From positions 1,966,001 through 2,030,000 of the forward strand of contig NZ_CP095550.1 in NCBI RefSeq assembly GCF_023078335.1: DNA of 64,000 nt, given 5' to 3'. The notes beneath the pieces are model-generated. The model saw nothing but the letters and a program-made list of their open reading frames with translations, was not told where the DNA came from and did not search any database. A program made the position numbers and the translations under genes. Shown here one piece after another: positions 1 to 64,000 of the stretch (position 1 is its first letter; each line of letters starts with the position of its first letter). This DNA is from Metabacillus endolithicus (GTDB lineage: Bacteria > Bacillota > Bacilli > Bacillales > Bacillaceae).

Positions 1-44
1 TAACAAATTTAAACAAAAATCATATAAAATTTTCATATATAAAA

Positions 45-80
45 TATAAAAAACGTACACCGAAAAAATCGTGTACGTTA
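45..80 (-). terminator. Terminator after the YesN-type regulator gene
   Basis: On the minus strand an 8-bp stem (ACGTACAC/GTGTACGT) with a 10-nt loop is followed by a T-rich run. The stop codon of the regulator gene overlaps the stem. It suggests that the kinase/regulator transcript ends here rather than continuing into genes beyond the left edge. Confidence 0.7.
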
Positions 81-1625
81 AGGTGTTTTTCTTCTATATT
101 TACTTGGAGACATACCAACATATTTTTTAAATTTATTATGAAAATAATCAACATTAGAATAGCCAACCTTTTCGGCTACCTGGTAAACCTTCATACCTTC
201 TGTTAATAATGTTTTAGCATTTTCCATTCGAATCTTATCAAGATATGTGTTGAAATATTCCCCCGTATGATTTTTGAAAATTTTACCTAAATAGGCACTA
301 TTATAATCAAATATCTTTGCCAATGTCTCCAGCTTTAAATTTTCATGATAATGACGATGGATAAAATCTACCAGTTTCTTTAATTGCCCCTCTTGGTCCC
401 CAACATTTTGACTAGAAATAACCTTAAACAATAAATCATAAATGTAATCTATCAAAACATACATAGATGTTTTATCATTAATTTTATGAAGATCTGCCGT
501 GAGATCTGATAACGTCTCACTTAGCTCTGGTTTATTCACTGAGCACTTATTAAGGACCATTGATAATAAGCGGATAAAGCTTGTTTTGATTTGTTCCTCT
601 GAATACTCCATATTAATCATTGTTTGCGCAGCTTCCATTATTTCATTTTTTAGTGCCTGTTCATTAAGAGCTTCTAGAGCAAAATAGAGTCTCTCTGTAA
701 CTGTATGGATTGGAAACTCATTTATATGAATTTCATTGTCTTTTTGATCTTTAGCCATTAAGAAAAGCTCTGAATCCGATCTTAGAAATTTAGATTCTTT
801 ATAATAAAATGCATCATCGAGTCTAGCTTTTGTGTTTCTATATTCAACCCCTATGTCACGAATGACTGGAAAAACATGACTTACAGACATTACAATATTT
901 GTACCCTTCATATGGTTGGTTACTAATTCATACAACTCATTATAATGAACAAGGCTCGGTCTTATGTCTTTTAATAGGATACAAAGATAATGATCTCTAC
1001 TGAACAAATAGCCCCAGGTTTCTTCAATATAATCTGTTAAGCGTAATCTAGCCTCTTCGAGATCTATGTTTGTTTGATTTAAACATTTTATTAATACTAC
1101 CTGATAATTTTTTGCTTCTAAACCTAATCCTGCAACGTCACGATTCAAATTAGGATAGGAAACATCTTCATTAGAATCAATCAATTCCTTCAAGAAAGCT
1201 TGTCTACTATCAGGTAAGCTGCTAGCTTTTAATTCGTTAGAAGCTTGTTTTGAATCTAACGTTTTCTTAATTCTTTTCACATATTCAATTAATTCTTCTT
1301 CCTCTACTGGTTTTAATAAATAGCCAGTCACATTTTGCCTAATAGCCTTCTGAGCATAAGAAAAATCAGCATATCCACTCAGTACTAGAAATTGCACCTG
1401 ATCATCATTTTCCCTAACGGTTTCAATAAGGGTGATCCCATCCATCCTTGGCATCCGAATATCAACAAGAATGAGATGGACTTCATTCTCCTTATATTTT
1501 TCGAACCCCTCTTGTCCATCTTTTGCTGTATCAATCACGTTGAAATCAAAGTCCTCCCAAGGAATTAATGTTCTCAAACCTTCCCGAATCATCGGCTCGT
1601 CATCAATAATTAACACGTTATACAT
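78..1625 (-). CDS. YesN-type response regulator, AraC family
   Basis: Response regulator of about 515 residues. The N-terminal receiver domain starts MYNVLIIDDEP and has the phospho-acceptor Asp at about residue 55 (LVDIRMPRMDG). A long linker region follows, and the last ~100 residues form an AraC/XylS double helix-turn-helix (NSAYLGKIFKNHTGEYFNTYL, then VGYSNVDYFHNKFKKYVGMSP). I start at the ATG at 1625, preceded by a GGGGGAAGGA ribosome site; an upstream in-frame extension lacks one. The start overlaps the stop of the kinase gene by 8 nt (ATGTATAA), so the two are translationally coupled. In Bacillus, YesMN-type pairs usually control sugar ABC transporters and glycosidases; the adjacent GH42, GH95 and GH3 genes are the likely targets (inference). 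The ligand is unknown. Confidence 0.9.
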   Translation of the reverse strand: MYNVLIIDDEPMIREGLRTLIPWEDFDFNVIDTAKDGQEGFEKYKENEVHLILVDIRMPRMDGITLIETVRENDDQVQFLVLSGYADFSYAQKAIRQNVTGYLLKPVEEEELIEYVKRIKKTLDSKQASNELKASSLPDSRQAFLKELIDSNEDVSYPNLNRDVAGLGLEAKNYQVVLIKCLNQTNIDLEEARLRLTDYIEETWGYLFSRDHYLCILLKDIRPSLVHYNELYELVTNHMKGTNIVMSVSHVFPVIRDIGVEYRNTKARLDDAFYYKESKFLRSDSELFLMAKDQKDNEIHINEFPIHTVTERLYFALEALNEQALKNEIMEAAQTMINMEYSEEQIKTSFIRLLSMVLNKCSVNKPELSETLSDLTADLHKINDKTSMYVLIDYIYDLLFKVISSQNVGDQEGQLKKLVDFIHRHYHENLKLETLAKIFDYNSAYLGKIFKNHTGEYFNTYLDKIRMENAKTLLTEGMKVYQVAEKVGYSNVDYFHNKFKKYVGMSPSKYRRKTP

Positions 1626-3404
1626 GTTCCTTCCCCCTTGCTGGTATGACAAATAAAACCTCTGTTCCACTATTAGGTTGACTCTTAATTGTTAAACCGC
1701 TTTTCTTTCCAAACGTAAGGATAAGTCTTTGATGCACATTCACTAAACCAATTCTATTTTCTCTAGTATCCTCGATATTTTCCAAGGCTTTATTGATTAG
1801 TTGTAGCTTTTCCTCATCTATCCCAACTCCATTATCTGAAACAAGTACATGCAATTCTTCACCTATCACCTTTGTAGTAATTTCGACTTGTCCACCCTGT
1901 GACTTATCTTCTATACCGTGAAGAACGGCATTTTCTACAAGCGGCTGAATAATAAGAGGATGAATATAAAGCTCCTCTGATAATGGATCAATATTTAACG
2001 AATATGTTAAGCGGTCATCATAGCGGAATTTTTGAATCTCTAAGTAACACCTTACTAAGTCAATTTCATTTTGTAACGTGACCATTTCTCCTGTAACAGA
2101 AATGCTTTTTCTCATTAATTTACCTAGCAATTTAACAACTCCGGCAATTTCCTTTTCCCCCTTCATATGCGCCTTCATCCTGATCGATTCTAACGCATTG
2201 AAAAGAAAATGCGGGTTAATTTGACTTGCCATCATTTTTAACTTTATTTCCTGCTGACGTTTTTCTAGTATATTGTTTTTTCTGTGCGCCTTGTCTACTT
2301 CTTCTATTAATTCTCGTATATTTCGAATCATATAATTTAATTGATAAGATAACAGCCCGATCTCATCTTCCCCATCAACCTGAATATAGACATTTAAGTC
2401 CCCTTCAGAAACAGTATCAATCTGTTCACCCAACCTAAGAATTCTTTTAGATAAAAGCTTGGAGAAAAAATAGATTAATAGAACTGCTATCACTAGACTA
2501 ATAATAATGACAATTAATCCTAGCCCAAGAAACTTATTCGCATCCTCCATAATAACCTTCTGAGGGATAACAGAGACAAATTTAAGTTTATTTGAACTAA
2601 TTTCGGGCAATAAAACATCAACAAGAACTTCAGCTTCTTCTCCATCAACCTTCCCAGAAAAAGTACCTGACCATTCATCAGGTGGCAGATCACTATCAAC
2701 AACTTCATCTAATTTTTTGCCTATAAATTCTTTACGATTTGAAACGGCAATATAATGATTATCATCGATAATCATAACCGGTGTTTGTTCTTGGCTGAGC
2801 ATATCGTATAAATGATTATTGTTCACATTGATCACTAAAAGAGGCTTGTTTTATAATCCGTATAGTTAATCTTTCTTACTAAGCTTAAGTATTTTTCGTT
2901 GTTTTTCGTTTCATCCGGTATATAATACCAGCCTATTAATCCATTAGCGTTTTTTGTAGAATGATACCAAAAATTATCTTCAATGTATTCCTCAGGAATA
3001 AACCTCCAGTTATTTAGCATTGTTTTATTTTTTGTGTAAACACGTATGTTCGAAATTTCACTAAATGTTTCAAGATACTCTTCAATTTTATGATAGCTAT
3101 TATAGGAAGAAACAACTTCTTGAATGGTTGTATATTCCTTATTAAGAATTTCTTTCAATTCAGAATCTAACGTTAAGTTATTTGATACATATATAGCCTT
3201 TTCTAACGTCTCGGCAGTACGCTTTTTAACCCGTTCTAAATCAGAGGAAACTTGTTCTTTTGCATCGGTAAGAGCATTTGATCTTAATTCATGAGTCAAA
3301 AAAGTTCCTACAATAAGCAATGGAATAATAACAGCTATAACAAACGAAAACACTAGCTTAGAATGGAGCTTCATATTATTAAAATAGTTTTTTATACGAT
3401 TCAT
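1618..3404 (-). pseudogene. YesM-type sensor histidine kinase, one frameshift
   Basis: Membrane sensor kinase of the YesM/LytS class (His_kinase PF06580 type), about 595 residues if repaired. The first frame (2835-3404) gives an N-terminal membrane segment (LVFSFVIAVIIPLLIVGTFL) and the start of an extracellular sensor domain. The second (1618-2835) gives the rest of the sensor domain, a second membrane segment, a HAMP region, the phospho-acceptor region (SQINPHFLFNALESIR), the N-box (PLVENAVLHG) and the G-box (DNGVGIDEEKL). The frames join at a TTTT run on the minus strand (2837-2840): one extra T gives a continuous protein (..SLFLVINVNN..). The single-nt loss in a homopolymer is probably a sequencing error, but a real null cannot be excluded. 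It is coupled to the YesN regulator gene downstream. Confidence 0.85.
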
Positions 3405-3428
3405 AAAATTGCACCGCCAAGATTTGTG

Positions 3429-3442
3429 TGTAAACGCTTTAA
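3429..3442. promoter_or_regulatory. cre-like site upstream of the sensor kinase
   Basis: TGTAAACGCTTTAA matches the general catabolite-responsive element pattern bound by CcpA (TGWAANCGNTNWCA type) at most positions. It lies about 25 bp upstream of the kinase start, between it and the GH42 gene. It would put the two-component system under carbon catabolite repression (inference); another LacI-family regulator is possible. Confidence 0.5.
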
Positions 3443-3482
3443 ATTTTGCAAACTAGTAAAAGTTATCTAGGAATAGGTCAGT

Positions 3483-3511
3483 AGGGAAAAGAGGCTAAAA
3501 AAGATAGCCCC
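3483..3511 (-). terminator. Weak terminator after the GH42 gene
   Basis: On the minus strand GGCTA and TAGCC pair across a T-rich loop and are followed by TCTTTTCCC. The stem is only 5 bp, so read-through into the kinase gene is likely. Confidence 0.4.
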
Positions 3512-3518
3512 TTCATCG

Positions 3519-5552
3519 TCATTTACTCTGCTCAATAATCGCAACATCATATGAAGCCAGCTCAATTGAGTGCTCGACTTTTTTTCCGGTTAGTAGATTA
3601 AGTCCATTTACAGAAGGAAGCTCAATTTTTACAGCATCACGATTATGGTTTAAAACAAATACATAGGTTTTATCGCCCTTAATACGTTTTGTAATTTCAA
3701 CACCAGGCTCGTTCCCTGCAAAATCATTGCTTATTCCTTTTTCATTCATCATTCCATGAAGTAACCCATTTAAAAATTCATCATCTGGGCTTGATGCCAC
3801 ATACCATGCTTGCCCTTTACCATATTTATTCTTCGTTACCACTGGTCGGCCCTGATAAAAATCCTCTCCATAGGTGGCTATGGTCTCCGCACCTTCTGAA
3901 TGAATAAGATCGAATAATAGGTTACAAGAATACTCTCCCTCTAAGGTGCCATATTCTTTTTCCATCAATATTTTGTTTGTATGTTCTGGAGCAAGTGCAT
4001 CTATTTCTTCTGACCATATTCCAAGAACTTTACGCAATTCACCAGGATAACCTCCTAATGTGACCAGATCATTTTCATCTACAATTCCACTAAGAAACGT
4101 CGTTAAAAATGTTCCGCCCTTTTCTACAAAGTGTTCAATCTTCTTTGCGTATCCAGGCTTGACCATGTATAAAACAGGGGCAATCACTACTTCATATTGA
4201 CTCAGATCTGCTTCAACACTGATCATATCTACCTGAATATTTTGGTCAAACAAAGCCTTATAATATTTGTGAACTACATCTACATATTTCAATGAGATAG
4301 ATGGACCTGAGGAATATTCAACGCCCCACCAATTATCCCAATCAAACACAATCGCTACTTTTGCTTTGACTCTTGAATTTAATAGAGTATGTGATAATTG
4401 ATCAAGCTCTTCCCCCAGTTCCGCTACCTCTTGGAAAACTCTTGTATGCTCATGACCGACATGCTCGATCACAGCTCCATGGAATTTTTCACAGGCTCCT
4501 CTTGAACGTCTCATTTGGAAAAACAACACTGTATCAGAGCCGTGGGCAACTGCTTGATAGCTCCACAACCTCATCACACCAGGACGCTTCAATGCATTAT
4601 ATGGCTGCCAATTTTGCTGACTTGGAGTTTGCTCCATTAACATAAAAGGTTCCCCATCTTTTAAACCGCGCATTAAGTCATGCATCATCGCTGTATAGCT
4701 AACAGGTGTGTCAATTGAAGGATAATTATCCCATGCAATGACATCCATATACGGGGCCCACTTTTGATAATCTAGTGGCTTATAAGCACCCATTATATTT
4801 GTTGTAACAATAGTATCAGGTATAGATTCTTTAATAATATCATACTCCATTTTATGGCATTCTAACATACTATCAGAATTAAAACGTGCATAATCTAAGG
4901 AGATTCCTTGGAACATTGTGTGTCTTTCACCAAAATGCTCACTAAGTAGATTAGGTGTGACAATTTCGTCCCAATCATAAAATGTATGTCCCCAGAAACT
5001 TGTGTTCCAGGCTTTATTAATGTGATCTAATGTACGGTATTTTTCTTTAAGCCAAACACGAAATGCTGTCTCACAATTATCACAATAGCAGGCTCCACCC
5101 CACTCATTTGAAATATTCCAAAGCAGTACAGCCGGATGCTTCTTATAGCGCTCAACAAGTTTCCCTACAAATAAAGAAGCATATTTACGGTAAGACAAGC
5201 TGTTCGGGCAAGAATTATGTCTACCTCCAAACTTCCGTTTCTTTCCGTCAAATTCAGTTCGTAAAACATCTGGGTATTTCTTAGCAAGCCACGCTGGATG
5301 AGCCGCTGTACCGGTTCCTATTCCTACCTGTATACCATTTTCATATAAGGTATCAATCACTTCATCTAACCATTGAAAATCGTAAGAAACTTCATCTTTT
5401 TGAGAGGTTGCCCATGCAAAGATATTCACTCTTACAAAATCAATTTTTGCTTTTTTAAACATCCTTATATCTTCATACATTGTTTCACGGTCATATTGCT
5501 CTGGGTTATAATCGCCACCATAAATCATTTTCGAGATTTTTGTACTAATCAT
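3519..5552 (-). CDS. Family GH42 beta-galactosidase (or related arabinosidase)
   Basis: Intracellular glycosidase of 677 residues, the usual GH42 length, with no signal peptide. The N-terminal TIM barrel starts with YGGDYNPEQYD. The acid/base Glu is at about residue 150 (WNISNEWGG) and the nucleophile Glu at about 307 (FMLMEQTPS). The zinc cysteine cluster is present (C115 region and ACYCDNC at 154-160). A trimerisation domain and a C-terminal beta domain follow. GH42 enzymes release terminal beta-galactose, or alpha-L-arabinose in some cases, from oligosaccharides. The ATG at 5552 has an AGGAGG site. The gene lies between GH95 (30 bp upstream) and the YesM-type kinase, so it probably belongs to one oligosaccharide-processing operon. 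Confidence 0.93.
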   Translation of the reverse strand: MISTKISKMIYGGDYNPEQYDRETMYEDIRMFKKAKIDFVRVNIFAWATSQKDEVSYDFQWLDEVIDTLYENGIQVGIGTGTAAHPAWLAKKYPDVLRTEFDGKKRKFGGRHNSCPNSLSYRKYASLFVGKLVERYKKHPAVLLWNISNEWGGACYCDNCETAFRVWLKEKYRTLDHINKAWNTSFWGHTFYDWDEIVTPNLLSEHFGERHTMFQGISLDYARFNSDSMLECHKMEYDIIKESIPDTIVTTNIMGAYKPLDYQKWAPYMDVIAWDNYPSIDTPVSYTAMMHDLMRGLKDGEPFMLMEQTPSQQNWQPYNALKRPGVMRLWSYQAVAHGSDTVLFFQMRRSRGACEKFHGAVIEHVGHEHTRVFQEVAELGEELDQLSHTLLNSRVKAKVAIVFDWDNWWGVEYSSGPSISLKYVDVVHKYYKALFDQNIQVDMISVEADLSQYEVVIAPVLYMVKPGYAKKIEHFVEKGGTFLTTFLSGIVDENDLVTLGGYPGELRKVLGIWSEEIDALAPEHTNKILMEKEYGTLEGEYSCNLLFDLIHSEGAETIATYGEDFYQGRPVVTKNKYGKGQAWYVASSPDDEFLNGLLHGMMNEKGISNDFAGNEPGVEITKRIKGDKTYVFVLNHNRDAVKIELPSVNGLNLLTGKKVEHSIELASYDVAIIEQSK

Positions 5553-5582
5553 AGCCGTGCCTCCTATTCTAGTTTTTTATTC

Positions 5583-7925
5583 TTACGCTAATGAAACCTT
5601 TATTTTTGAATTTCTATCTACTTTTATTGAATTTGTCGTAAGAAATGTTCCTTCTTTATTTTCAATCTTAATTTGTTGATTCCTATAGGAAACTTTTACA
5701 TCCGTTTGTTTCGTAGACGTGATTTCTGCTAGTGTTAGTTGTCCATCCGCCCATTCAATCGTTACTTCAAATCCACCTCTTGCTTTTAATCCGCTAACTC
5801 TGCCGTTTTTCCAAGCTGGTGGCAGTGCAGGTAATAATTCGATTTCTCCTAAATGACTTTGAACCAGCATTTCAGCAATTCCTGCCGTACCACCAAAATT
5901 CCCATCGATTTGAAAAGGAGGGTGATCATCGAAAAGATTTGGATGTGTGGATCTTGCTAGTAATGTTTGCAAATAGTCATGTGCATTTTTAGAATCATGA
6001 AGGCGAGCAAATAAATTGATAAGCCATGCGCAGCTCCACCCAGTGTGTCCTCCACCATTTTCTAATCGATAGGTCAAAGAGTTTCTCGCAGCTTCAACTA
6101 AGTTTGGAGTTTGTTTGCTATTTATTTGATTACCAGGATATAGTCCATATAAATGTGAGACATGTCGATGACCGGGTTCATACTCTGCAAAATCCTCGAT
6201 CCATTCTTGCAATCGTCCATTCTTGTTTATTTTGAACGGTACTAAGCATTCTAGAGCATCCATCACTTCTTCATGGAAATCTTCTTCACTAGTCAATTGT
6301 TTGCTGGCCTGCAGACAATTTTGAAATAACTCTCTCATTAACGTCATATCCATTGTAGAAGCATAAGAAACAGCAGTTGGTTGGCCGTCATATGTTAGAA
6401 ATTTATTTTCCGGTGATGTGGAAGGATTTGTTACTAAATAGCCTTCAGGTCCTTCTATTAACCAATCCAAGCAAAATTGTGCAGCGTCTTTCATCAATGG
6501 GTACGCCTTTTCTTCTAGGAATTTATTGTCTAATGTAAACAGATAATGCTCCCATAAATGACTTGCCAGCCATACCCCTGCCATTGGCCAGAAAGCCCAA
6601 GAAGCCTGGCCTGAGGTTGGTGTAGACATTCTCCATAAATCCACATTATGATGAACAGCAAAACCTCGAGCACCGTATAATTCTTTCGCAGTCTTTTTAC
6701 CTGTAATACTTAAATCTTCTATTAAATCAAAAAGAGGCTCATGGCATTCTGTTAGGTTACATACCTCTGCTGGCCAATAATTCATTTCCGTATTGATATT
6801 CGTTGTATAGTCACTATTCCATGGTGGTTGAATAAACGGATTCCAAATTCCTTGAAGATTTGCTGCCTGAGTTCCCGGTCTTGATGACGAAATTAATAAA
6901 TATCGACCATATTGAAAATACAACGCTTCAAGTGCAATATCATCACGCTTCGTTTTATAGATTTCAAGTCTTTCGTTTGTTGGGAGTTTTTCATAGTCTT
7001 GTTCATTATCTAAAGATAATGAAACACGATGAAATAAACTTTGATAATCAGTTAAATGACGATGTTTTAATTCCTCATAGTCCAAAAGATTTGCGTGGGT
7101 GATGATATTCTGACATTGCTTTTCTATACTAGATAAATCCGGATCTGGAGCTTCATTAAACTTTGTAAAGTTCGTTTTCGCTGTTAAAAGTAACATCACT
7201 TCATTGTCACCAGAAATCTCAAGAGCGTCGTCTGATATTGAGATTTCACCCTTATTCGTCTTTCCTTGTATATGAATTTGAAATCTTAAACCTCGAGAAT
7301 CGTCATAAAGAATTTCTCCTGGATTTTTTACAGAAATCGGACTTTGTCCACGCAGTATTAAGGATTTGTCTTTGCCTTCGTTTTTTTCATGTGGATGTAA
7401 TGAATCTAGGTGAATTCTCAAACTAATAGGGGAACATTCCTGACCGTAAGATTTTACTCTTATCGCAAGAACCTGATCTGGGTGACTTATAAAGGCTTCT
7501 CTCCTATATGTAACACCATTTATTTTGTATTCCGTCAAAGCAACGCTTGTTTGTAAATCTAGTTCACGTCGATAATCTGTAACGTCTCCTTCAACAAGAT
7601 GTTCAATATGCAAATCACCTAAGGGCTGGTATGCTTCACTATCTACTCCTACCATCTTGCTTTCTATTAATTGTTCAGCTTCAGCATATTTCCCAGTAAA
7701 GACAAGCTCTCTTACCTTATCTAAAGTAAGATTAGCTTGTTTATTACTATTTTCACCTGGTTCACCTGACCATAATGTATCTTCATTCAATTGAATTTTT
7801 TCAGCCTTTGTTCCACCGAAAACCATTGCTCCTAACCGCCCATTTCCCAACGGAAGTGCTTCCTCCCATTTTTCTGCAGGAGCTTTATACCATAATTTCA
7901 AATCATTCTTTTTGGTGTACTCCAT
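5583..7925 (-). CDS. Family GH95 alpha-L-fucosidase (or alpha-L-galactosidase)
   Basis: Protein of about 780 residues covering the whole GH95 fold: an N-terminal beta domain (LWYKAPAEKWEEALPLGNGR), a linker, an (alpha/alpha)6 barrel and a C-terminal beta domain. Family signatures include NTEMNYWPAEV (the region of the two catalytic Asn), WLASHLWEHYLF (where the catalytic acid Glu is expected), LVTNPSTSPEN, HRHVSHLYGLYPG and DGNFGGTAGIAEML. GH95 enzymes invert and remove alpha-1,2-linked fucose, or L-galactose, for example from xyloglucan side chains. No signal peptide is seen, so it should act on imported oligosaccharides. I chose the ATG at 7925 because GGGGTGA sits just upstream; the ATG 21 nt earlier has no ribosome site. 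The GH3 terminator lies just upstream, so this gene may have its own promoter or rely on read-through. Confidence 0.92.
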   Translation of the reverse strand: MEYTKKNDLKLWYKAPAEKWEEALPLGNGRLGAMVFGGTKAEKIQLNEDTLWSGEPGENSNKQANLTLDKVRELVFTGKYAEAEQLIESKMVGVDSEAYQPLGDLHIEHLVEGDVTDYRRELDLQTSVALTEYKINGVTYRREAFISHPDQVLAIRVKSYGQECSPISLRIHLDSLHPHEKNEGKDKSLILRGQSPISVKNPGEILYDDSRGLRFQIHIQGKTNKGEISISDDALEISGDNEVMLLLTAKTNFTKFNEAPDPDLSSIEKQCQNIITHANLLDYEELKHRHLTDYQSLFHRVSLSLDNEQDYEKLPTNERLEIYKTKRDDIALEALYFQYGRYLLISSSRPGTQAANLQGIWNPFIQPPWNSDYTTNINTEMNYWPAEVCNLTECHEPLFDLIEDLSITGKKTAKELYGARGFAVHHNVDLWRMSTPTSGQASWAFWPMAGVWLASHLWEHYLFTLDNKFLEEKAYPLMKDAAQFCLDWLIEGPEGYLVTNPSTSPENKFLTYDGQPTAVSYASTMDMTLMRELFQNCLQASKQLTSEEDFHEEVMDALECLVPFKINKNGRLQEWIEDFAEYEPGHRHVSHLYGLYPGNQINSKQTPNLVEAARNSLTYRLENGGGHTGWSCAWLINLFARLHDSKNAHDYLQTLLARSTHPNLFDDHPPFQIDGNFGGTAGIAEMLVQSHLGEIELLPALPPAWKNGRVSGLKARGGFEVTIEWADGQLTLAEITSTKQTDVKVSYRNQQIKIENKEGTFLTTNSIKVDRNSKIKVSLA

Positions 7926-7943
7926 ACTTTCACCCCATTTTTT

Positions 7944-7984
7944 CAAAAAAGGTCAGTAGGCACTTGCTGCCAGCCTGACCTTTT
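7944..7984 (-). terminator. Terminator after the GH3 gene
   Basis: A 10-bp stem (AAAAGGTCAG/CTGACCTTTT) is followed on the minus strand by TTTTTT. It lies between GH3 and GH95, and its tail reaches the GH95 ribosome site. Confidence 0.8.
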
Positions 7985-8013
7985 CACATATATATCTAAT
8001 AACCTCTCTATTA

Positions 8014-10859
8014 CTACGAAATAAATCGGAAGTAACTTAGAAATACCTCACCCTTACATACAAAATAAATCTTAGTATGTTCAGTCGTTTCTTTGATAGA
8101 AACAGCTCCTGTTACAGTCTGCCAATTTTGGATTCCCCCAGTGTTATGAACAAGGAGCTGACCGATTTTTTCTCCTTGAGGATGTTCTAGATGGATATCA
8201 ATTTGTGTTGTTTCTGAGATATTAGATACACGAGCTTCAATAGATTGTATACCTTTACTAAAATCCACATCGGAGAACATCATCCAGGAACCTAGTTTCG
8301 TTTGAACGGAATGCCCGCCCTCTTTGCATTCATTAATTATAACGTCTTGATAGTCATCATAGTTTTCCGCTCTTGTATTGATATACAAATTACGTGAAGG
8401 AATCACCTCACCATTTACTTTGAGCTTTTCTTGTAACGAAATATCAGCTGATGATCGACCAATCATAAACTCATATTCCCCAGTTTCAACACAATGCTTA
8501 TCTCTAGTCACATCCCAAACGGCTAAATCACTAGCTTTTACTTTTAGCTCGATATCTTTTGTTTTTCCCGCTTCGATAAAAATTCTTTCAAAACCAATTA
8601 GTTGTTTAAGTGGTCTTTGAAATCGAGAGTGTAGTGAACGAAAATACAGCTGTACAACCTCATCACCTGAGAGTGTGCTAGTGTTTTTCACTTTTACTGT
8701 TACGGTTACCTCACCATGTTCATTGATTTCTCTTTCACTAAATTTAAAATCACTATATTCAAATTGGGAGTAAGATTTCCCATGGCCAAATGGATATAAT
8801 TCATTTTCATCAAAGTACATATACGTTCGCTTACCTTTGATAATATCGTAGTCTAATAGATCGGGTAATTGATCTACCGAACGATACCATGTCATATTTA
8901 GACGTCCTGCTGGATTGTAATCTCCAAATAACACATCACTTATTGCATTTCCTAGCTCTTGCCCCCCATGTGATGTATAGAGAACCGCAGGAATATGCTT
9001 CTCTACCCAATTGATCGCAAACGGATAGCTTCCGATCACAACAACTACTGTATTTCGATTCACTTTATAAACTTCTTGTATCAGTTTTTCCTGAGCCTCA
9101 GCTAATGTAATATCAGGACGATCGTTTTCTTCCTTCCCATTCACAACCGGGTTATTTCCTACAAAAACAATGGCAACATCAGATTCTTTTGCCGCTTTAA
9201 TTGCTTCTTCCATTCCATTTTCAATAATTTCTTTCTCAAGTACAGAAGAATGGGCTGCGTCTGTTCCTTCAGATACCTTAAGCTTTTTTTCTTCATCTAA
9301 AACAACGGCTTGATTATTCCATGTAGACAGCTTAAATTCGTTTTGGCTTTCTGGTTGTAAGTGAAGAACTTCTTTTACAAACCATCCGTAAATCTCATCA
9401 GCAGAGGCTGCTATGTTTTGATCATCTGCACTTGTTACATATTTACCATTATCAAGTGAACGAGCTGTATAGCTACCCCATCCCCAATCGGAAAGCTCAA
9501 ACTTTGCTGCTTCTTCTTTGTTTTTTCTATTTGCGATTAACGGCTGTTTTCATCTGCTCCTAAGCCAACAAATTCACCGCCATTTTTCAGAACGATTTTA
9601 TCATTCCCACTATGAAATGTTACCTGTTTACCTTCTATCTTATTTTTAATGCCCTCATAAGGAGTAATAGTATATGGAAAGTCCCCTGAATACCAATCAC
9701 GATAGACAATGTTTCCGAGTGGCCCTATTACTGAAACCTTATTTATCTTTTCCTTATTTAGAGGCAACATATTATGTTCATTTTTTAATAGAACAATAGA
9801 CTCTTTAGCTGCTTGAGCCGACACCTCAGCGTGTTTTTGGTCACAAATCACTGATTGGGATATAGCTGAATATGGGTTATTTTCAGCAGGATCAAATTCT
9901 CCTAAACGGAAACGAACTCTGAATGTATTTCGTAAGGCAACATCAAGATCATGTTCATTTACTAATTTCTTTTCTAACGCTTCAAAGATTGCTTTTGTTG
10001 TTTCATCGAAGTCATCTGTCATACTGTCTATTCCATTTTTAATGGCTTCAGCTACAGATTGTGCATGATGATCATAATATCCATGATCGCGCACAACTCC
10101 CAACAGGTCGGCTGCATCACTTACAACGAACCCATTCATTCCCCATTGTTCTTTCACGATTTCTTTTACATAAGGATGAAGAATCGCTGGCGTACCATTA
10201 ATCGAGTTATATGCTGTCATCATGGAGTAAGCACCGCCTTCTTTAAAAGGCGCTTCAAATGCTTTCAAATAATACTCATGCATATTTCTCGGATCAATAC
10301 TAGCCGAACAGCTTCCACGGTCAATTTCATTATTGTTCGCTAAGAAGTGCTTTAATGTGGCAACAGCTTTGAAGAAAAACGGGTGATCACCCTGAATTCC
10401 TTTTACAAGTGATGATGTTAGCTTGCCTGTTAAATAGGGATCCTCACCATATGCTTCTTCTGTTCTTCCCCAGCGCGGATCTCTTTCCATATCAACGGTA
10501 GGAGCCCATAGAGTTAATCCATTTACTTCCGGATTTTTCTTATAAAAAGCTCTAGCTTCGGTACTAATAACATCCCCAACTTCTTTCAATAATGACTGAT
10601 TCCACGTGCAAGCCAGTCCAATTGTTTGTGGAAAGGTTGTAGCTTTACCAAGCCATGCCATACCATGAGCCGCTTCAGTACCTTGCTTATGTGCATGTAT
10701 TCCCAAGCGTTCAATAGCCGGCTGATATTGACACATTAAATTCACCTTCTCTTCTAAGGTGAATCTTGAGATCAGATCATTTACTCTTGTTTCTAAAGGT
10801 AGATCAGGATTTTGAAAAGGAAATTCATAACTCTTTTTTTCTACTGTTTTTTCCATCAT
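8014..10859 (-). pseudogene. Family GH3 beta-glycosidase with CBM6-like domain, one frameshift
   Basis: About 948 residues when repaired. The N-terminal GH3 TIM barrel has KHFLANNNE (K170, H171) and the nucleophile Asp at about 248 (GFVVSDAADL). The alpha/beta sandwich domain is interrupted by a region of ~120 residues resembling a beta-trefoil (around GKYVTSADDQ). An FnIII-like domain (GDEVVQLYFR) follows, and the last ~130 residues look like a family 6 carbohydrate-binding module (AENYDDYQDV, GEVFLSYFRF). The frame breaks at an AAAA run on the minus strand (9547-9550). One added A gives GADEKQPLIANRKN and an open frame through 9214-9536 into the C-terminal part. No signal peptide is present. 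Candidate activities are beta-glucosidase or beta-xylosidase on oligosaccharides. It is divergent from the GH5 gene. The shift is probably a sequencing indel. Confidence 0.88.
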
Positions 10860-10903
10860 CTTCTCATCCTCGCTATATTTTCATTTGTTAGTATTCAGCA
10901 ATA

Positions 10904-10945
10904 GGAAACGGTTACAAAAACAAAGAACATATGTAAACGCTATCT
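10904..10945. promoter_or_regulatory. Two cre/LacI-type half-conserved sites upstream of GH3
   Basis: GGAAACGGTTACA (10904-10916) and TGTAAACGCTATCT (10932-10945) resemble CcpA or LacI-family operators. They sit within 45-90 bp of the GH3 start. A third, weaker copy (CCAAACGCTATCTA) begins at about 11036. Confidence 0.45.
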
Positions 10946-11124
10946 TTACTCTATCATCTACTCCTTACTGTTAAACACCCTAATTATTATTGAAATAATC
11001 CATTGTAATTTAGAGATATTGGAAAAAAACTTCATCCAAACGCTATCTAATAATGGAATTACTTCATGAAAACACATCTAATTTTCCATGTATGAACACT
11101 TAGCTTGTTTTGCTAACATATTTT

Positions 11125-11138
11125 TGTAAACGTTTACA
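11125..11138. promoter_or_regulatory. Perfect palindromic cre-type operator before the GH5 gene
   Basis: TGTAAACGTTTACA is a perfect 14-bp palindrome that fits the CcpA cre consensus. It lies 68 bp upstream of the endoglucanase start. Catabolite repression of the secreted cellulase/xyloglucanase is the simplest reading; a dedicated LacI-family repressor encoded elsewhere is the alternative. Confidence 0.7.
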
Positions 11139-11157
11139 GTTTAGTTTTGGAGGTGAA

Positions 11158-11205
11158 TTGGTATATTGGAGTTCTGTTAGTCTACTAAAAATGGAGGCGA
11201 GTTAA
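11158..11205 (+). CDS. Possible 15-codon leader peptide upstream of the GH5 gene
   Basis: A TTG start preceded by GGAGGTGAA opens a 15-codon frame (MVYWSSVSLLKMEAS) whose TAA directly abuts the endoglucanase ATG (TAAATG). The ribosome site is strong but its spacing to the TTG is short (4 nt from GGAGG). It may be a coupled leader ORF or only a chance frame with a duplicated ribosome site. Confidence 0.3.
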   Translation: MVYWSSVSLLKMEAS

Positions 11206-12933
11206 ATGAGGTTCTTCAAGTTATTATTATCAGTTGCTTTATTAATCAGTGTAACAATCCCTACGGTTGGTTTTGCTAAAGAAAAAGCTAAATCAACATC
11301 ACCAGCCTATGATATTGTAAAATACGCAAATAGTATGCAGCCGGGTTGGAATTTAGGAAATACGTTTGATGGCTTTGATACAAATAAGGTTGTTCTTGAT
11401 GAAACTGCTTGGGGAAACCCACAGGTTACAAAAGACCTGATTAAAAAAATTAAGAAACAAGGTTTTAATAGTATCCGAATTCCAATTACATTTGACACTA
11501 GATTAGGAGATGCCCCAGACTATACGATCAATCCTCAGTTTCTAAGCAGAGTGGATACAGTGGTAAATTGGGCACTAGATGCAGACTTAAAAGTGATGAT
11601 CAACATTCACCATGATTCATGGAGCTGGGTTGCCAATGGCATGCCTTGGGATCATGATCCTACCGTCATGAAATTCAATGCGATTTGGACACAACTCTCT
11701 GAGCATTTTAAACATTATCCATCAGATTTAATGTTTGAAAGTCTAAATGAACCACAATTTTGGGGAGATGGCGGAGATGCTCAAGGTCAACAATTTTTAA
11801 ATGAACTTAATGATTCATTTTACGAGATTGTTAGAAGCTCTGGAGGAAAAAACAATACCCGTGCGCTTGTTATCCCTACACTTCATACTAATTTTGAAAA
11901 GCAAGAACTCGTAGATAACCTGTATAACTGGATTCATGAAAAAGAAGATCCATATATCATCTCAACTGTTCATTATTATGGGTACTGGCCTTTTAGTGTG
12001 AATGTTGCAGGAACCACTACTTTTGACGAACAATCAAGAAATCATATTACTGAAAACTTTGATCGAGTCTATGACAAATTTACTTCTAATGGAATTCCTG
12101 TTGTGATTGGAGAGTTTGGATTATTAGGCTTTGATCAAAATACTGGTACCATTCAACAAGGTGAAAAATTAAAATTTTTCGAGTATATGATCAATTATGC
12201 TGAACAAAAAGGACTTATCCATATGCTTTGGGACAATGGACAGCATTTTAACAGATCAACACTACAATGGAATGACCCTCAATTATACGACATGATGAAA
12301 GCTAGCTGGAAAGGTCGTTCTTCAACAGCTGACACTGATTTTATCTTCTTAAAACAAGGCGAACAAACAACAGACGTTACAAGAACGCTAAACTTAAATG
12401 GCAATAAATTCGTTTCGCTAAAGCAAGGCAAAAAACGTTTAGTTCCCGGAAAAGACTACACCCTAGATGGCAACAAACTCACCCTAAAAGCAAGCTTTCT
12501 ATCCAAGTTCACGTCAAACAAATTAGGAAAAACAGCGGTTTTAACGGCAAAGTTCAATAAAGGTGCAAATTGGACCTTCACTATCTATCAGCATGATACA
12601 CCTGTTGCAAGTGACGCTTCAGGTTCTACTAGTGATTTTGCCATTCCAATGCAGTTTAATGGTGACCAACTAAAAACAATGGAAGCAGTCTATACAGATG
12701 ATGCTAGTGCAGCTGGACCACAGAACTGGACATCTTACAAAGAATTTGGATATGCATTTGCTCCTAACTATGAGAGCAATACGATCACATTTCCGTATGG
12801 AAACGAACGGTTCTTCAATGAAATCGAGAATCATCGTGAAGTAAAGCTTACATTCCATTATTGGAGTGGAGAAACAGTAACATATCTTATAACCAGAAGT
12901 GGAGACAATGTTGTGGGAACAGCGGTAAAATAA
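11206..12933 (+). CDS. Secreted GH5 endo-beta-1,4-glucanase/xyloglucanase with CBM_X2 and CBM46
   Basis: Secreted enzyme of 575 residues. Residues 1-24 form a signal peptide ending VGFA. The GH5 barrel (about 35-370) looks like subfamily 4: SMQPGWNLGNTFD, HHD motif at 135-137, acid/base E182 (SLNEPQFW) and nucleophile E303 (IGEFG). An Ig-like CBM_X2 domain follows at about 375-460 and a CBM46 domain at about 470-570. This three-module order is known from Bacillus Cel5B-type enzymes, which cleave beta-1,4-glucan and often xyloglucan. The ATG at 11206 has a GGAGGCGAG site. The gene is monocistronic, with its own terminator, and is divergent from GH3. Catabolite control is suggested by the palindrome upstream. 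It would make the oligosaccharides handled by the intracellular GH95, GH42 and GH3 enzymes. Confidence 0.93.
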   Translation: MRFFKLLLSVALLISVTIPTVGFAKEKAKSTSPAYDIVKYANSMQPGWNLGNTFDGFDTNKVVLDETAWGNPQVTKDLIKKIKKQGFNSIRIPITFDTRLGDAPDYTINPQFLSRVDTVVNWALDADLKVMINIHHDSWSWVANGMPWDHDPTVMKFNAIWTQLSEHFKHYPSDLMFESLNEPQFWGDGGDAQGQQFLNELNDSFYEIVRSSGGKNNTRALVIPTLHTNFEKQELVDNLYNWIHEKEDPYIISTVHYYGYWPFSVNVAGTTTFDEQSRNHITENFDRVYDKFTSNGIPVVIGEFGLLGFDQNTGTIQQGEKLKFFEYMINYAEQKGLIHMLWDNGQHFNRSTLQWNDPQLYDMMKASWKGRSSTADTDFIFLKQGEQTTDVTRTLNLNGNKFVSLKQGKKRLVPGKDYTLDGNKLTLKASFLSKFTSNKLGKTAVLTAKFNKGANWTFTIYQHDTPVASDASGSTSDFAIPMQFNGDQLKTMEAVYTDDASAAGPQNWTSYKEFGYAFAPNYESNTITFPYGNERFFNEIENHREVKLTFHYWSGETVTYLITRSGDNVVGTAVK

Positions 12934-12946
12934 ATTTGCAGAACTC

Positions 12947-12977
12947 AGAGGTTACCACTAATCGGTAACCTCTTTTG
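12947..12977 (+). terminator. Terminator of the GH5 gene
   Basis: A perfect 10-bp stem (AGAGGTTACC/GGTAACCTCT) with a 7-nt loop is followed by TTTT. Confidence 0.85.
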
Positions 12978-13547
12978 CAGTGTAAACAAATATTACTTAA
13001 CACTACTACATATAAACATCGAAGCATCTTGATTCATAAAAATACGCTGTCCATGAGAAATGTCTTAAGTTCAACTATAGATAACAACCTTCTCCACAAT
13101 TTTATAATTATTTAGGATATATTGATTATGAAGTCCAATAAACGAAGCAAAAATAATACCTAAACCTTATCAAGGTAGATTTATCTACGATTACGGAGAG
13201 TTTATCTTCGATTATCAGAGTTTATCTACGATTTTCTCTATTTTATCTTCGATTCTACAAATTACTACAAATTTCGCCACCTCTGAAAACATCAAAAAGA
13301 ATTGTCCCAAGTATCAAAATCTATTTACTATCATTTTTCTTATTTTACTTTTTATATTCTTTGCTCGAAAACTTCATATAACGCTTCATTGTTATGAGAT
13401 TTTATATAAGACTATTAGTATCAGCACCAACGTTAAGAATTTGTAAATATGACGACAAAGTATTGCAAATGTTAATATCATGTTGTAGACTTTCGTTATC
13501 GAAAACCGATATTGTGTATTGATATTGAACTTTTCAGAGGTGATGAT
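12978..13547. other. Intergenic region without a gene, holding a short tandem repeat
   Basis: I find no convincing coding frame in this AT-rich stretch. Its main feature is the four-copy repeat at 13180-13254, listed separately. The promoter of the downstream padR-chrA pair should lie near its right end. Confidence 0.5.
13180..13254. repeat. Four short direct repeats TTTATCTwCGATT, period 20-21 bp
   Basis: The 13-mer TTTATCT(A/T)CGATT starts at 13180, 13201, 13221 and 13242. Copies alternate A/T at position 8 and are otherwise identical. Spacing of about two helical turns puts all copies on one face of the DNA. It could be a cluster of protein sites or a small dispersed repeat; no function is known to me. 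Confidence 0.75.
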
Positions 13548-13856
13548 TTGGAAGACAAAGTTTTACGCAAACTATTTCTTGGTTTTATCCACATTCACAT
13601 TTTGCATCATGCCAAAGACCACCCTATTTATGGAGTTTGGATGGTCGAAGAATTAAGAGAGCATGGCTATAATATCAGTTCTGGTACTCTTTACCCCATT
13701 CTACATTCTATGGAAACTGATGGGTTACTAGAAAAAGAAGAAAAAAATGTTGCGGGGAAAATTAGAAAATATTACACAACGACCGAAAGAGGAAATGAAG
13801 TCCTAGTAGAGGCTAGAAAGAAAGCTTACGAGTTATTCAAAGAAATAAAAGATTAA
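13548..13856 (+). CDS. PadR-family transcriptional regulator next to chrA
   Basis: Winged-helix regulator of about 102 residues, typical of PadR. It contains the core HTH pattern PIYGVWMVEELREHGYNISSGTLYPILHSME in one block (residues ~23-53) and a C-terminal helix. I prefer the TTG at 13548 (AGAGGTGAT upstream) over an in-frame TTG 36 nt earlier with no ribosome site. It ends 18 bp before chrA and probably represses the pair. PadR genes beside chromate transporters occur in other Firmicutes; the inducer is not evident from sequence. Confidence 0.88.
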   Translation: MEDKVLRKLFLGFIHIHILHHAKDHPIYGVWMVEELREHGYNISSGTLYPILHSMETDGLLEKEEKNVAGKIRKYYTTTERGNEVLVEARKKAYELFKEIKD

Positions 13857-13874
13857 TAAAAGAAGGTGAGTTTG

Positions 13875-15060
13875 ATGAAGAAAAAAATAAGTTTTAAGGC
13901 ACTTTTGGAAATACTTTTTATTTCTACAAGACTTGGTTTAACGTCATTTGGAGGACCTGTAGCTCATTTAGGTTATTTCCACAATGAGTATATTCGAAGA
14001 AGAAAATGGCTGGATGAAAAAAGTTATGCTGATTTAGTTGCCCTGTGTCAGTTTCTACCAGGTCCAGCAAGTAGCCAAGTAGGTATTGGAATTGGTGTCA
14101 TGCGAGCTGGAGTCTTAGGAGGAATTGTCTCATTTATCGGTTTTACATTGCCATCGGTTATCGCTCTTATTGTATTTGCATTAATTCTTCAAGGTATAGA
14201 TGTTGCAGATGCAGGCTGGATACATGGGTTAAAAATTGTAGCCGTTGCGGTTGTTGCACATGCTATTGTGGGAATGGCACAAAAGCTTACTCCTGACTTA
14301 AAGAGAAAAACACTCGCTTTATTAGCATTAGTGAGTACCCTTTTATGGCAAACAGCCTTCACGCAAGTTGGAGTTATTCTTATTGCAGCTTTTATCGGAT
14401 TTTTATTGTATAAAGAAAATAATGATAGTGATGATGCTGATTTACAAGTACCTATTTCAAAACGTTTTGCACTAGTGTGTTTATCATTGTTTTTGGGGGC
14501 TTCTTGTCCTTTTGCCAATCCTGAGAGAAACAACAGCTTTAAATTGGATTGCAATGTTCGATAGCTTTTATCGTTCAGGTTCTTTAGTATTTGGTGGCGG
14601 CCATGTTGTTTTACCATTATTAGAACGTGAATTTGTGCCAACAGGATGGATGACAGAAGAAGCTTTCTTAGCTGGATACGGTGCTGCACAAGCAGTTCCT
14701 GGCCCCCTATTTACTTTTGCTGCCTATTTAGGAGCAGTGATGAACGGCTGGCAAGGAGGCCTTTTAGCCACAATCGCGATCTTCTTACCAGCATTTTTAT
14801 TAATTTTTGGTACACTTCCATTTTGGGACACTTTACGTCGAAATCCTAAAATCAAAGGAGCCTTAATGGGAGTAAATGCAGCAGTAGTTGGAATTTTAAT
14901 TTCTGCCTTTTATCAACCAATCTGGACGAGTTCCATTTTAACTCCAATTGATTTTGCCTTTGCTGCGATTCTTTTTACCATGTTGGTGTATTACAAGCTA
15001 TCACCTTGGATCATTGTCATTGTTAAATTTATTGGCGGATCATTATTAACACTAATATAA
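13875..15060 (+). pseudogene. chrA: ChrA chromate transporter (two-domain), one frameshift
   Basis: CHR-family membrane transporter of about 394 residues, the two-domain size. The N half has the CHR signature TSFGGPVAHLGYF with CQFLPGPASSQ, and the C half the matching SLVFGGGHVVLPLLE with AAQAVPGPLFTF. Multiple hydrophobic helices cover both halves. The halves are in different frames. The break is at a GGGGG run (14495-14499): removing one G gives LFLGLLVLLPILRETT and one open frame. The ATG at 13875 has AAGGTGAG upstream. Family role is proton-linked chromate efflux. With the PadR gene it forms a two-gene operon ended by a terminator. The extra G is likely a sequencing indel. Confidence 0.87.
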
Positions 15061-15067
15061 ACAGAAA

Positions 15068-15096
15068 AGGACCTCACCTTTGTGGGGTTCTTTTTC
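15068..15096 (+). terminator. Terminator of padR-chrA
   Basis: AGGACCTCAC pairs with GTGGGGTTCT (two wobble pairs) across a CTTT loop, followed by TTTTT. Confidence 0.8.
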
Positions 15097-15254
15097 CTAT
15101 TATAACAACGAGCAGCTGATAATTTACGTGAATAGGACCAATGTCTTTCTGTTGTAATTTAGGTCAAAGAATCGTTTATTTTTCTTAAAGCCTATAATAA
15201 AATGTATATAGGCAGTGGAATTCAAAAAATTCAAAACATATTGGGGGGAGTGCA

Positions 15255-16076
15255 GTGGAATTCTTCTACCATGAATCATATCATTTAAAAGATTTTTTTG
15301 AGAAAAACCTTCATAACTTTGAAGAATTGCTTCTTTCTGAAGCTGTTAATGTAAAAGATATGATTGATGATATTTTACATATTGGAAATATTGATTTAGT
15401 TAATAATGCTAAGAAACTTGTTTTCTTTATTATTGACCAAAAAGAAAAAGAACTTCGACAGTTTGCCAAACATGAAGGTATAGCTTGGGCCACGCATTCA
15501 ATTGATCTATCATTTAAATTAGAGTGGATACAAGCCATTCGTCGCACAGTTTGGTTCCTAATTAAAGAGTATAACAAGTTAACAAATGAAAAAGTTATTG
15601 AAAACTTTTTTACTCTTGAAAAAGAAGTAAATGATCAAATCGATGATTTTTTAAATGCTTTCTTTATTAGTTACTCTACATATAAGGATTCTTTGATTAA
15701 GGCACATAGAGAGTTGGTCGAAAACCTATCTGTACCAATAATCCCAATCAATTCCTCCGTTTGCATATTACCACTAATTGGTGCCATTGATGAATTTCGC
15801 ACTAATATCTTAGAAGAAAAAGTACTAACTGAAATTGGAGTGCTACGCATTCAAACGTTAATTATTGATTTATCTGGAATTGCCGATATGGAGATTGATG
15901 TGATCGAACATTTATTAAAGATAATAGACGGTGCGAGTATGATGGGGTGTAAATCAGTTATTACTGGTTTACGAGTAGAAGTAGTTAGAAAAATGATCCA
16001 CCTTGGTATCTCATTTGAACATAAATCAAAAACATTAGGAACACTGCAACAAGCTTTAAGTGAATATTTAAGTTAA
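15255..16076 (+). CDS. RsbR-like STAS-domain protein (stressosome component type)
   Basis: Protein of 273 residues. Residues ~1-155 form an all-helical N-terminal domain like the RsbRD N-terminal domain, and ~165-270 form a STAS domain (PIIPINSSVCILPLIGAIDE; LIIDLSGIADMEIDV; GCKSVITGLRVEVVRKMI). RsbR paralogues join RsbS in the stressosome and affect sigma-B activation. The GTG at 15255 follows a GGGGGGAG site. The gene stands alone, with its own terminator. In place of the Thr usually phosphorylated early in the STAS domain there is a Ser (DLSGIA), so phosphorylation control may differ (inference). Confidence 0.82.
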   Translation: MEFFYHESYHLKDFFEKNLHNFEELLLSEAVNVKDMIDDILHIGNIDLVNNAKKLVFFIIDQKEKELRQFAKHEGIAWATHSIDLSFKLEWIQAIRRTVWFLIKEYNKLTNEKVIENFFTLEKEVNDQIDDFLNAFFISYSTYKDSLIKAHRELVENLSVPIIPINSSVCILPLIGAIDEFRTNILEEKVLTEIGVLRIQTLIIDLSGIADMEIDVIEHLLKIIDGASMMGCKSVITGLRVEVVRKMIHLGISFEHKSKTLGTLQQALSEYLS

Positions 16077-16086
16077 TTAGACTTAA

Positions 16087-16120
16087 GGGAGGAGGATTTT
16101 ATCATCCTCCTCTTCTTTTT
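16087..16120 (+). terminator. Terminator of the RsbR-like gene
   Basis: A 9-bp stem (GAGGAGGAT/ATCCTCCTC) with a short loop is followed by TTCTTTTT. Confidence 0.85.
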
Positions 16121-16202
16121 AGTATACATTTTCTAACGTTAGCGCAGATGAAACTTCTTTTGGGTTTCTAAACTTAATAAGTCTAATGGCTAGGTAAAAC
16201 CC

Positions 16203-16541
16203 TTATCCACGACCAATCGTATCGTTCAACTTCGTGCGATACTTATCCGACCACGTTTTCGTGTCCTTCACTAATTCGTCGCAAAAAGTGGCCACGTCCT
16301 CACCTGTGAGGTCAGTAACTTTCTTGCCTTCCGCTGCACCTTCCTCAAAAAGGTCGATTATTCCATTAAAGATACGGCTGCATTCCTTCCAATCAGTAGG
16401 ACCACCCGTTGTCCACATATACTTTTGAATGGCTTTATAAGCATGATGGTACTCACTTGGAAGAGCCTTCGCACGTGCCTCCATCGCTCTCCATTCTCGC
16501 TTGTCTTCCAGACTTCCGATCATTTTTTCAATTATATTCAT
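16203..16541 (-). CDS. DUF1048 family protein
   Basis: Protein of 112 residues, largely helical, resembling DUF1048 proteins that are often encoded beside PadR regulators. The visible pattern is [20 protein letters not shown] at the start, then YKAIQKYMW and a Gly/Asp-rich region ending near the C-terminus. No membrane segment or signal peptide is present. The start has an AGGAGA-type site in the gap to the upstream padR gene. It is co-transcribed with that PadR gene (13 bp apart). The biochemical role is unknown. Confidence 0.8.
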
Positions 16542-16554
16542 ATGAAATCTCCTT

Positions 16555-16881
16555 TTATTTTACTTTTGTTTTGAGTTCGTTAATTTTACTCGAGACAAAT
16601 TCCCATTTTCTCCAAAAGGTTTCCAGATGCTCTTGACCTGCTGCGTTGAGTGTATAAAATTTTCTCGGCGGTCCCATATTGGATGGCTTTTTCTCAATAT
16701 CCACCAGATTGTTTTTCTCAAGCCGCATAGTAATCGTATAAACTGTGCCCTCTACCACATCAGTGAAGCCAAGTTCTCGCAGCTGTTGTGTGATTTCATA
16801 GCCATAAGTTTCTCCACGACTGATGATTTCAAGCACACAGCCCTCAAGCACTCCTTTCAGCATTTCCGTTATATTTTCCAA
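16555..16881 (-). CDS. PadR-family transcriptional regulator with DUF1048 partner
   Basis: Winged-helix repressor of 108 residues. The N-terminal [20 protein letters not shown] leads into the recognition region [13 protein letters not shown] and the wing [17 protein letters not shown], followed by a long C-terminal helix. The gene is the first of a two-gene unit with DUF1048. A good vegetative promoter lies upstream with an imperfect inverted repeat over its -10 box, so self-repression is likely. The signal is unknown. Confidence 0.88.
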
Positions 16882-16952
16882 AGCATTCCCTCACTTGTGT
16901 TTCGATTTCAACTTCTTTTTTCACAGGTACCTTGTGATACAGATATTTAGTA

Positions 16953-16999
16953 TTACTGACTACCGGTATATAGTAACGCAGAATAGCTTCACTTGTCAA
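16953..16999 (-). promoter_or_regulatory. Promoter and probable operator of the padR-DUF1048 unit
   Basis: On the minus strand TTGACA (16994-16999) and TACTAT (16970-16975) are separated by 18 bp, a sigma-A-type promoter. An imperfect palindrome (TTACT ... ACCGGT ... AGTAA) covers the -10 box and start region, as expected for a PadR operator. Confidence 0.6.
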
Positions 17000-17074
17000 G
17001 GGTTGAACTTCAAGCAATAAAGCCTGTTATTAAAGGTTTTCATAGGCGTTGTTTTAACAGATTTTCACGTCAAA

Positions 17075-17110
17075 TAAAAAAACATCAAATCGTTTCGATT
17101 TGATGTTTTT
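17075..17110 (-). terminator. Terminator of the SulP gene (possibly bidirectional)
   Basis: ACATCAAATCG and CGATTTGATGT pair across a TTT loop. T runs flank the stem on both strands. Confidence 0.85.
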
Positions 17111-17114
17111 ATCA

Positions 17115-18593
17115 TTAATGGTTGGCTACTTTGGTTAAACCGCCTGGCTTATTATGAACAGAGATTTTTTCCATTAATTTGTTACTCTCTGTATTCACAC
17201 CAATCAGGTTAACCTTCACTCCATTTTGTTGATATTTAATGATGACTTTATCAATAGCACCCACTGCCGAATCATCCCAAAGGTGAGCATTTGTTAAGTC
17301 TAAATCAATTTCTTTCACATTTTCTCTATAATTAAAGCTTTCAACAAATTCACTAACAGAAGCAAAAAATAATTGACCAGACACACGATAGATTTTCTTG
17401 CTAGATTGACCTGAGGATAAGCTTGTAATCTTCACCTTAGAGATCTTAGATGCAAAGAAAATCGCACTTAAAATAATTCCAACAAGAACACCTTTTGACA
17501 AGTCATGTGTCATAAGAACCGTGACCACTGTTACAACCATAACAATCGTATCTGTTAATGGTACCTTATGAAGGGTTTTTAATGATGTCCAGTCAAATGT
17601 TCCAATTGATACCATAAACATAACTCCTACAAGAGCAGCCATTGGAATTTGTACTAATAAGTCATTAAGTAGTAGAATGAGGATCATTAAAAATACCCCA
17701 GCCACTAAAGCAGATAAACGACCTCTACCACCTGACTTTACATTAATGACAGATTGCCCAATCATCGCACAACCAGCCATTCCACCGAAAAATCCTGAAA
17801 CGATGTTTGCAATACCTTGCCCACGTGCTTCTTTATTTTTGTCACTGCCTGTATCAGTCATATCATCTACGATTTGAGCCGTTAATAATGACTCAACTAA
17901 ACCTACAATGGCAATTGATAAAGAATATGGGAAAATGATTTGTAATGTTTCAAAAGTAAAAGGAATATCAGGTATTAAGAACATAGGTAAAGTTTGAGAT
18001 AACTCACCCATATCTCCTACCGTTCCTACATTACTTCCCGTCATTACAGCAATAATTGAAATCACAACAATTGCTACTAAAGGCGATGGCAAAACCTTTG
18101 TAAAACGAGGTAAAATGTAAATAATTGCAAGAGCACCTACAACCATAGAATACATCGGCCATGATTCACCTACAAAATGAGGCAATTGTGCAGTAAAGAT
18201 AAGGATAGCCAAAGCATTTACGAAGCCTGTCATAACCGAACGAGGCACGAATTTCATCAGTCTGCCTAATTTCAAAATCCCCATAACGATTTGAATAATA
18301 CCAGTTAGAATGGTTGCTGCAAGTAAATACTGCAATCCATAGTCAGCAACTAATGTTGTCATAAGCAAAGCCGTCGCACCAGTTGCAGCTGAAATCATTC
18401 CGGGACGTCCGCCGACAAATGCTATTGTAACTGCAATACAAAATGAGGCATACAAACCAATCATAGGATCAACACCCGCAATAATTGAGAATGCGATAGC
18501 CTCAGGAATTAAAGCTAGTGCTACAACAATACCTGACAAGATGTCTCCTCTGATATTTCCAAACCAAGAATATTTAGTTGTCATATTCTCCAA
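17115..18593 (-). CDS. SulP-family anion transporter with STAS domain
   Basis: Membrane protein of 492 residues. The SulP core (about 15-375) has 10 or more hydrophobic helices, with signatures [61 protein letters not shown] and [12 protein letters not shown] (each short run seen in order). The C-terminal STAS domain follows at about 395-485. SulP proteins move sulfate, bicarbonate or other anions; the substrate here is not decidable. The TTG at 18593 is used because GGGAGAGG precedes it with good spacing; the ATG three codons on is the alternative. The gene is divergent from a UspA gene, a pairing common for this transporter type. Confidence 0.9.
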
Positions 18594-18628
18594 AAAAATC
18601 CTCTCCCTTTTCGCTATTATTTTTTAAT

Positions 18629-18651
18629 GACTTTCAACTCTCATGAAAGTC
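18629..18651. promoter_or_regulatory. Inverted repeat in the sulP leader
   Basis: GACTTTCA and TGAAAGTC form a perfect 8-bp inverted repeat with a 7-nt spacer, 36 bp upstream of the SulP start. It may be a repressor site or an RNA hairpin in the leader; no T run follows, so it is not a terminator. Confidence 0.45.
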
Positions 18652-18823
18652 GGGTCCGTTGTTAACAAAAAGCATTATAAATGATTTTTCAAGTATTGTG
18701 AAATAGACAGTAAGCGTATACATTTATCATATACTCTTTATTTCTCTATTTTTCTACTTCATGCAACTTAATATCAATATTTGTGTCGGTAAATTTTTAC
18801 TTATCATATAATATCCTAATAGT

Positions 18824-18845
18824 AGGAGGTATATAGGAGGTATAT
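18824..18845 (+). repeat. Tandem duplication of the uspA ribosome site
   Basis: AGGAGGTATAT occurs twice in direct tandem (18824-18834, 18835-18845) just before the ATG at 18849. The second copy is correctly spaced. The first is an exact 11-bp duplication. Confidence 0.8.
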
Positions 18846-18848
18846 AGA

Positions 18849-19268
18849 ATGTATAAAAGAATAGTATTAGCTTCTGACGGCTCGGAACATTCAAAACGTG
18901 CAGCCGAAAATGCCATTCATATTGCTCAATATAGTAAAGGATCCAAAATTGATGTTGTTTACGTCGTTGACCCCGATCGAGCTAAATCAGATGTTCTTAG
19001 CAACTGGAACTCTGTAGATATTAACGATTATCGTAAAAAACGAATGAAGGAGGTTGAAAAAAAAGCACTGCAAGCCGGAGTATCATATGAAATGAAGATT
19101 CTGCACGGTGAACCTGGACCAACAATTGTTAAATATGTAAACGATAACAATATTGATCTTGTTGTGATCGGGAGTCGAGGGTTAAATAGACTTCAGGAGT
19201 TTGTCTTAGGAAGTGTCAGTCATAAAGTAGCCAAAAGAGCTAATTGTCCTGTGTTGATTGTGAAGTGA
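18849..19268 (+). CDS. Universal stress protein, UspA family
   Basis: Single-domain UspA protein of 139 residues. It begins MYKRIVLASDGSEHSKRAAE and ends with the ATP-binding motif G-X2-G-X9-G-S (VVIGSRGLNRLQEFVLGSVS), so it is of the nucleotide-binding class. It is divergent from the SulP transporter, suggesting a shared condition. Two tandem AGGAGG sites precede the start, predicting strong translation. The precise role is not known for this family. Confidence 0.92.
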   Translation: MYKRIVLASDGSEHSKRAAENAIHIAQYSKGSKIDVVYVVDPDRAKSDVLSNWNSVDINDYRKKRMKEVEKKALQAGVSYEMKILHGEPGPTIVKYVNDNNIDLVVIGSRGLNRLQEFVLGSVSHKVAKRANCPVLIVK

Positions 19269-19392
19269 AAGAAAATCCACTTTCCTTTAAAAAGCTATTT
19301 AAGATTAGATGTTAATGAATTGAAAATTTTAATGAATGATTTTCATCTCTCTTAAACAAACTACCCTTATCAGCTATAAGGATGGATAAGAG

Positions 19393-19869
19393 ATGAAAAA
19401 TGTAGGGAAGTTAGAATCAGTTATGTGGAATATAGCATTGCCTGGATTCAGTCAATTACTAACAGGCCACTATGTTAAAGGCATTTTTTTTATTCTTTCA
19501 GAAGTAATCATTAACCTTAATAGTCATTTTAATCTTGCCATTATGTTTAGCTTTTTAGGGGAATTCGAACAGGCATACTCTGTTACAGATTATCAATGGT
19601 TATTATTTTATTCATGTTTATACTTTTTTGCGATGTGGGATGGCTACAAAACCGCAATGCCTCCAGGAGAACAGTTTTCATTTCTTCCATTCGTTTTTTC
19701 AGCTTATTTAGTTACAGTGGGGTTATTTTATTGTGGTGAATTAAAATTATTTGGTCATTTAATTGGACCAGTATTTATGCCTATGCTCTTTGTAATTCCT
19801 GGCTTAGTTCTCGGATTCACTTTTAGGTATATTATCTTAAAAATAGCAAAAAGAAGAGGTATAGTTTAA
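19393..19869 (+). CDS. Uncharacterised multi-helix membrane protein
   Basis: Protein of 158 residues with four to five hydrophobic segments (about 12-28, 31-55, 70-85, 97-115, 125-150) and a basic C-terminus (KIAKRRGIV). The opening ALPGFSQLLTGHYVKGIFFI resembles small Bacillus membrane proteins of unknown function. The ATG has a GGATGG-type site. The gene stands alone, convergent with minJ. I assign no function. Confidence 0.7.
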   Translation: MKNVGKLESVMWNIALPGFSQLLTGHYVKGIFFILSEVIINLNSHFNLAIMFSFLGEFEQAYSVTDYQWLLFYSCLYFFAMWDGYKTAMPPGEQFSFLPFVFSAYLVTVGLFYCGELKLFGHLIGPVFMPMLFVIPGLVLGFTFRYIILKIAKRRGIV

Positions 19870-19921
19870 TCTCTGTCCTTTTCTGTTTTCAATAGATATC
19901 AAACAGAACAAACTACTCTAT

Positions 19922-19955
19922 ATAAAAATAGAGAAACGACATAATCGTTTCTCTA
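19922..19955 (-). terminator. Terminator of minJ
   Basis: AGAGAAACG and CGTTTCTCT pair across a short loop, followed on the minus strand by ATTTTTA. Confidence 0.8.
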
Positions 19956-20005
19956 AAATTACACAGTCATATGATGTTTCATTTGATAGAATTAGGAACT
20001 TACTA

Positions 20006-21178
20006 TTAAACAGCCTCATTCTCCCACTTCTTCTTAGCTTCCTGCACAAACAAAATCCCTAGCTCATGATGCTCACCATCATACAGTGCTCTTTGTGCAT
20101 AACGAATTTCTCCGTTAAAATTAACTACTTCAAGCTTACAAAATGCTCGGTTTTTCTGGAGAGCCTGATAGACCTCGTCCACTGTTTTAACAGCATACCC
20201 ATTAACCTTTGTTACCATTTCACCGACTTGGAGGGTCATTTTTTCTGCTGGTGAATGTGGAAGGATGCCTAGTATCATCAAGCCATGATCTCGTTTTGAA
20301 AAATAAAATGCAGCGGAATCATCGTTCAGTCGCTGGCGGATTGTGATGAATTCACGTCCTACCATTGCAACAAACACAGCGATAAATGCCGCCGGTGTAA
20401 ACCAAATACTTGCTACTGCCATGAATAGGGTCAACACACCAAGCCAGATAACCCGTTCTCCCGTCACCTTCATACTTTCTTTAGGCAGCGAGCCTTGAAC
20501 TCTTTGATGGAATCCAAGGAAAAATGGAATAAACAGCAGTAAAAACGGCTCTCCGTTAATAGATAACACTGGCCACCAAGGTAGTGCTGAGGTTAACGTA
20601 CCACCCGGAACAAGTAACAGCAACGGAAGCATCCACGTTCGTTTTGCTTGATGATTTCCAATTGGCAAACCTCTTGTACTTGTTTTTAAAAACGGAGACG
20701 TTTGGATATGTGCTGTGCGGAAAATAAGAATTCCTTCAACTATGACTAATAAGCCAGCTAGAATGCTGAGTGAAGCAAAGCTTGTCTCAGATAATCCAAC
20801 AAAAAAAGAACCATCTGGAATAAAGGTTGCTGCTAGCAATGTTAATCCCACTGTAAAAGCAGCTGACATCCATCGCAGCTGAAATGTAAGGCCAACAAGC
20901 GCTGTAATAATCGCCATGAGGACAACGGTTCCAAATGGCAGACTTAAGCCTAATGCAAAAGAAAAGACAGAGACAATCAGTCCCAACACAATTCCTTTTG
21001 TATACGTAAACTTCATTTCATTATAAATATCAAACACACGAATATGAAAAGAATTTCTTTCTTGCTTAACACGAAGATAGCCATAGGCAAATGTTAAAAG
21101 GAAAAAAGATAAAAGAGCGGATGGATAAAGAAGCGACCGGCTGCCCATAGCAACTCTAGTAACCAATCATCGATCAAA
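20006..21178 (-). pseudogene. minJ: MinJ topological determinant of division, frameshift near the N-terminus
   Basis: Polytopic membrane protein with a C-terminal PDZ domain (about 290-370 of ~390), the bridge between DivIVA and MinD in Bacillus. The 386-residue frame visible from 21166 starts with an unlikely MVTRVAMGSRSLL. The neighbouring frame reads IDDWLLELLWAAGRFFIHPLFY, which is the expected MinJ-like N-terminus, and joins at an A6 run (21102-21107, T6 on the coding strand): one added T restores LFFLLTFAYGYLRVKQERNSF. With that repair, a TTG at 21178 (AAGGTGG upstream) is the likely start. The position next to swrA and ctpB matches B. subtilis. Probably a sequencing indel. Confidence 0.85.
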
Positions 21179-21248
21179 ACAGAATCCCACCTTACTGTTT
21201 CTATTAGGTTAATCATATTTTAACATCTCGGTGGAAAATTTAGTATGC

Positions 21249-21598
21249 TTATTTTAAGTTGTTCCAAATACAAGTGTTAGAAAGTGAAAAATCACTAAAG
21301 CATTCATCTTCCTCAATACCTAAAATAATCACAATCGTTTTAATCGATTTTTTTATATCTGAAAGAGAAAGCGAAAGTCGCTTATGATTTTTTAGTAAAT
21401 AAGAAAAAAATGCTTTTACACATTCTTGATCGATCTGCTGTATTTTTTTGATGCTTGTGTAATTGGCAATATACATACTAAACAACCGAACAGGCTTACT
21501 AGAAATTTAGTGTGAAACTTATGTTCAGAGCTGCTTTCCATTAGCTCAGTTAAAAACTCCTGATACACCTGCTCCTTTTGTAAACTGGAATTTCTCAT
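21249..21598 (-). pseudogene. swrA: SwrA swarming-motility activator, one frameshift
   Basis: The two short frames 21416-21598 and 21249-21485 together give a protein of about 116 residues that I recognise as SwrA by its C-terminal half (NYTSIKKIQQIDQEC, YLLKNHKRLSLSLSDIKKS, FSDFSLSNTCIW) and by its place between minJ and ctpB. SwrA works with DegU to raise fla/che transcription and is needed for swarming in B. subtilis. The frame breaks near 21485-21490. One added base gives KFLVSLFRLFSMYIANYTS. The ATG at 21598 has a perfect AGGAGG. The break is not in a long homopolymer, unlike the known poly-A phase switch of B. subtilis swrA. It may be real inactivation or a sequencing indel. Confidence 0.8.
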
Positions 21599-21691
21599 GG
21601 TTAACCTCCTAAGTTTCACCGATATATTATATAAGTTCGAACATAGAGGCTTTTTTTCGTCCTTAGCTTGGCTTGTTGTCAGGCACTAATT

Positions 21692-21728
21692 CAAAAAATC
21701 AGATTTTAACATGATGTTACCCCTGATT
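21692..21728 (-). terminator. Terminator of ctpB
   Basis: On the minus strand AATCAG..TAACAT-C-ATGTTA..CTGATT forms a two-part stem with a small internal loop, followed by TTTTTTG. Confidence 0.75.
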
Positions 21729-21738
21729 AATTAAACGT

Positions 21739-23199
21739 TTATTTAAACAACGATTTTATAGCCATTTTCAACTGAACATCGTTGTCTTCTTTTCCTCGAA
21801 GCTCTACTACCTTTTGATTTAAAGTGTCTGCTGTTTGCAAATCAATTTTCCCGCTGATTGGAAGCTCATTTGTTTGCTGGAATGCTTTTACGGCATTTTC
21901 TGTTGCTTTACTAAAGTAGCCGTCCTCTCTTCCAGGTTCAAAGCCTAAGCCTTTTAACGCAAGCTGTGCTGTTTTAATTTGGTCATTATTCATATCAAAC
22001 GTTAACGCCTTTTCAATTTGTAAAGGGCTTGCTTGATATAGTGCCGGCTGTTCTACTTTAATTGTCGGCTCCACACCTTTTTTGTGTATCCAATTGCCTT
22101 CAGGCGTTAACCATTTGTAGAGCGTTAACTTGATATTGCTGCCATCTCCCATCGGAACAGCCTGCTGTACCGTTCCTTTACCAAACGAAGTTACACCAAC
22201 AATATCATATCCTGATGCTTCTTTTAATGCACCTGCTAAAATTTCTGAAGCAGAAGCACTTCCTTTATCAATTAACACAGACACAGGATAGTCTTTTTTC
22301 TCAGAAAGCTTAGAGAAATAACGCTTTTTATCTCCATTGCGTTCTTGAATTTGGATATAAGGGTGATCCTTCGTCACAAACTCTTTTAAAATTTCTTCAA
22401 CACTTTGTAAGTAGCCGCCAGGATTTCCACGAACATCTAACACAAGTCCTTCAATATTGTCTTTTTCTAATTTTGTTAAGGTTTCTTTAAAGTCTTGTGC
22501 AGTATTTTCAGAGAACGAGGTAATTTGGATGTAACCCACCTTTTTCCCTTGATAATCCTTTGTTGAACCGAACACTGTTTCTAAAGGAATTTCATCACGA
22601 ACAACATCAAATGTTAATTTTTCTCTTGTGTTCGGACGAACAACCTCAATCGCGACTTTTGTTCCTTTTTTTCCGCGAATTTTTAACACAGTTTCGTGTA
22701 AATCAAGGCCTTCAACATTTTCTCCATCAATGCTCACGATTTGGTCATTTGGCTGAAGACCTGCTTTTTCAGCAGGAGAGCCTTTAAATGGTGAAACAAT
22801 TGTTACTCTGCCTTCCTGCATGCCAACCTCAGCGCCAATTCCTTCAAAGGAGGAATCAAGTGATTGTGAAAACTGCGCTGCTGTTTCTTTGTCCATATAT
22901 ACAGAGTATGGATCTTCAAGCGTTGAAAGCATACCCTGAATTGCGCCTTCTAATAGTTCCTCTTCATTAACATCCTCAACATATTTCGTTGAGATTAATT
23001 CAAGAGCTTGCTTAAACTTATCAAACCCTTCAATTTCAGATGCTTGTTCTTCTTCAGATTGAAACACATTCCCAAACGTTGGGATCGCTTCAGCTTCCTT
23101 AGGTGCTGGATCTTCCGTAAGCTCTAATCCTACAAACATTCCACCTGCGCCAACGAGTACGCCAAGTGCTAGTAAAAATGCTGTGATTTTCTGATTCAT
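21739..23199 (-). CDS. ctpB: CtpB carboxyl-terminal processing serine protease (S41)
   Basis: Protease of 486 residues, the size of B. subtilis CtpB. An N-terminal membrane anchor/signal (AFLLALGVLVGAGGMFVGL) is followed by a helical region, a PDZ domain (about 115-200), the S41 core with catalytic S316 (KGSASASEIL) and K341 (SFGKGTVQ), and a C-terminal peptidoglycan-binding domain (about 395-465). In B. subtilis it cleaves SpoIVFA to trigger sigma-K processing in sporulation. It lies 185 bp downstream of the M23 gene, after a hairpin, so it has its own promoter. Its presence supports a spore former. Confidence 0.93.
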   Translation of the reverse strand: MNQKITAFLLALGVLVGAGGMFVGLELTEDPAPKEAEAIPTFGNVFQSEEEQASEIEGFDKFKQALELISTKYVEDVNEEELLEGAIQGMLSTLEDPYSVYMDKETAAQFSQSLDSSFEGIGAEVGMQEGRVTIVSPFKGSPAEKAGLQPNDQIVSIDGENVEGLDLHETVLKIRGKKGTKVAIEVVRPNTREKLTFDVVRDEIPLETVFGSTKDYQGKKVGYIQITSFSENTAQDFKETLTKLEKDNIEGLVLDVRGNPGGYLQSVEEILKEFVTKDHPYIQIQERNGDKKRYFSKLSEKKDYPVSVLIDKGSASASEILAGALKEASGYDIVGVTSFGKGTVQQAVPMGDGSNIKLTLYKWLTPEGNWIHKKGVEPTIKVEQPALYQASPLQIEKALTFDMNNDQIKTAQLALKGLGFEPGREDGYFSKATENAVKAFQQTNELPISGKIDLQTADTLNQKVVELRGKEDNDVQLKMAIKSLFK

Positions 23200-23330
23200 C
23201 CTTTACCTCCTCATGCCAATATAGCCAGGTTTATGTAATTCATTTTGTAAGTAGACTTTTCCTATTATATGTAAAGCTTGGTCATATCATGTAAATAAAA
23301 AAACGAAATCTAGCGGAAGGTTTGAAGTTA

Positions 23331-23372
23331 AACGAAAAGCCTCTAAAACATATGATGTTTTAGAGGCTTTCT
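23331..23372 (-). terminator. Hairpin after the M23 gene
   Basis: GAAAGCCTCTAAAACAT pairs with its complement across CAT, a 16-17 bp stem; the T tail on the minus strand is short. Probably the end of the ftsEX-M23 transcript. Confidence 0.7.
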
Positions 23373-23384
23373 ATGTGGGTAATA

Positions 23385-24671
23385 TTATGGTAAATAGTCC
23401 AATGGATTAACAGAGCTTGAAGATCCGTTCCATGGTCCTTTATGAATTTCAAAGTGTAAATGCTGTCCTGTTGAACGCCCTGTATTTCCCATGATGCCAA
23501 TTTGCTGACCTTTTGAAACAGATTGTCCTGATTTAACATAGAATTGTTCCATGTGAGCATAAACAGTTGTGTAAACTTGCCCATTAATTTTATGAGAAAT
23601 GTACACTACATTTCCGTAACTGCTAGAATAGTTGGCACGTATTACTGTACCTCCTGCTGAAGCCACAATTGGAACATCAGCACTGTTGGCAATATCAATA
23701 CCAGAGTGCAGCTTCTTACCACCTGTTACAGGGTGAATACGGTAGCCATATCCTGATGTAAATGAACCGGACGCAGGCCACATAAAGCTTCCACTTGTCA
23801 CAGCAGGTGTTTGTGAAGATGAACTGTTGCTTGAGCTTGAAGAATTTGAGTTAGATTTATTAGCTGCTGCCTGTGCTTTTCGTTTAGCTTCCGCAGCTGC
23901 TGCTTCACGCTGACGCTTTTCTTCAGCTTCGATTGCTGTTTTTTGCTCTTCTAAAAATGCTGCTTCATCTTCTAACTCATGCATTTCATGAATGGCTTCA
24001 TCATGCTGTACTTGAACTTGGGCCATTAGCTCTTCTTTTTTCTTCTTTTGACCAGCTAACTGCTGTTTAAGAGTTTCTAATTGTGTTAGAGCATTTTCAA
24101 GTTCTACTAATTTCTTATTTAGATCTGCCTCTGCTTGCTCTAACGTTTGCTTGTCAGCTTCATGTGCTTTAATAATTTCACGGTCAGCTTCCACAATTGT
24201 TGTGACCGCATTAACACGTCCAACAAAGTCTCCAAAGCTTTGAGCGCCTAGAAGCACATCTAAATAACTAATCACACCGCCAGATTCTTGTAGCGTACGA
24301 GCACGATCTTCTAAAAGCTTATTACGCTCAGCAATACGAGCTTTCACTTCTTCAATTTTTACTTTTAATTCTTCAATTTGCTTTCTGGATTCTTCGATAC
24401 TTGCTTCTTGTTCACGAATTTTCCCGTTCGTTTCAGCAAATTGCGTATCGATTTTTTTAATTTCTTCATCTAATTTCACTTCTTGATCTTTAAGCTCAGA
24501 GATTTCACTTTCCTTTTGATCAAGATCCGTTGATACGTCAGATTGTTTTTTCTCTATTTCTTGCTTCTTTTCCTGTAACGTTTGAGCGAAGCCAAGGTGG
24601 TGATTAGGTAGTAATAAAGTGCTTGTCCCTAAAACAGCAGCCAAGCTAAACGTCATTAGTTTTCGATTCAT
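23385..24671 (-). CDS. EnvC/PcsB-like coiled-coil M23 murein hydrolase
   Basis: Secreted protein of 428 residues: signal peptide (about 1-30, ending near GFAQT), a long coiled coil (about 30-255, Glu/Lys/Gln-rich heptads), an Ala/Ser linker (about 256-295), and an M23 peptidase domain with zinc ligands in KLHSGIDIA and QHLHFEIH. It follows ftsX by ~60 bp on the same strand, so it is likely the cell-wall hydrolase, or hydrolase activator, driven by FtsEX. In B. subtilis FtsEX acts on CwlO, so this is a different arrangement. LytM-type residues look complete, so it should be enzymatically active (inference). Confidence 0.88.
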   Translation of the reverse strand: MNRKLMTFSLAAVLGTSTLLLPNHHLGFAQTLQEKKQEIEKKQSDVSTDLDQKESEISELKDQEVKLDEEIKKIDTQFAETNGKIREQEASIEESRKQIEELKVKIEEVKARIAERNKLLEDRARTLQESGGVISYLDVLLGAQSFGDFVGRVNAVTTIVEADREIIKAHEADKQTLEQAEADLNKKLVELENALTQLETLKQQLAGQKKKKEELMAQVQVQHDEAIHEMHELEDEAAFLEEQKTAIEAEEKRQREAAAAEAKRKAQAAANKSNSNSSSSSNSSSSQTPAVTSGSFMWPASGSFTSGYGYRIHPVTGGKKLHSGIDIANSADVPIVASAGGTVIRANYSSSYGNVVYISHKINGQVYTTVYAHMEQFYVKSGQSVSKGQQIGIMGNTGRSTGQHLHFEIHKGPWNGSSSSVNPLDYLP

Positions 24672-24731
24672 CTTGTTTCCTCCCCAACGTTATGTAAAAA
24701 CTAGTAAACTAGCAATAAAAATATTGCTAGT

Positions 24732-25622
24732 TTACACTTTTAAAAACTTACGAACAGACATTAAACTTCCCCAAATTCCAATTAACGCACCGATGAACAA
24801 TAGAAGAGCTGATATTTGGAAAAGGAATGGACTTGACGGTAATAACTCAACAAATGATCCTTGAAGCTTAGGAATCGCCCATGTGTATAGGGATTTATAA
24901 ACAATACCAATTAAAATAATCGGAATCACTGCACCAAACACACCTAGGAATAAACCTTCAAGGAAGAATGGCCAACGAATAAATCCGTTTGTTGCCCCTA
25001 CAAGTCTCATAATCTCAATTTCATGTCGACGAGCAACGATTGTAATTTTAATCGTATTTGAAATTAAGAACATGGCAGTAAAGATTAGTCCGATGATTAA
25101 GCCAATTCCAATATTACGAGAGATCGAAATCACATCAAATAATTTTTCAACCTGGTCTTGACCGTATCTTACCTTAGAGGCATTAGCCAATTTCGTAATC
25201 TTCTCGGCTAAAGCACTCGTATCATTTGGATCCTTTGCTTTTACAATAAACACGTCATTTAACGGGTTATTTTGTTCAAAAAGTTGGAATGACTTTCCTT
25301 CTTCTCCTAAGCTTTCAACAAGATTTTCTAGCTCTTTTTCTTTAGGAGAGAAAACAACGGTATCAACTTGTTCTATTTTTTCTATTTCACTCTTAAGAGC
25401 ATTTTGCGCTGCTTCATCTGCTGTTACATCGATCAATACACGAATCTCAACATCATTTTCAAGATTAGATGCAACATGGTTAAGATTCATCATGATGACT
25501 AGGAATGTTCCGACTAAGATCAGCGTCACAGTCACCGCACTGATCGATGCAAATGTCATCCATGTATTTCTTGCTAAACTCTTTAAGCTTTCACGAATAT
25601 GACGGCCAAGAGAATTAGTCAT
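24732..25622 (-). CDS. ftsX: Cell division ABC transporter permease FtsX
   Basis: Membrane protein of about 296 residues: cytoplasmic N-terminus, first membrane helix (FASISAVTVTLILVGTFLVI), an extracellular domain (about 50-165) and three C-terminal helices (IGLIIGLIFTAMFLI; FFLEGLFLGVFGAVIPIILI; ALLLFIGALIGIWG). I start at the ATG at 25622, with GAGGGGAG 10 nt upstream, giving an 8-nt overlap with the ftsE stop (ATGACTAA). FtsEX transduces ATP hydrolysis to a peptidoglycan hydrolase outside the cell, here probably the M23 protein next door. In Bacillus it is also linked to sporulation entry. Confidence 0.93.
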   Translation of the reverse strand: MTNSLGRHIRESLKSLARNTWMTFASISAVTVTLILVGTFLVIMMNLNHVASNLENDVEIRVLIDVTADEAAQNALKSEIEKIEQVDTVVFSPKEKELENLVESLGEEGKSFQLFEQNNPLNDVFIVKAKDPNDTSALAEKITKLANASKVRYGQDQVEKLFDVISISRNIGIGLIIGLIFTAMFLISNTIKITIVARRHEIEIMRLVGATNGFIRWPFFLEGLFLGVFGAVIPIILIGIVYKSLYTWAIPKLQGSFVELLPSSPFLFQISALLLFIGALIGIWGSLMSVRKFLKV

Positions 25623-26301
25623 AAATACCATACTCCCCTCTTGCTTCGTCACGCACAATCCTACCATCCTCGATTGCGATGACACGCTTTTTTAACGTGT
25701 TCACGATTTCTTTGTTATGTGTAGCCATCACAATCGTTGTTCCACGATCATTGATTTCTTCAAACAAGTGCATGATTTCCCATGATGTATCAGGGTCAAG
25801 GTTACCCGTCGGCTCATCGGCAATCATTACTGCTGGGTTGTTCACAATCGAACGCGCAATCGATACACGCTGCTGCTCCCCACCTGATAATTCATTTGGG
25901 AAAAATCTAGCTTTATGTTTTAGTTGAACTAAGTCTAGTACATCTAGTACTCTCTTTTTAATATTTTTAGGGTTTTCACCAATAACTTCTAATGCAAATG
26001 CAACATTTTCAAAGACTGTTAGCTTCGGTAAAAGTTTAAAATCCTGGAAAACGACGCCGATATTACGTCTTAATAAAGGGACCTTGTTTTCCTTAAGCTT
26101 AGATAAATCCATACCGTTAATAATGATTTTTCCGCTTGAAGGCTTCTCCTCACGGTACATCATTTTAATAAACGTTGATTTACCCGCACCACTTGGTCCA
26201 ACAACATACACAAACTCACCTTGGTTGATCATTATATCGATTCCGTTAACGGCTAACACACCGTTTGGATACGTTTTATATACTTCGGACATTTCTATCA
26301 T
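25615..26301 (-). CDS. ftsE: Cell division ABC transporter ATPase FtsE
   Basis: ABC ATPase of 228 residues with Walker A (GPSGAGKST), Q-loop (VFQDFKLL), signature (LSGGEQQR), Walker B (VMIADEPTGNLD) and H-loop (MATHNKE), all intact. It opens the ftsE-ftsX-M23 group and overlaps ftsX by 8 nt. It works at the inner face of the membrane. Confidence 0.96.
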   Translation of the reverse strand: MIEMSEVYKTYPNGVLAVNGIDIMINQGEFVYVVGPSGAGKSTFIKMMYREEKPSSGKIIINGMDLSKLKENKVPLLRRNIGVVFQDFKLLPKLTVFENVAFALEVIGENPKNIKKRVLDVLDLVQLKHKARFFPNELSGGEQQRVSIARSIVNNPAVMIADEPTGNLDPDTSWEIMHLFEEINDRGTTIVMATHNKEIVNTLKKRVIAIEDGRIVRDEARGEYGIYD

Positions 26302-26530
26302 AATAAACCACCTAAAGTTGTTTTTTGATTCTATGTCACTTTTTGTCGTTAATTGTCGATAAAGTAGACATAGTAATTCCTTGTCTCTAAAACTACAAAA
26401 TTTATTATAACATCAATTTTCGTCAAGAATAGACTAAATTATATTACATTTTCATTTCATGTCTGTTAATAGGTGTCGAAACGTTGTAATATAAGGAATT
26501 TTTTTAGGAGAGGTTGGAATAAAGTAACAA

Positions 26531-26568
26531 GAAAAAAACACCAAAAATATCTTCAGTGTTCTTTTTTC
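26531..26568 (-). terminator. Terminator overlapping the end of the HD-GYP gene
   Basis: On the minus strand AAAAGAACAC pairs with GTGTTTTTTT (A-U rich, one wobble). The TGA stop lies in the loop. Confidence 0.6.
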
Positions 26569-27488
26569 ATGAGGTGATATTTATTTTTTTCAACGTATGT
26601 AATAAAGGCATCAGCAATAGCTGGATCAAACTGCGTTCCTTTGCTTTTCTTTATTTCAGCTAGTGCTGCTTCAATATTTTTCTTCCCTCGGTAGACCCTA
26701 CTCGTTGTCATCGCATCAAACGCGTCGGCAACTGCGGCAATACGGGCCAGATACGGAATTTCTTCACCTTTTAGACCATTAGGGTAACCCTTGCCGTCAT
26801 ATCTTTCATGATGGTGTAATATGATATCTAAGATGCCTGTGTCTTTATAGGTTGATAGGTTTTTTAGTGTTTGGTATCCAACGCTCGGATGATCCTTTAT
26901 TGCGTTGTATTCTTCTGCTGTTAGCTTATCTTTTTTATTTAGAATGGCTTCGGGGATAGAAATTTTCCCGATATCATGCAATAATCCACCCAGATACACA
27001 CTTTTTACCTTTTGTTCGGGTAAGCCTAATTCCTCTGCGATCATTTTGGCGTAGTAGGCAACATTTTCTGAATGCATAGCGGTATATTGGTCCCGGGAGT
27101 CTAACAGCCTTGAAAAAGACGCTGCTAATTCAACATTCACCTGTTGTTGACGGATGTAGCTTGATACTAGAACAGAAATAGCTGCACCAACGATAAAATA
27201 GTAAACCCACACTAAGAAATAGGAGTCAATATAGGGGATACTATCAGGAGCTAACAAGTACCTCGCTAACGTAACAAGTCCACTCTGCATGAGTAAGACA
27301 ATCAAACTTTTATAAATTAAACCGAGCAGAATCATTACTAGCATTAACAGTACAACAACAAATCTGCCATAGGGGGCTTTATCAGCTGTGAAAAGGATAA
27401 AGCCGCTGATGATATAAAGAACCCATCTAAATTTAGAGAGCGTTACCAATAATGGGTTTATAGAAGAAGTATCATGGTATATATTCAT
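26553..27488 (-). CDS. Membrane HD-GYP protein, probable cyclic di-GMP phosphodiesterase
   Basis: Protein of 311 residues. Four or five membrane helices in the first ~115 residues are followed by an HD-GYP domain (about 120-305): HSENVAYYAKMIAEELGL, GGLLHDIGKI with the HD pair, HHHERYDGKGYPNGL with the GYP motif, and ARIAAVADAFDAMTT. HD-GYP enzymes hydrolyse cyclic di-GMP or related dinucleotides, which would favour motility. It stands alone between ftsE and cccB. The membrane part may sense a signal; it does not match a named sensor domain that I recognise. Confidence 0.85.
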   Translation of the reverse strand: MNIYHDTSSINPLLVTLSKFRWVLYIISGFILFTADKAPYGRFVVVLLMLVMILLGLIYKSLIVLLMQSGLVTLARYLLAPDSIPYIDSYFLVWVYYFIVGAAISVLVSSYIRQQQVNVELAASFSRLLDSRDQYTAMHSENVAYYAKMIAEELGLPEQKVKSVYLGGLLHDIGKISIPEAILNKKDKLTAEEYNAIKDHPSVGYQTLKNLSTYKDTGILDIILHHHERYDGKGYPNGLKGEEIPYLARIAAVADAFDAMTTSRVYRGKKNIEAALAEIKKSKGTQFDPAIADAFITYVEKNKYHLMKKEH

Positions 27489-27570
27489 TCTTGTCTCCTT
27501 GGTAAAAATTTCTTAAAATTTAGTATACTACAAAATATGACAAAATCACTAAAATAGTGCGCTACCAACT

Positions 27571-27600
27571 AAAAAAAGGATAACCATTAGGCTATCCCTT
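27571..27600 (-). terminator. Terminator of cccB
   Basis: AAGGGATAGCC pairs with GGTTATCCTTT (two wobbles) across TAAT, followed by a long T run on the minus strand. Confidence 0.8.
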
Positions 27601-27604
27601 ACAC

Positions 27605-27943
27605 TTATTTCTTTTCAGCTAACCAAGCAGCCACAACTTCAGCATCTGCTTCATTCAAAATTCCCTTAGGCATACCACCTTGACCGTTGATGATGATGCT
27701 TGCAATTTCATCCTGACTGTATTTTGCTCCAACTTCAGTTAGCTTTGGACCTGCTCCACCTTCGAGTTCACGACCATGACAGCCGATACAGCTTTTTTGA
27801 AAAATTTCTTCAGCATCTCCACTCGCTGTTTCTGTTGTGCCTTCAGTTGTATCTGCCGCTTCATCAGCAGGTGCCTCTTCTCCACCACATGCTGATAAAA
27901 CAAACACAGACCCTAATAATAAGGCGAATAATTTCGTTTTCAA
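27605..27943 (-). CDS. cccB: Cytochrome c-551 lipoprotein
   Basis: Small membrane-anchored c-type cytochrome of about 112 residues. It has a lipoprotein signal with lipobox LSAC, an acidic/Thr linker, a single haem site CIGCH and the distal Met ligand region (GGMPKGIL). It carries electrons at the outer face of the membrane. I use the TTG at 27943, 7 nt after AAGGAGG, because the longer frame would start inside the ribosome site. Position between ftsE and yvjA matches B. subtilis. Confidence 0.9.
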   Translation of the reverse strand: MKTKLFALLLGSVFVLSACGGEEAPADEAADTTEGTTETASGDAEEIFQKSCIGCHGRELEGGAGPKLTEVGAKYSQDEIASIIINGQGGMPKGILNEADAEVVAAWLAEKK

Positions 27944-28011
27944 AGGTATTCCTCCTTGCACCCAAATTTCATTATGTAAAAAGAGTCAATTCAAGGATTA
28001 TTATAACCTAT

Positions 28012-28878
28012 CTACACTCTTTTGAAACCTTCACCAAGCACCTCAGAAGCATCTGTAACTGTCACAAATGCGTGCGGATCGATACTTCGTACCAGTTGTT
28101 TCAATTTTGTGAATTCCGTTTGATCAACTACACACATGAGGACTGGTCTCTCATTATTTGTGAACCCGCCATGTGCTGCAAGTCTAGTAACGCCACGGTC
28201 GATTTCGGTGAGGATCGCATCCTGAACCTCGGCCTGTTTGTTTGTAATAATCATCGTCATCTTCGAACGCCCGAGACCAATTTGCACAATATCAATCGTT
28301 TTGCTCGTCACATATAAACCAACTAAAGCATAAAGTCCTCTTTCAATATCAAAAACGAATGCTGCTGATAGAACGATTAGACCATCAATAAGTGCAACAC
28401 AAGTACCAAGTGACAGACCTGTGTATTTATGAATGATTTGCGCAGCTAGGTCAGTTCCACCTGTTGACGCTTTGCCCCGGAATACGATACCGAGGCCAAG
28501 TCCTATACAAATTCCTCCGAAAAGAGATCCTAGTAGAGGGTCCATTGTTGCTGGCTCCCAGTTTCTTGTTAGGTAAACGACTAGTGGGACAAAAATGGTA
28601 CCAATGAGAGTTTTGATCCCAAATTGCTTTCCTAGTAAAATAACACCGGCAATAAATAGTGGTATATTAAATGCCCACTGAACATAGGCCGGCTCAAAAC
28701 CAAACGTCGCATCAAGGATCGTACTAATTCCACTCACTCCACCAGATGCAACCCGGTTTGGCAGTAAAAATAAGTTGAATCCAATCGCAACAAACGATGA
28801 GCCAACTAGTATGTAGACGTACTCAAGTATCTTTTCTAATGTAGGATTATATGTATCATTTCTTTTTCGCATATTCAT
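28012..28878 (-). CDS. yvjA: YitT-family membrane protein (YvjA)
   Basis: Protein of about 288 residues with five to six membrane helices (VYILVGSSFVAIGFNLFLLP; YVQWAFNIPLFIAGVILLG; LLGSLFGGICIGLGLGIV; others), then a C-terminal soluble domain DUF2179 (about 210-285). Family function is not established; DUF2179 resembles nucleotide- or ligand-binding domains. The ATG at 28878 follows AAGGAGGGT. The upstream in-frame GTG has no ribosome site. Neighbours are cccB and prfB, as in B. subtilis. Confidence 0.87.
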   Translation of the reverse strand: MNMRKRNDTYNPTLEKILEYVYILVGSSFVAIGFNLFLLPNRVASGGVSGISTILDATFGFEPAYVQWAFNIPLFIAGVILLGKQFGIKTLIGTIFVPLVVYLTRNWEPATMDPLLGSLFGGICIGLGLGIVFRGKASTGGTDLAAQIIHKYTGLSLGTCVALIDGLIVLSAAFVFDIERGLYALVGLYVTSKTIDIVQIGLGRSKMTMIITNKQAEVQDAILTEIDRGVTRLAAHGGFTNNERPVLMCVVDQTEFTKLKQLVRSIDPHAFVTVTDASEVLGEGFKRV

Positions 28879-29088
28879 TGCTTTGTTACCCTCCTTTTTA
28901 AACAATGCTATCCTTGCCCTAGATGAGTATAGCACCCGTGATTTTATCTGTGAATAACACCTAAATAACGTGGTAACGAGGTAAAGAAATTAAGTGGTGG
29001 TGGGATTTTTTTTAGTGTTTGCTATTGTGGGGGAAATTATGGGGGTGGTGGTGTTTTTGTGTGGGGGCGAGTTTGTATTGCTGCGGGT
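28879..29088. other. Gene-free region with G-rich tracts
   Basis: The promoter of yvjA should lie at its left end. Near 28994-29070 the plus strand has several G runs (three of five Gs plus GGTGGTGG), unusual for this AT-rich sequence. No coding frame is supported. Confidence 0.5.
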
Positions 29089-29446
29089 ATGAAGTACATT
29101 TGACTGGCTTGGCCCGGTGGTTTTGGTCTTCATCTTCTTTATGAAGTATATTTGGCTTGCTCGGACTGCTCGTTTTGGTCTTCATCCCCCTTATGAAGTA
29201 CATTTCGCTTGCTCGGACTGCTGGTTTTGGTCTTCATCCCCCTTATGAAGTACATTTCGCCGGCTCGGACTGCTGTTTTTGGTCTTCATCTCCTTTATGA
29301 AGTACATTTCACTTACTCGGAGCGCTCGTTTTGGTCTTCATCTCACTAATGAAGTAGGTTTTGCTTGCTCCGGATGCTTGTTTTGGTCTTCATCTCACTT
29401 ATGAAGTACATTTCGTTTGCTTCGGCTGCTGGCTTTGGTCTTCATA
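29089..29446. repeat. Tandem array of seven 52-bp units with palindromic junctions
   Basis: Units start at 29089, 29141, 29193, 29245, 29297, 29349 and 29401, with an exact 52-bp period and a partial last unit. Every unit starts ATGAAGTA and carries TTTGGTCTTCAT about seven bases before its end; the middle is more variable. CTTCAT and ATGAAG at each junction form an inverted repeat across 7 nt. It is not CRISPR (no unique spacers) and not coding (52 is not a multiple of 3). Confidence 0.93.
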
Positions 29447-29575
29447 AAACTAAAAATATGATTTCTTTTTCAAATAGTCTTTTAAGTGAGTCTCTTTTAA
29501 AGTTAAACCGTTCTTTCTGCTACTATATCTAGCTTCACTCACTCAAATTAATATAAATCAACAAATTTGATAAAG

Positions 29576-29633
29576 AAAAAACGCCCAGAACTGACTGCCC
29601 TCCTTGTAAAAAGGAGCAATCAAACTCTGAGCG
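29576..29633 (-). terminator. Terminator of prfB
   Basis: On the minus strand CGCTCAGAG...TTCTGGGCG forms the base of a long imperfect stem with an inner TCCTT/AAGGA stem, followed by TTTTTTC. Confidence 0.75.
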
Positions 29634-29648
29634 ATTTTCATCACTATA

Positions 29649-30750
29649 TTATTGAATCTTCGAACGTAAATACGCGTCAATAAACGGATCAAGCTCTCCG
29701 TCCATAACAGCATGAACGTTTCCGATCTCTGTGTTTGTACGGTGGTCTTTAACCATGGAATACGGGTGGAAAACATAAGAACGAATTTGGCTTCCCCAAC
29801 CTATATCTTTTTGCTCACCACGGATTTCAGCAAGCTCTGCTTCTTGCTCTTCAATACGCTTTTGATAAAGCTTTGCTTGAAGCATTTTCATTGCGCGTTC
29901 ACGGTTTTTAATCTGTGAACGTTCCGTTTGACACGTTACAACGATGTTAGTTGGTGTATGGGTAATACGAACAGCTGAGTCTGTTGTATTGATATGCTGA
30001 CCGCCGGCACCACTTGCACGGTACGTATCAACTTTCAGGTCTTCTGTACGAATTTCAATGTCGATTTCTTCATTAAATTCAGGCATAACTTCACAAGAAA
30101 CGAACGAAGTATGACGACGGCCTGATGAGTCGAATGGAGAAATACGAACAAGGCGGTGTACACCTTTTTCAGCTTTTAAATAACCGTATGCGTTATGGCC
30201 CTTGATTAAAAGTGTAACACTTTTAATACCCGCTTCATCACCAGGTAAGTAATCAAGTGTTTCAACCTTGAAACCTTTTTTCTCTGCCCAGCGTGTGTAC
30301 ATACGAAGTAGCATTGAGCCCCAGTCCTGAGACTCTGTACCACCTGCGCCCGGATGAAGCTCAAGGATTGCGTTGTTTTTGTCATGTTGTTCGCTTAATA
30401 GCAACTGAAGTTCAAAGTCATTTAGCTTCGAAACTAAATCTTTTATTTCGGTAACTAGTTCTTCACGTAAATCTTCATCATCTTCTTCTTTAACAAGTTC
30501 ATATGTTAATTGAAGATTTTCATATGATTCGTGAAGTTCGTGGAATTGGTCCACCATTTCTTTTAATGCATTTGTTTCATTAATAACAGCTTGTGCAGCG
30601 TTTTGATTATCCCAGAAATCGGGTGCGGTCATTTGCGCTTCAAGCTGTTGAATTCGTGCTTCTTTTATATCGAGGTCAAAGAGACCCCCTAAAGTCCGCT
30701 AAACGTTTAGCTGTTTTTTCGAGCTCTTGACGAATTTCTACTAATTCCAT
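29649..30750 (-). CDS. prfB: Peptide chain release factor 2, with programmed +1 frameshift
   Basis: The start is the ATG at 30750 (GGAGTGA upstream). The first 24 codons end at CTT TGA C; the remaining frame starts at GAC and runs to 29649. The slippery site is canonical: a Shine-Dalgarno-like AGGGGG (30685-30690) a few bases before CTT-TGA (TGA at 30676-30678). RF2 recognises UGA, so low RF2 favours the shift and more RF2. The main frame has the catalytic GGQ motif ([17 protein letters not shown]) and the SPF-type stop-recognition motif ([12 protein letters not shown]). The protein is about 366 residues. It lies downstream of secA, as in other Bacilli. This break is natural, unlike the others in the window. 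Confidence 0.96.
30676..30690 (-). promoter_or_regulatory. RF2 autoregulatory frameshift signal
   Basis: AGGGGGTCTCTTTGA on the minus strand: internal Shine-Dalgarno, CUU slippery codon and in-frame UGA at standard spacing. Confidence 0.95.
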
Positions 30751-30805
30751 GAAAGTCACTCCATTTATATATTTATATTGAAAAGGTGCTAATCTTTATT
30801 CGCAA

Positions 30806-30835
30806 CAAGAGAGAGGTGGTGGCACCTCTCTCTTT
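30806..30835 (-). terminator. Hairpin after secA
   Basis: AGAGAGAGGTG pairs with CACCTCTCTCT with almost no loop. The T tail is weak (TTGTTG), so partial read-through into prfB is likely. Confidence 0.55.
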
Positions 30836-30880
30836 GATAATGTTCTATTATATACGTTTCATTAGCTAAAGGCTAGTTTA

Positions 30881-33391
30881 TTATTGACCACAGCAGTTTT
30901 TGTATTTCTTTCCGCTACCGCAAATACATGCATCATTACGGCCAATTTCCACAACTTTACGAGTTGGTTTTTTCTTAACTGGTTCATCGCCTTCTTTCGC
31001 GTGAACAGCAGTTTGCCCTTTTGCCACCTCTTGACGCTCAAGGTTGTTGCGGATTTGTGCCTTCATGATGTACTTCGCTACATCTTCTTCGATTGAAGCG
31101 ATCATGTTTTCAAACATAGCGAAGCCTTCCATTTGGTATTCGCGTAAAGGATCGTTTTGTCCGTAAGCACGTAAATGGATACCTTGACGAAGCTGATCCA
31201 TCGCATCGATGTGATCCATCCATTTTGTATCAACTGCACGAAGAAGAATAACTTTTTCGAATTCACGCATTTGCTCTTCGCCAAAGTCTGCTTCTTTCGC
31301 ATCATAGTGTGCAAGTGCTTTTTTGTAGATCATCTCAGACATTTCCTCAGGATCTTTACGGCGAAGATCTGAAACAGCAAGCTCATCTTCTGTAAGAATG
31401 TTTGCATTCATATAGTCGATGATGCCTTCTAAGTTCCAATCTTCTTCTACTTCCTCTTTAGGAGTGTACATGCCTACTGCACGTTCGATCGTTGATTTTA
31501 GCATTTTCTCAACAATTTCACGGAGGTTGTCAGAATCAAGAACCTCGAAACGTTGCTTATAAATAACTTCACGCTGCTGACGAAGAACATCGTCATATTG
31601 TAAAAGCTGCTTACGTGCATCAAAGTTATTTCCTTCAACACGTTTTTGTGCAGATTCAACGGCACGTGAAACGATTTTACTTTGAATTGGTTGAGTATCG
31701 TCCATACCTAGGCGATCCATCATGTTCATCATGTTTTCTGAACCGAAACGGCGCATCAATTCATCTTCCATTGAAAGATAGAATTGAGTGATACCAGGAT
31801 CTCCCTGACGACCAGAACGTCCACGAAGCTGGTTATCAATACGACGAGATTCGTGACGCTCCGTACCGATTACGGCTAAACCGCCAGCCTCACGAACGCC
31901 TTCGCCAAGCTTGATATCCGTACCACGACCAGCCATGTTTGTCGCAATCGTAACAGAGCCACGTTGACCGGCATTCTCGATGATTTCTGCTTCTTTTTCA
32001 TGATTTTTCGCATTCAAGACATGATGCGGAACACCTTTTTTCTTAAGAAGCTGAGAAATTAACTCAGATGTTTCAACGGCAACTGTACCAACTAGTACAG
32101 GCTGACCAAGGTCATAACGTTGTTTAACTTCCTCAACAACAGCACGGAATTTCCCTTCCATTGAACGGTAAACTAAATCTGCTCTATCATCACGAGCAAT
32201 CGGTTTGTTCGTTGGAATCGCAACAACCTGCATGTTGTAAATATTACGGAACTCTTCTTCTTCCGTTTTCGCTGTACCTGTCATACCAGACAGCTTTTTG
32301 TACATACGGAAGTAGTTTTGGAACGTAATCGTTGCAAGTGTCATGCTTTCGTTTTGAATTTCAAGACCTTCTTTTGCTTCAATCGCTTGGTGCAGACCGT
32401 CACTGTAACGACGGCCCTTCATTAAACGACCTGTGAACGAGTCAACGATGACAACTTGTCCTTCGTCTACCACATAATCAACATCATTTTGCATAACAAA
32501 CTGTGCTTTTAGTGCTTGGTTAATGTGGTGAAGTAATGCCACATGTGAAATATCAAAAAGATTTTCAATGCCAAACGCTTTTTCCGCCTTTGTCATACCA
32601 TCTTCGGTTAACTGAACAGCCTTTGTTTTCACATCATATGTGAAATCGTCCTCTTGTTTAAGCTGACGAACAAAGCCGTTTGCTTGAATGTAAAGCTTAG
32701 TAGATTTGGCCGCTTGTCCCGAAATAATTAACGGAGTTCTCGCTTCATCGACTAAGATCGAGTCAACCTCATCGATTACGGCAAAGTTAAGCGGACGCTG
32801 TACCATTTGTTCACGATAAAGAACCATGTTATCACGTAAATAATCAAAACCTAGTTCATTGTTTGTTGAATAGGTAATGTCTGCAGCATATGCTTCACGC
32901 TTTTCATCTTTATCCAAAGAATTCAAGTTAAGACCTACTGTTAAGCCTAAGAATTCGTAGAGTTGACCCATTTCATGTGCATCACGACTAGCTAGGTATT
33001 CATTGACCGTGACAACATGCACACCTTCACCAGAAAGCGCATTTAAATAAACAGGCATTGTGGAAGTTAATGTTTTACCTTCCCCTGTTTTCATCTCAGA
33101 AATATTCCCTTCATGTAAGGAAATACCCCCCATTAACTGAACCTTGTACGGGTATAACCCCAACACACGCTTCGCTGCCTCACGAACAACAGCAAATGCT
33201 TCTATTAAAAGATGATCTAGCGATTCACCATTCGCTACACGACCTTTAAACTCTTCTGTTTTAGCCTTTAATTGCTCATCAGATAAGCCATTCATCTGAC
33301 CGCTAAGCGCATCAATCTGATCAGCCATCTTCTCATAACGATTTAACGCACGTTTATTAAAATCAAACACCTTATTCAAAATTCCAAGCAT
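30881..33391 (-). CDS. secA: Preprotein translocase ATPase SecA
   Basis: Full-length SecA of 836 residues. Walker A-type motif [12 protein letters not shown] box ([15 protein letters not shown]), helicase motifs [10 protein letters not shown] and [11 protein letters not shown], preprotein cross-linking and scaffold regions, and the C-terminal zinc motif [13 protein letters not shown] are all present. SecA drives export through SecYEG at the membrane. It is followed by prfB as in other Bacilli. The frame is uninterrupted over 2.5 kb, which contrasts with the frequent shifts elsewhere in the window. Confidence 0.98.
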
Positions 33392-33633
33392 CTAATACGC
33401 TCCTCTGTGTTTAGAGTGAAATTGCTTTTATGTAAGTTTCGTCTATTCCTTATTTTAGCACTAGTTGGGGTTGTGGGGCAACAGGCGGGTGACGGTTACG
33501 GGTTAGGGGTGGGAAGGGGCTTTTGTGGCACTTCCCGGATTTTGTCGGTAGAACTTCGGGTGGTGCCTGGCACGAGCCGAAGTTTGTCGATGGAAGAACC
33601 CGTTTGTAATCGAATATAGCACTCCCCTTTGCA
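33392..33633. other. Gene-free region with an imperfect palindrome
   Basis: Between secA and the coiled-coil gene. ACTTCGG..GTGCC-T-GGCAC..CCGAAGT (33553-33583) forms an interrupted inverted repeat flanked by TTTGTCG on both sides. The GTGCCTGGCAC core resembles small dispersed repeats of Bacilli. No coding frame is supported. Confidence 0.5.
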
Positions 33634-33671
33634 ATAAAAAAACTTACTAAATAATATCTTAGTAAGTTTTG
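33634..33671 (-). terminator. Terminator of the coiled-coil gene
   Basis: ACTTACTAA and TTAGTAAGT pair with an 8-nt loop, followed on the minus strand by TTTTTTT. Confidence 0.85.
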
Positions 33672-33757
33672 TATAATTTATGGTAGTTTATTCGCTAGAT
33701 GGCATTGTTAGTAGGAGCAATAGGAGGTATACTCGAGGGTCTAGTGGCAATAGTGAT

Positions 33758-33991
33758 TTATGATTGTTTTAATTCACGTAGCTTCTTTTCATGTTGTAAC
33801 GTTTTAACAGAAATAAAATCTACCGTTTCCTGCGTTTCTGTTAATTCAACACGAATGCCATCCATTTTCTTCTCTATTCTACCTAATCGTCCCTCAATTC
33901 TGTCGAGTCTTTCATCTACTTTTTTAAACCTTTGATCTATATTTAATTTTAATTCATTGAGGATCTCTTTCACCATTGTTTCCTGTTCCAT
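33758..33991 (-). CDS. Small coiled-coil protein of unknown function
   Basis: Highly charged protein of 77 residues that is nearly all coiled coil (heptads in RFKKVDERLDRIEGRLGRI and on through the end). It has no signal peptide, membrane helix or known domain. An AAGGAGG site sits 7 nt before the ATG and a strong terminator follows, so it is a genuine single-gene unit. It begins the island inserted between secA and hpf. No function can be assigned. Confidence 0.7.
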   Translation of the reverse strand: MEQETMVKEILNELKLNIDQRFKKVDERLDRIEGRLGRIEKKMDGIRVELTETQETVDFISVKTLQHEKKLRELKQS

Positions 33992-34137
33992 GGTACCACC
34001 TCCTTCTCTATCAACACTCCCATTATAACGGAATAAAGATACAGCCTCTACACGATTTTATGATAAATAAGCGAATTTACAATAACTTTACATAATTGCT
34101 AGACTATGGAACAACTGAAATTTATCTAACAGCCAAT

Positions 34138-34260
34138 TCATACTTGAGCTATCATTTTTTCTACTTCTTCTAATGTTCGCATACCTGATTGAGCGCATAG
34201 CTTGGTGACAGAAAGAGCAGCAAATTAACATGCTTCTTTGGTGAACGTTGCCTGTGCCAC
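34138..34260 (-). pseudogene. Decayed 3' fragment of a ribokinase (PfkB) gene
   Basis: Read on the minus strand, one frame gives TFTKEAC, a stop codon, then FAALSVTKLCAQSGMRTLEEV and a final stop. This matches the C-terminus of the nearby ribokinase (EACRFANAVAALSVTKLGAQ, AGMSNLEEV), and about 70 percent of bases agree by eye over 60 nt. Only the last ~40 codons remain, with an internal stop and a short deletion. It lies 250 bp beyond the flagellinolysin gene, on the opposite side from the full rbsK. Confidence 0.75.
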
Positions 34261-34350
34261 ACCCAAATTCCCCCAACTGGTATGGTGTATCTGGACGGCC
34301 TTAAGCTTGTCGATAACAGTTCTAGTAAAAAAATCGACCCTAGGTCAACA

Positions 34351-34384
34351 AAATAAAATAACCCCTCAAATCAATGAGGGGTAA
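34351..34384 (-). terminator. Terminator of the flagellinolysin gene
   Basis: ACCCCTCA and TGAGGGGT pair with a short loop, followed on the minus strand by TATTTTATTTT. Confidence 0.85.
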
Positions 34385-34386
34385 CT

Positions 34387-36184
34387 TTATGATAAAAGCT
34401 GTAACACAGCTTGTGGCTTCTGATTTGCTTGAGCTAACATGGCTTGTGCGGCTTGATTTAATACATTCTGTTTTGTCAATGTCATCATTTCTCTTGCCAT
34501 ATCAACATCTCTAATACGAGATTCAGAAGATTGTAGGTTTTCAGCATAGTTATTTGTTTGATTTAAAGCATATTCAAGACGATTTTGCATGGCACCAAAC
34601 CTACTACGTTCACTGGAAACTTCATTAATGGCAGTATCAAATAAAGATATAGCCTCTTCGGCACTATCCTTTACATCAATCTCATCCACATTTAAATTTT
34701 CAGTAGTCACTGTTGCAAGTTGAAATGAAATAGACTCTCCGCCCTTTGGTCCTGTTTGAATAGATATAGAGCGGTTATATGAAATTAGTTGGTTTATCAT
34801 TGGCGATGATGTTGTTCCTGTACTACTTGTTGTGCCGGTAGGCCAGATAATATTAAAATTTCCTAATGGATTATCCTGTACATTATCAATATCGGTAACA
34901 ACGTCTTTGGCATTCTTTACTGCTCCTCCATCTGCGTCGTAACCACCGATTGCACCGGTGTCTGCATTTGTAAGATTCATAGAACTAAGAAATCCAGCTC
35001 CATTTGCACTGTAATTTATAGCGAAATCTGTTATTCCGCCCACATATGAGCCAGACGGAATCATCTTCTTCAGGCTTCATCTAAAGTTGCTGAATCGTTC
35101 GTGGAAAGATAGTGCATAACATCTTTGATCCCATTTCCTCCAGCATTTTTAATTTGTTCATGTAGATACCTAACAGCCACATATGCTGAAGAATAATGTT
35201 TACTATCGTTTGTCCATTGCGTATCAGTCCCATTTCCTATCGCATCAACAATATCTTGTTCGTTTCCACCATTCCAGTATAAATCACCTGCAACACGCTC
35301 ATCTCCACCATGAATAAACTCTGCAGTTCCTTCTTTAAACCATTTTGGCAATGACCCATAATTCATACTTCTTGCCATTATGGCATGTGTCATCTCGTGT
35401 GCAATTATTCGGTCATTATAGATTGGTGCTGTTCCACCATCGGGCCAGGTTGCCGGTAGAAAATCATCCACTTCAATTCGAAGCTCAAGGTTTTCTCCCT
35501 TACCGTCTGAACCTACATAATATGCAACTGACGCTAATGCATTAGAATCTGTACTTTGAAACATAACTTTCAAATCAGCTCCGTCTGCCACTATACCGAA
35601 AGCTTCTTCAACCATCTTTTCAGATTGTTCAAGCATAGATCTTCTTAATGTCTCGATAATTTTTTGTTCATCTGTTAATGCAGGGTCTGGGTTTACGGTA
35701 CCACCTGTTTGCGGAGAATCTGGAGTAGTCTCTCCACCACTACCTGCTGGTGGAGGAGCAATAATTCCCCCTTGTTTAATAGCCTAATTCCATTAAAATG
35801 GGTCGTGTTGGCTATATTATCAATTTCGTCTAATATTTCTGTAACCTCTTTTTGTAATTCTCCTTTATCATCACTTGTTAGAGTATCATTTGCCGCTTGA
35901 ACAGATAGCTCTCTTCCCCTTTGTAACAGTGAATGTATTTCATTCATACCACCATCAACTACTTGTAGCATCGAAATTCCGTCCTGAATATTTCTGCTAT
36001 TTTGTTCAAGTCCTCGGATTTGTGCTCTCATCTTTTCCGAAATAGCTAGACCGGCTGAATCATCTGCAGCATTATTAATACGTAATCCAGAAGAAAGCTT
36101 TTGCATAGATTTTCCTATTAAGTTTTGATTTTTTGATAAAATATTAACTATTCCATTTGCTTGCAAATTATTTCGTATGTTCAT
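34387..36184 (-). pseudogene. Flagellinolysin-type flagellin with zinc metalloprotease insert, two frameshifts
   Basis: About 599 residues when repaired. The N-terminal D0/D1 flagellin domain (MNIRNNLQANGIVN to FNGIRLLN, ~150 residues) and C-terminal D1/D0 domain (DSAEEAISLFDTAI to QAVLQLLS) flank a metallopeptidase domain in place of the variable region. The zinc motif is HEMTH (IIAHEMTHAIMA), with the third ligand Glu expected in KEGTAEFIHGG. This is the arrangement of the proteolytic flagellins called flagellinolysins. Shifts: a CCCCC run at 35767-35771 (one base missing; repair gives NKGGIIAPPPAG), and near 35072 (one base missing; repair gives TLDEALKKMIPSG). A sigma-D-like promoter lies upstream. 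The gene sits in an island between secA and hpf, away from hag. The shifts may be sequencing indels. Confidence 0.85.
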
Positions 36185-36227
36185 AAGCTACTCACCGATA
36201 GTATAAGATTTTTAATCATCATACCTC

Positions 36228-36254
36228 TTATCGTCAATTTTCAGGAATAATTAA
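36228..36254 (-). promoter_or_regulatory. Sigma-D-like promoter of the flagellinolysin gene
   Basis: On the minus strand TAAT, 14 bp, then GACGATAA, against the sigma-D consensus TAAA-N15-GCCGATAT. The same -10 form and spacing occur before hag. It lies about 45 bp upstream of the ATG. Confidence 0.6.
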
Positions 36255-36302
36255 TACTTTTTTACTATAAAAATGAGAAATTCTTGGAAATATACACAAC
36301 TT

Positions 36303-37201
36303 TTATCTCTCATGTTCTTTAATGAATATATCTACTTCCTCTAAATTTGACATTCCTGCTTGTGCACCAAGCTTGGTAACCGAGAGAGCAGCAACTGCAT
36401 TAGCGAATCGGCATGCCTCATGTAGTTCTGTCCCCATACTTAGTGAATAAGCCAATGCCCCATTAAAGCAATCTCCCGCTCCTGTGGAATCTACTACCTC
36501 AACCTTGTAACTAGGGATTAGTTCCTCCTGGTTTTGATAAATTAGTACACCTTTTGACCCGTGTGTAACAATGCATTTTTTCTTTATTTGCTCAACTTCT
36601 TCTAAAGTTAATATATCACTTGTAAGCAGACTTCTTTGTTCATGCTCATTTGGAGTTATGTAAGTAACATCAAATAGTAACTCTTTGGATAATGCTTGAA
36701 TTGGTGCAGGGTTTAAAATAACAGGAATATCATATTTTTTAGCCAGTTCCACTGATTCAATAACACTTTCAGGGGAATTTCTAACTGAAGAAGTAAGATG
36801 TCTGCTTCTGCAATAATTTTTTCATTCTCCCTGACCATTTCAGGTGTTAGTTTGTGATTTGCACCTGGAACAACAATGATACTGTTATCTCCTTCTGATA
36901 AGGTAATACTCGCAATACCTGTTGATGTGTTCGAAATTGTTTTTATATACTTTGTATTTACACCATGACATTTAAAATTCTCTAATAAATCTTTTCCGAA
37001 AGAATCTTCACCGACACACCCAAGCATGGTGACATATGCTCCAAGTTTTGCTGCTGCAACGGCTTGATTAGCCCCTTTTCCTCCTGGATTTGTGAAAAAT
37101 GAAGTCCCCAAAACAGTTTCACCAACTTTTGGAACGATATTTGATTGTGTAACAAGATCCATATTAATACTGCCGATAACTAAAACCTTTTGCTCCTTCA
37201 T
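36303..37201 (-). pseudogene. rbsK: Ribokinase, one frameshift
   Basis: PfkB-family sugar kinase of about 299 residues. It has signature 1 (NPGGKGANQAVAAAKLG) and signature 2 with the catalytic Asp (VDSTGAGDCFNGALAY), plus SINMDLVTQ at the N-terminus. It phosphorylates D-ribose to ribose 5-phosphate. The frames join at a GGGG run (36772-36775; CCCC on the coding strand): one added base restores LEIPPESVIESVELAKKYDIP. The ATG at 37201 has AAAGGAGG. No ribose transporter is nearby. It sits between hpf and the flagellinolysin gene, and a fragment of a second copy lies on the other side. Probably a sequencing indel. Confidence 0.88.
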
Positions 37202-37220
37202 TTTAGAAATCCTCCTTTTA

Positions 37221-37256
37221 TAAACGAAAACAGCACCTCGGAAGGTGCTGTTTTCA
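37221..37256 (-). terminator. Terminator of hpf
   Basis: GAAAACAGCACC and GGTGCTGTTTTC form a 12-bp stem with a short loop just after the hpf stop. Confidence 0.8.
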
Positions 37257-37258
37257 TA

Positions 37259-37809
37259 TTATACAGTTGGCTCAATCAAGCCATATTTTCCATCTTTACG
37301 CTTGTACACGACACTTGTCGTATTTGTTTTAGCATCTGTATAGACAAAGAAATTATGTCCTAGCATATCCATTTGAAGAATTGCTTCCTCAGCATCCATC
37401 GGCTTAAGGTCGAAACGTTTCGTACGAACTACCTCATGGTCTTCGTCTTCCTCAATTGGTTGATTACCTTCGCCTTGATAGTTACTAAAAATATAGGAGC
37501 ACCTTGCTCGCGGACCTTACGATTTACTTTTGTTTTATGCTTACGAATTTGACGTTCTAATTTATTCACTACTAGATCAATGGCTGCGTACATATCCTGG
37601 TGATTCTCTTCGGCACGTAACACTAGATCTGTCATCGGAATCGTCACTTCAATTTTAGATTCTTGATCATTATAATACTTCAGATTTACGTTAACATTTG
37701 CATTAACATCCTCTTCAAAGTATCTTTCAAGCTTACCAATTTTCTTTTCTGCATATTCTCTTAATGCTGGAGTTATTTCAATGTTTTCCCCTCTGACGTT
37801 ATATCTCAT
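37259..37809 (-). pseudogene. hpf: Long-form ribosome hibernation factor HPF (YvyD), one frameshift
   Basis: About 183 residues when repaired. The N-terminal ribosome-binding domain (MRYNVRGENIEITPALREYA to ~100) is followed by a linker and the C-terminal dimerisation domain ([19 protein letters not shown], then [19 protein letters not shown]) in the next frame. The break is at an A5 run (37487-37491): one added base gives [19 protein letters not shown] pairs 70S ribosomes into inactive 100S dimers in stationary phase. The ATG at 37809 has AAAGGAGGAG. A possible sigma-B promoter lies upstream. Likely a sequencing indel, as the C-terminal part is well conserved. Confidence 0.92.
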
Positions 37810-37856
37810 GATTGAACTCCTCCTTTATGATAAAGCTATGTACTACTACTTCTATA

Positions 37857-37882
37857 CTTCCCTGCTTGTCTCCTGCCTAAAC
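37857..37882 (-). promoter_or_regulatory. Possible sigma-B promoter of hpf
   Basis: GTTTAG, 14 bp, GGGAAG on the minus strand, against the sigma-B pattern GTTTAA-N12..14-GGGTAT. In B. subtilis yvyD is controlled by sigma-B and sigma-H; an AGGAGAC element here could serve sigma-H. Confidence 0.45.
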
Positions 37883-37990
37883 TGAAAAATAATTTGAAAA
37901 ATTTTGTAGATTTTGTAGAATGGTGTTTGATCCGGTTAAGATTGTGAAGGTTGTGTAAAGATAATATATGTTGGAGGCCTTACATACATG

Positions 37991-38023
37991 TAAAAAACTC
38001 GCCTTTGTAGACGAGTTTTTTTG
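37991..38023 (-). terminator. Terminator of the flaG-fliDST operon
   Basis: AAAAAACTCG(T)C pairs with GCGAGTTTTTT, giving a stem with a T tail right after the last gene. Confidence 0.8.
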
Positions 38024-38409
38024 TTAGTTCGTGATATATGGTTGCAGCTTCTTTTGAACAGATTCTTTCCATGCTACAAATGCTGGTGTAAGTTGATTTT
38101 TGATATAGTGATGTTTCTTTTCTGAGTCCATGAAAAATTGTTCAAGACCCTCTAATTCCTTAATCACGATATCAAATTTATTCACTTCTTCTGAAAGGTT
38201 TTGTTCATCGTTCAAGCTTGCAATGATTGTTGGATTTGAAGAGTCTATGTGGTTGAAGGCAACAAGAATATCTGAAAAAATACGGTCACTTTCAGTATTC
38301 GATAAGTTGTTAAAGCCTTCGTTTACATAATCAAAGCCTCTTCAATTGTATTTAAAAGATGAAAATAATAAGTAATCATCTGATATTGATCTGTTGTTAA
38401 AGTTTCCAT
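38024..38409 (-). pseudogene. Small helical protein at the end of the fliDST operon, one frameshift
   Basis: About 128 residues when repaired: METLTTDQYQMITYYFHLLN, then FNNLSNTESDRIFSDILVAF, then a Glu/Lys-rich helical C-terminus. The frame breaks at an AAA run (38333-38335): one added base gives EEAFDYVNEGFNNL. I do not recognise a domain. Size, helical character and position right after fliT suggest a flagellar chaperone or accessory protein. The start (ATG 38409, GGTGAC upstream) lies 7 bp after the fliT stop. Likely a sequencing indel. Confidence 0.6.
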
Positions 38410-38416
38410 GGGTCAC

Positions 38417-38770
38417 CTATTTTCTTTTGTCGTAGAACATTCCATCACTCGAGGAAACATTCTGATACGGATTTACATACTGTTGATTCGTTGCTTTTGA
38501 CTTCTTTAATTGCGTCATATCTTGTTGTATTTGTGACTTGATAAAAGCAAATTTTTCATTGATTGTTTCATTCCAGATCATAAGCTGTTCATACATTTGC
38601 ATGTCCTTTGGTCCAAACGGTGGCTGAACACCACTTATGAATTGTTCTCTTGTGCTAATTAATTGATTAATTTGCGAAACCAAGTCATCTCTTTCTTCTG
38701 TGATCAACGGACGAGTAACTAATTGAAAAAGCTGCTCGGTTATTCCGTATACTTTTTCTAAAGAACTCAC
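38417..38770 (-). CDS. fliT: Flagellar chaperone FliT
   Basis: Helical protein of 117 residues in the position of fliT, directly after fliS with abutting/overlapping codons. FliT-type proteins bind FliD and other export substrates in the cytosol. Sequence similarity in this family is low; the call rests on position, size and helix content (VYGITEQLFQLVTRPLITEE at the N-terminus). Confidence 0.8.
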   Translation of the reverse strand: MSSLEKVYGITEQLFQLVTRPLITEERDDLVSQINQLISTREQFISGVQPPFGPKDMQMYEQLMIWNETINEKFAFIKSQIQQDMTQLKKSKATNQQYVNPYQNVSSSDGMFYDKRK

Positions 38771-39171
38771 TATGCTTGTCCACCTTGACCGTGTTGTTGT
38801 TGGCGGTTAATTTGGATTACTTGTTTCCATGTGTCACGGAATTCTTCCACTAAGCCTTCTACCTCTGTTAAGATTGAACGATCATTCTTTACATTTGACT
38901 CTGTTAATCGATGATTAATATAGTCATACATGACAATCATATTTTTAGAGATATCAAGATCCATATTTAGAGTAACCATAAGCTCTGTTATAATTTTTTG
39001 AACTTTTTGTATATTTGTATTTTTCTCTTCAATATTATTATTTTCGATTGCTTGAGAAGCCTGTTTTATAAATTTTAGGCAGCCATTATATAGCATAAGA
39101 GTAACTTCACCTGGTGATGCAGTTGCTACTGAATTTTGTTGATAAGCTGCGTAAGGATTATTCATTGCCAT
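38770..39171 (-). CDS. fliS: Flagellin export chaperone FliS
   Basis: Protein of 133 residues with the FliS pattern NPYAAYQQNSVATASPGEV, LMLYNGCLKFIKQA and DYINHRLTESNVKND. FliS binds the C-terminus of flagellin before export and, in Bacillus, interacts with the FliW-CsrA-Hag circuit. The ATG at 39171 has AAGGAGG. It overlaps fliT by one base. Its Gln/Gly-rich tail is short. Confidence 0.95.
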   Translation of the reverse strand: MAMNNPYAAYQQNSVATASPGEVTLMLYNGCLKFIKQASQAIENNNIEEKNTNIQKVQKIITELMVTLNMDLDISKNMIVMYDYINHRLTESNVKNDRSILTEVEGLVEEFRDTWKQVIQINRQQQHGQGGQA

Positions 39172-39183
39172 GTTATTTCCTCC

Positions 39184-41220
39184 TTATTGCGTTGAGAATT
39201 GCTGCATGAGATAAGACATTTGATTATTTGAGTTTTGGATTGCTTTTTCCATTGCTGTGAATTGAGACCAGTAACGGCTTTCTACTTGTTTTAATCGATC
39301 TTCAAAACGTGTAATAGAATTTTCAATATTATTCAGGTTTTTCCCTAATGTGAACGTGTTATTAGTGGAATTAGAATTACCCGCTTTTGTTTTTATATTG
39401 TTCATCGTATTTGTGAGACTGTCATATAAGCGTGTTAGAATACCTTGTTCTCCGCTTGTTGTACCACTACTTGTAAATAGCTTTTCTACGGAATCTGGAT
39501 TTTCTTCTATCGCTTTACGAAGTGTATCCTCATCAATTGTAAGCTTTCCACCCTCCATGTAGTTTGCTGTAGTAGTAATCCCAATATTTGCTAGTTGTTT
39601 AAACTTTGAATCAACAGATGAGTTGGTAACGGGTGTATAAAAATCTGTACGCATTTTTGATAGCAGACCGGTAAGCAAAGAATCCCTTCTTAACAATCCA
39701 CTTTTAGCCATTTCTTCCCATTTCTCTTGTTGTTTATCTGTAAGGTCTTCTCGTTCAGCATCTGTTAATGGTTGGTAGTCCTTATATTTTGTCTCATTTA
39801 CGCTAGATTGCATTTTTCCAATTAGTTCATTGTATGAATTAACAAACTTTGTGATATTTTCTACCACTTTACTTGTGTCATTCGCAACATTTATTGAAAT
39901 TCTTGGTTCTGTATCCGATAATTTATCTTTTAATGTAAACGTAACGCCGTTCATTTCAAACGTGTTAGAAGAACGTTCTGTACTTAAGCCGTTTATAGTG
40001 AATTTAGCATTTTCTCCACCTGACTCTATTCCACTTCCGAATCTTAATATATTATTAAGAAACCCAGGTGATGTAATGATTTCGTCCCCAGTTTCATTAA
40101 AATCACCTGTTTCTTTACGAGTAAGAGTCACTCGGTCTGTTTGAGAGTCATAAAATGCTGAAACACCAGCATTTGAAGATGATATTTTACTTAAAACTGA
40201 ATTAAGTGACTCAGATCCTTGAATAAGAAATCTCTCATTTACCTCACCTTTAGAGGTATGAGCACCCAGGTCAAAAGCAAAATATCTTTGTTCATAGGAA
40301 ACTGTTACTTCTGTATCCTTTGCTAACTTATTCTCAACAAAATCAATTTTTCCATCTTCAGTAATGGTTGCAAAAACACTACCATCTGCACCTATCAAAT
40401 TACCTTTATTATTCGAATCGGTATTTTTATATTCGTTTCCATTTATAGTAACAGTGATAGAATCATCCAAGGAAACTGGGCCTCTGGCAACTTGTATTTG
40501 TTGAAATTCAGAGGATGGCTTAAATGTTTCAACTCTCTTATCTGCAACATAGTCAACCTTGATTGTCGCCCCACTTCTAATGGTATCAAAAAACTGCAGG
40601 TTTCCAGCTTCATCAACATGGACTTGTCCAGTGGCTGGTACAACTCCGTCTCCAGTTACAACTTCATAAGATTTGCCATCAACTTTAACTGATGTGTTTG
40701 TGGTAATATTTTGAAGTTTAATTCCGTTAGCTAGTGTTAATTTGTTTGTAGCTCCTGCAACTAGTGTTTGTGATTCAACACTTCCAGTATCCCATCCAAA
40801 ATTAGAGTTTAAGAAACTGTCTTTCACACTATAAAGACTTTTAGTTGGATCTATTTTAGTGGATGGATCCTTTGAAATTGCCCCCGCATTTACTTTAGTT
40901 GCAGCAGTAGCAAGTTGATCAATTTTTGATATCGAAAATGATGATAAATCAGCAGCACTCTTTGCAACTGCTAATACTTTACTCTCATTTGAAGAAGTCA
41001 CTGTTCGAGCTCTGAAATTTGACGATAATTTCATATCAAAGGTTTGATTTCGAAAGTTTAAAAGGAGAGTATTCATGTCTCGATAAGCATCACGTTGCCA
41101 TTCAATCTGTTGTTTTTTCTTTGTTAACTTGTCTAATGGTAAACGTTCTGCCTTCATTAAATCTGATACGATCGTGTCTGTATCCATTCCACTAGCAAGT
41201 CCACCAATTCTCATTGCCAC
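39184..41220 (-). CDS. fliD: Flagellar filament cap FliD
   Basis: Protein of 678 residues, clearly longer than the ~500 of B. subtilis. FliD_N is at about 1-105 (RIGGLASGMDTDTIVSDLMK) and FliD_C at about 400-665 (SGIESGGENAKFTINGLSTE; YNELIGKMQSSVNETKYKDY). The extra length is in the middle, in beta-rich segments around 150-330 that would be surface exposed. The GTG at 41220 follows AGGAGG; ATG two codons later is the alternative. FliD forms the cap that folds flagellin at the tip. Co-transcribed with flaG, fliS and fliT. Confidence 0.95.
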   Translation of the reverse strand: MAMRIGGLASGMDTDTIVSDLMKAERLPLDKLTKKKQQIEWQRDAYRDMNTLLLNFRNQTFDMKLSSNFRARTVTSSNESKVLAVAKSAADLSSFSISKIDQLATAATKVNAGAISKDPSTKIDPTKSLYSVKDSFLNSNFGWDTGSVESQTLVAGATNKLTLANGIKLQNITTNTSVKVDGKSYEVVTGDGVVPATGQVHVDEAGNLQFFDTIRSGATIKVDYVADKRVETFKPSSEFQQIQVARGPVSLDDSITVTINGNEYKNTDSNNKGNLIGADGSVFATITEDGKIDFVENKLAKDTEVTVSYEQRYFAFDLGAHTSKGEVNERFLIQGSESLNSVLSKISSSNAGVSAFYDSQTDRVTLTRKETGDFNETGDEIITSPGFLNNILRFGSGIESGGENAKFTINGLSTERSSNTFEMNGVTFTLKDKLSDTEPRISINVANDTSKVVENITKFVNSYNELIGKMQSSVNETKYKDYQPLTDAEREDLTDKQQEKWEEMAKSGLLRRDSLLTGLLSKMRTDFYTPVTNSSVDSKFKQLANIGITTTANYMEGGKLTIDEDTLRKAIEENPDSVEKLFTSSGTTSGEQGILTRLYDSLTNTMNNIKTKAGNSNSTNNTFTLGKNLNNIENSITRFEDRLKQVESRYWSQFTAMEKAIQNSNNQMSYLMQQFSTQ

Positions 41221-41232
41221 ATTTTCTACCTC

Positions 41233-41589
41233 CTAGATTTTCCTATCGACTAAAAGTCCAACAAACTCTGTCATGGACGCATATATGTCTAACCACTTTT
41301 TTGATGGAATTTCTCGAACAACTTCGTTCGTATAGTCATTAATTATAGTTACATAATACTCGTTTAATTCCTCGTGTAATTCAAATTTCAGGTGTGTATT
41401 CGATGGTTGAAGCATCTCATTAATCCCATCAATAATATGTTCCAATTCTTTCTTAGAATAGTTCTTATGAATTTTCTCTTCTTCAGAATGATCATGTTTA
41501 ATTTCATATGAATTAGTATGTTCGCCAGGAGTTTTAGTATTATCTAAGGTGTGAAGTGCTGGCTGTGAAGATAGTTTCTCTATCGACAT
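41233..41589 (-). CDS. flaG: FlaG family protein (YvyC)
   Basis: Protein of about 118 residues with a charged N-terminal half and the FlaG domain in the C-terminal half (LEHIIDGINEMLQPSNTHLK, FELHEELNEYYVTIINDYTN, VVREIPSKKWLDIYA). Role not fully known; it affects filament length in other bacteria. First gene of the flaG-fliD-fliS-fliT operon behind a sigma-D promoter. The ATG at 41589 follows GAGGAG. Confidence 0.92.
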   Translation of the reverse strand: MSIEKLSSQPALHTLDNTKTPGEHTNSYEIKHDHSEEEKIHKNYSKKELEHIIDGINEMLQPSNTHLKFELHEELNEYYVTIINDYTNEVVREIPSKKWLDIYASMTEFVGLLVDRKI

Positions 41590-41625
41590 GTAAAACACTC
41601 CTCAAAATTAATTGTTCTAATTAAT

Positions 41626-41652
41626 ATATCGGTCGAAACATTTTAATGTTTA
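41626..41652 (-). promoter_or_regulatory. Sigma-D promoter of flaG-fliDST
   Basis: TAAA, 15 bp, ACCGATAT on the minus strand: 11 of 12 positions match TAAA-N15-GCCGATAT. It lies 37 bp upstream of the flaG start. Confidence 0.85.
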
Positions 41653-41843
41653 ATAAAAACCTCATTCATTATTATTTAAAGAGGGTTAATTGTAGTAAAA
41701 TGTTTTTGAAATGCTAATTTAAGCAAGAACTGAAATTATTTTTAATATCTTATAGGTACTAATTTTCAATCTTTTAGTAAGTAGAGTTGAAAGTTCGTGA
41801 AGCGCAAAAAATCTCCAAACACCTGTAATAGTGGATAATAACA

Positions 41844-41879
41844 TAAAAAAAGACTCTATACGGTTAAGAGCCTTTTTTA
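41844..41879 (-). terminator. Terminator of the fliB-type gene
   Basis: AAAAAGGCTCT and AGAGTCTTTTT pair (one wobble) across a 10-nt loop, then a T run. Confidence 0.75.
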
Positions 41880-41896
41880 GTGTTATTATTATGAAA

Positions 41897-43139
41897 TTAG
41901 TTCTTAATTAAAATAGCCATAAACGCTAGTGAAGTATATCCTTCATCCTTTAAGATATCCAATACCTTTGTTAAGAATTGACCATTATGTTCTACTGTTT
42001 TGGCAAAAGATTGGATCAATTTGATAACAATATCGGTTGTTAAACCGTTATGATAGCTAGACAATCCAATAAGTAGAAGTTTTATCATTGAGTAATGTAT
42101 TACTAACATTACATAATCATCATATACAGATTTTTTCCCTAAAGGAAATAGGTTTTTAAATACATAATTCACCAAATAATTTTCAAAGATATACTCATGT
42201 TCTTGAAAGAAAGGTACTATAATATGTCTCAAAGGCATGGTTGTACTTATCTGTCACTTCGCTCATTGATGCATTTGTAATATACCCCATTCCCATAAGA
42301 CTTTCTTTCAAACATTCTATAAATCTTGGACTATTAACACCATCTAAAAATCGGCGATCAATAATTGCCTTCGTTAACTTCATCTGAATACGATTTTGTG
42401 TAGGAATATTATCTAATTCCTTTCTTAGTGACCCTTCATCAATAACCTTCACATATTGCCCAATAATCTGGGGGATATCATTCACCTTATTAAGACTTAT
42501 TATTTCTTGTACCTTTTTTAAAAACATACCTAAAATAACGAGACGATCTTCTATCGAGTAATTTCTATTTTGTAACAGTTGAATGGTAAAAAAACGTAGC
42601 TCCCAGAAATATTGAGCAGGTTTACCATTATTTGCAGGACTGTCACCCTTAAATTTTTTGGAGATAAATATATTTGACTCTACTGCATTTTCAACCTCAT
42701 CAAACTCAATACCATTTGGTTCTAATAATGCAAGTCGTGCAGCTTCAGGGCAAGACAATGTAAGAGAACGTTCTATAATTCCATCAATTAAGTGATTAGA
42801 TCGCGGATAAGTTGTACATGTAGTAGATAAGTTTTCTTCTCCTAAATTCATTTGTACTCTACATAACTTTTCTTCACTTAAAAATGGACAGTTTCCTCCT
42901 TTATCCAATTTAATTTTGGCATAGTCAGCTTCTGAAGGATTTGAGCGATTTCGAATTATATTTTTATCAAATAATTCTTTAAGTTCTATATGGCGCGATT
43001 TTTTATATTTTTTATATGTCGGTTGGTCTATTGTTACCTTCCAACCACTGCAGCAAGAATCTTCACATTCAGAACCTATACAAGAGAATTTATTCATATA
43101 CTGAGGAACAAGTGTTACTTGTTTATTTAATGTTTTCAT
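41897..43139 (-). pseudogene. fliB: FliB-type flagellin lysine-N-methylase, one frameshift
   Basis: About 413 residues when repaired. The N-terminus carries the cysteine cluster typical of FliB/YkgJ proteins (SCIGSECEDSCCSGWKVTI), followed by GGNCPFLSEEKLCRVQ, CTTYPR and SLTLSCPEAARL, which add the remaining Cys ligands of a metal site. FliB methylates lysines of flagellin in Salmonella, and this family is annotated that way. The frame breaks at an AAA run near 42206-42212: one base too many; repair gives YYSTFLQEHEYIFENYLVN. The ATG at 43139 has AAGGAG. It lies between flaG and hag with its own terminator. B. subtilis has no such gene here. Likely a sequencing indel. Confidence 0.85.
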
Positions 43140-43212
43140 TCTCAATTCTCCTTTTTGATACGAATTCTAAAATTAGCAACCCAATATTGAGATGCTCATT
43201 TTAAGATTCATA

Positions 43213-43246
43213 ATAAAAAGGGATTGGGAAGTCCCAATCCCTTTTG
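43213..43246 (-). terminator. Terminator of hag
   Basis: AAAAGGGATTGGG and CCCAATCCCTTTT pair across a very short loop, followed by T residues; it starts right after the hag stop. Confidence 0.9.
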
Positions 43247-43252
43247 TAACAA

Positions 43253-45007
43253 TTAACGTAGTAATTGAAGTACACCTTGTGGTTGTTGATTAGCTTGAGC
43301 TAACATGGCTTGAGCTGCTTGAGAAAGAATTGAATTCTTAGTTTGATTCATCATTTCTTTCGCCATATCTACGTCACGAATACGAGATTCAGCAGCAGTT
43401 AAGTTTTCAGAAGATGTACCTAAGTTGTTAATAGTGTGCTCTAAACGATTCTGATAAGAACCTAGTTTTGAACGCTCAGCAGAAACACTTGCGATTGCTT
43501 CATCTAACACAGCTACAGCAGCAGTTGCATTCTTTGCATCAGACACATCTAGAGCATATTCTGTACCAGTGTTATTTGTTCCATTTGTAACACTTTTATC
43601 CGTTGATACATAATGCGCTTTGATTGTGTTTCCTTGACCATCTACAACTGATTTTTCATCTCCAGCTTTTGTAGAAGAGATATTAAGTGCATTTGCTCTC
43701 ATATCTGCCACTTCAACACTCATAGATTGACCAGCATTTGCACCGATTTGGAAAGTAAGTGTACGGTCTTCTGTTACTGCAGGTGTAGTTACTTGTGGAG
43801 CAACCTCAACCTCTTTTGTATCAGTTTCTAGATTAAATGAACCTGCTGCAGTTCCAGAACCGCCACCAGAAACTGCACTAAATGTAAATTCGATTCCATT
43901 TTCATTATAATTTAGTGTTTCACCAGCATCTAGTGAGAATGTTGTCTCTGACTTTTTAGTAGTGCCTTCATATAATGATGCTGTAAATGTTTTAGATGAT
44001 TCATCCCAAGCAACATCAATTTTATCAATATTTTCCATCGCATTTGCCTCAGTAACTGTGAATCCTGTAATAGATGAAGTATTGCCAGTACCAGTTAATG
44101 TTAACGTTTGATTTGTTGGCTCAGTAGAGAATGTACCTTGCCCATTAAAGTTAGCTGTATCATCAACATTTAAATCAATCGTTACAGCTTCTCCATCAGT
44201 CCATGCATCAGCTTGTGCTTTAGTAAACTCAAAACTAATACCTTGGTTGTCATAAGTGTATTTTGCGTTAGCCGCATCATAAGTTACTTTGTCAGCAGCA
44301 ATATTAAGTGTTGCACCAGTACCATCTACACCATCAAAGTCAACTTCAAAATCTGAACCATTCTTAGTAATTGTGATTTCGTTTTTATTAGCTGTATTTG
44401 CTAAGTCTGAATAATCAAAACCGTTATCCGCTGTACCAGAAACTGTAATATCAAACTTTGCTTGTGTAGTACTATTCGTCCATGATACCGGCTCTGAACC
44501 AACTGTAATTGTTTGATCAATTGCTTTTGTAACATTTACTTTTGAAGCTGGTGTCGTAACAGCTGGAGTTACTTCGTAATTTGCAACTCTGTCACCGTTT
44601 AATAGTTTCATTGTATTGAACTCAGTAGTGTTACCAATACGATTAATTTCAGAAGTTAACTGATTCATTTCCTTTTGAATTTCTTCTCTGTCTGGGGCAG
44701 TGTTAGTATCATTACTTGATTGAACTGCTAGTTCACGCATTCTTTGAAGGATAGAATGTGTCTCGTTTAAGGCACCTTCAGCAGTTTGGATTAATGAAAT
44801 ACCATCCTGAGCATTTCTTTGAGCTTGGTCTAAACCACGGATTTGTCCACGCATTTTTTCAGAGATCGCTAAACCTGCAGCGTCATCTCCAGCACGGTTA
44901 ATACGAAGTCCTGAAGATAACTTCTCCATAGATTTTGATTGACCAGTTGAAGCACTGTTTAACTGACGATAAGTGTTTAATGCAGCGATATTATGATTAA
45001 TTCTCAT
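43253..45007 (-). CDS. hag: Flagellin with an enlarged central domain
   Basis: Main filament protein, 584 residues, about twice the B. subtilis Hag. The conserved D0/D1 ends are [20 protein letters not shown] to MKLLNGDR, and the last ~100 residues with [20 protein letters not shown] and PQGVLQLLR. The middle (~150-480) is Thr/Asp/Gly-rich, beta-type and probably forms D2/D3 on the filament surface. I start at the ATG at 45007 (AAGGAGG upstream); the longer frame runs into the leader. It is expressed from a sigma-D-like promoter, with a CsrA-type hairpin in the leader, and is followed by a strong terminator. It is a likely substrate of the FliB-type methylase next door. Confidence 0.96.
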
Positions 45008-45016
45008 TTCAATTTT

Positions 45017-45054
45017 CCTCCTTGAATTTAGGCTCATTCACATCCTTGTGAATG
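45017..45054 (-). promoter_or_regulatory. CsrA-binding hairpin and Shine-Dalgarno in the hag leader
   Basis: CATTCACA-AGGA-TGTGAATG forms a perfect 8-bp hairpin with AGGA in the loop (45035-45054); its centre ACAAGGATGT matches the CsrA recognition sequence closely. A second GGA motif is the AAGGAGG ribosome site (45017-45023). This two-site layout is that of hag in B. subtilis, where CsrA blocks translation. Confidence 0.85.
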
Positions 45055-45118
45055 AAAGTATATTTTAGAAAGAACTCAATCTGTCGGCCGCCATATTGTA
45101 TTCTTCCTTACACTATTA

Positions 45119-45144
45119 TTATCGTCACTTCTTCAATTTGTTTA
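45119..45144 (-). promoter_or_regulatory. Sigma-D-like promoter of hag
   Basis: TAAA, 14 bp, GACGATAA on the minus strand, close to TAAA-N15-GCCGATAT. It lies about 110 bp upstream of the start, leaving room for the CsrA leader. Confidence 0.75.
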
Positions 45145-45261
45145 ATAGTATTTTTATATTTTTTTAGATAAAATTTCAAAGCTTTTTGAAATCTATACAA
45201 TTCTATTAAAACAACATATAAATTTATTTTTTGTATTACTTAAACAATGTACAAACATAAA

Positions 45262-45293
45262 CAAAAACCCCAGACTATTGCCTGAGGCTTTTA
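45262..45293 (-). terminator. Terminator overlapping the end of csrA
   Basis: AAGCCTCAG and CTGGGGTTT pair with one wobble across ~7 nt, then TTTTGTTT. The stem includes the last csrA codons. Confidence 0.8.
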
Positions 45294-45502
45294 TTCAATC
45301 GCTCTAAAATATTAGTACTAACGGAAGCAGCTTCATTATTTGATTCTTGGATACTCAGGTATATCTCCTTTCTATGTATATCAACATCTTTAGGAGCATT
45401 AATACCTAGCTTGATTTGATCTCCTTGTACAGAAATGACTTTAATTTCGATATGATCACATATTTGAATAGATTCTCCTACCCTTCGAGTTAACACAAGC
45501 AT
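45275..45502 (-). CDS. csrA: Carbon storage regulator CsrA
   Basis: RNA-binding protein of 75 residues with the conserved start [14 protein letters not shown] and the core [24 protein letters not shown]. It dimerises and represses hag translation; FliW sequesters it. The last gene of the flgM-to-csrA run, with AGGAGGTGG at its start, 11 bp after fliW. Its binding site is visible in the hag leader. Confidence 0.97.
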
Positions 45503-45513
45503 ACTTCCACCTC

Positions 45514-45956
45514 CTATTTTTGTTCTACTGTCTGAAACACCTTATGTCTTGTTTCATAATTAGAATCATTTAAGATAATTTGCTTTGCTTTATTGTTTGA
45601 TTTATTAATGACTAACGGTGCCTTCAAATTGGCTGTTGTTTCCTCGAACGGTTCTTTTACTGTTAGTATGGTAAATACGAGAATATCTTCTTCATGATTA
45701 AGTGTGAGATGTTTTTTATCTTGTTCTAGTAATTCAAATTCATAATTCTTGTAAAAGTCAAAGGGGAAATTTCATCAAAACAAATCCTAATTCAGGAGTT
45801 GTTTTAGATTGGAGAATTAAAAAAGGTGAATCTTTCTCCAATTCTAAAAGAAAAAAATGCTTTTCTTTCAAAAAGTTTCGGTATTCCGTGTTCAAAGAAG
45901 ATAACATCCTTTTCACTAACTTCTATCTTGCCATGATACTTAGTTACTAACTTCAT
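45514..45956 (-). pseudogene. fliW: FliW flagellar assembly factor (CsrA antagonist), two frameshifts
   Basis: About 147 residues when repaired. Frame 1 gives MKLVTKYHGKIEVSEKDVIF and FEHGIPKLFE; frame 2 gives KHFFLLELEKDSPFLILQSK and TTPELGFVLM; frame 3 gives FYKNYEFELLEQ, ILVFTILTVKEPFEETTANL and KAPLVINKSNNKAKQIILND. These are the standard FliW segments in order. Each shift is one base too many in an A run on the coding strand (near 45862-45869 and 45770-45772). FliW binds both flagellin and CsrA, linking flagellin level to hag translation. No single frame shows it, so it is easily missed. Almost certainly sequencing indels, given the conservation. Confidence 0.88.
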
Positions 45957-45977
45957 ACTTCACCATCCTCACATTTA

Positions 45978-46547
45978 TTATGCCTTTATATCAATTGTTT
46001 CAAAATCAATCTTTAAATCATTTCTTTTTTCTAACCCTATGTTTACCTTACCAGGTTCATACTGGAAGATAGGTTTATTAACTTGTACGTTAATAATAGG
46101 TTTTCTTTGATTAATATCTATATCTACCTTAGAGGGTTCATATTGCACCTTCACACTACCTGCCGAGGGGATAAATACTAGTCCAAACTCTTTCATAGGC
46201 TTTTGACTATTCAGCTTCGCCTGATTTGCTATTGGATTGCTTTTTTGCTCTATTTTCATTAATTCCTCCCCTTGCTTAGCTCTTCTTGCAACTCCAGCTA
46301 GAAGGTCTTGGTATCCTTTATGTGCAAATTCCTCCATCCTTCTGGAAACTGATTTCAAATCCATGTCAGCTCTAGCCTCATACGTATCAATCATTAATTT
46401 TGAAGGCGTTGTTTTCATCATTAATTCCGCTTTTGGTTGCTCTATTGATAGATCTGCTTTTGGCTGTTCGATATTATTTACAGCATTTCTCGTTTCTATA
46501 CTGATTTGTGCATTTGTACTTTCTAATCTAATCTGAGGTATTTTCAT
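45978..46547 (-). CDS. yviE: YviE family protein of the flagellar operon
   Basis: Protein of 189 residues between flgL and fliW, matching B. subtilis yviE in place and style (MKIPQIRLESTNAQISIETR, IEQPKADLSIEQPKAELMM, YEPGKVNIGLEKRNDLKIDF). It has short beta-type repeats (..IEQPKA.., ..QYEPxKVxI..). Function unknown; its order within the motility operon suggests a flagellar role. No signal peptide or membrane helix is seen. Confidence 0.85.
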   Translation of the reverse strand: MKIPQIRLESTNAQISIETRNAVNNIEQPKADLSIEQPKAELMMKTTPSKLMIDTYEARADMDLKSVSRRMEEFAHKGYQDLLAGVARRAKQGEELMKIEQKSNPIANQAKLNSQKPMKEFGLVFIPSAGSVKVQYEPSKVDIDINQRKPIINVQVNKPIFQYEPGKVNIGLEKRNDLKIDFETIDIKA

Positions 46548-46563
46548 ACTGTATCACTCCTAG

Positions 46564-46593
46564 TAAAAAAGCTATCTTTTTAAAGATAGCTTA
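46564..46593 (-). terminator. Hairpin between flgL and yviE
   Basis: AAGCTATCTTT pairs with AAAGATAGCTT, followed on the minus strand by TTTTTT. It overlaps the flgL stop and lies inside the operon, so it probably reduces expression of yviE-fliW-csrA. Confidence 0.65.
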
Positions 46594-47496
46594 TCGTAGA
46601 AAGTCTATTAATGTTGGTTGGATAATTCTTGATCCAACAGATAAAGATGCGCGGTGTATACTTTCTTGAATTGTTAAGTCCGTTATAACCCTCTCTATAT
46701 CAGCATCTTCATTATCGGATAAAATTCTATTTGCGATTATTTCTTGATCGCCTAATCGACTATCAACTAACTCGAGTCGATTATACCTAGCTCCTAGCTC
46801 CGATCTTTCAGAAGTCATCTTCTCAAAAAATCCGTCTAATTGGACTAACAAGTCTTCACTATTTTCCATGTCGCCAATTCCATCAGTTAATGAGTCCTCT
46901 ATTTGCTGTAAAGTATTAAAAAAACCACTACTGAAGACATTTTTTGAATCTATGTTAACTTTTAAGTTAACTCCTTTTGATACTTCTACATTAAAAGGAG
47001 GTGTGTTTTGATCGAAATCATAAACTTGTTTCCCATCAATAAACTTGATTGAATCTTCAGGTATAGGTGGCGTTAACGTCTTTTCACCATTAAAGATATA
47101 CCTTCCAGCAACTTGTGTATTTGCTACACCAACCAAATCCTCTTTTAATTGCGCAATTTCAACACCTATTGACTGAAGATCTTCAGGACTATTTGAACCA
47201 TTTTTCCCCTGTACCACTAGTTCACGTACCCTTTGTATAATTTGGGTTGCATGCTCAATTCCAGCTTCTGAATTCTCCATCCATGTGTATGCCTCAGATA
47301 AATTACGCTGGTATTGCTCAACTTCTGTTAAGTTAGTACGATAAAACATACCCTTAATCGCAACAACCGGATCATCCGAAGGACGATTAATTTTCTTACC
47401 TGTCGCTAACTGATCTTGATATTTCCCCATATTTGCATAGCTTTTGCTTAAGTTTTTCAAAGAATTACTTGCTAACATACTTTGTGTAACACGCAT
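46591..47496 (-). CDS. flgL: Flagellar hook-filament junction protein FlgL
   Basis: Flagellin-fold protein of 301 residues. N-terminus MRVTQSMLASNSLKNLSKSY with LATGKKINRPSDDPV, C-terminus ending SVGSRIIQPTLIDFLR. It forms the second junction ring between hook and filament. It follows flgK by 12 bp. Length and ends are normal. Confidence 0.95.
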   Translation of the reverse strand: MRVTQSMLASNSLKNLSKSYANMGKYQDQLATGKKINRPSDDPVVAIKGMFYRTNLTEVEQYQRNLSEAYTWMENSEAGIEHATQIIQRVRELVVQGKNGSNSPEDLQSIGVEIAQLKEDLVGVANTQVAGRYIFNGEKTLTPPIPEDSIKFIDGKQVYDFDQNTPPFNVEVSKGVNLKVNIDSKNVFSSGFFNTLQQIEDSLTDGIGDMENSEDLLVQLDGFFEKMTSERSELGARYNRLELVDSRLGDQEIIANRILSDNEDADIERVITDLTIQESIHRASLSVGSRIIQPTLIDFLR

Positions 47497-47508
47497 TTAC
47501 TGCACCTC

Positions 47509-49107
47509 CTATCTTCCTGATACTCCCATACCGTTAATAATCTTATCTAAAATCTCATCTTGAAGTGTAATCATTCTTGCAGATGCGTTATATGCATGTT
47601 GGAACTGAATCATATTTGTCATTTCTTCATCAAGAGAAACAGCACTTACAGATTGTCTACGTTGATCAACAGAATCACGTAATACAGAGCTGTTTGTTGT
47701 TAGTTTTTCTGCTTCCTGAGCATTAACTGCCATTCCTCCAATTATGTTCTCATAGAAATTTTGAAGAGTTGACATCACTCCACCAATATTGAAAGTATCA
47801 TTTTTAGCATTTGATAAGTTAACAGCGTTCTGCCCATTTCCAATCTCAGGTGGGACACCATCTACTATAGCTGCAGCTGCAATATAGTCTGTTGATTCTA
47901 AAATTTTCGCTGAAATTGAAATCGTACTAGCTGCACCTTTTTGATTAGCAACTGTAAAGAAATCGACTTCTTCTTTTGCCAATTTATCTGCTAAGCTAAT
48001 AGGGTTTTTATTAGCATCATAGTCTTTTAAATTGTATCCGTTATGTTGGACTTCATTTATACGCTCTGCAAAATTAAATGCCATTGTGTCTAAATTATTG
48101 AGCATTGTTGGGAATAATCCCTGTTCAATGATCGTACCATCACCTAAAGTTTCTGAATAACCATACGAATCAATCAAGCTACTAATCTTCCCTGAACTAT
48201 TAAAGTCCATAATATCAACAGTTTTTGATCCAATTTTTACAGCCTGTACAAGTCCATCAACTTGTTGATTATTTTCAGTTACTTTGTTGTATGAGATACT
48301 CAAAGCATTTACACGTTGTTGCTTAGCATCTACTAATGTTCCTATACTTTTTCCTGTGTCATCTACTATTTCCACAGTAAAAGTACCTTCTGCAATTTTT
48401 AAAGCATTTCCACCAGAAGGGTTATTCGTTACTTTAATATTTGCTAATGAAGATAACTTATCAAGTAATCGGTCTCTCTCATCATACAAATCGTTTGGTA
48501 AATAACCATTAGGTTCAATTTCTGAGATTTGTTTGTTGATATTATTTAGTTGATTTGCAATCGAGTTAATCTCTTTTACAGAAACATCTAACTCATTCTT
48601 CAAATCACCTTGGACTGATTTCAAAGACTTGGCTAAATAATTAAATGTATCTGCAACAGCATTAGCTCGTTCTCGCACAACAGAACGGGCACCTGCATTC
48701 GTTGGATCTAACGATAAATCTTGTAATGATTGCCAAAATTTATCTATAGTATTGGATAATCCAGTATCAGAAGGTTCATTCATAATCTCTTCCATTTTTT
48801 CAAGTGCTTTGGCTCTATTTTCCCAATAGCCTAATTTATTGTTTTCCGATCTATATTGAATATCTAGAAAACTCTCTCTAACACGCTGCACACTATCAAC
48901 TTCCACCCCTGTTCCTAATTGGCCTGGTATTTGCGGACGATTCAAACCAAGTGAAGGATAGGCTTCTGTAGCCTGCATGTTTACGCGCTGACGTGTATAA
49001 CCCTCAGTGTTCGCATTCGCAATATTATTACCCGTCGTATGAAGTGCACTCTGCTGAGCAAACATCCCACGCTTAGCCGTTTCTAGCCCCATAAAAGTTG
49101 AACGCAT
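47509..49107 (-). CDS. flgK: Flagellar hook-associated protein FlgK
   Basis: Protein of 532 residues. N-terminus MRSTFMGLETAKRGMFAQQS, ALHTTGNNIANANTEGYTRQ; C-terminus VSLDEEMTNMIQFQHAYNAS, ARMITLQDEILDKIINGMGV. Forms the first hook-filament junction ring. Lies 17 bp after flgN, its export chaperone. Intact frame. Confidence 0.96.
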   Translation of the reverse strand: MRSTFMGLETAKRGMFAQQSALHTTGNNIANANTEGYTRQRVNMQATEAYPSLGLNRPQIPGQLGTGVEVDSVQRVRESFLDIQYRSENNKLGYWENRAKALEKMEEIMNEPSDTGLSNTIDKFWQSLQDLSLDPTNAGARSVVRERANAVADTFNYLAKSLKSVQGDLKNELDVSVKEINSIANQLNNINKQISEIEPNGYLPNDLYDERDRLLDKLSSLANIKVTNNPSGGNALKIAEGTFTVEIVDDTGKSIGTLVDAKQQRVNALSISYNKVTENNQQVDGLVQAVKIGSKTVDIMDFNSSGKISSLIDSYGYSETLGDGTIIEQGLFPTMLNNLDTMAFNFAERINEVQHNGYNLKDYDANKNPISLADKLAKEEVDFFTVANQKGAASTISISAKILESTDYIAAAAIVDGVPPEIGNGQNAVNLSNAKNDTFNIGGVMSTLQNFYENIIGGMAVNAQEAEKLTTNSSVLRDSVDQRRQSVSAVSLDEEMTNMIQFQHAYNASARMITLQDEILDKIINGMGVSGR

Positions 49108-49124
49108 TATTTTCCCTCCTTACC

Positions 49125-49604
49125 TTACGCCTTCGAATCAAAAATCGATCGACGTTGTTTTTCTGTATTTTTATTTGCTGGTTTATTGTAATTGATATCT
49201 GTTTCTTGTGGCATGATCATGTCTAAGGTCATAGATGTAAGCTGTAATGCTTGTTTTGTTAGTTCTCTGTTCAGCTGATTTCTGTCTTTAAGTTGATTCA
49301 TGATCTCAGTGAATTCATTCAAAATACCTTGAAGCTTTTCTTTTTCAGCTCCGGTTGCTTTTTCGATGCATGCTGAAAGAGTAGCTTCTTCGTTATTCCC
49401 TAAAAATTCAGCTGCTACTTTGATTCGCTCATCTTCAACTTGTTTAATCGCTTGAACAAACACTTGCTCTTTTTTCAGCAACTCTTTTAGCTCTTCAACA
49501 GAATCATGCTTTAGTATTTCTGTTTTCTGAAGGGTTACTTCATATAGGTTTTGATGAAGTTTTAATAGTTTTTCTAATGTTTGTATTAATTTTTCAGCAG
49601 CCAT
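49125..49604 (-). CDS. flgN: Flagellar export chaperone FlgN (YvyG)
   Basis: Helical protein of 159 residues with the FlgN pattern (LIQTLEKLLKLHQNLYEVTL, KTEILKHDSVEELKELLKKE). FlgN escorts FlgK/FlgL to the export gate. It lies between flgM and flgK, as in B. subtilis. The last ~25 residues are basic and disordered. Confidence 0.9.
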   Translation of the reverse strand: MAAEKLIQTLEKLLKLHQNLYEVTLQKTEILKHDSVEELKELLKKEQVFVQAIKQVEDERIKVAAEFLGNNEEATLSACIEKATGAEKEKLQGILNEFTEIMNQLKDRNQLNRELTKQALQLTSMTLDMIMPQETDINYNKPANKNTEKQRRSIFDSKA

Positions 49605-49627
49605 CCATAACCCTCCGGATATCTAGT

Positions 49628-49891
49628 TTATTTTTTATAAAATTCTACTAATCCCTTTGCTATGGCTTTAGGATCGATTGTATAATTCCCGCTTTCTACT
49701 TGTGCTTTGATTGCCTGAACTTTTTCTTGTCTAGCTTTCACAACCTCATTTGATTGCTGCAGGTCAATTGCTTTTGAAGAAATCTCAACTTTATCTTCTT
49801 TCGTTTGAGACTTTGTTGCAGCAGCCGTTTGCTTTTCTAAATTCTTTCTATACGGATTAACATTTACAGATCCAAGATTATTTATTTTCAT
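49628..49891 (-). CDS. flgM: Anti-sigma-D factor FlgM
   Basis: Protein of 87 residues with the conserved C-terminal sigma-binding part (EVVKARQEKVQAIKAQVESG, NYTIDPKAIAKGLVEFYKK). It holds sigma-D until the hook is complete, then is exported or degraded. The ATG has GTGAGGA upstream. A sigma-D-like promoter precedes it, so sigma-D controls its own inhibitor. Confidence 0.95.
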   Translation of the reverse strand: MKINNLGSVNVNPYRKNLEKQTAAATKSQTKEDKVEISSKAIDLQQSNEVVKARQEKVQAIKAQVESGNYTIDPKAIAKGLVEFYKK

Positions 49892-49934
49892 GAGTTTTCC
49901 TCACTTTCATTCAACGTTCAATTGTCTAACATAT

Positions 49935-49962
49935 ATATCGGTCTTTATAAATTAATTATTTA
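49935..49962 (-). promoter_or_regulatory. Sigma-D promoter upstream of flgM
   Basis: TAAA, 16 bp, ACCGATAT on the minus strand, nearly consensus. It lies in the gap between yvyF and flgM, about 45 bp before the start. Confidence 0.75.
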
Positions 49963-49970
49963 GCCATTCA

Positions 49971-50396
49971 TTACTTTTTAGTACTTTGGGAGTAGAAAGT
50001 TGAAGCTTTTGGCGAAATTTGTTGTTTGTTTCGTTCACTAATCTGAGCCTCTTGTTCTACCTGATTAAGCTGTTTTTTAATATCATTGCTGCAATTTCCA
50101 CATAATCGATCACTTCTTATCAAAGTCCCACACTTTTCACATGGATATCCAAGGTTTGGAAAGCTTGATAACTGAATTCTTCCAGTTCGAATGAACTTTA
50201 AAATCAAGTCTTTAGACACACCCGTTCCTTCCACAACCTCATCTAAAAGTGCTTTACGATTGTCTCGCTTTCTTAAAAAAGCATAAACGGTTTCATATTT
50301 CTTTTCTTCTTCTTTATAACATTTATCACATACAGTTCTAAACTGTGTTTGAACAAATAATGTATCGCAATTTGGGCAATTCGCTAATTCTCCCAT
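49971..50396 (-). CDS. yvyF: YvyF flagellar-operon zinc-ribbon protein
   Basis: Protein of about 141 residues with two zinc ribbons: CPNCDTLFVQTQ..CDKCYKE near the start and CEKCGTLIRSDRLCGNC near residue 100, separated by a helical HTH-like part (LLDEVVEGTGVSKDLILKFI). A member of the TIGR03826-type flagellar operon protein family. Function not established; it may bind nucleic acid. The ATG at 50396 follows AGGAG. It lies between comFC and flgM, as in B. subtilis. Confidence 0.88.
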   Translation of the reverse strand: MGELANCPNCDTLFVQTQFRTVCDKCYKEEEKKYETVYAFLRKRDNRKALLDEVVEGTGVSKDLILKFIRTGRIQLSSFPNLGYPCEKCGTLIRSDRLCGNCSNDIKKQLNQVEQEAQISERNKQQISPKASTFYSQSTKK

Positions 50397-50455
50397 ACTC
50401 AATTCTCCTATTCGGTTTCTTTATATATAGTATATCGGCACATGTTTTAATATTT

Positions 50456-51148
50456 TTAACTTCTAATTAATGTTAATGAAAATACTGAAGAAGCTCCATC
50501 GCCTTTCAATACATTCGCAGCATGTCTCAACGTACTGCCAGTCGTATAAATATCATCTATTAAAAGAATCTTCTTATTCATTATTTTACTAGAATCTACT
50601 ATAGAAAACACGTTTGAAGCTGTTAATCGTTCCTGTCGTGATTTTTTGGATTGTTTTTCATGGTGGGTTCGGCTGAGGATATCTATTTGAGGTAGTGGGA
50701 GAAAATTAGCGAGCAGCTTTGCTTGATTAAAGCCTCTTTCATACAAACGCTCTGGACTAAGGGGAATTGGAATAACAAAATCTATTTTTTCTTTTAAGTA
50801 GTTTACTTTATAACTTGCTAGAAAATCCTTCTGAAAAACCTCGACCAACGCAGCATCACCGCGAAACTTAAAGGTAGCAAGCAACTCTTTCATCGAATCA
50901 TTATACTCAAAAACTGAAATATTTTTTTGTAGAATGTTCTTCCAGTGAGTATCGTTTTCCCACGTCAGACAATCCTGACAAACTTGGTCGTCATTTTGAG
51001 GTCTAAAACAACGGGGACAGGTCGGGGAATTGATCTTCCTAAGGCTCTGGTAACACTCATCACAAGCTTTCGGCTCAGTTAACAAAAAACTTGACCAACT
51101 CATTTGCTTCGAAAGCTCTTCATGACAAATTAGACAAAGAATAAGCAT
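50456..51148 (-). CDS. comFC: Competence protein ComFC, PRTase-fold
   Basis: Protein of about 230 residues. Zinc cysteines in the N-terminal part (CLICHEEL; CPRCFRPQNDDQVCQDC) and a phosphoribosyltransferase fold in the C-terminal part, with RGFNQAKLLA and the PRPP loop ILLIDDIYTTGST. Needed for DNA uptake in transformation; it acts in the cytoplasm with ComFA. The ATG at 51148 shares one base with the comFB stop (TGATG), so the genes are coupled. Confidence 0.95.
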   Translation of the reverse strand: MLILCLICHEELSKQMSWSSFLLTEPKACDECYQSLRKINSPTCPRCFRPQNDDQVCQDCLTWENDTHWKNILQKNISVFEYNDSMKELLATFKFRGDAALVEVFQKDFLASYKVNYLKEKIDFVIPIPLSPERLYERGFNQAKLLANFLPLPQIDILSRTHHEKQSKKSRQERLTASNVFSIVDSSKIMNKKILLIDDIYTTGSTLRHAANVLKGDGASSVFSLTLIRS

Positions 51149-51423
51149 CAAACTCCTTGTGTTTGACATAGTGGTTTATCGGAAACAAGCTTTGCACATT
51201 CTGCTAGTTTCACTAATAGAGTAGTCATTTCCTGTTTATCTATAAACTCGGCTTTTACATACATCACCTTATCAATGTTCGTTACATAGCGTGGCTTTGT
51301 TTGGTTTAATGAAAGAGCTAGAATATCATCCATACATTCTGAACAAGTACATTTGATATGAAGGCCGTGCTTATATTCATCTAATAATTCCTTCATAATC
51401 CGTTCCATCGCATTAATAACCAT
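51148..51423 (-). CDS. comFB: Late competence protein ComFB
   Basis: Protein of about 91 residues with the ComFB pattern (MVINAMERIMKELLDEYKHG, HIKCTCSECMDDILALSLNQ, PRYVT). The CxCxxC cluster and helical fold are visible. Its role in competence is minor or unknown. The ATG at 51423 has AGGAG about 10 nt upstream; a GTG six codons earlier is the alternative. Confidence 0.9.
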   Translation of the reverse strand: MVINAMERIMKELLDEYKHGLHIKCTCSECMDDILALSLNQTKPRYVTNIDKVMYVKAEFIDKQEMTTLLVKLAECAKLVSDKPLCQTQGV

Positions 51424-51492
51424 ATTCTTAAGTCTCCTCACTCAAATTATGAATATATTATGCCATATGAAAAGGATTCCGGAAAGTAGTTA

Positions 51493-52984
51493 CTATTTTT
51501 TGGTAATAAAGTCACTCTTGAGTGCTTTGTGATTCATTTGCCCTATATGGCTTTTGGCCTCTATCATGGCTTTTGTTTTTCCGTAATGAAAAAAGGTAAT
51601 GTTACCTGTAGGATAAGATGCACTTCTACCAACTCGACCGGAGATTTGCACGAGAGCACTTTCTGTAAAGATACCATCCTCACTTCCAAGCACGGCTACA
51701 TCACTATTTGGAATTGTAACACCCCTTTCCAAGATGGTTGACGTCACAATAATTGGCATCTCACCACTTCGAAACCGCAGGACTTTTTCGCGGCGTTCAG
51801 GATCTTCAGCATGAACTCCTTCGATTCGCTGATCTAATTCTCTACACAAACCAACGACCTCATCAATAAGCCTTACAGAAGGCACAAATAAAAATGCCTG
51901 CTTTCCGCTTGTTAACCTCTCCTTCAGCCACTCCACGACATTCTTCGGGAGCTTCCCTTTACTAAGCTGCTTCCTCCAATTCCCACACCAAGCAAATTCC
52001 GGAACCGGCAACGGATGACCATGATATCGAGCAGGAATGGTCACAGCATCCCGCTTCTTCTGTTTCACATCATTCTTCCATTTCTCAGACGGTGTTGCGG
52101 TTAAATAAATAAGAGAGCTTTTTTCTTTACGAGATTTTTCTACGGCGAATTGAAGAGAGGTGTCGGCGGAGTATGGAAAGGCGTCAACTTCATCAACAAT
52201 GATGCAATCAAACGTTTGTTTAAAGCGCAGAAGCTGGTGAGTCGTGGAAATAGTGAGGGCTGCTGATTTGTGTTTTTCCTCGCTACCGCCATATAGAGCA
52301 GCTATTGAGGTTGAAGGGAATACATGTCGGAGGCGTGGAGCTAATTCAAGTACAACATCAGTGCGGGGTGTTGCTATGCAGATTTTCTTCTCTTCAGTAA
52401 GGCCGCGTTCTATTCCTTTAAACAAGACCTCAGTCTTCCCTGCTCCACAAACAAGCCCAGACCAAAAGCTCATTGTTGTTCATCACGGCGTTTTCCACAC
52501 GTTGCGAGGCCACAGCTTGTCCTTTCGAAAGCTGCCCCTCCCATTGTAACTGGGAGTCTGTCTCTTCTAGAAAGTGTGGTCCACTCCAACTATAAAGAGG
52601 TGTGCATTCACTGATTCTACCCATCATAATACATTTACGACAGTAGTGACATTCCGGTTCCCCACATTTTGCACAATCGAAGGAAGAAAAAAAGGAAGAG
52701 TTTGAATTTCCACATCGGGTACAAAAAAGTCGTTGCTGCTTTCTTCTAACACCATAATTTAGTTGAATATAGCCTTTTTCATAGTGATTTTGAATTTCTT
52801 CCACAGGGAAAGGAATTTCTGTAAGTAGTAATTCCTTCCCTTGAAGATGTTGTTGTAGTTTCTTCGAAAAAGAAAAATGCGGATTTTTTGGTATTTGTGG
52901 TAGTTGCTCATACCTTGACAGAGGTAAACCTTCATTATAGGTAAAAACCGGAGTAAGAAACGAGTTGTTATGTAAAAATCTCAT
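51493..52984 (-). pseudogene. comFA: ComFA DEAD-box DNA uptake ATPase, one frameshift
   Basis: About 496 residues when repaired. The N-terminal part (52430-52984) has the zinc finger (FCTRCGNSNSSF, CAKCGEPECHYCRKC). The C-terminal part (51493-52473) has Walker A (CGAGKTE), motif II (IIVDEVDAF), motif III (YLTATPS) and motifs V/VI (VTSTILERGVTIPN; QISGRVGRS). The break is at a CCC run (52456-52458): one base too many; repair gives LLVWLVCGAGKTE, which restores the Walker A motif. ComFA powers single-strand DNA import during competence. It starts by ATGA overlap with a small HTH gene upstream. Likely a sequencing indel. Confidence 0.93.
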
Positions 52985-53184
52985 ATGTCACCTTTTAAAA
53001 TCTTACGATAGCGTTTTTCAACACTGATTGGTGTACGCGACAGCTGTTCTGCAATATGTCTGAATTTCATTCCACTATTTCGTAATTCTAAAAGTTTTCG
53101 ATCCTCAAGAGTTGTCCAATGGCGATATGTACGTTTGCTTTCTTCTTGGTCTTGTTGCATTGTATGGTTGGATGGAGTATCCAA
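52981..53184 (-). CDS. Small SANT/Myb-like helix-turn-helix protein coupled to comFA
   Basis: Protein of 67 residues with one helix-turn-helix domain (HWTTLEDRKLLELRNSGMKF, RHIAEQLSRTPISVEKRYRK), resembling Myb/SANT-like DNA-binding domains. Its TGA overlaps the comFA ATG (ATGA), so expression is linked. It lies between degV and comFA; I do not know it from B. subtilis at this site. A role in competence control is possible (inference from position only). Confidence 0.65.
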   Translation of the reverse strand: MDTPSNHTMQQDQEESKRTYRHWTTLEDRKLLELRNSGMKFRHIAEQLSRTPISVEKRYRKILKGDI

Positions 53185-53254
53185 TTGCTTAAAACCCCCT
53201 TATTTTTCTAATTTCTAGTATGAGTTAATTCTAGTTATATGTCTATATTTTTAG

Positions 53255-53298
53255 CAAAAATTAGGGAGTTAGTACTAATCAACCAGTACTAACTCCCC
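53255..53298 (-). terminator. Terminator of degV
   Basis: GGGAGTTAGTACT pairs perfectly with AGTACTAACTCCC across 8 nt, followed on the minus strand by TAATTTTTG. Confidence 0.85.
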
Positions 53299-53311
53299 AT
53301 AATATACCCTA

Positions 53312-54154
53312 TTATTTCTTATACCATCCAATCCCAATTGCACCTTCACCTAAGTGTGTGCCAACGACGGGACCAAAATAACTTACCATACATTCGATAT
53401 TTTCATACTTCTCTTGAAGCTCCTCTTTCATCTTCTCCGCTTCCTCCGGACGATTCGCATGAATCACAACAACCCGCATCGGCTCATTATCCTTCGCATC
53501 TTCATGAAGCAAATCAAATACTCTATTTAATGCCTTTTTCTTCGTGCGCACCTTTTCATAAGGCACAATCACTTTGTTTTCAAAATGAAGAATTGGCTTC
53601 ACTTGAAGTAAGCTTCCAATTAGTGCCGCTGCCCCGCTTAAGCGTCCACCTTTTTGAAGATTCGTTAAATCATCGACCATAATATAAGCACTCATCGTTT
53701 TTTTCATTTCTTCTAATCGTGCCATGATATCAGTCGGTGCTTTTCCTGCTTGAGCCATTTCTGCTGCTTCTAGCGCGTAGAACCCCTGTACCATTGCGCT
53801 TACTTCGGTATCAAACGTATAAACCTCTATGTTCTCTACCATGTCTCCTGCAGTTGCTGCTCCGTTATATGTACCACTAATACCACTTGAGAGATGAATT
53901 GAAATCACAGCGTCATATTCTTTTGAGAGTATTTCAAACAGCTCAACAAACATTCCGATCGACGGCTGTGATGTTGTTGGTAGCTCCTGCTGATTCCTCA
54001 TTTTCTCGAAAAATTGTTGTGAGGTAATTTCAATTTCTTCCTGGTAGGTTTCATTCCCGAAGTTTACACTAAGAGGAATCATATGTATGTCATGTGATTC
54101 ACGAATATGTTGAGGGATATATGCTGTACTATCTGTTACAATAGCCGTTTTCAT
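53312..54154 (-). CDS. degV: DegV-family fatty-acid-binding protein (YviA)
   Basis: Protein of 280 residues with two DegV lobes. Motifs: IVTDSTAYIP at the N-terminus, TTSQPSIGMF, SIHLSSGISGTYNGA (lipid head-group site), DTEVSAMVQG. DegV/FakB proteins bind fatty acids and present them to FakA kinase. Position near degSU and comF matches B. subtilis. It has its own terminator. The bound lipid cannot be read from the sequence. Confidence 0.93.
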   Translation of the reverse strand: MKTAIVTDSTAYIPQHIRESHDIHMIPLSVNFGNETYQEEIEITSQQFFEKMRNQQELPTTSQPSIGMFVELFEILSKEYDAVISIHLSSGISGTYNGAATAGDMVENIEVYTFDTEVSAMVQGFYALEAAEMAQAGKAPTDIMARLEEMKKTMSAYIMVDDLTNLQKGGRLSGAAALIGSLLQVKPILHFENKVIVPYEKVRTKKKALNRVFDLLHEDAKDNEPMRVVVIHANRPEEAEKMKEELQEKYENIECMVSYFGPVVGTHLGEGAIGIGWYKK

Positions 54155-54439
54155 AGTCTAATTCCTTCCTTGATCATTATCGTTTTGTCCATTTCCCATT
54201 CTACCGGAAAATGCAGGGAATATCTATTTGTTTAGTGTATGTTAGTTGTGTTAACTATTATGAATTCTAACTCTAGAAAATATTAAAAATTTTTCGGCCT
54301 TAATAGTAACTAGTTCTATCTGATCTTAATTGAAGTATTTGAGTGGGTAAGGAATATATAACCATTGGAGAATAAAGAAGTAAAAAGATGAAGAGTGTTT
54401 TCAATAATAGTTATGCTCTACCAAATAATAACACTAGAC

Positions 54440-55045
54440 TCATAAATCTCCTATCAGCTCAACCAACTTTTGAAAATAACCTGCAAAAACTTCGTCAGAA
54501 TGAATTTCTGAATGTAATTCTTTCGGAATTTTTATATAAGACTCATTCAAAATATTATACAGTTTATCATCTTCTGGAGATTCCAATAAAAGTAAGAGAA
54601 TAAAATCACTGATATTACCTGTAACTAAAACACAGTCACGTTGCCATGATGTACAAAGGATACGTGCATCCGGAATACTCGGATACTTTAACTTAGATAC
54701 TGCAGTAACAGCTGTTAATTCTTTTCGAAACCTCGCTGTAATATAAGCAGACATTTCAATAATTAACTCTTCTATCTCTTGAGAAGTAATATTAGGGATA
54801 ATTTCACTAATTTCCTTGATTTCAGCGATATTATTAAGCTCAGGAGAATTTTCAAACTCTATAAATGAGAATGATTGATTCGTAAGTTCTCTATCCACTT
54901 CTTGTGGAAGAAAAATTACAGACTCGCCATTTATGACCTCACTCATTGCTTTGGACCAAAAACGACGAGCTGGTTTAATAGTTTCTGCTTTGTTTACTCG
55001 ATACCTAACCGCATTAGTATCTACCATATACTGTTTTAAGTCCAT
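54440..55045 (-). CDS. PIN-domain protein, probable toxin ribonuclease
   Basis: Protein of 201 residues with PIN-type features: Asp at residue 9 (YMVDTNAVRYR), acidic residues near 49-53 (LPQEVDREL), Asp in SIPDARILCTSW, then CVLVTGNISDF. These give the Asp/Glu set that binds metal in PIN nucleases. It follows the HTH gene by ~15 bp on the same strand, an antitoxin-toxin order. It is not part of the conserved deg-comF order of B. subtilis, so it looks inserted. Target RNA unknown. Confidence 0.72.
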   Translation of the reverse strand: MDLKQYMVDTNAVRYRVNKAETIKPARRFWSKAMSEVINGESVIFLPQEVDRELTNQSFSFIEFENSPELNNIAEIKEISEIIPNITSQEIEELIIEMSAYITARFRKELTAVTAVSKLKYPSIPDARILCTSWQRDCVLVTGNISDFILLLLLESPEDDKLYNILNESYIKIPKELHSEIHSDEVFAGYFQKLVELIGDL

Positions 55046-55059
55046 AATTCCCCCAACTT

Positions 55060-55509
55060 TTAATTAGAATCTTTATCTAAAATTTCATTCATCTTATTGG
55101 CCAGTCTGATAGAGCGATCTTTTATCTGTGCTCTCTTTTGGACAAATTTATCCCAATTTTTATGGTCCATAAATTGCTTTGCTTCAATTTGCCATTTCCC
55201 ACTACCTTTTAGGCGTTGGCTAGCACTCAATTTATCTTCTGCGCAATACCTTCGTACCATTTGAGTAGAAACTTCTAAAATTTCAGCAGCATCGTGGACG
55301 GTGATGAAGTCTGGGATGTTAAATTGTTTTTGAAGAACTGTAAAAGCAGCTTCCTTTTCTTGTTCACTTAACGTCATAAGAACACGCTCTTTTTCTGCCT
55401 CGAAAAATTCAATCAACTTCTGAAGTTTAACAAAATTCCTTGCATTATCGCTCACTAGATTAGCATTTTCTTGATTTGTTAGCTCTATCTGATCAAGTAG
55501 CACACTCAT
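55060..55509 (-). CDS. HTH protein upstream of the PIN gene, probable antitoxin
   Basis: Protein of about 149 residues: a helical N-terminal half (to ~80), then an excisionase/MerR-type HTH (FITVHDAAEILEVSTQMVRR, YCAEDKLSASQRLKGSGKWQ) and a basic C-terminal helix. I start at the ATG at 55509, 6-7 nt after GAGGTGAAAG. TATAAT lies close upstream. With the PIN gene it forms a compact two-gene unit, most simply an antitoxin-toxin pair with self-repression. The antitoxin role is inferred. Confidence 0.7.
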   Translation of the reverse strand: MSVLLDQIELTNQENANLVSDNARNFVKLQKLIEFFEAEKERVLMTLSEQEKEAAFTVLQKQFNIPDFITVHDAAEILEVSTQMVRRYCAEDKLSASQRLKGSGKWQIEAKQFMDHKNWDKFVQKRAQIKDRSIRLANKMNEILDKDSN

Positions 55510-55631
55510 ATCTTTCACCTCTTTCACACCTCCATTATACCAAATTTTTCATGAAACTAACGAAAAAAAGGAAACATATGAAACATTTTAAAATTATATA
55601 CTTTTTTACCCTTTTTCATTCAAAAATAAAA

Positions 55632-55669
55632 TAAAAAAGAGCCAGCACTCCTCATAGAGTCTGACCCTT
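55632..55669 (-). terminator. Terminator of degU
   Basis: GGGTCAGACTC and GGAGTGCTGGCTC pair imperfectly with a small loop, followed on the minus strand by TTTTTTATTTT. Confidence 0.65.
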
Positions 55670-55674
55670 CACTC

Positions 55675-56358
55675 TTACTTCACTTCAACCCAACCATTTT
55701 TAATCGCAACCACAACAGCTTGTGTACGATCGTTCACATTCATTTTTTGTAGAATATTACTTACATGGTTTTTAACGGTTTTTTCGCTTATAAACAATGC
55801 TTCTCCAATGCCGCGGTTACTTTTACCGTCAGCAAGCATTTGAAGCACCTCACACTCACGACGAGTTAAAATATGTAATGGACGTCGAATTTCAGGCTGC
55901 ATTGGCTGAAGATTAGCTTGTCCATTCGAAGTGGCAAGGCGTCTAAATTCGTTTACAAGGTTATGTGTAACCTTTGGATGTAAATAAGAGCCGCCATCTG
56001 CAACAACCTTCACTGCTTCGATTAATGTGTCAGCATCCATTTCTTTTAATAGATAGCCTCTTGCACCTGTTTTCAGGGCGTGTGTTACATAGTTTTCATC
56101 ATCATGAATCGATAAGATGATAATTTTTGTATCTTCATTTGCTTCAACCAATTGTTTCGTTGCTTCGACACCGTTCACTTTTGGCATATTGATATCCATG
56201 ATCACAACATCAGGCTTGTGTGCTTCAACAATTGCTAATGCTTCTTCACCGTCGTCACCTTCTGCAACTACCTCAAAGCTTGGTTCGAAATCTAAAATGC
56301 GTTTAACACCTTCACGAAATAATTGATGATCATCAATAATGGCAATTTTCGTCTTCAT
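55675..56358 (-). CDS. degU: Response regulator DegU
   Basis: NarL-family regulator of about 227 residues: receiver domain with Asp at about 55 ([13 protein letters not shown]) and a LuxR-type HTH ([60 protein letters not shown]). It controls exoenzymes, competence, swarming and biofilm. Nearly identical in style to B. subtilis DegU. The ATG at 56358 has GGGGAGG. It follows degS by ~90 bp. In this window it is the likely partner of SwrA. Confidence 0.97.
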
Positions 56359-56447
56359 GCGCTTACGCCTCCCCATCGTCTATTCTAGTCTAAATGGCAT
56401 CCATTACGTCAATATGTCTTTAGCCGTATTTATACTAGGAATTGGTA

Positions 56448-57614
56448 TTAAGTGCCATGATATGGGACTTGGAACATGATAAAAGTCCCTAATCCTGTTT
56501 TTGAGTCAATCGTCATCTTTCCGCCGAGAAGATCGACTCGTTCCTTCATTCCAATCAGTCCAAAAGATTTTTTATCTTTATTTCCTTTTGCTTCCTTAAT
56601 ATTAAACCCTTTTCCATCATCTTTTACAATCATTGTAATTGATTCACATGTAACCTCCACTTTCACTGCAATTTCATTTGCATCCGCATGCTTTAGTGCA
56701 TTTGTGACAGCTTCTTGTGCTAGCCGGAATAACGCAACCTCAAATCGCGGTGGAAGTCGGTGTCCATCAATTTCGCCAATGCTTTGAAAATGAATTTTGG
56801 TTTTTCCATTATATTCTTCGATCGTGTCCATATATTTTCTGAGGGTTGGAATAAGTCCTAAGTCATCTAAAGCCATTGGTCTTAGGTCATAAATAATTCT
56901 TCTTACCTCATATAAAGCATTTCGGACATTTTTTCGCAGGTTGCGGATTTCTTTAAAGCCTTCCTCCGCTCCTCTTTCACGATAAATACGTTCAATTAAT
57001 TCAGAGCGCATCATCACGTTCGCAAGCATTTGCGCTGGTCCATCATGAATCTCTCTAGACACACGTTTTCTTTCTTCTTCCTGTGCCTCAATGATACGCA
57101 AGCCAAAATCCTGCTTCTGCTGGGCATCCTCTAACAGCATACCAACCTGTCGAAGATCGCTGTTTAAATAATTTAAAACAACGGAAATTTGCCCAACAAG
57201 CGCTTCAGATCTTTCAATAATTTCCTGAAGACCTAGCAACCGTCTTTCCAAGTCATCACGGCGATCACGAAGCTGCTTTTCGTGCTGCTGAAGCATAGAG
57301 TGCTCTACCTGAAGCTTATGAGCTTTTTCATAGGCTTCACGAATTTCATCTTCAGAAAAGTCTTTGAAATTTTTACTTACCTGTGAAAGTCGGTTTCGGG
57401 CAAGACGAGCTTGAACCTCTAACTTATCTCCCTCATCAATCACCGTATTCACTTGCTTTTTAATTTCAACTAACTCTTCTACTAAAGACTCATACTGCTG
57501 TCTGGACTGTTCACCGATTATAAAGATTTCATCCTTACTTCCAGCAACCGTCCCAATCATTTTGTCTAATATTTCATCAAGTAAATTACTATCTATTTTT
57601 TGACTGGAGTTCAT
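56448..57614 (-). CDS. degS: Sensor histidine kinase DegS
   Basis: Cytoplasmic kinase of 388 residues. An N-terminal coiled-coil sensor (to ~180) is followed by the HisKA_3 phospho-acceptor (RVSREIHDGPAQML), YDLRPMALDDLGLIPTL, and the ATPase domain (AQEAVTNALKHA; DDGKGFN; GLIGMKERVDLLGG). No membrane helix. It phosphorylates DegU. Start has GGAGGGAA. Divergent from yvyE. Confidence 0.97.
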   Translation of the reverse strand: MNSSQKIDSNLLDEILDKMIGTVAGSKDEIFIIGEQSRQQYESLVEELVEIKKQVNTVIDEGDKLEVQARLARNRLSQVSKNFKDFSEDEIREAYEKAHKLQVEHSMLQQHEKQLRDRRDDLERRLLGLQEIIERSEALVGQISVVLNYLNSDLRQVGMLLEDAQQKQDFGLRIIEAQEEERKRVSREIHDGPAQMLANVMMRSELIERIYRERGAEEGFKEIRNLRKNVRNALYEVRRIIYDLRPMALDDLGLIPTLRKYMDTIEEYNGKTKIHFQSIGEIDGHRLPPRFEVALFRLAQEAVTNALKHADANEIAVKVEVTCESITMIVKDDGKGFNIKEAKGNKDKKSFGLIGMKERVDLLGGKMTIDSKTGLGTFIMFQVPYHGT

Positions 57615-57746
57615 TGTTTTCCCTCCGACTTTTATACCGTAATTTTAGTTTGTCACATTTTTAACAATTGAAGTAAAAAATTTGTCGTTTTATAATAAAA
57701 GAATGTGCTATTCTAAATCTGCTTGCTTGTCAGGAGGTGTACAAGC

Positions 57747-58380
57747 ATGCTTTCACACTATTATACCGTAAAAGGCTATGGAGAGCATGAAATTGTTATA
57801 CAAAAATCACGTTTTATTTGTTATGTAGAACGAGTGAAAACCGAAGAAGAAGCCATTCAATTTATTCAACAAATTAAGAAGAAACATCATGATGCCAATC
57901 ATAATTGTTCTGCCTATTTAATAGGAGAAAATGATTCTATTCAAAAAGCAAATGATGATGGTGAACCAAGTGGTACAGCTGGTGTGCCGATGCTAGATAG
58001 TTCTGAAAAAGAAACAGTTAAAAGACACAGTTGTTGTTGTCACCCGTTATTTCGGCGGAATTAAGCTAGGAACAGGCGGCCTTATTCGCGCTTACGGAAA
58101 ATCGGTTTCAGAAGGACTATCAGCAATCGGAATCGTTGAACGCAAATTAATGCGCGTCATGCATACAAAGATCGACTATACCTGGCTAGGTAAGGTTGAA
58201 AACGAACTGCGAGATTCTATTTATAAAATAAAGGAAATTCATTACCTAGAGCAAGTCGAAATTGAAGCTTTTGTTGAAGAAGCTTCCATAAATACCTTTG
58301 AAAAATGGATGACAGAGCTCACAAATGGGCAATGTTACTTGGTAAAGGGAGAAAATATTTATTTAGAAGAGCCAATTTAA
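57747..58380 (+). pseudogene. yvyE: YvyE (IMPACT/YigZ family) protein, one frameshift
   Basis: About 210 residues when repaired. The first frame has KSRFICYVERVKTEEEAIQF, CSAYLIGEND, DDGEPSGTAGVPML; the second has VVVVTRYFGGIKLGTGGLIR, AYGKSVSEGLSAIG, then the C-terminal domain of unknown function 1949 type. The frames join at an AAAA run (58020-58023): one base too many; repair gives EKETVKDTVVVVTRYFGG. The ATG at 57747 has AGGAGGTG. Divergent from degS, as in B. subtilis. Family function is unclear, with possible links to translation control. Likely a sequencing indel. Confidence 0.9.
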
Positions 58381-58482
58381 TCACAAAGCTTTGCGACTTA
58401 GAAGGTGCCCGCAGAAAATGAGTGCTTACAGCGAAACCTTATCACAAAGCCGACCCAATCACTAAATAAATGAGGGATAGTA

Positions 58483-59481
58483 GTGGCAACTAGATTAAAA
58501 AATAAAAAAGTGAAGAAAAAGAAAAGCATTTTTAAACGAATTCTTCTTTTTCTTTTACTTGTTCTTTTAGGTGTAGGCGGATATACCGGCTATACCATTT
58601 ATAAAACCTATGCAGCAGCAAATCAATCGTATTCAGAATTGGAACGCGGTGAAAAATCTGAGCGAAGAGAAACAGCTGTTAAAGTAAATGAAGATCCATT
58701 TTCGATTCTTTTAATGGGTGTAGAGGATTATTCCTCCGGCGGAGAAAATGGACGTACAGATACATTAATCGTTGTAACCGTAAATCCAACACTTCAAACG
58801 ATAAAAATGTTAAGTATTCCTCGTGATACATTTGTTACTCTACCGGAAGACGGTAGTGAAACAAAAATTAATCATGCTTATGCCTTTGGTGGAAAAGAGT
58901 TAACAATTGAAACAACAGAAGAACTTTTGGACATACCAATCGATTATTATGCTACTGTTAGCTTTCAAGCGTTTAAATCAATTGTCGATGAGCTTGATGG
59001 TGTTAATGTTAATGTACCTTTTGACTTTTACGAGAACAGTGATGAAGACGGTAAACGAATTTATTTTGAAGAAGGTCCTGCTGAGCTTGATGGTGAAGAA
59101 GCTCTTGCCTATGCAAGAATGAGAAAAAGAGATCCACGTGGAGACTTTGGAAGAAATGATCGTCAAAAAGAGATTATTACGGCCATTATCGACAAAGCCA
59201 CCTCTCCTGCTAATTTATTTAAAATTGATGAACTAGCTATGCACATTGGCGACAATGTTGAAACGAATTTTAGAATATCACAAGCCATCGCCCTGCAACA
59301 AAAATATCCAAACATTAATGGAGACAGCATTGAAAAGCTAACAATTGAAGGCAGCGATGAGTATATTAATGATATTTATTATTTTATACCGGATGAAGAA
59401 ATGCTTGAAGAAGTGCAACTTGAGCTAAAAACACATTTAGAGCAAGAATCGACAAGCACTACTCCAGATTATCAAAACTAG
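58483..59481 (+). CDS. lytR: LCP-family ligase, LytR/TagU type
   Basis: Membrane-anchored protein of 332 residues. A basic start and one N-terminal membrane helix (ILLFLLLVLLGVGGYTGYTI) lead to the LCP domain with the conserved Arg/Asp sites (GRTDTLIVVTVNP; LSIPRDTFV; NHAYAFGG; ALAYARMRKRDPRGDFGRND). LCP enzymes attach wall teichoic acid or other anionic glycans to peptidoglycan. GTG start at 58483 with a modest GAGGGA. It precedes an autolysin group, as lytR does with lytABC in B. subtilis, though here all are on one strand. Whether it is LytR or TagU cannot be settled. Confidence 0.9.
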   Translation: MATRLKNKKVKKKKSIFKRILLFLLLVLLGVGGYTGYTIYKTYAAANQSYSELERGEKSERRETAVKVNEDPFSILLMGVEDYSSGGENGRTDTLIVVTVNPTLQTIKMLSIPRDTFVTLPEDGSETKINHAYAFGGKELTIETTEELLDIPIDYYATVSFQAFKSIVDELDGVNVNVPFDFYENSDEDGKRIYFEEGPAELDGEEALAYARMRKRDPRGDFGRNDRQKEIITAIIDKATSPANLFKIDELAMHIGDNVETNFRISQAIALQQKYPNINGDSIEKLTIEGSDEYINDIYYFIPDEEMLEEVQLELKTHLEQESTSTTPDYQN

Positions 59482-59545
59482 ACAGATTAAGACATTATTC
59501 CCAAAGACAAACTTTTTAGAGTTTGTTAGAATATTTATATAACTG

Positions 59546-59580
59546 ATACCTCTGAATTTCCCTTTCAGAGGTATTTTTTT
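59546..59580 (+). terminator. Terminator of lytR
   Basis: ATACCTCTGA and TCAGAGGTAT pair across 9 nt, followed by TTTTTTT. Only ~35 bp separate it from the next gene, so that promoter must overlap the hairpin or lie upstream of it. Confidence 0.9.
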
Positions 59581-59615
59581 GCCAAAGAAAATATAGGAGA
59601 GGAGAACTAGGTATA

Positions 59616-62255
59616 TTGAAATGGTTTAGAACACTTATTGCTGTCACCTTCTTGTTTTTAAGTATCGGTCAACCGTACTCTACATATGCGGCGGAAGCAA
59701 CCGAACCCTACCCCTTCATCGGTCAAGTAAACGGTGATACTGTTAGCATGCATAAAGGTGCTACGATGAATTATGATGTTGTTTCAACCTTGAAAAAAGG
59801 AGAAATTGTTGGAGTAATTGGAGATTTTACCAACAATTTAAATGAGGAATGGTTGAACATTTCTGTGGACTCCGTGAAAGGCTGGGTTAAGAAAACAAGC
59901 GTTTCACCGTTGGAGGAACCTCCTTCATCACTCTACGCAAGCAAAAATCTTGCCGATGTTAGAAAAGGAGCATCAACATCTTATTCTTCTGTTGAAACAT
60001 TACAATACGGACAGAAAGTAACCGTTATTGATTCATATGTAAGCACACAAGGAGAAATTTGGTATCGCATTGATTTAGGAAGTGTACAAGGTTGGGTGTA
60101 TAGTGAACAATTATCGAAAACACCTGTTATTCAATTGCTTCAAACAAATCAATCAGCAACTGTTCATAGTGGTGCAACATCTTCATACAAAATCATCGCT
60201 ACCCTTGAAGAAAATGTTGAACTAACCATTATTGATTCTTTTGTCAATAACCAGCAAGAAGAATGGTATCGAATTCAGCTTGAAGATGGAACAAAAGGTT
60301 GGATCTCTTCAGAGCTTACTGAGGTCATTCAAGAGAATAATGACACAACACAAACCTACCCTGTTGTTTATGTGAAAAATGTAGGTTCAAAGATTCATAG
60401 TGGTGCACTAGATTCATATCGCGTTGTGTATCTACCAGATCAAAATGAAGCATTACAAGTGATTGATGAATTCACGAACAACAACAATCAAACATGGTAT
60501 CGAGTTGAATTAAGTGCTGATTTAAAAGGCTGGATTTTAGCAACCGATGTTCAAGAACAAGCCCCTTCATGAAAGTCAAATTGTAGGGAACTACGTTTTT
60601 GTTAAAAATGACGGAGCTGTTGTTAGAAAAGGTGCATTAAGCAGCTATCCTACAGCAGATACATTAACAGTAAATGATGACCTTAAGGTAATCGGCACAT
60701 TTATTAACCAAAACGACGAATTCTGGCTACGTGTTCAAACATCAAACAATGTAACAGGCTGGATTCTGGCTACAGACACTCAAAAAGAAACAAAAGTTAA
60801 CACCACTTATTATCTTAATACAAATGGTGTTGTAAGAAGCGGTGCCCTTGACTCTTACCGTCAGTTAGCATCACTTTCTCAAAGCTCTGCGGTTTACGTT
60901 ATTGATACTTTTGAAAATAACAATAAAGAGCTTTGGTACCGAGTTACGTTAGAATCTGGTGAAAATGGCTGGATCAAGTCAACAGCTGTAACGAGTAAAA
61001 GAATCAACCTTAATAAGTCATTCGTTGTTGGTACTAATAGTACCTACGTTTACAAAGGTGCCATGCACCATTATAAAAAAGTAACAAAACTTCCATATGG
61101 TTCGAAGGTAAAAGTTTTATTCGAATTTATTAATGACAAAAACCAGCATTGGTACAATGTACAGCTTTCAAATGGAACAAAAGGCTGGGTACCAAAAGCT
61201 GAATTATTTGCTAGCCTTTCAGACAGAACCTTTGTATACCCGCTTAACGCAAATGTGCTACACAAAAGTGCAACTGCAAGCTCTGGATATAACACAAAAG
61301 TTCAAGCAGGTGAACAATTAATTTATCTTTGGAGTCACAATGAATGGATTAACGTTGAAAATGCAAAAGGTGTTCGAGGCTGGATTCTAAAGAATGACAC
61401 AAGAGAATTCATTCCAAACATTTTCTTAAATCCTAAGGTGACTCAATCAGGAAATGCCACAACATTAGTTTGGGATAAATCGTTGAATTTTGCTGTAGGA
61501 AACAAGCTTCTTTCAAATGGAGTTGTTCAGCTTACTGGAAGCAAGCTTCATACTGTTTTACCGACTCAATCGATTAAAGGGTTGAAAAATATTTCAGCTA
61601 CTTCTAGTACCATTACGTTAACACCTGAATCAGGCTATATGATTGGAGTACGTAACAACAGCAAGCAAACTCAGGTTAAGGTCATGCCAATTGGATTAGC
61701 TGGTAAGAAAATCATTGTTGATGCAGGTCATGGAGATCAAGATCCAGGTGCCGTTGGTCCAACAAAATTAAAAGAAAAAGATGTAACATTAGACGTTTCA
61801 AGAAAATTAAAAGCAGAGCTTGAGCGCCAAGGAGCGATTGTTACCCTTACTCGAAGTGGTGATACGTTTTTAACTTTGGCACAGCGTGTTGCGATTGCAA
61901 ACTCATCTGACAATGATGCCTTTATTAGCATTCATGCAAACGCTAGTGTGAGCACATCTGCACGAGGTACAGAAACGTACTATAACACTGCCTATAACTT
62001 TAACGGTCCAAAAAGTAGTGTACTAGCTTCTTATATTCAAGATTCATTAGTTGATAGAATCAACACCTACGACCGTGGCACAAAAACAGCGAACTACTAT
62101 GTTCTAAAAAATAACGAGCTACCTAGTGCATTAGTTGAATTAGCTTTTATCTCAAATCCAAACGAAGAATCAATGCTGAAAAACGACATTACACGTGGAC
62201 AAGCTGCCGTTGGAATTGCTGAAGGCTTAAAAAATACTTCACTGGAGGAAACTAA
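59616..62255 (+). pseudogene. SH3-rich N-acetylmuramoyl-L-alanine amidase, two frameshifts
   Basis: About 880 residues when repaired. Signal peptide (to about STYAAEA), about eight SH3b-like repeats of ~68 residues (each with a start like VHSGATSSYKIIATL and ending GTKGWISSELT), then an Amidase_3 domain (KKIIVDAGHGDQDPGAVGPT; AFISIHANAS; ALVELAFISNP). The amidase cuts the Ala-muramic acid bond; SH3b repeats bind the wall. Shift 1 is at a CCCC run near 60564-60567 (one base too many; repair gives VQEQALHESQIVG). Shift 2 is at an A6 run (62229-62234, one base missing; repair gives LKKYFTGGN and a stop at 62253-62255). Without shift 2 the frame fuses wrongly into the next gene. The TTG at 59616 is the likely start. 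Confidence 0.85.
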
Positions 62256-62256
62256 G

Positions 62257-62904
62257 ATGAAAAAGAAAAGTATGTTTGTTATCTCTTCTGTTTTTCTTAC
62301 TGGATTTTTAGTAGGAAGCTACACCCCTACTCAAGTCGGTTCAGCTGCAAGCAATGTTGTGTTAGCAAGTGTTGAGTGGGTAACAAACCAAATTAATCCT
62401 CTTCAATCACGAGTAACAAAACTAGAAAGTGAAGTAGCCTCTCTAAAAAACGCCATTAAAGATGGCGGTGGCTCTGAGTCAACTTTGCCTTCTAAAGTTT
62501 ATGTAAGCAGTGCATCTGCAACCGTTCATAAAGGAGCAACGAAAGATTACGCAGTTGTTGCTACGTTTATGAAAGGAAAAGAACTTTCTGTTATTGACGA
62601 ACATGATGGTAGCACTGGTAAATGGTATCGCGTTGAATATGCAACAGGCAAATATGGCTGGATCTTTTCTGCTGATGTTTCAACAACAACAGTCGCTAAG
62701 CTTTCAACTGTAACAATCACTGCATCAGCAACCGTTCATAGAGGTGCAACAACAGATTATCGTTCAGTCGCTGTTTTACAAAAAGGGACAACCGTTAAAT
62801 ATGTAGGATCTTTCACTAACAACAACGGTGAACTTTGGTACAACGTTGAATTATCAAACGGTGTAAGAGGTTGGATTCAAGCAATCTATGGAGAGGTGAA
62901 ATAA
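62257..62904 (+). CDS. Secreted coiled-coil protein with two SH3b domains
   Basis: Protein of 215 residues that starts at the ATG at 62257, with GGAGGAAACTAAG directly upstream. N-terminal membrane/signal segment (MFVISSVFLTGFLVGSYTPT), a short coiled coil (QSRVTKLESEVASLKNAIKD), a Gly/Ser linker, then two SH3b domains (VHKGATKDYAVVATF to ~150; VHRGATTDYRSVAVL to the end). A raw frame makes it look like the tail of the amidase; its own ribosome site and signal segment show it is a separate gene. Probably a wall-binding partner of the amidase. Confidence 0.8.
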   Translation: MKKKSMFVISSVFLTGFLVGSYTPTQVGSAASNVVLASVEWVTNQINPLQSRVTKLESEVASLKNAIKDGGGSESTLPSKVYVSSASATVHKGATKDYAVVATFMKGKELSVIDEHDGSTGKWYRVEYATGKYGWIFSADVSTTTVAKLSTVTITASATVHRGATTDYRSVAVLQKGTTVKYVGSFTNNNGELWYNVELSNGVRGWIQAIYGEVK

Positions 62905-62908
62905 TAGT

Positions 62909-64000
62909 ATGGCTAAAAAAGTTCTATTAGGTGTTTTTCTGACACTTAGCCTACTATGGAATGCAGACGGAGCAAATGCTGCATCAATTAAAACATATTC
63001 TAATCCCGTTGCTGTCCAACTCGTTGATATTTCAACTAGTTCACTTAAATTACAAAGCATCTATGAATTAACGAATAAAGCAAACAACCAAAAAACTTAC
63101 TTTTTACCGGGTCTTAATATAACGATTACCCGTTCACAAAGCAATGTAAACATTGACGCAGGATCAGCTTCTTTTTCTTCCGCAAGTGGATTTGAATTAA
63201 AAGAAGTGTATAACGTTGCGCAATATGCACGTTTCACCACAACAACTGATCTTAAAAGTGGGGCTACATCAGATTACCAGACGAAAAAGTCGTTAACAAA
63301 AGCCGAAACAGCTGAGTATATTGGAAGCTTCGTTAACAACAAGGGCGAAACATGGTTCAACGTTCAGGCTGCAGATGGAACAAAGGGCTGGGTCCCTGCT
63401 AAAACAACCTTAATTGACAAAAATACCGTTTCACTGCCGACAATTGCCTACGGTGCTAATGCTTATCGAGGCGGCATGTCTCTTCTGGCTAAAACAGCTG
63501 GTAAAGTAGCAATCGTCAATAATCTTGATCTAGAAGACTACTTAAAAGGTGTTGTACCAAATGAAATGCCCGCATCATGGCATAAAGAAGCTTTAAAAGC
63601 ACAAGCAATTGTAGCGAGAAGCTATGCGGCTAACAGCATGTCTTTAAAAAATACAACCGCAAGCCAAGTGTACAAAGGCTACACATCTGAAGATGCTAGA
63701 TCGAATCAGGCTGTTAGTGAAACAGCTGGTGTGGTGGTGAAGTATAACGGTAAGCCAATTCAAACATTTTTCTACTCAACAAGTGGCGGTCGAACCGCAA
63801 ATGTTGGTGATGTTTGGAACTCAAATCAAGCGAGCTTCCCATACTTGATTTCCGTTGATGATCCATACGAAAATTCACCACACAGCAACTGGCAAAATTC
63901 ATTTACATCAAGTATGATTTTAAATAGCTTCGGCTTAGATCCAGCAACAACAACACTTTATGATATTAAAACAAATCCAACAGGAGCCAATGGCGAGATA
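62909..64000 (+). CDS. SpoIID/LytB-domain protein, partial (cut by the window end)
   Basis: Open frame from the ATG at 62909 (GAGAGGTG upstream) to the window end, at least 364 residues. Signal peptide (to about GANAAS), an N-terminal domain, an SH3b-like part (TTDLKSGATSDYQTK to GTKGWVPAKTT), then the SpoIID domain (LEDYLKGVVPNEMPASWHKE, ALKAQAIVARSYA, FFYSTSGGRTANVGDVW). SpoIID domains are lytic transglycosylases or, in LytB, an enhancer of the LytC amidase. The order amidase, SH3 protein, LytB-like mirrors the lytABC group. The C-terminus is outside the window. Confidence 0.88.
   Translation, partial: MAKKVLLGVFLTLSLLWNADGANAASIKTYSNPVAVQLVDISTSSLKLQSIYELTNKANNQKTYFLPGLNITITRSQSNVNIDAGSASFSSASGFELKEVYNVAQYARFTTTTDLKSGATSDYQTKKSLTKAETAEYIGSFVNNKGETWFNVQAADGTKGWVPAKTTLIDKNTVSLPTIAYGANAYRGGMSLLAKTAGKVAIVNNLDLEDYLKGVVPNEMPASWHKEALKAQAIVARSYAANSMSLKNTTASQVYKGYTSEDARSNQAVSETAGVVVKYNGKPIQTFFYSTSGGRTANVGDVWNSNQASFPYLISVDDPYENSPHSNWQNSFTSSMILNSFGLDPATTTLYDIKTNPTGANGEI

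Follow-up and report, generated by a model that had tools for sequence, protein, structure and literature searches.

Proteolytic flagellins were described in 74 species in 2017, and in Clostridium haemolyticum both mixed filaments and proteolytic activity were shown, with the homologue being the second most abundant protein of the filament (PMC5595980). The same source describes the flagellinolysin family as distant from M9 and gives the roles of Glu262 and Ala265, which lie three positions apart in the C. haemolyticum protein. In Hylemonella gracilis, the flagellinolysin gene is reported to lie outside the flagellar gene cluster (PMC7643111). The idea of a mixed enzymatic filament is not new, since such filaments have already been demonstrated in C. 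haemolyticum (PMC5595980). Among the papers listed, judged by title and the start of the abstract, none dealt with Metabacillus or with the locus considered here; NCBI already gives the name flagellinolysin to proteins in Metabacillus. The gene found here in Metabacillus endolithicus is, judged by its similarity to other members, a new and divergent representative of this already described family.

The analysed stretch of M. endolithicus DNA (64,000 nucleotides, hereafter the window) contained three consecutive ORFs on the minus strand at 34387-36184, along which the reading frame changes twice, as the sequence-only reading had noticed. From 36184 down to 34387, their products are in turn a Flagellin_N domain, a zinc-peptidase domain of gluzincin type and a Flagellin_C domain. 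The N-terminal piece (35693-36184, minus strand) matched positions 1-136 of the 139 in the D0/D1 profile PF00669 (E 5.8e-41), and the C-terminal piece (34387-35064, minus strand), which holds the rest of the surface region and the returning D1/D0 end, matched PF00700 from position 3 to its last, 86 (E 7.6e-27). Both flagellin profiles passed their cut-offs on the pieces flanking the peptidase, in the proper order. The middle piece (35070-35636, minus strand) reached 239.1 bits on the NCBIfam flagellinolysin model NF033876, scored on this piece by itself rather than on a mended whole protein, against a cut-off of 205. The two outer pieces also matched NF033876, each at its expected end, with 110.8 bits for the C-terminal one. 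Peptidase_M9 gave a borderline score for the middle piece (27.7 bits against a cut-off of 26, E 2.1e-06), over a part of the profile only (159-253 of 289). By the flagellin and flagellinolysin profiles and by its predicted fold, the 34387-36184 region is a flagellinolysin gene, a flagellin with a zinc peptidase as its surface region; the earlier proposals of flagellin D0/D1 ends around a metallopeptidase and of a flagellinolysin type were borne out by the flagellinolysin profile search that had been suggested with them, as well as at the level of the fold.

The putative zinc-binding and catalytic motif HEMTH (35385-35399, minus strand) contributes H80, E81 and H84 of the middle piece, and 22 positions beyond its first His stands the first Glu of EGTAEF (E102; 35331-35333, minus strand), the predicted third zinc ligand. 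In an alignment of 43 rows, H80, E81, H84, E102 and A105 (the basement Ala) were invariant columns, and so was the second of the two downstream Glu columns. HExxH was present in 119 of the 120 listed homologues (the best 120 of 7958), and 118 of the 120 had EGxAE downstream as well. The motif described earlier as HEMTH...GTAEF is present, but its zinc-binding Glu is more likely the one just before GTAEF than the one inside it, a choice by analogy that follows from the E-x-x-A spacing published for the C. haemolyticum protein, with the spacing taken alone and outside any alignment. The predicted structure of the middle piece had a fold like that of gluzincins (VIA-align), and no collagenase was among the 50 VIA-align matches listed. 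Foldseek alone gave nothing at E 0.001 or better for this piece, the best match being lugdulysin (8.5e-03), and a sequence search for its solved relatives returned none up to E 10.

Among the 7995 candidates sharing the most words that were scored, 7958 proteins passed, and the best 120 were retained as the homologue set. Within these 120, the highest identities were 74% for the N-terminal piece (over 113 residues), 64% for the middle piece and 53% for the C-terminal piece, and no near-identical intact copy was found. Flagellinolysin scored over the cut-off in seven of the 199 genomes searched, that of M. endolithicus included, and four of these seven belong to the genus (21 genomes). One is M. 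litoralis (G015), a close relative with a 99% identical SecA, whose flagellinolysin (P0014) is intact, 583 aa long and scored 390 bits on the family model; it lies next to hag, enclosed by two flagellin genes. A catalytic-domain tree was built on a selection of 64 rows from these homologues and the comparison loci; in it, the sequence from the window stood without supported neighbours.

The gene is positioned between secA and hpf, and 7.07 kb separate its upstream end from the start of the hag ORF (43253-45037), with fliS and fliD in between, in agreement with the earlier placement at 7 kb from a conventional flagellin. Directly beside hag, a gene for the flagellin lysine-N-methylase FliB (41897-43145, minus strand) is split in two frames, and its larger piece scored 280.6 bits on NF038110. 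Elsewhere in the window, a tandem repeat of units of about 52 bases (29088-29451) lies between the ORFs 28012-28935 and 29649-30632 and gives shifted matches in the comparisons with M. litoralis and with comparison genome G002. Outside the window, the first 20 kb of the second contig of this genome were 94.7% identical, over 78% of their length, to a plasmid of Metabacillus sp. B2-18, which fits the genus.

The flagellinolysin gene stands between two versions of the ribokinase gene rbsK. On its secA side, a stub of the 3′ end of rbsK (34138-34223, minus strand) forms one uninterrupted stretch with the secA flank and corresponds without a break to the rbsK end of M. litoralis; this region was 84% identical to M. 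litoralis over 33951-34221, and the stub shared 78% identity over 64 bases with the terminal part of the full rbsK. On the other side, a divergent rbsK in two frames (36303-37201, minus strand) matched TIGR02152 by both halves. The match between M. litoralis and the window breaks off at 34221, within the 3′ end of the M. litoralis rbsK, and resumes at 36322, where rbsK restarts; identity per 100 bases was 63-87% over 36322-37221 and 89-100% from 37222 on. The 34215-34390 tail had no match at E 0.01 in the comparison loci outside this genome. The simplest reading of these sequences is that the stub would be the resident rbsK end, with the complete rbsK and the flagellinolysin gene having been imported together as a block of about 3 kb; the 'island' proposed before is better seen as such a block, which took the place of most of rbsK as well. 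As the two rbsK protein pieces were 80 and 72% identical to M. litoralis versus 61-66% to five other genomes of the genus, rbsK was probably donated by a close relative.

Comparison genome G002, a close relative, contained a reversed flagellin beside hpf (L119, 5845-7382; C1 4428845-4430382); next to this flagellin, the hpf end is present a second time, as a copy of 191 bases with 78% identity. A Flagellin_N match between secA and hpf was found in two of the 19 genomes of the genus with both genes on one contig, counted by eye with G009 and G020 left out, as their two genes are on different contigs. It is possible, if rather doubtful, that in the M. litoralis group the secA-hpf interval is a landing site to which foreign flagellin genes, enzymatic ones included, could come through one-sided homologous recombination with a neighbouring gene, leaving duplicated gene ends such as the rbsK stub here and the hpf-end duplicate in G002; two of 19 genomes are too few to prove this. 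In another genome, G012 (L121, 11735-13044), the interval between hpf and fliS held a reversed flagellin along with a second fliS-like gene, which scored below the family cut-off, and fliS-like genes adjoin flagellins also in G002, G003, G005, G007, G009 and G017.

The sigma-D consensus is TAAA-N15-GCCGATAT. Upstream of the flagellinolysin gene, a candidate sigma-D-like promoter reads TAAT-N14-GACGATAA (36228-36253, minus strand), and a similar site, TAAA-N14-GACGATAA, lies upstream of hag (45119-45144), the −35 element being TAAT versus TAAA for hag. Exact TAAW-N14-GACGATAA sites numbered three genome-wide, and two of them precede the two filament flagellin genes of the genome. When a spacer of 15 was also allowed, eight sites were found genome-wide versus ten for the reversed-pattern control, i.e. 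no enrichment. The pattern by itself is no evidence; its location and its resemblance to the hag promoter are, and it is this resemblance that supports the sigma-D-like promoter reported previously. A pattern fitted to both promoters, shaped after both sites had been seen, matched only these two sites in the window versus 0.22 expected. TAAA-N15-GACGATAT precedes the flagellinolysin gene of G012 itself, and no comparable sigma-D-like site was found within 250 bases upstream of the M. litoralis gene. Directly 3′ of the gene in the window is an intrinsic-terminator-like stem-loop (34361-34382, minus strand), and 34345-34392 folds at −19.1 kcal/mol (z −5.3).

The two frame changes were compared with the state of the surrounding assembly by placing ORFs of at least 120 aa from 300 kb of M. 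litoralis on 264 kb of M. endolithicus. Under the stricter count (70% identity, 80% coverage, tandem repeats removed), 30 of 158 well-matched M. litoralis genes were split over more than one frame in M. endolithicus (31 breaks); with the two genomes exchanged, the count was 2 of 170. The flagellinolysin gene itself was too divergent to be among the 158. A looser first count, with tandem-repeat rows included, gave 34 of 168 versus 4 of 177. Taking G002 as the reference with 17 matching genes, 2/17 were broken in M. endolithicus and 0/17 in reverse, and the comparisons of G002 on M. litoralis and of M. litoralis on G002 gave 0/16 and 1/17. Homopolymers of at least five bases were located at 12 of the 31 breaks (control mean 5.3, with the highest of 200 control draws also 12), and runs of at least six at 7 of the 31 (control mean 1.9, highest control 5). 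As an observation on the assembly, the region C1 1846001-2110000, which includes the window, is rich in frame breaks.

On the preferred reading, to which we assign a probability of about 0.8, the flagellinolysin gene is intact in the organism and broken only in an error-rich assembly, transcribed by sigma-D, incorporated as a filament subunit and imported together with rbsK. The two breaks are likelier to be sequencing or assembly errors than decay, because frame breaks are in strong excess over this genome (30/158 vs 2/170), which also backs the earlier suspicion that the indels are errors; decay was dropped as the first choice after these counts. Against the preferred reading stand the absence of an intact copy of this very gene from the 120 listed homologues, the TAAT of the −35 element, the lack of genome-wide enrichment of the looser promoter pattern and the missing comparable site at the M. 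litoralis gene. If the gene were instead a true pseudogene, recently imported and then inactivated by two frameshifts, no enzyme would be made. This is unlikely, though it draws on several observations: two frame changes in one gene slightly exceed the genome rate (0.32 expected for a gene of this length, P about 0.04), the neighbouring imported rbsK is also broken, and only 4 of the 21 genomes have a flagellinolysin that passes the cut-off, which means that the genus tolerates its absence. On the other hand, the active-site residues are kept, and the same kind of break affects 30 of 158 genes, many of which are more than 90% identical to M. litoralis, as well as the adjoining hpf (37429-37824, minus strand), which a frame change has shortened to an open frame of 131 aa versus 188-206 aa in all 20 other genomes of the genus. 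Both neighbours of the flagellinolysin gene, rbsK and hpf, likewise carry breaks, and five breaks within 3.3 kb occurred in 7.6% of simulations. Without better reads, a frame break in this genome is no ground for calling a gene a pseudogene, and the other broken genes of the window call for the same caution.

For an intact gene, transcription by sigma-D together with hag is probable in view of the promoter, and export through the flagellar system by the D0 ends would be expected from the family. The product could then become a minor filament subunit with peptidase domains on the surface, as has been shown in another species; the likeness of its promoter to that of hag makes co-expression and hence a mixed filament plausible. 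An intact protein might alternatively be secreted and work outside the filament as a free protease, which would suit a gene lying apart from hag and ends that are only 64% (N-terminal, 113 residues) and 40% (C-terminal, 173 residues) identical to those of hag, but both flagellin end domains are nearly complete and the C. haemolyticum homologue is abundant in the filament itself (PMC5595980), so that such a role appears improbable. Least likely of these alternatives is a single ancestral gene for all Metabacillus flagellinolysins, which simply changed its place within the genome. In its favour, the close relative M. litoralis has one too, beside hag; however, the two genes are in different places, and in a topology test of 23 rows, with the long-branched G018 sequence left out and the tested groups named after the first tree was seen, the AU test rejected a grouping of the catalytic domain from the window with that of M. 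litoralis (p 0.0046) and a clade of four Metabacillus ones (p 2e-6). The Metabacillus flagellinolysins tested seem, by their sequences, not to be one lineage. We favour arrival of the gene with the divergent rbsK through recombination in the secA-hpf interval, as suggested by the identity switch and the resident rbsK stub.

Our results add a divergent enzymatic flagellin to those of a Bacillus-like genus, apparently gained independently of the one in M. litoralis, and its hag-like promoter means that such a host could serve for work on mixed enzymatic filaments. Compared with FliA(H) of C. haemolyticum, the type example (FlaMP; NF033876; PMC5595980), the predicted protein similarly has flagellin ends around a gluzincin-like peptidase in which HExxH is followed by a distal Glu and, three positions further, an Ala, and it likewise occurs beside a plain structural flagellin; unlike FliA(H), the gene here is alone between the secA-side rbsK stub and the divergent rbsK and is frame-broken in the assembly. 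As in H. gracilis, it is not inside a flagellar gene cluster, but whereas NUDIX and MarR genes surround the H. gracilis gene (PMC7643111), here it is hag that lies nearby, beyond fliS and fliD. The M. litoralis flagellinolysin shares the genus and the domain order, yet is only 54, 58 and 48% identical in the N-terminal, middle and C-terminal pieces, differs in location and is rejected as a sister.
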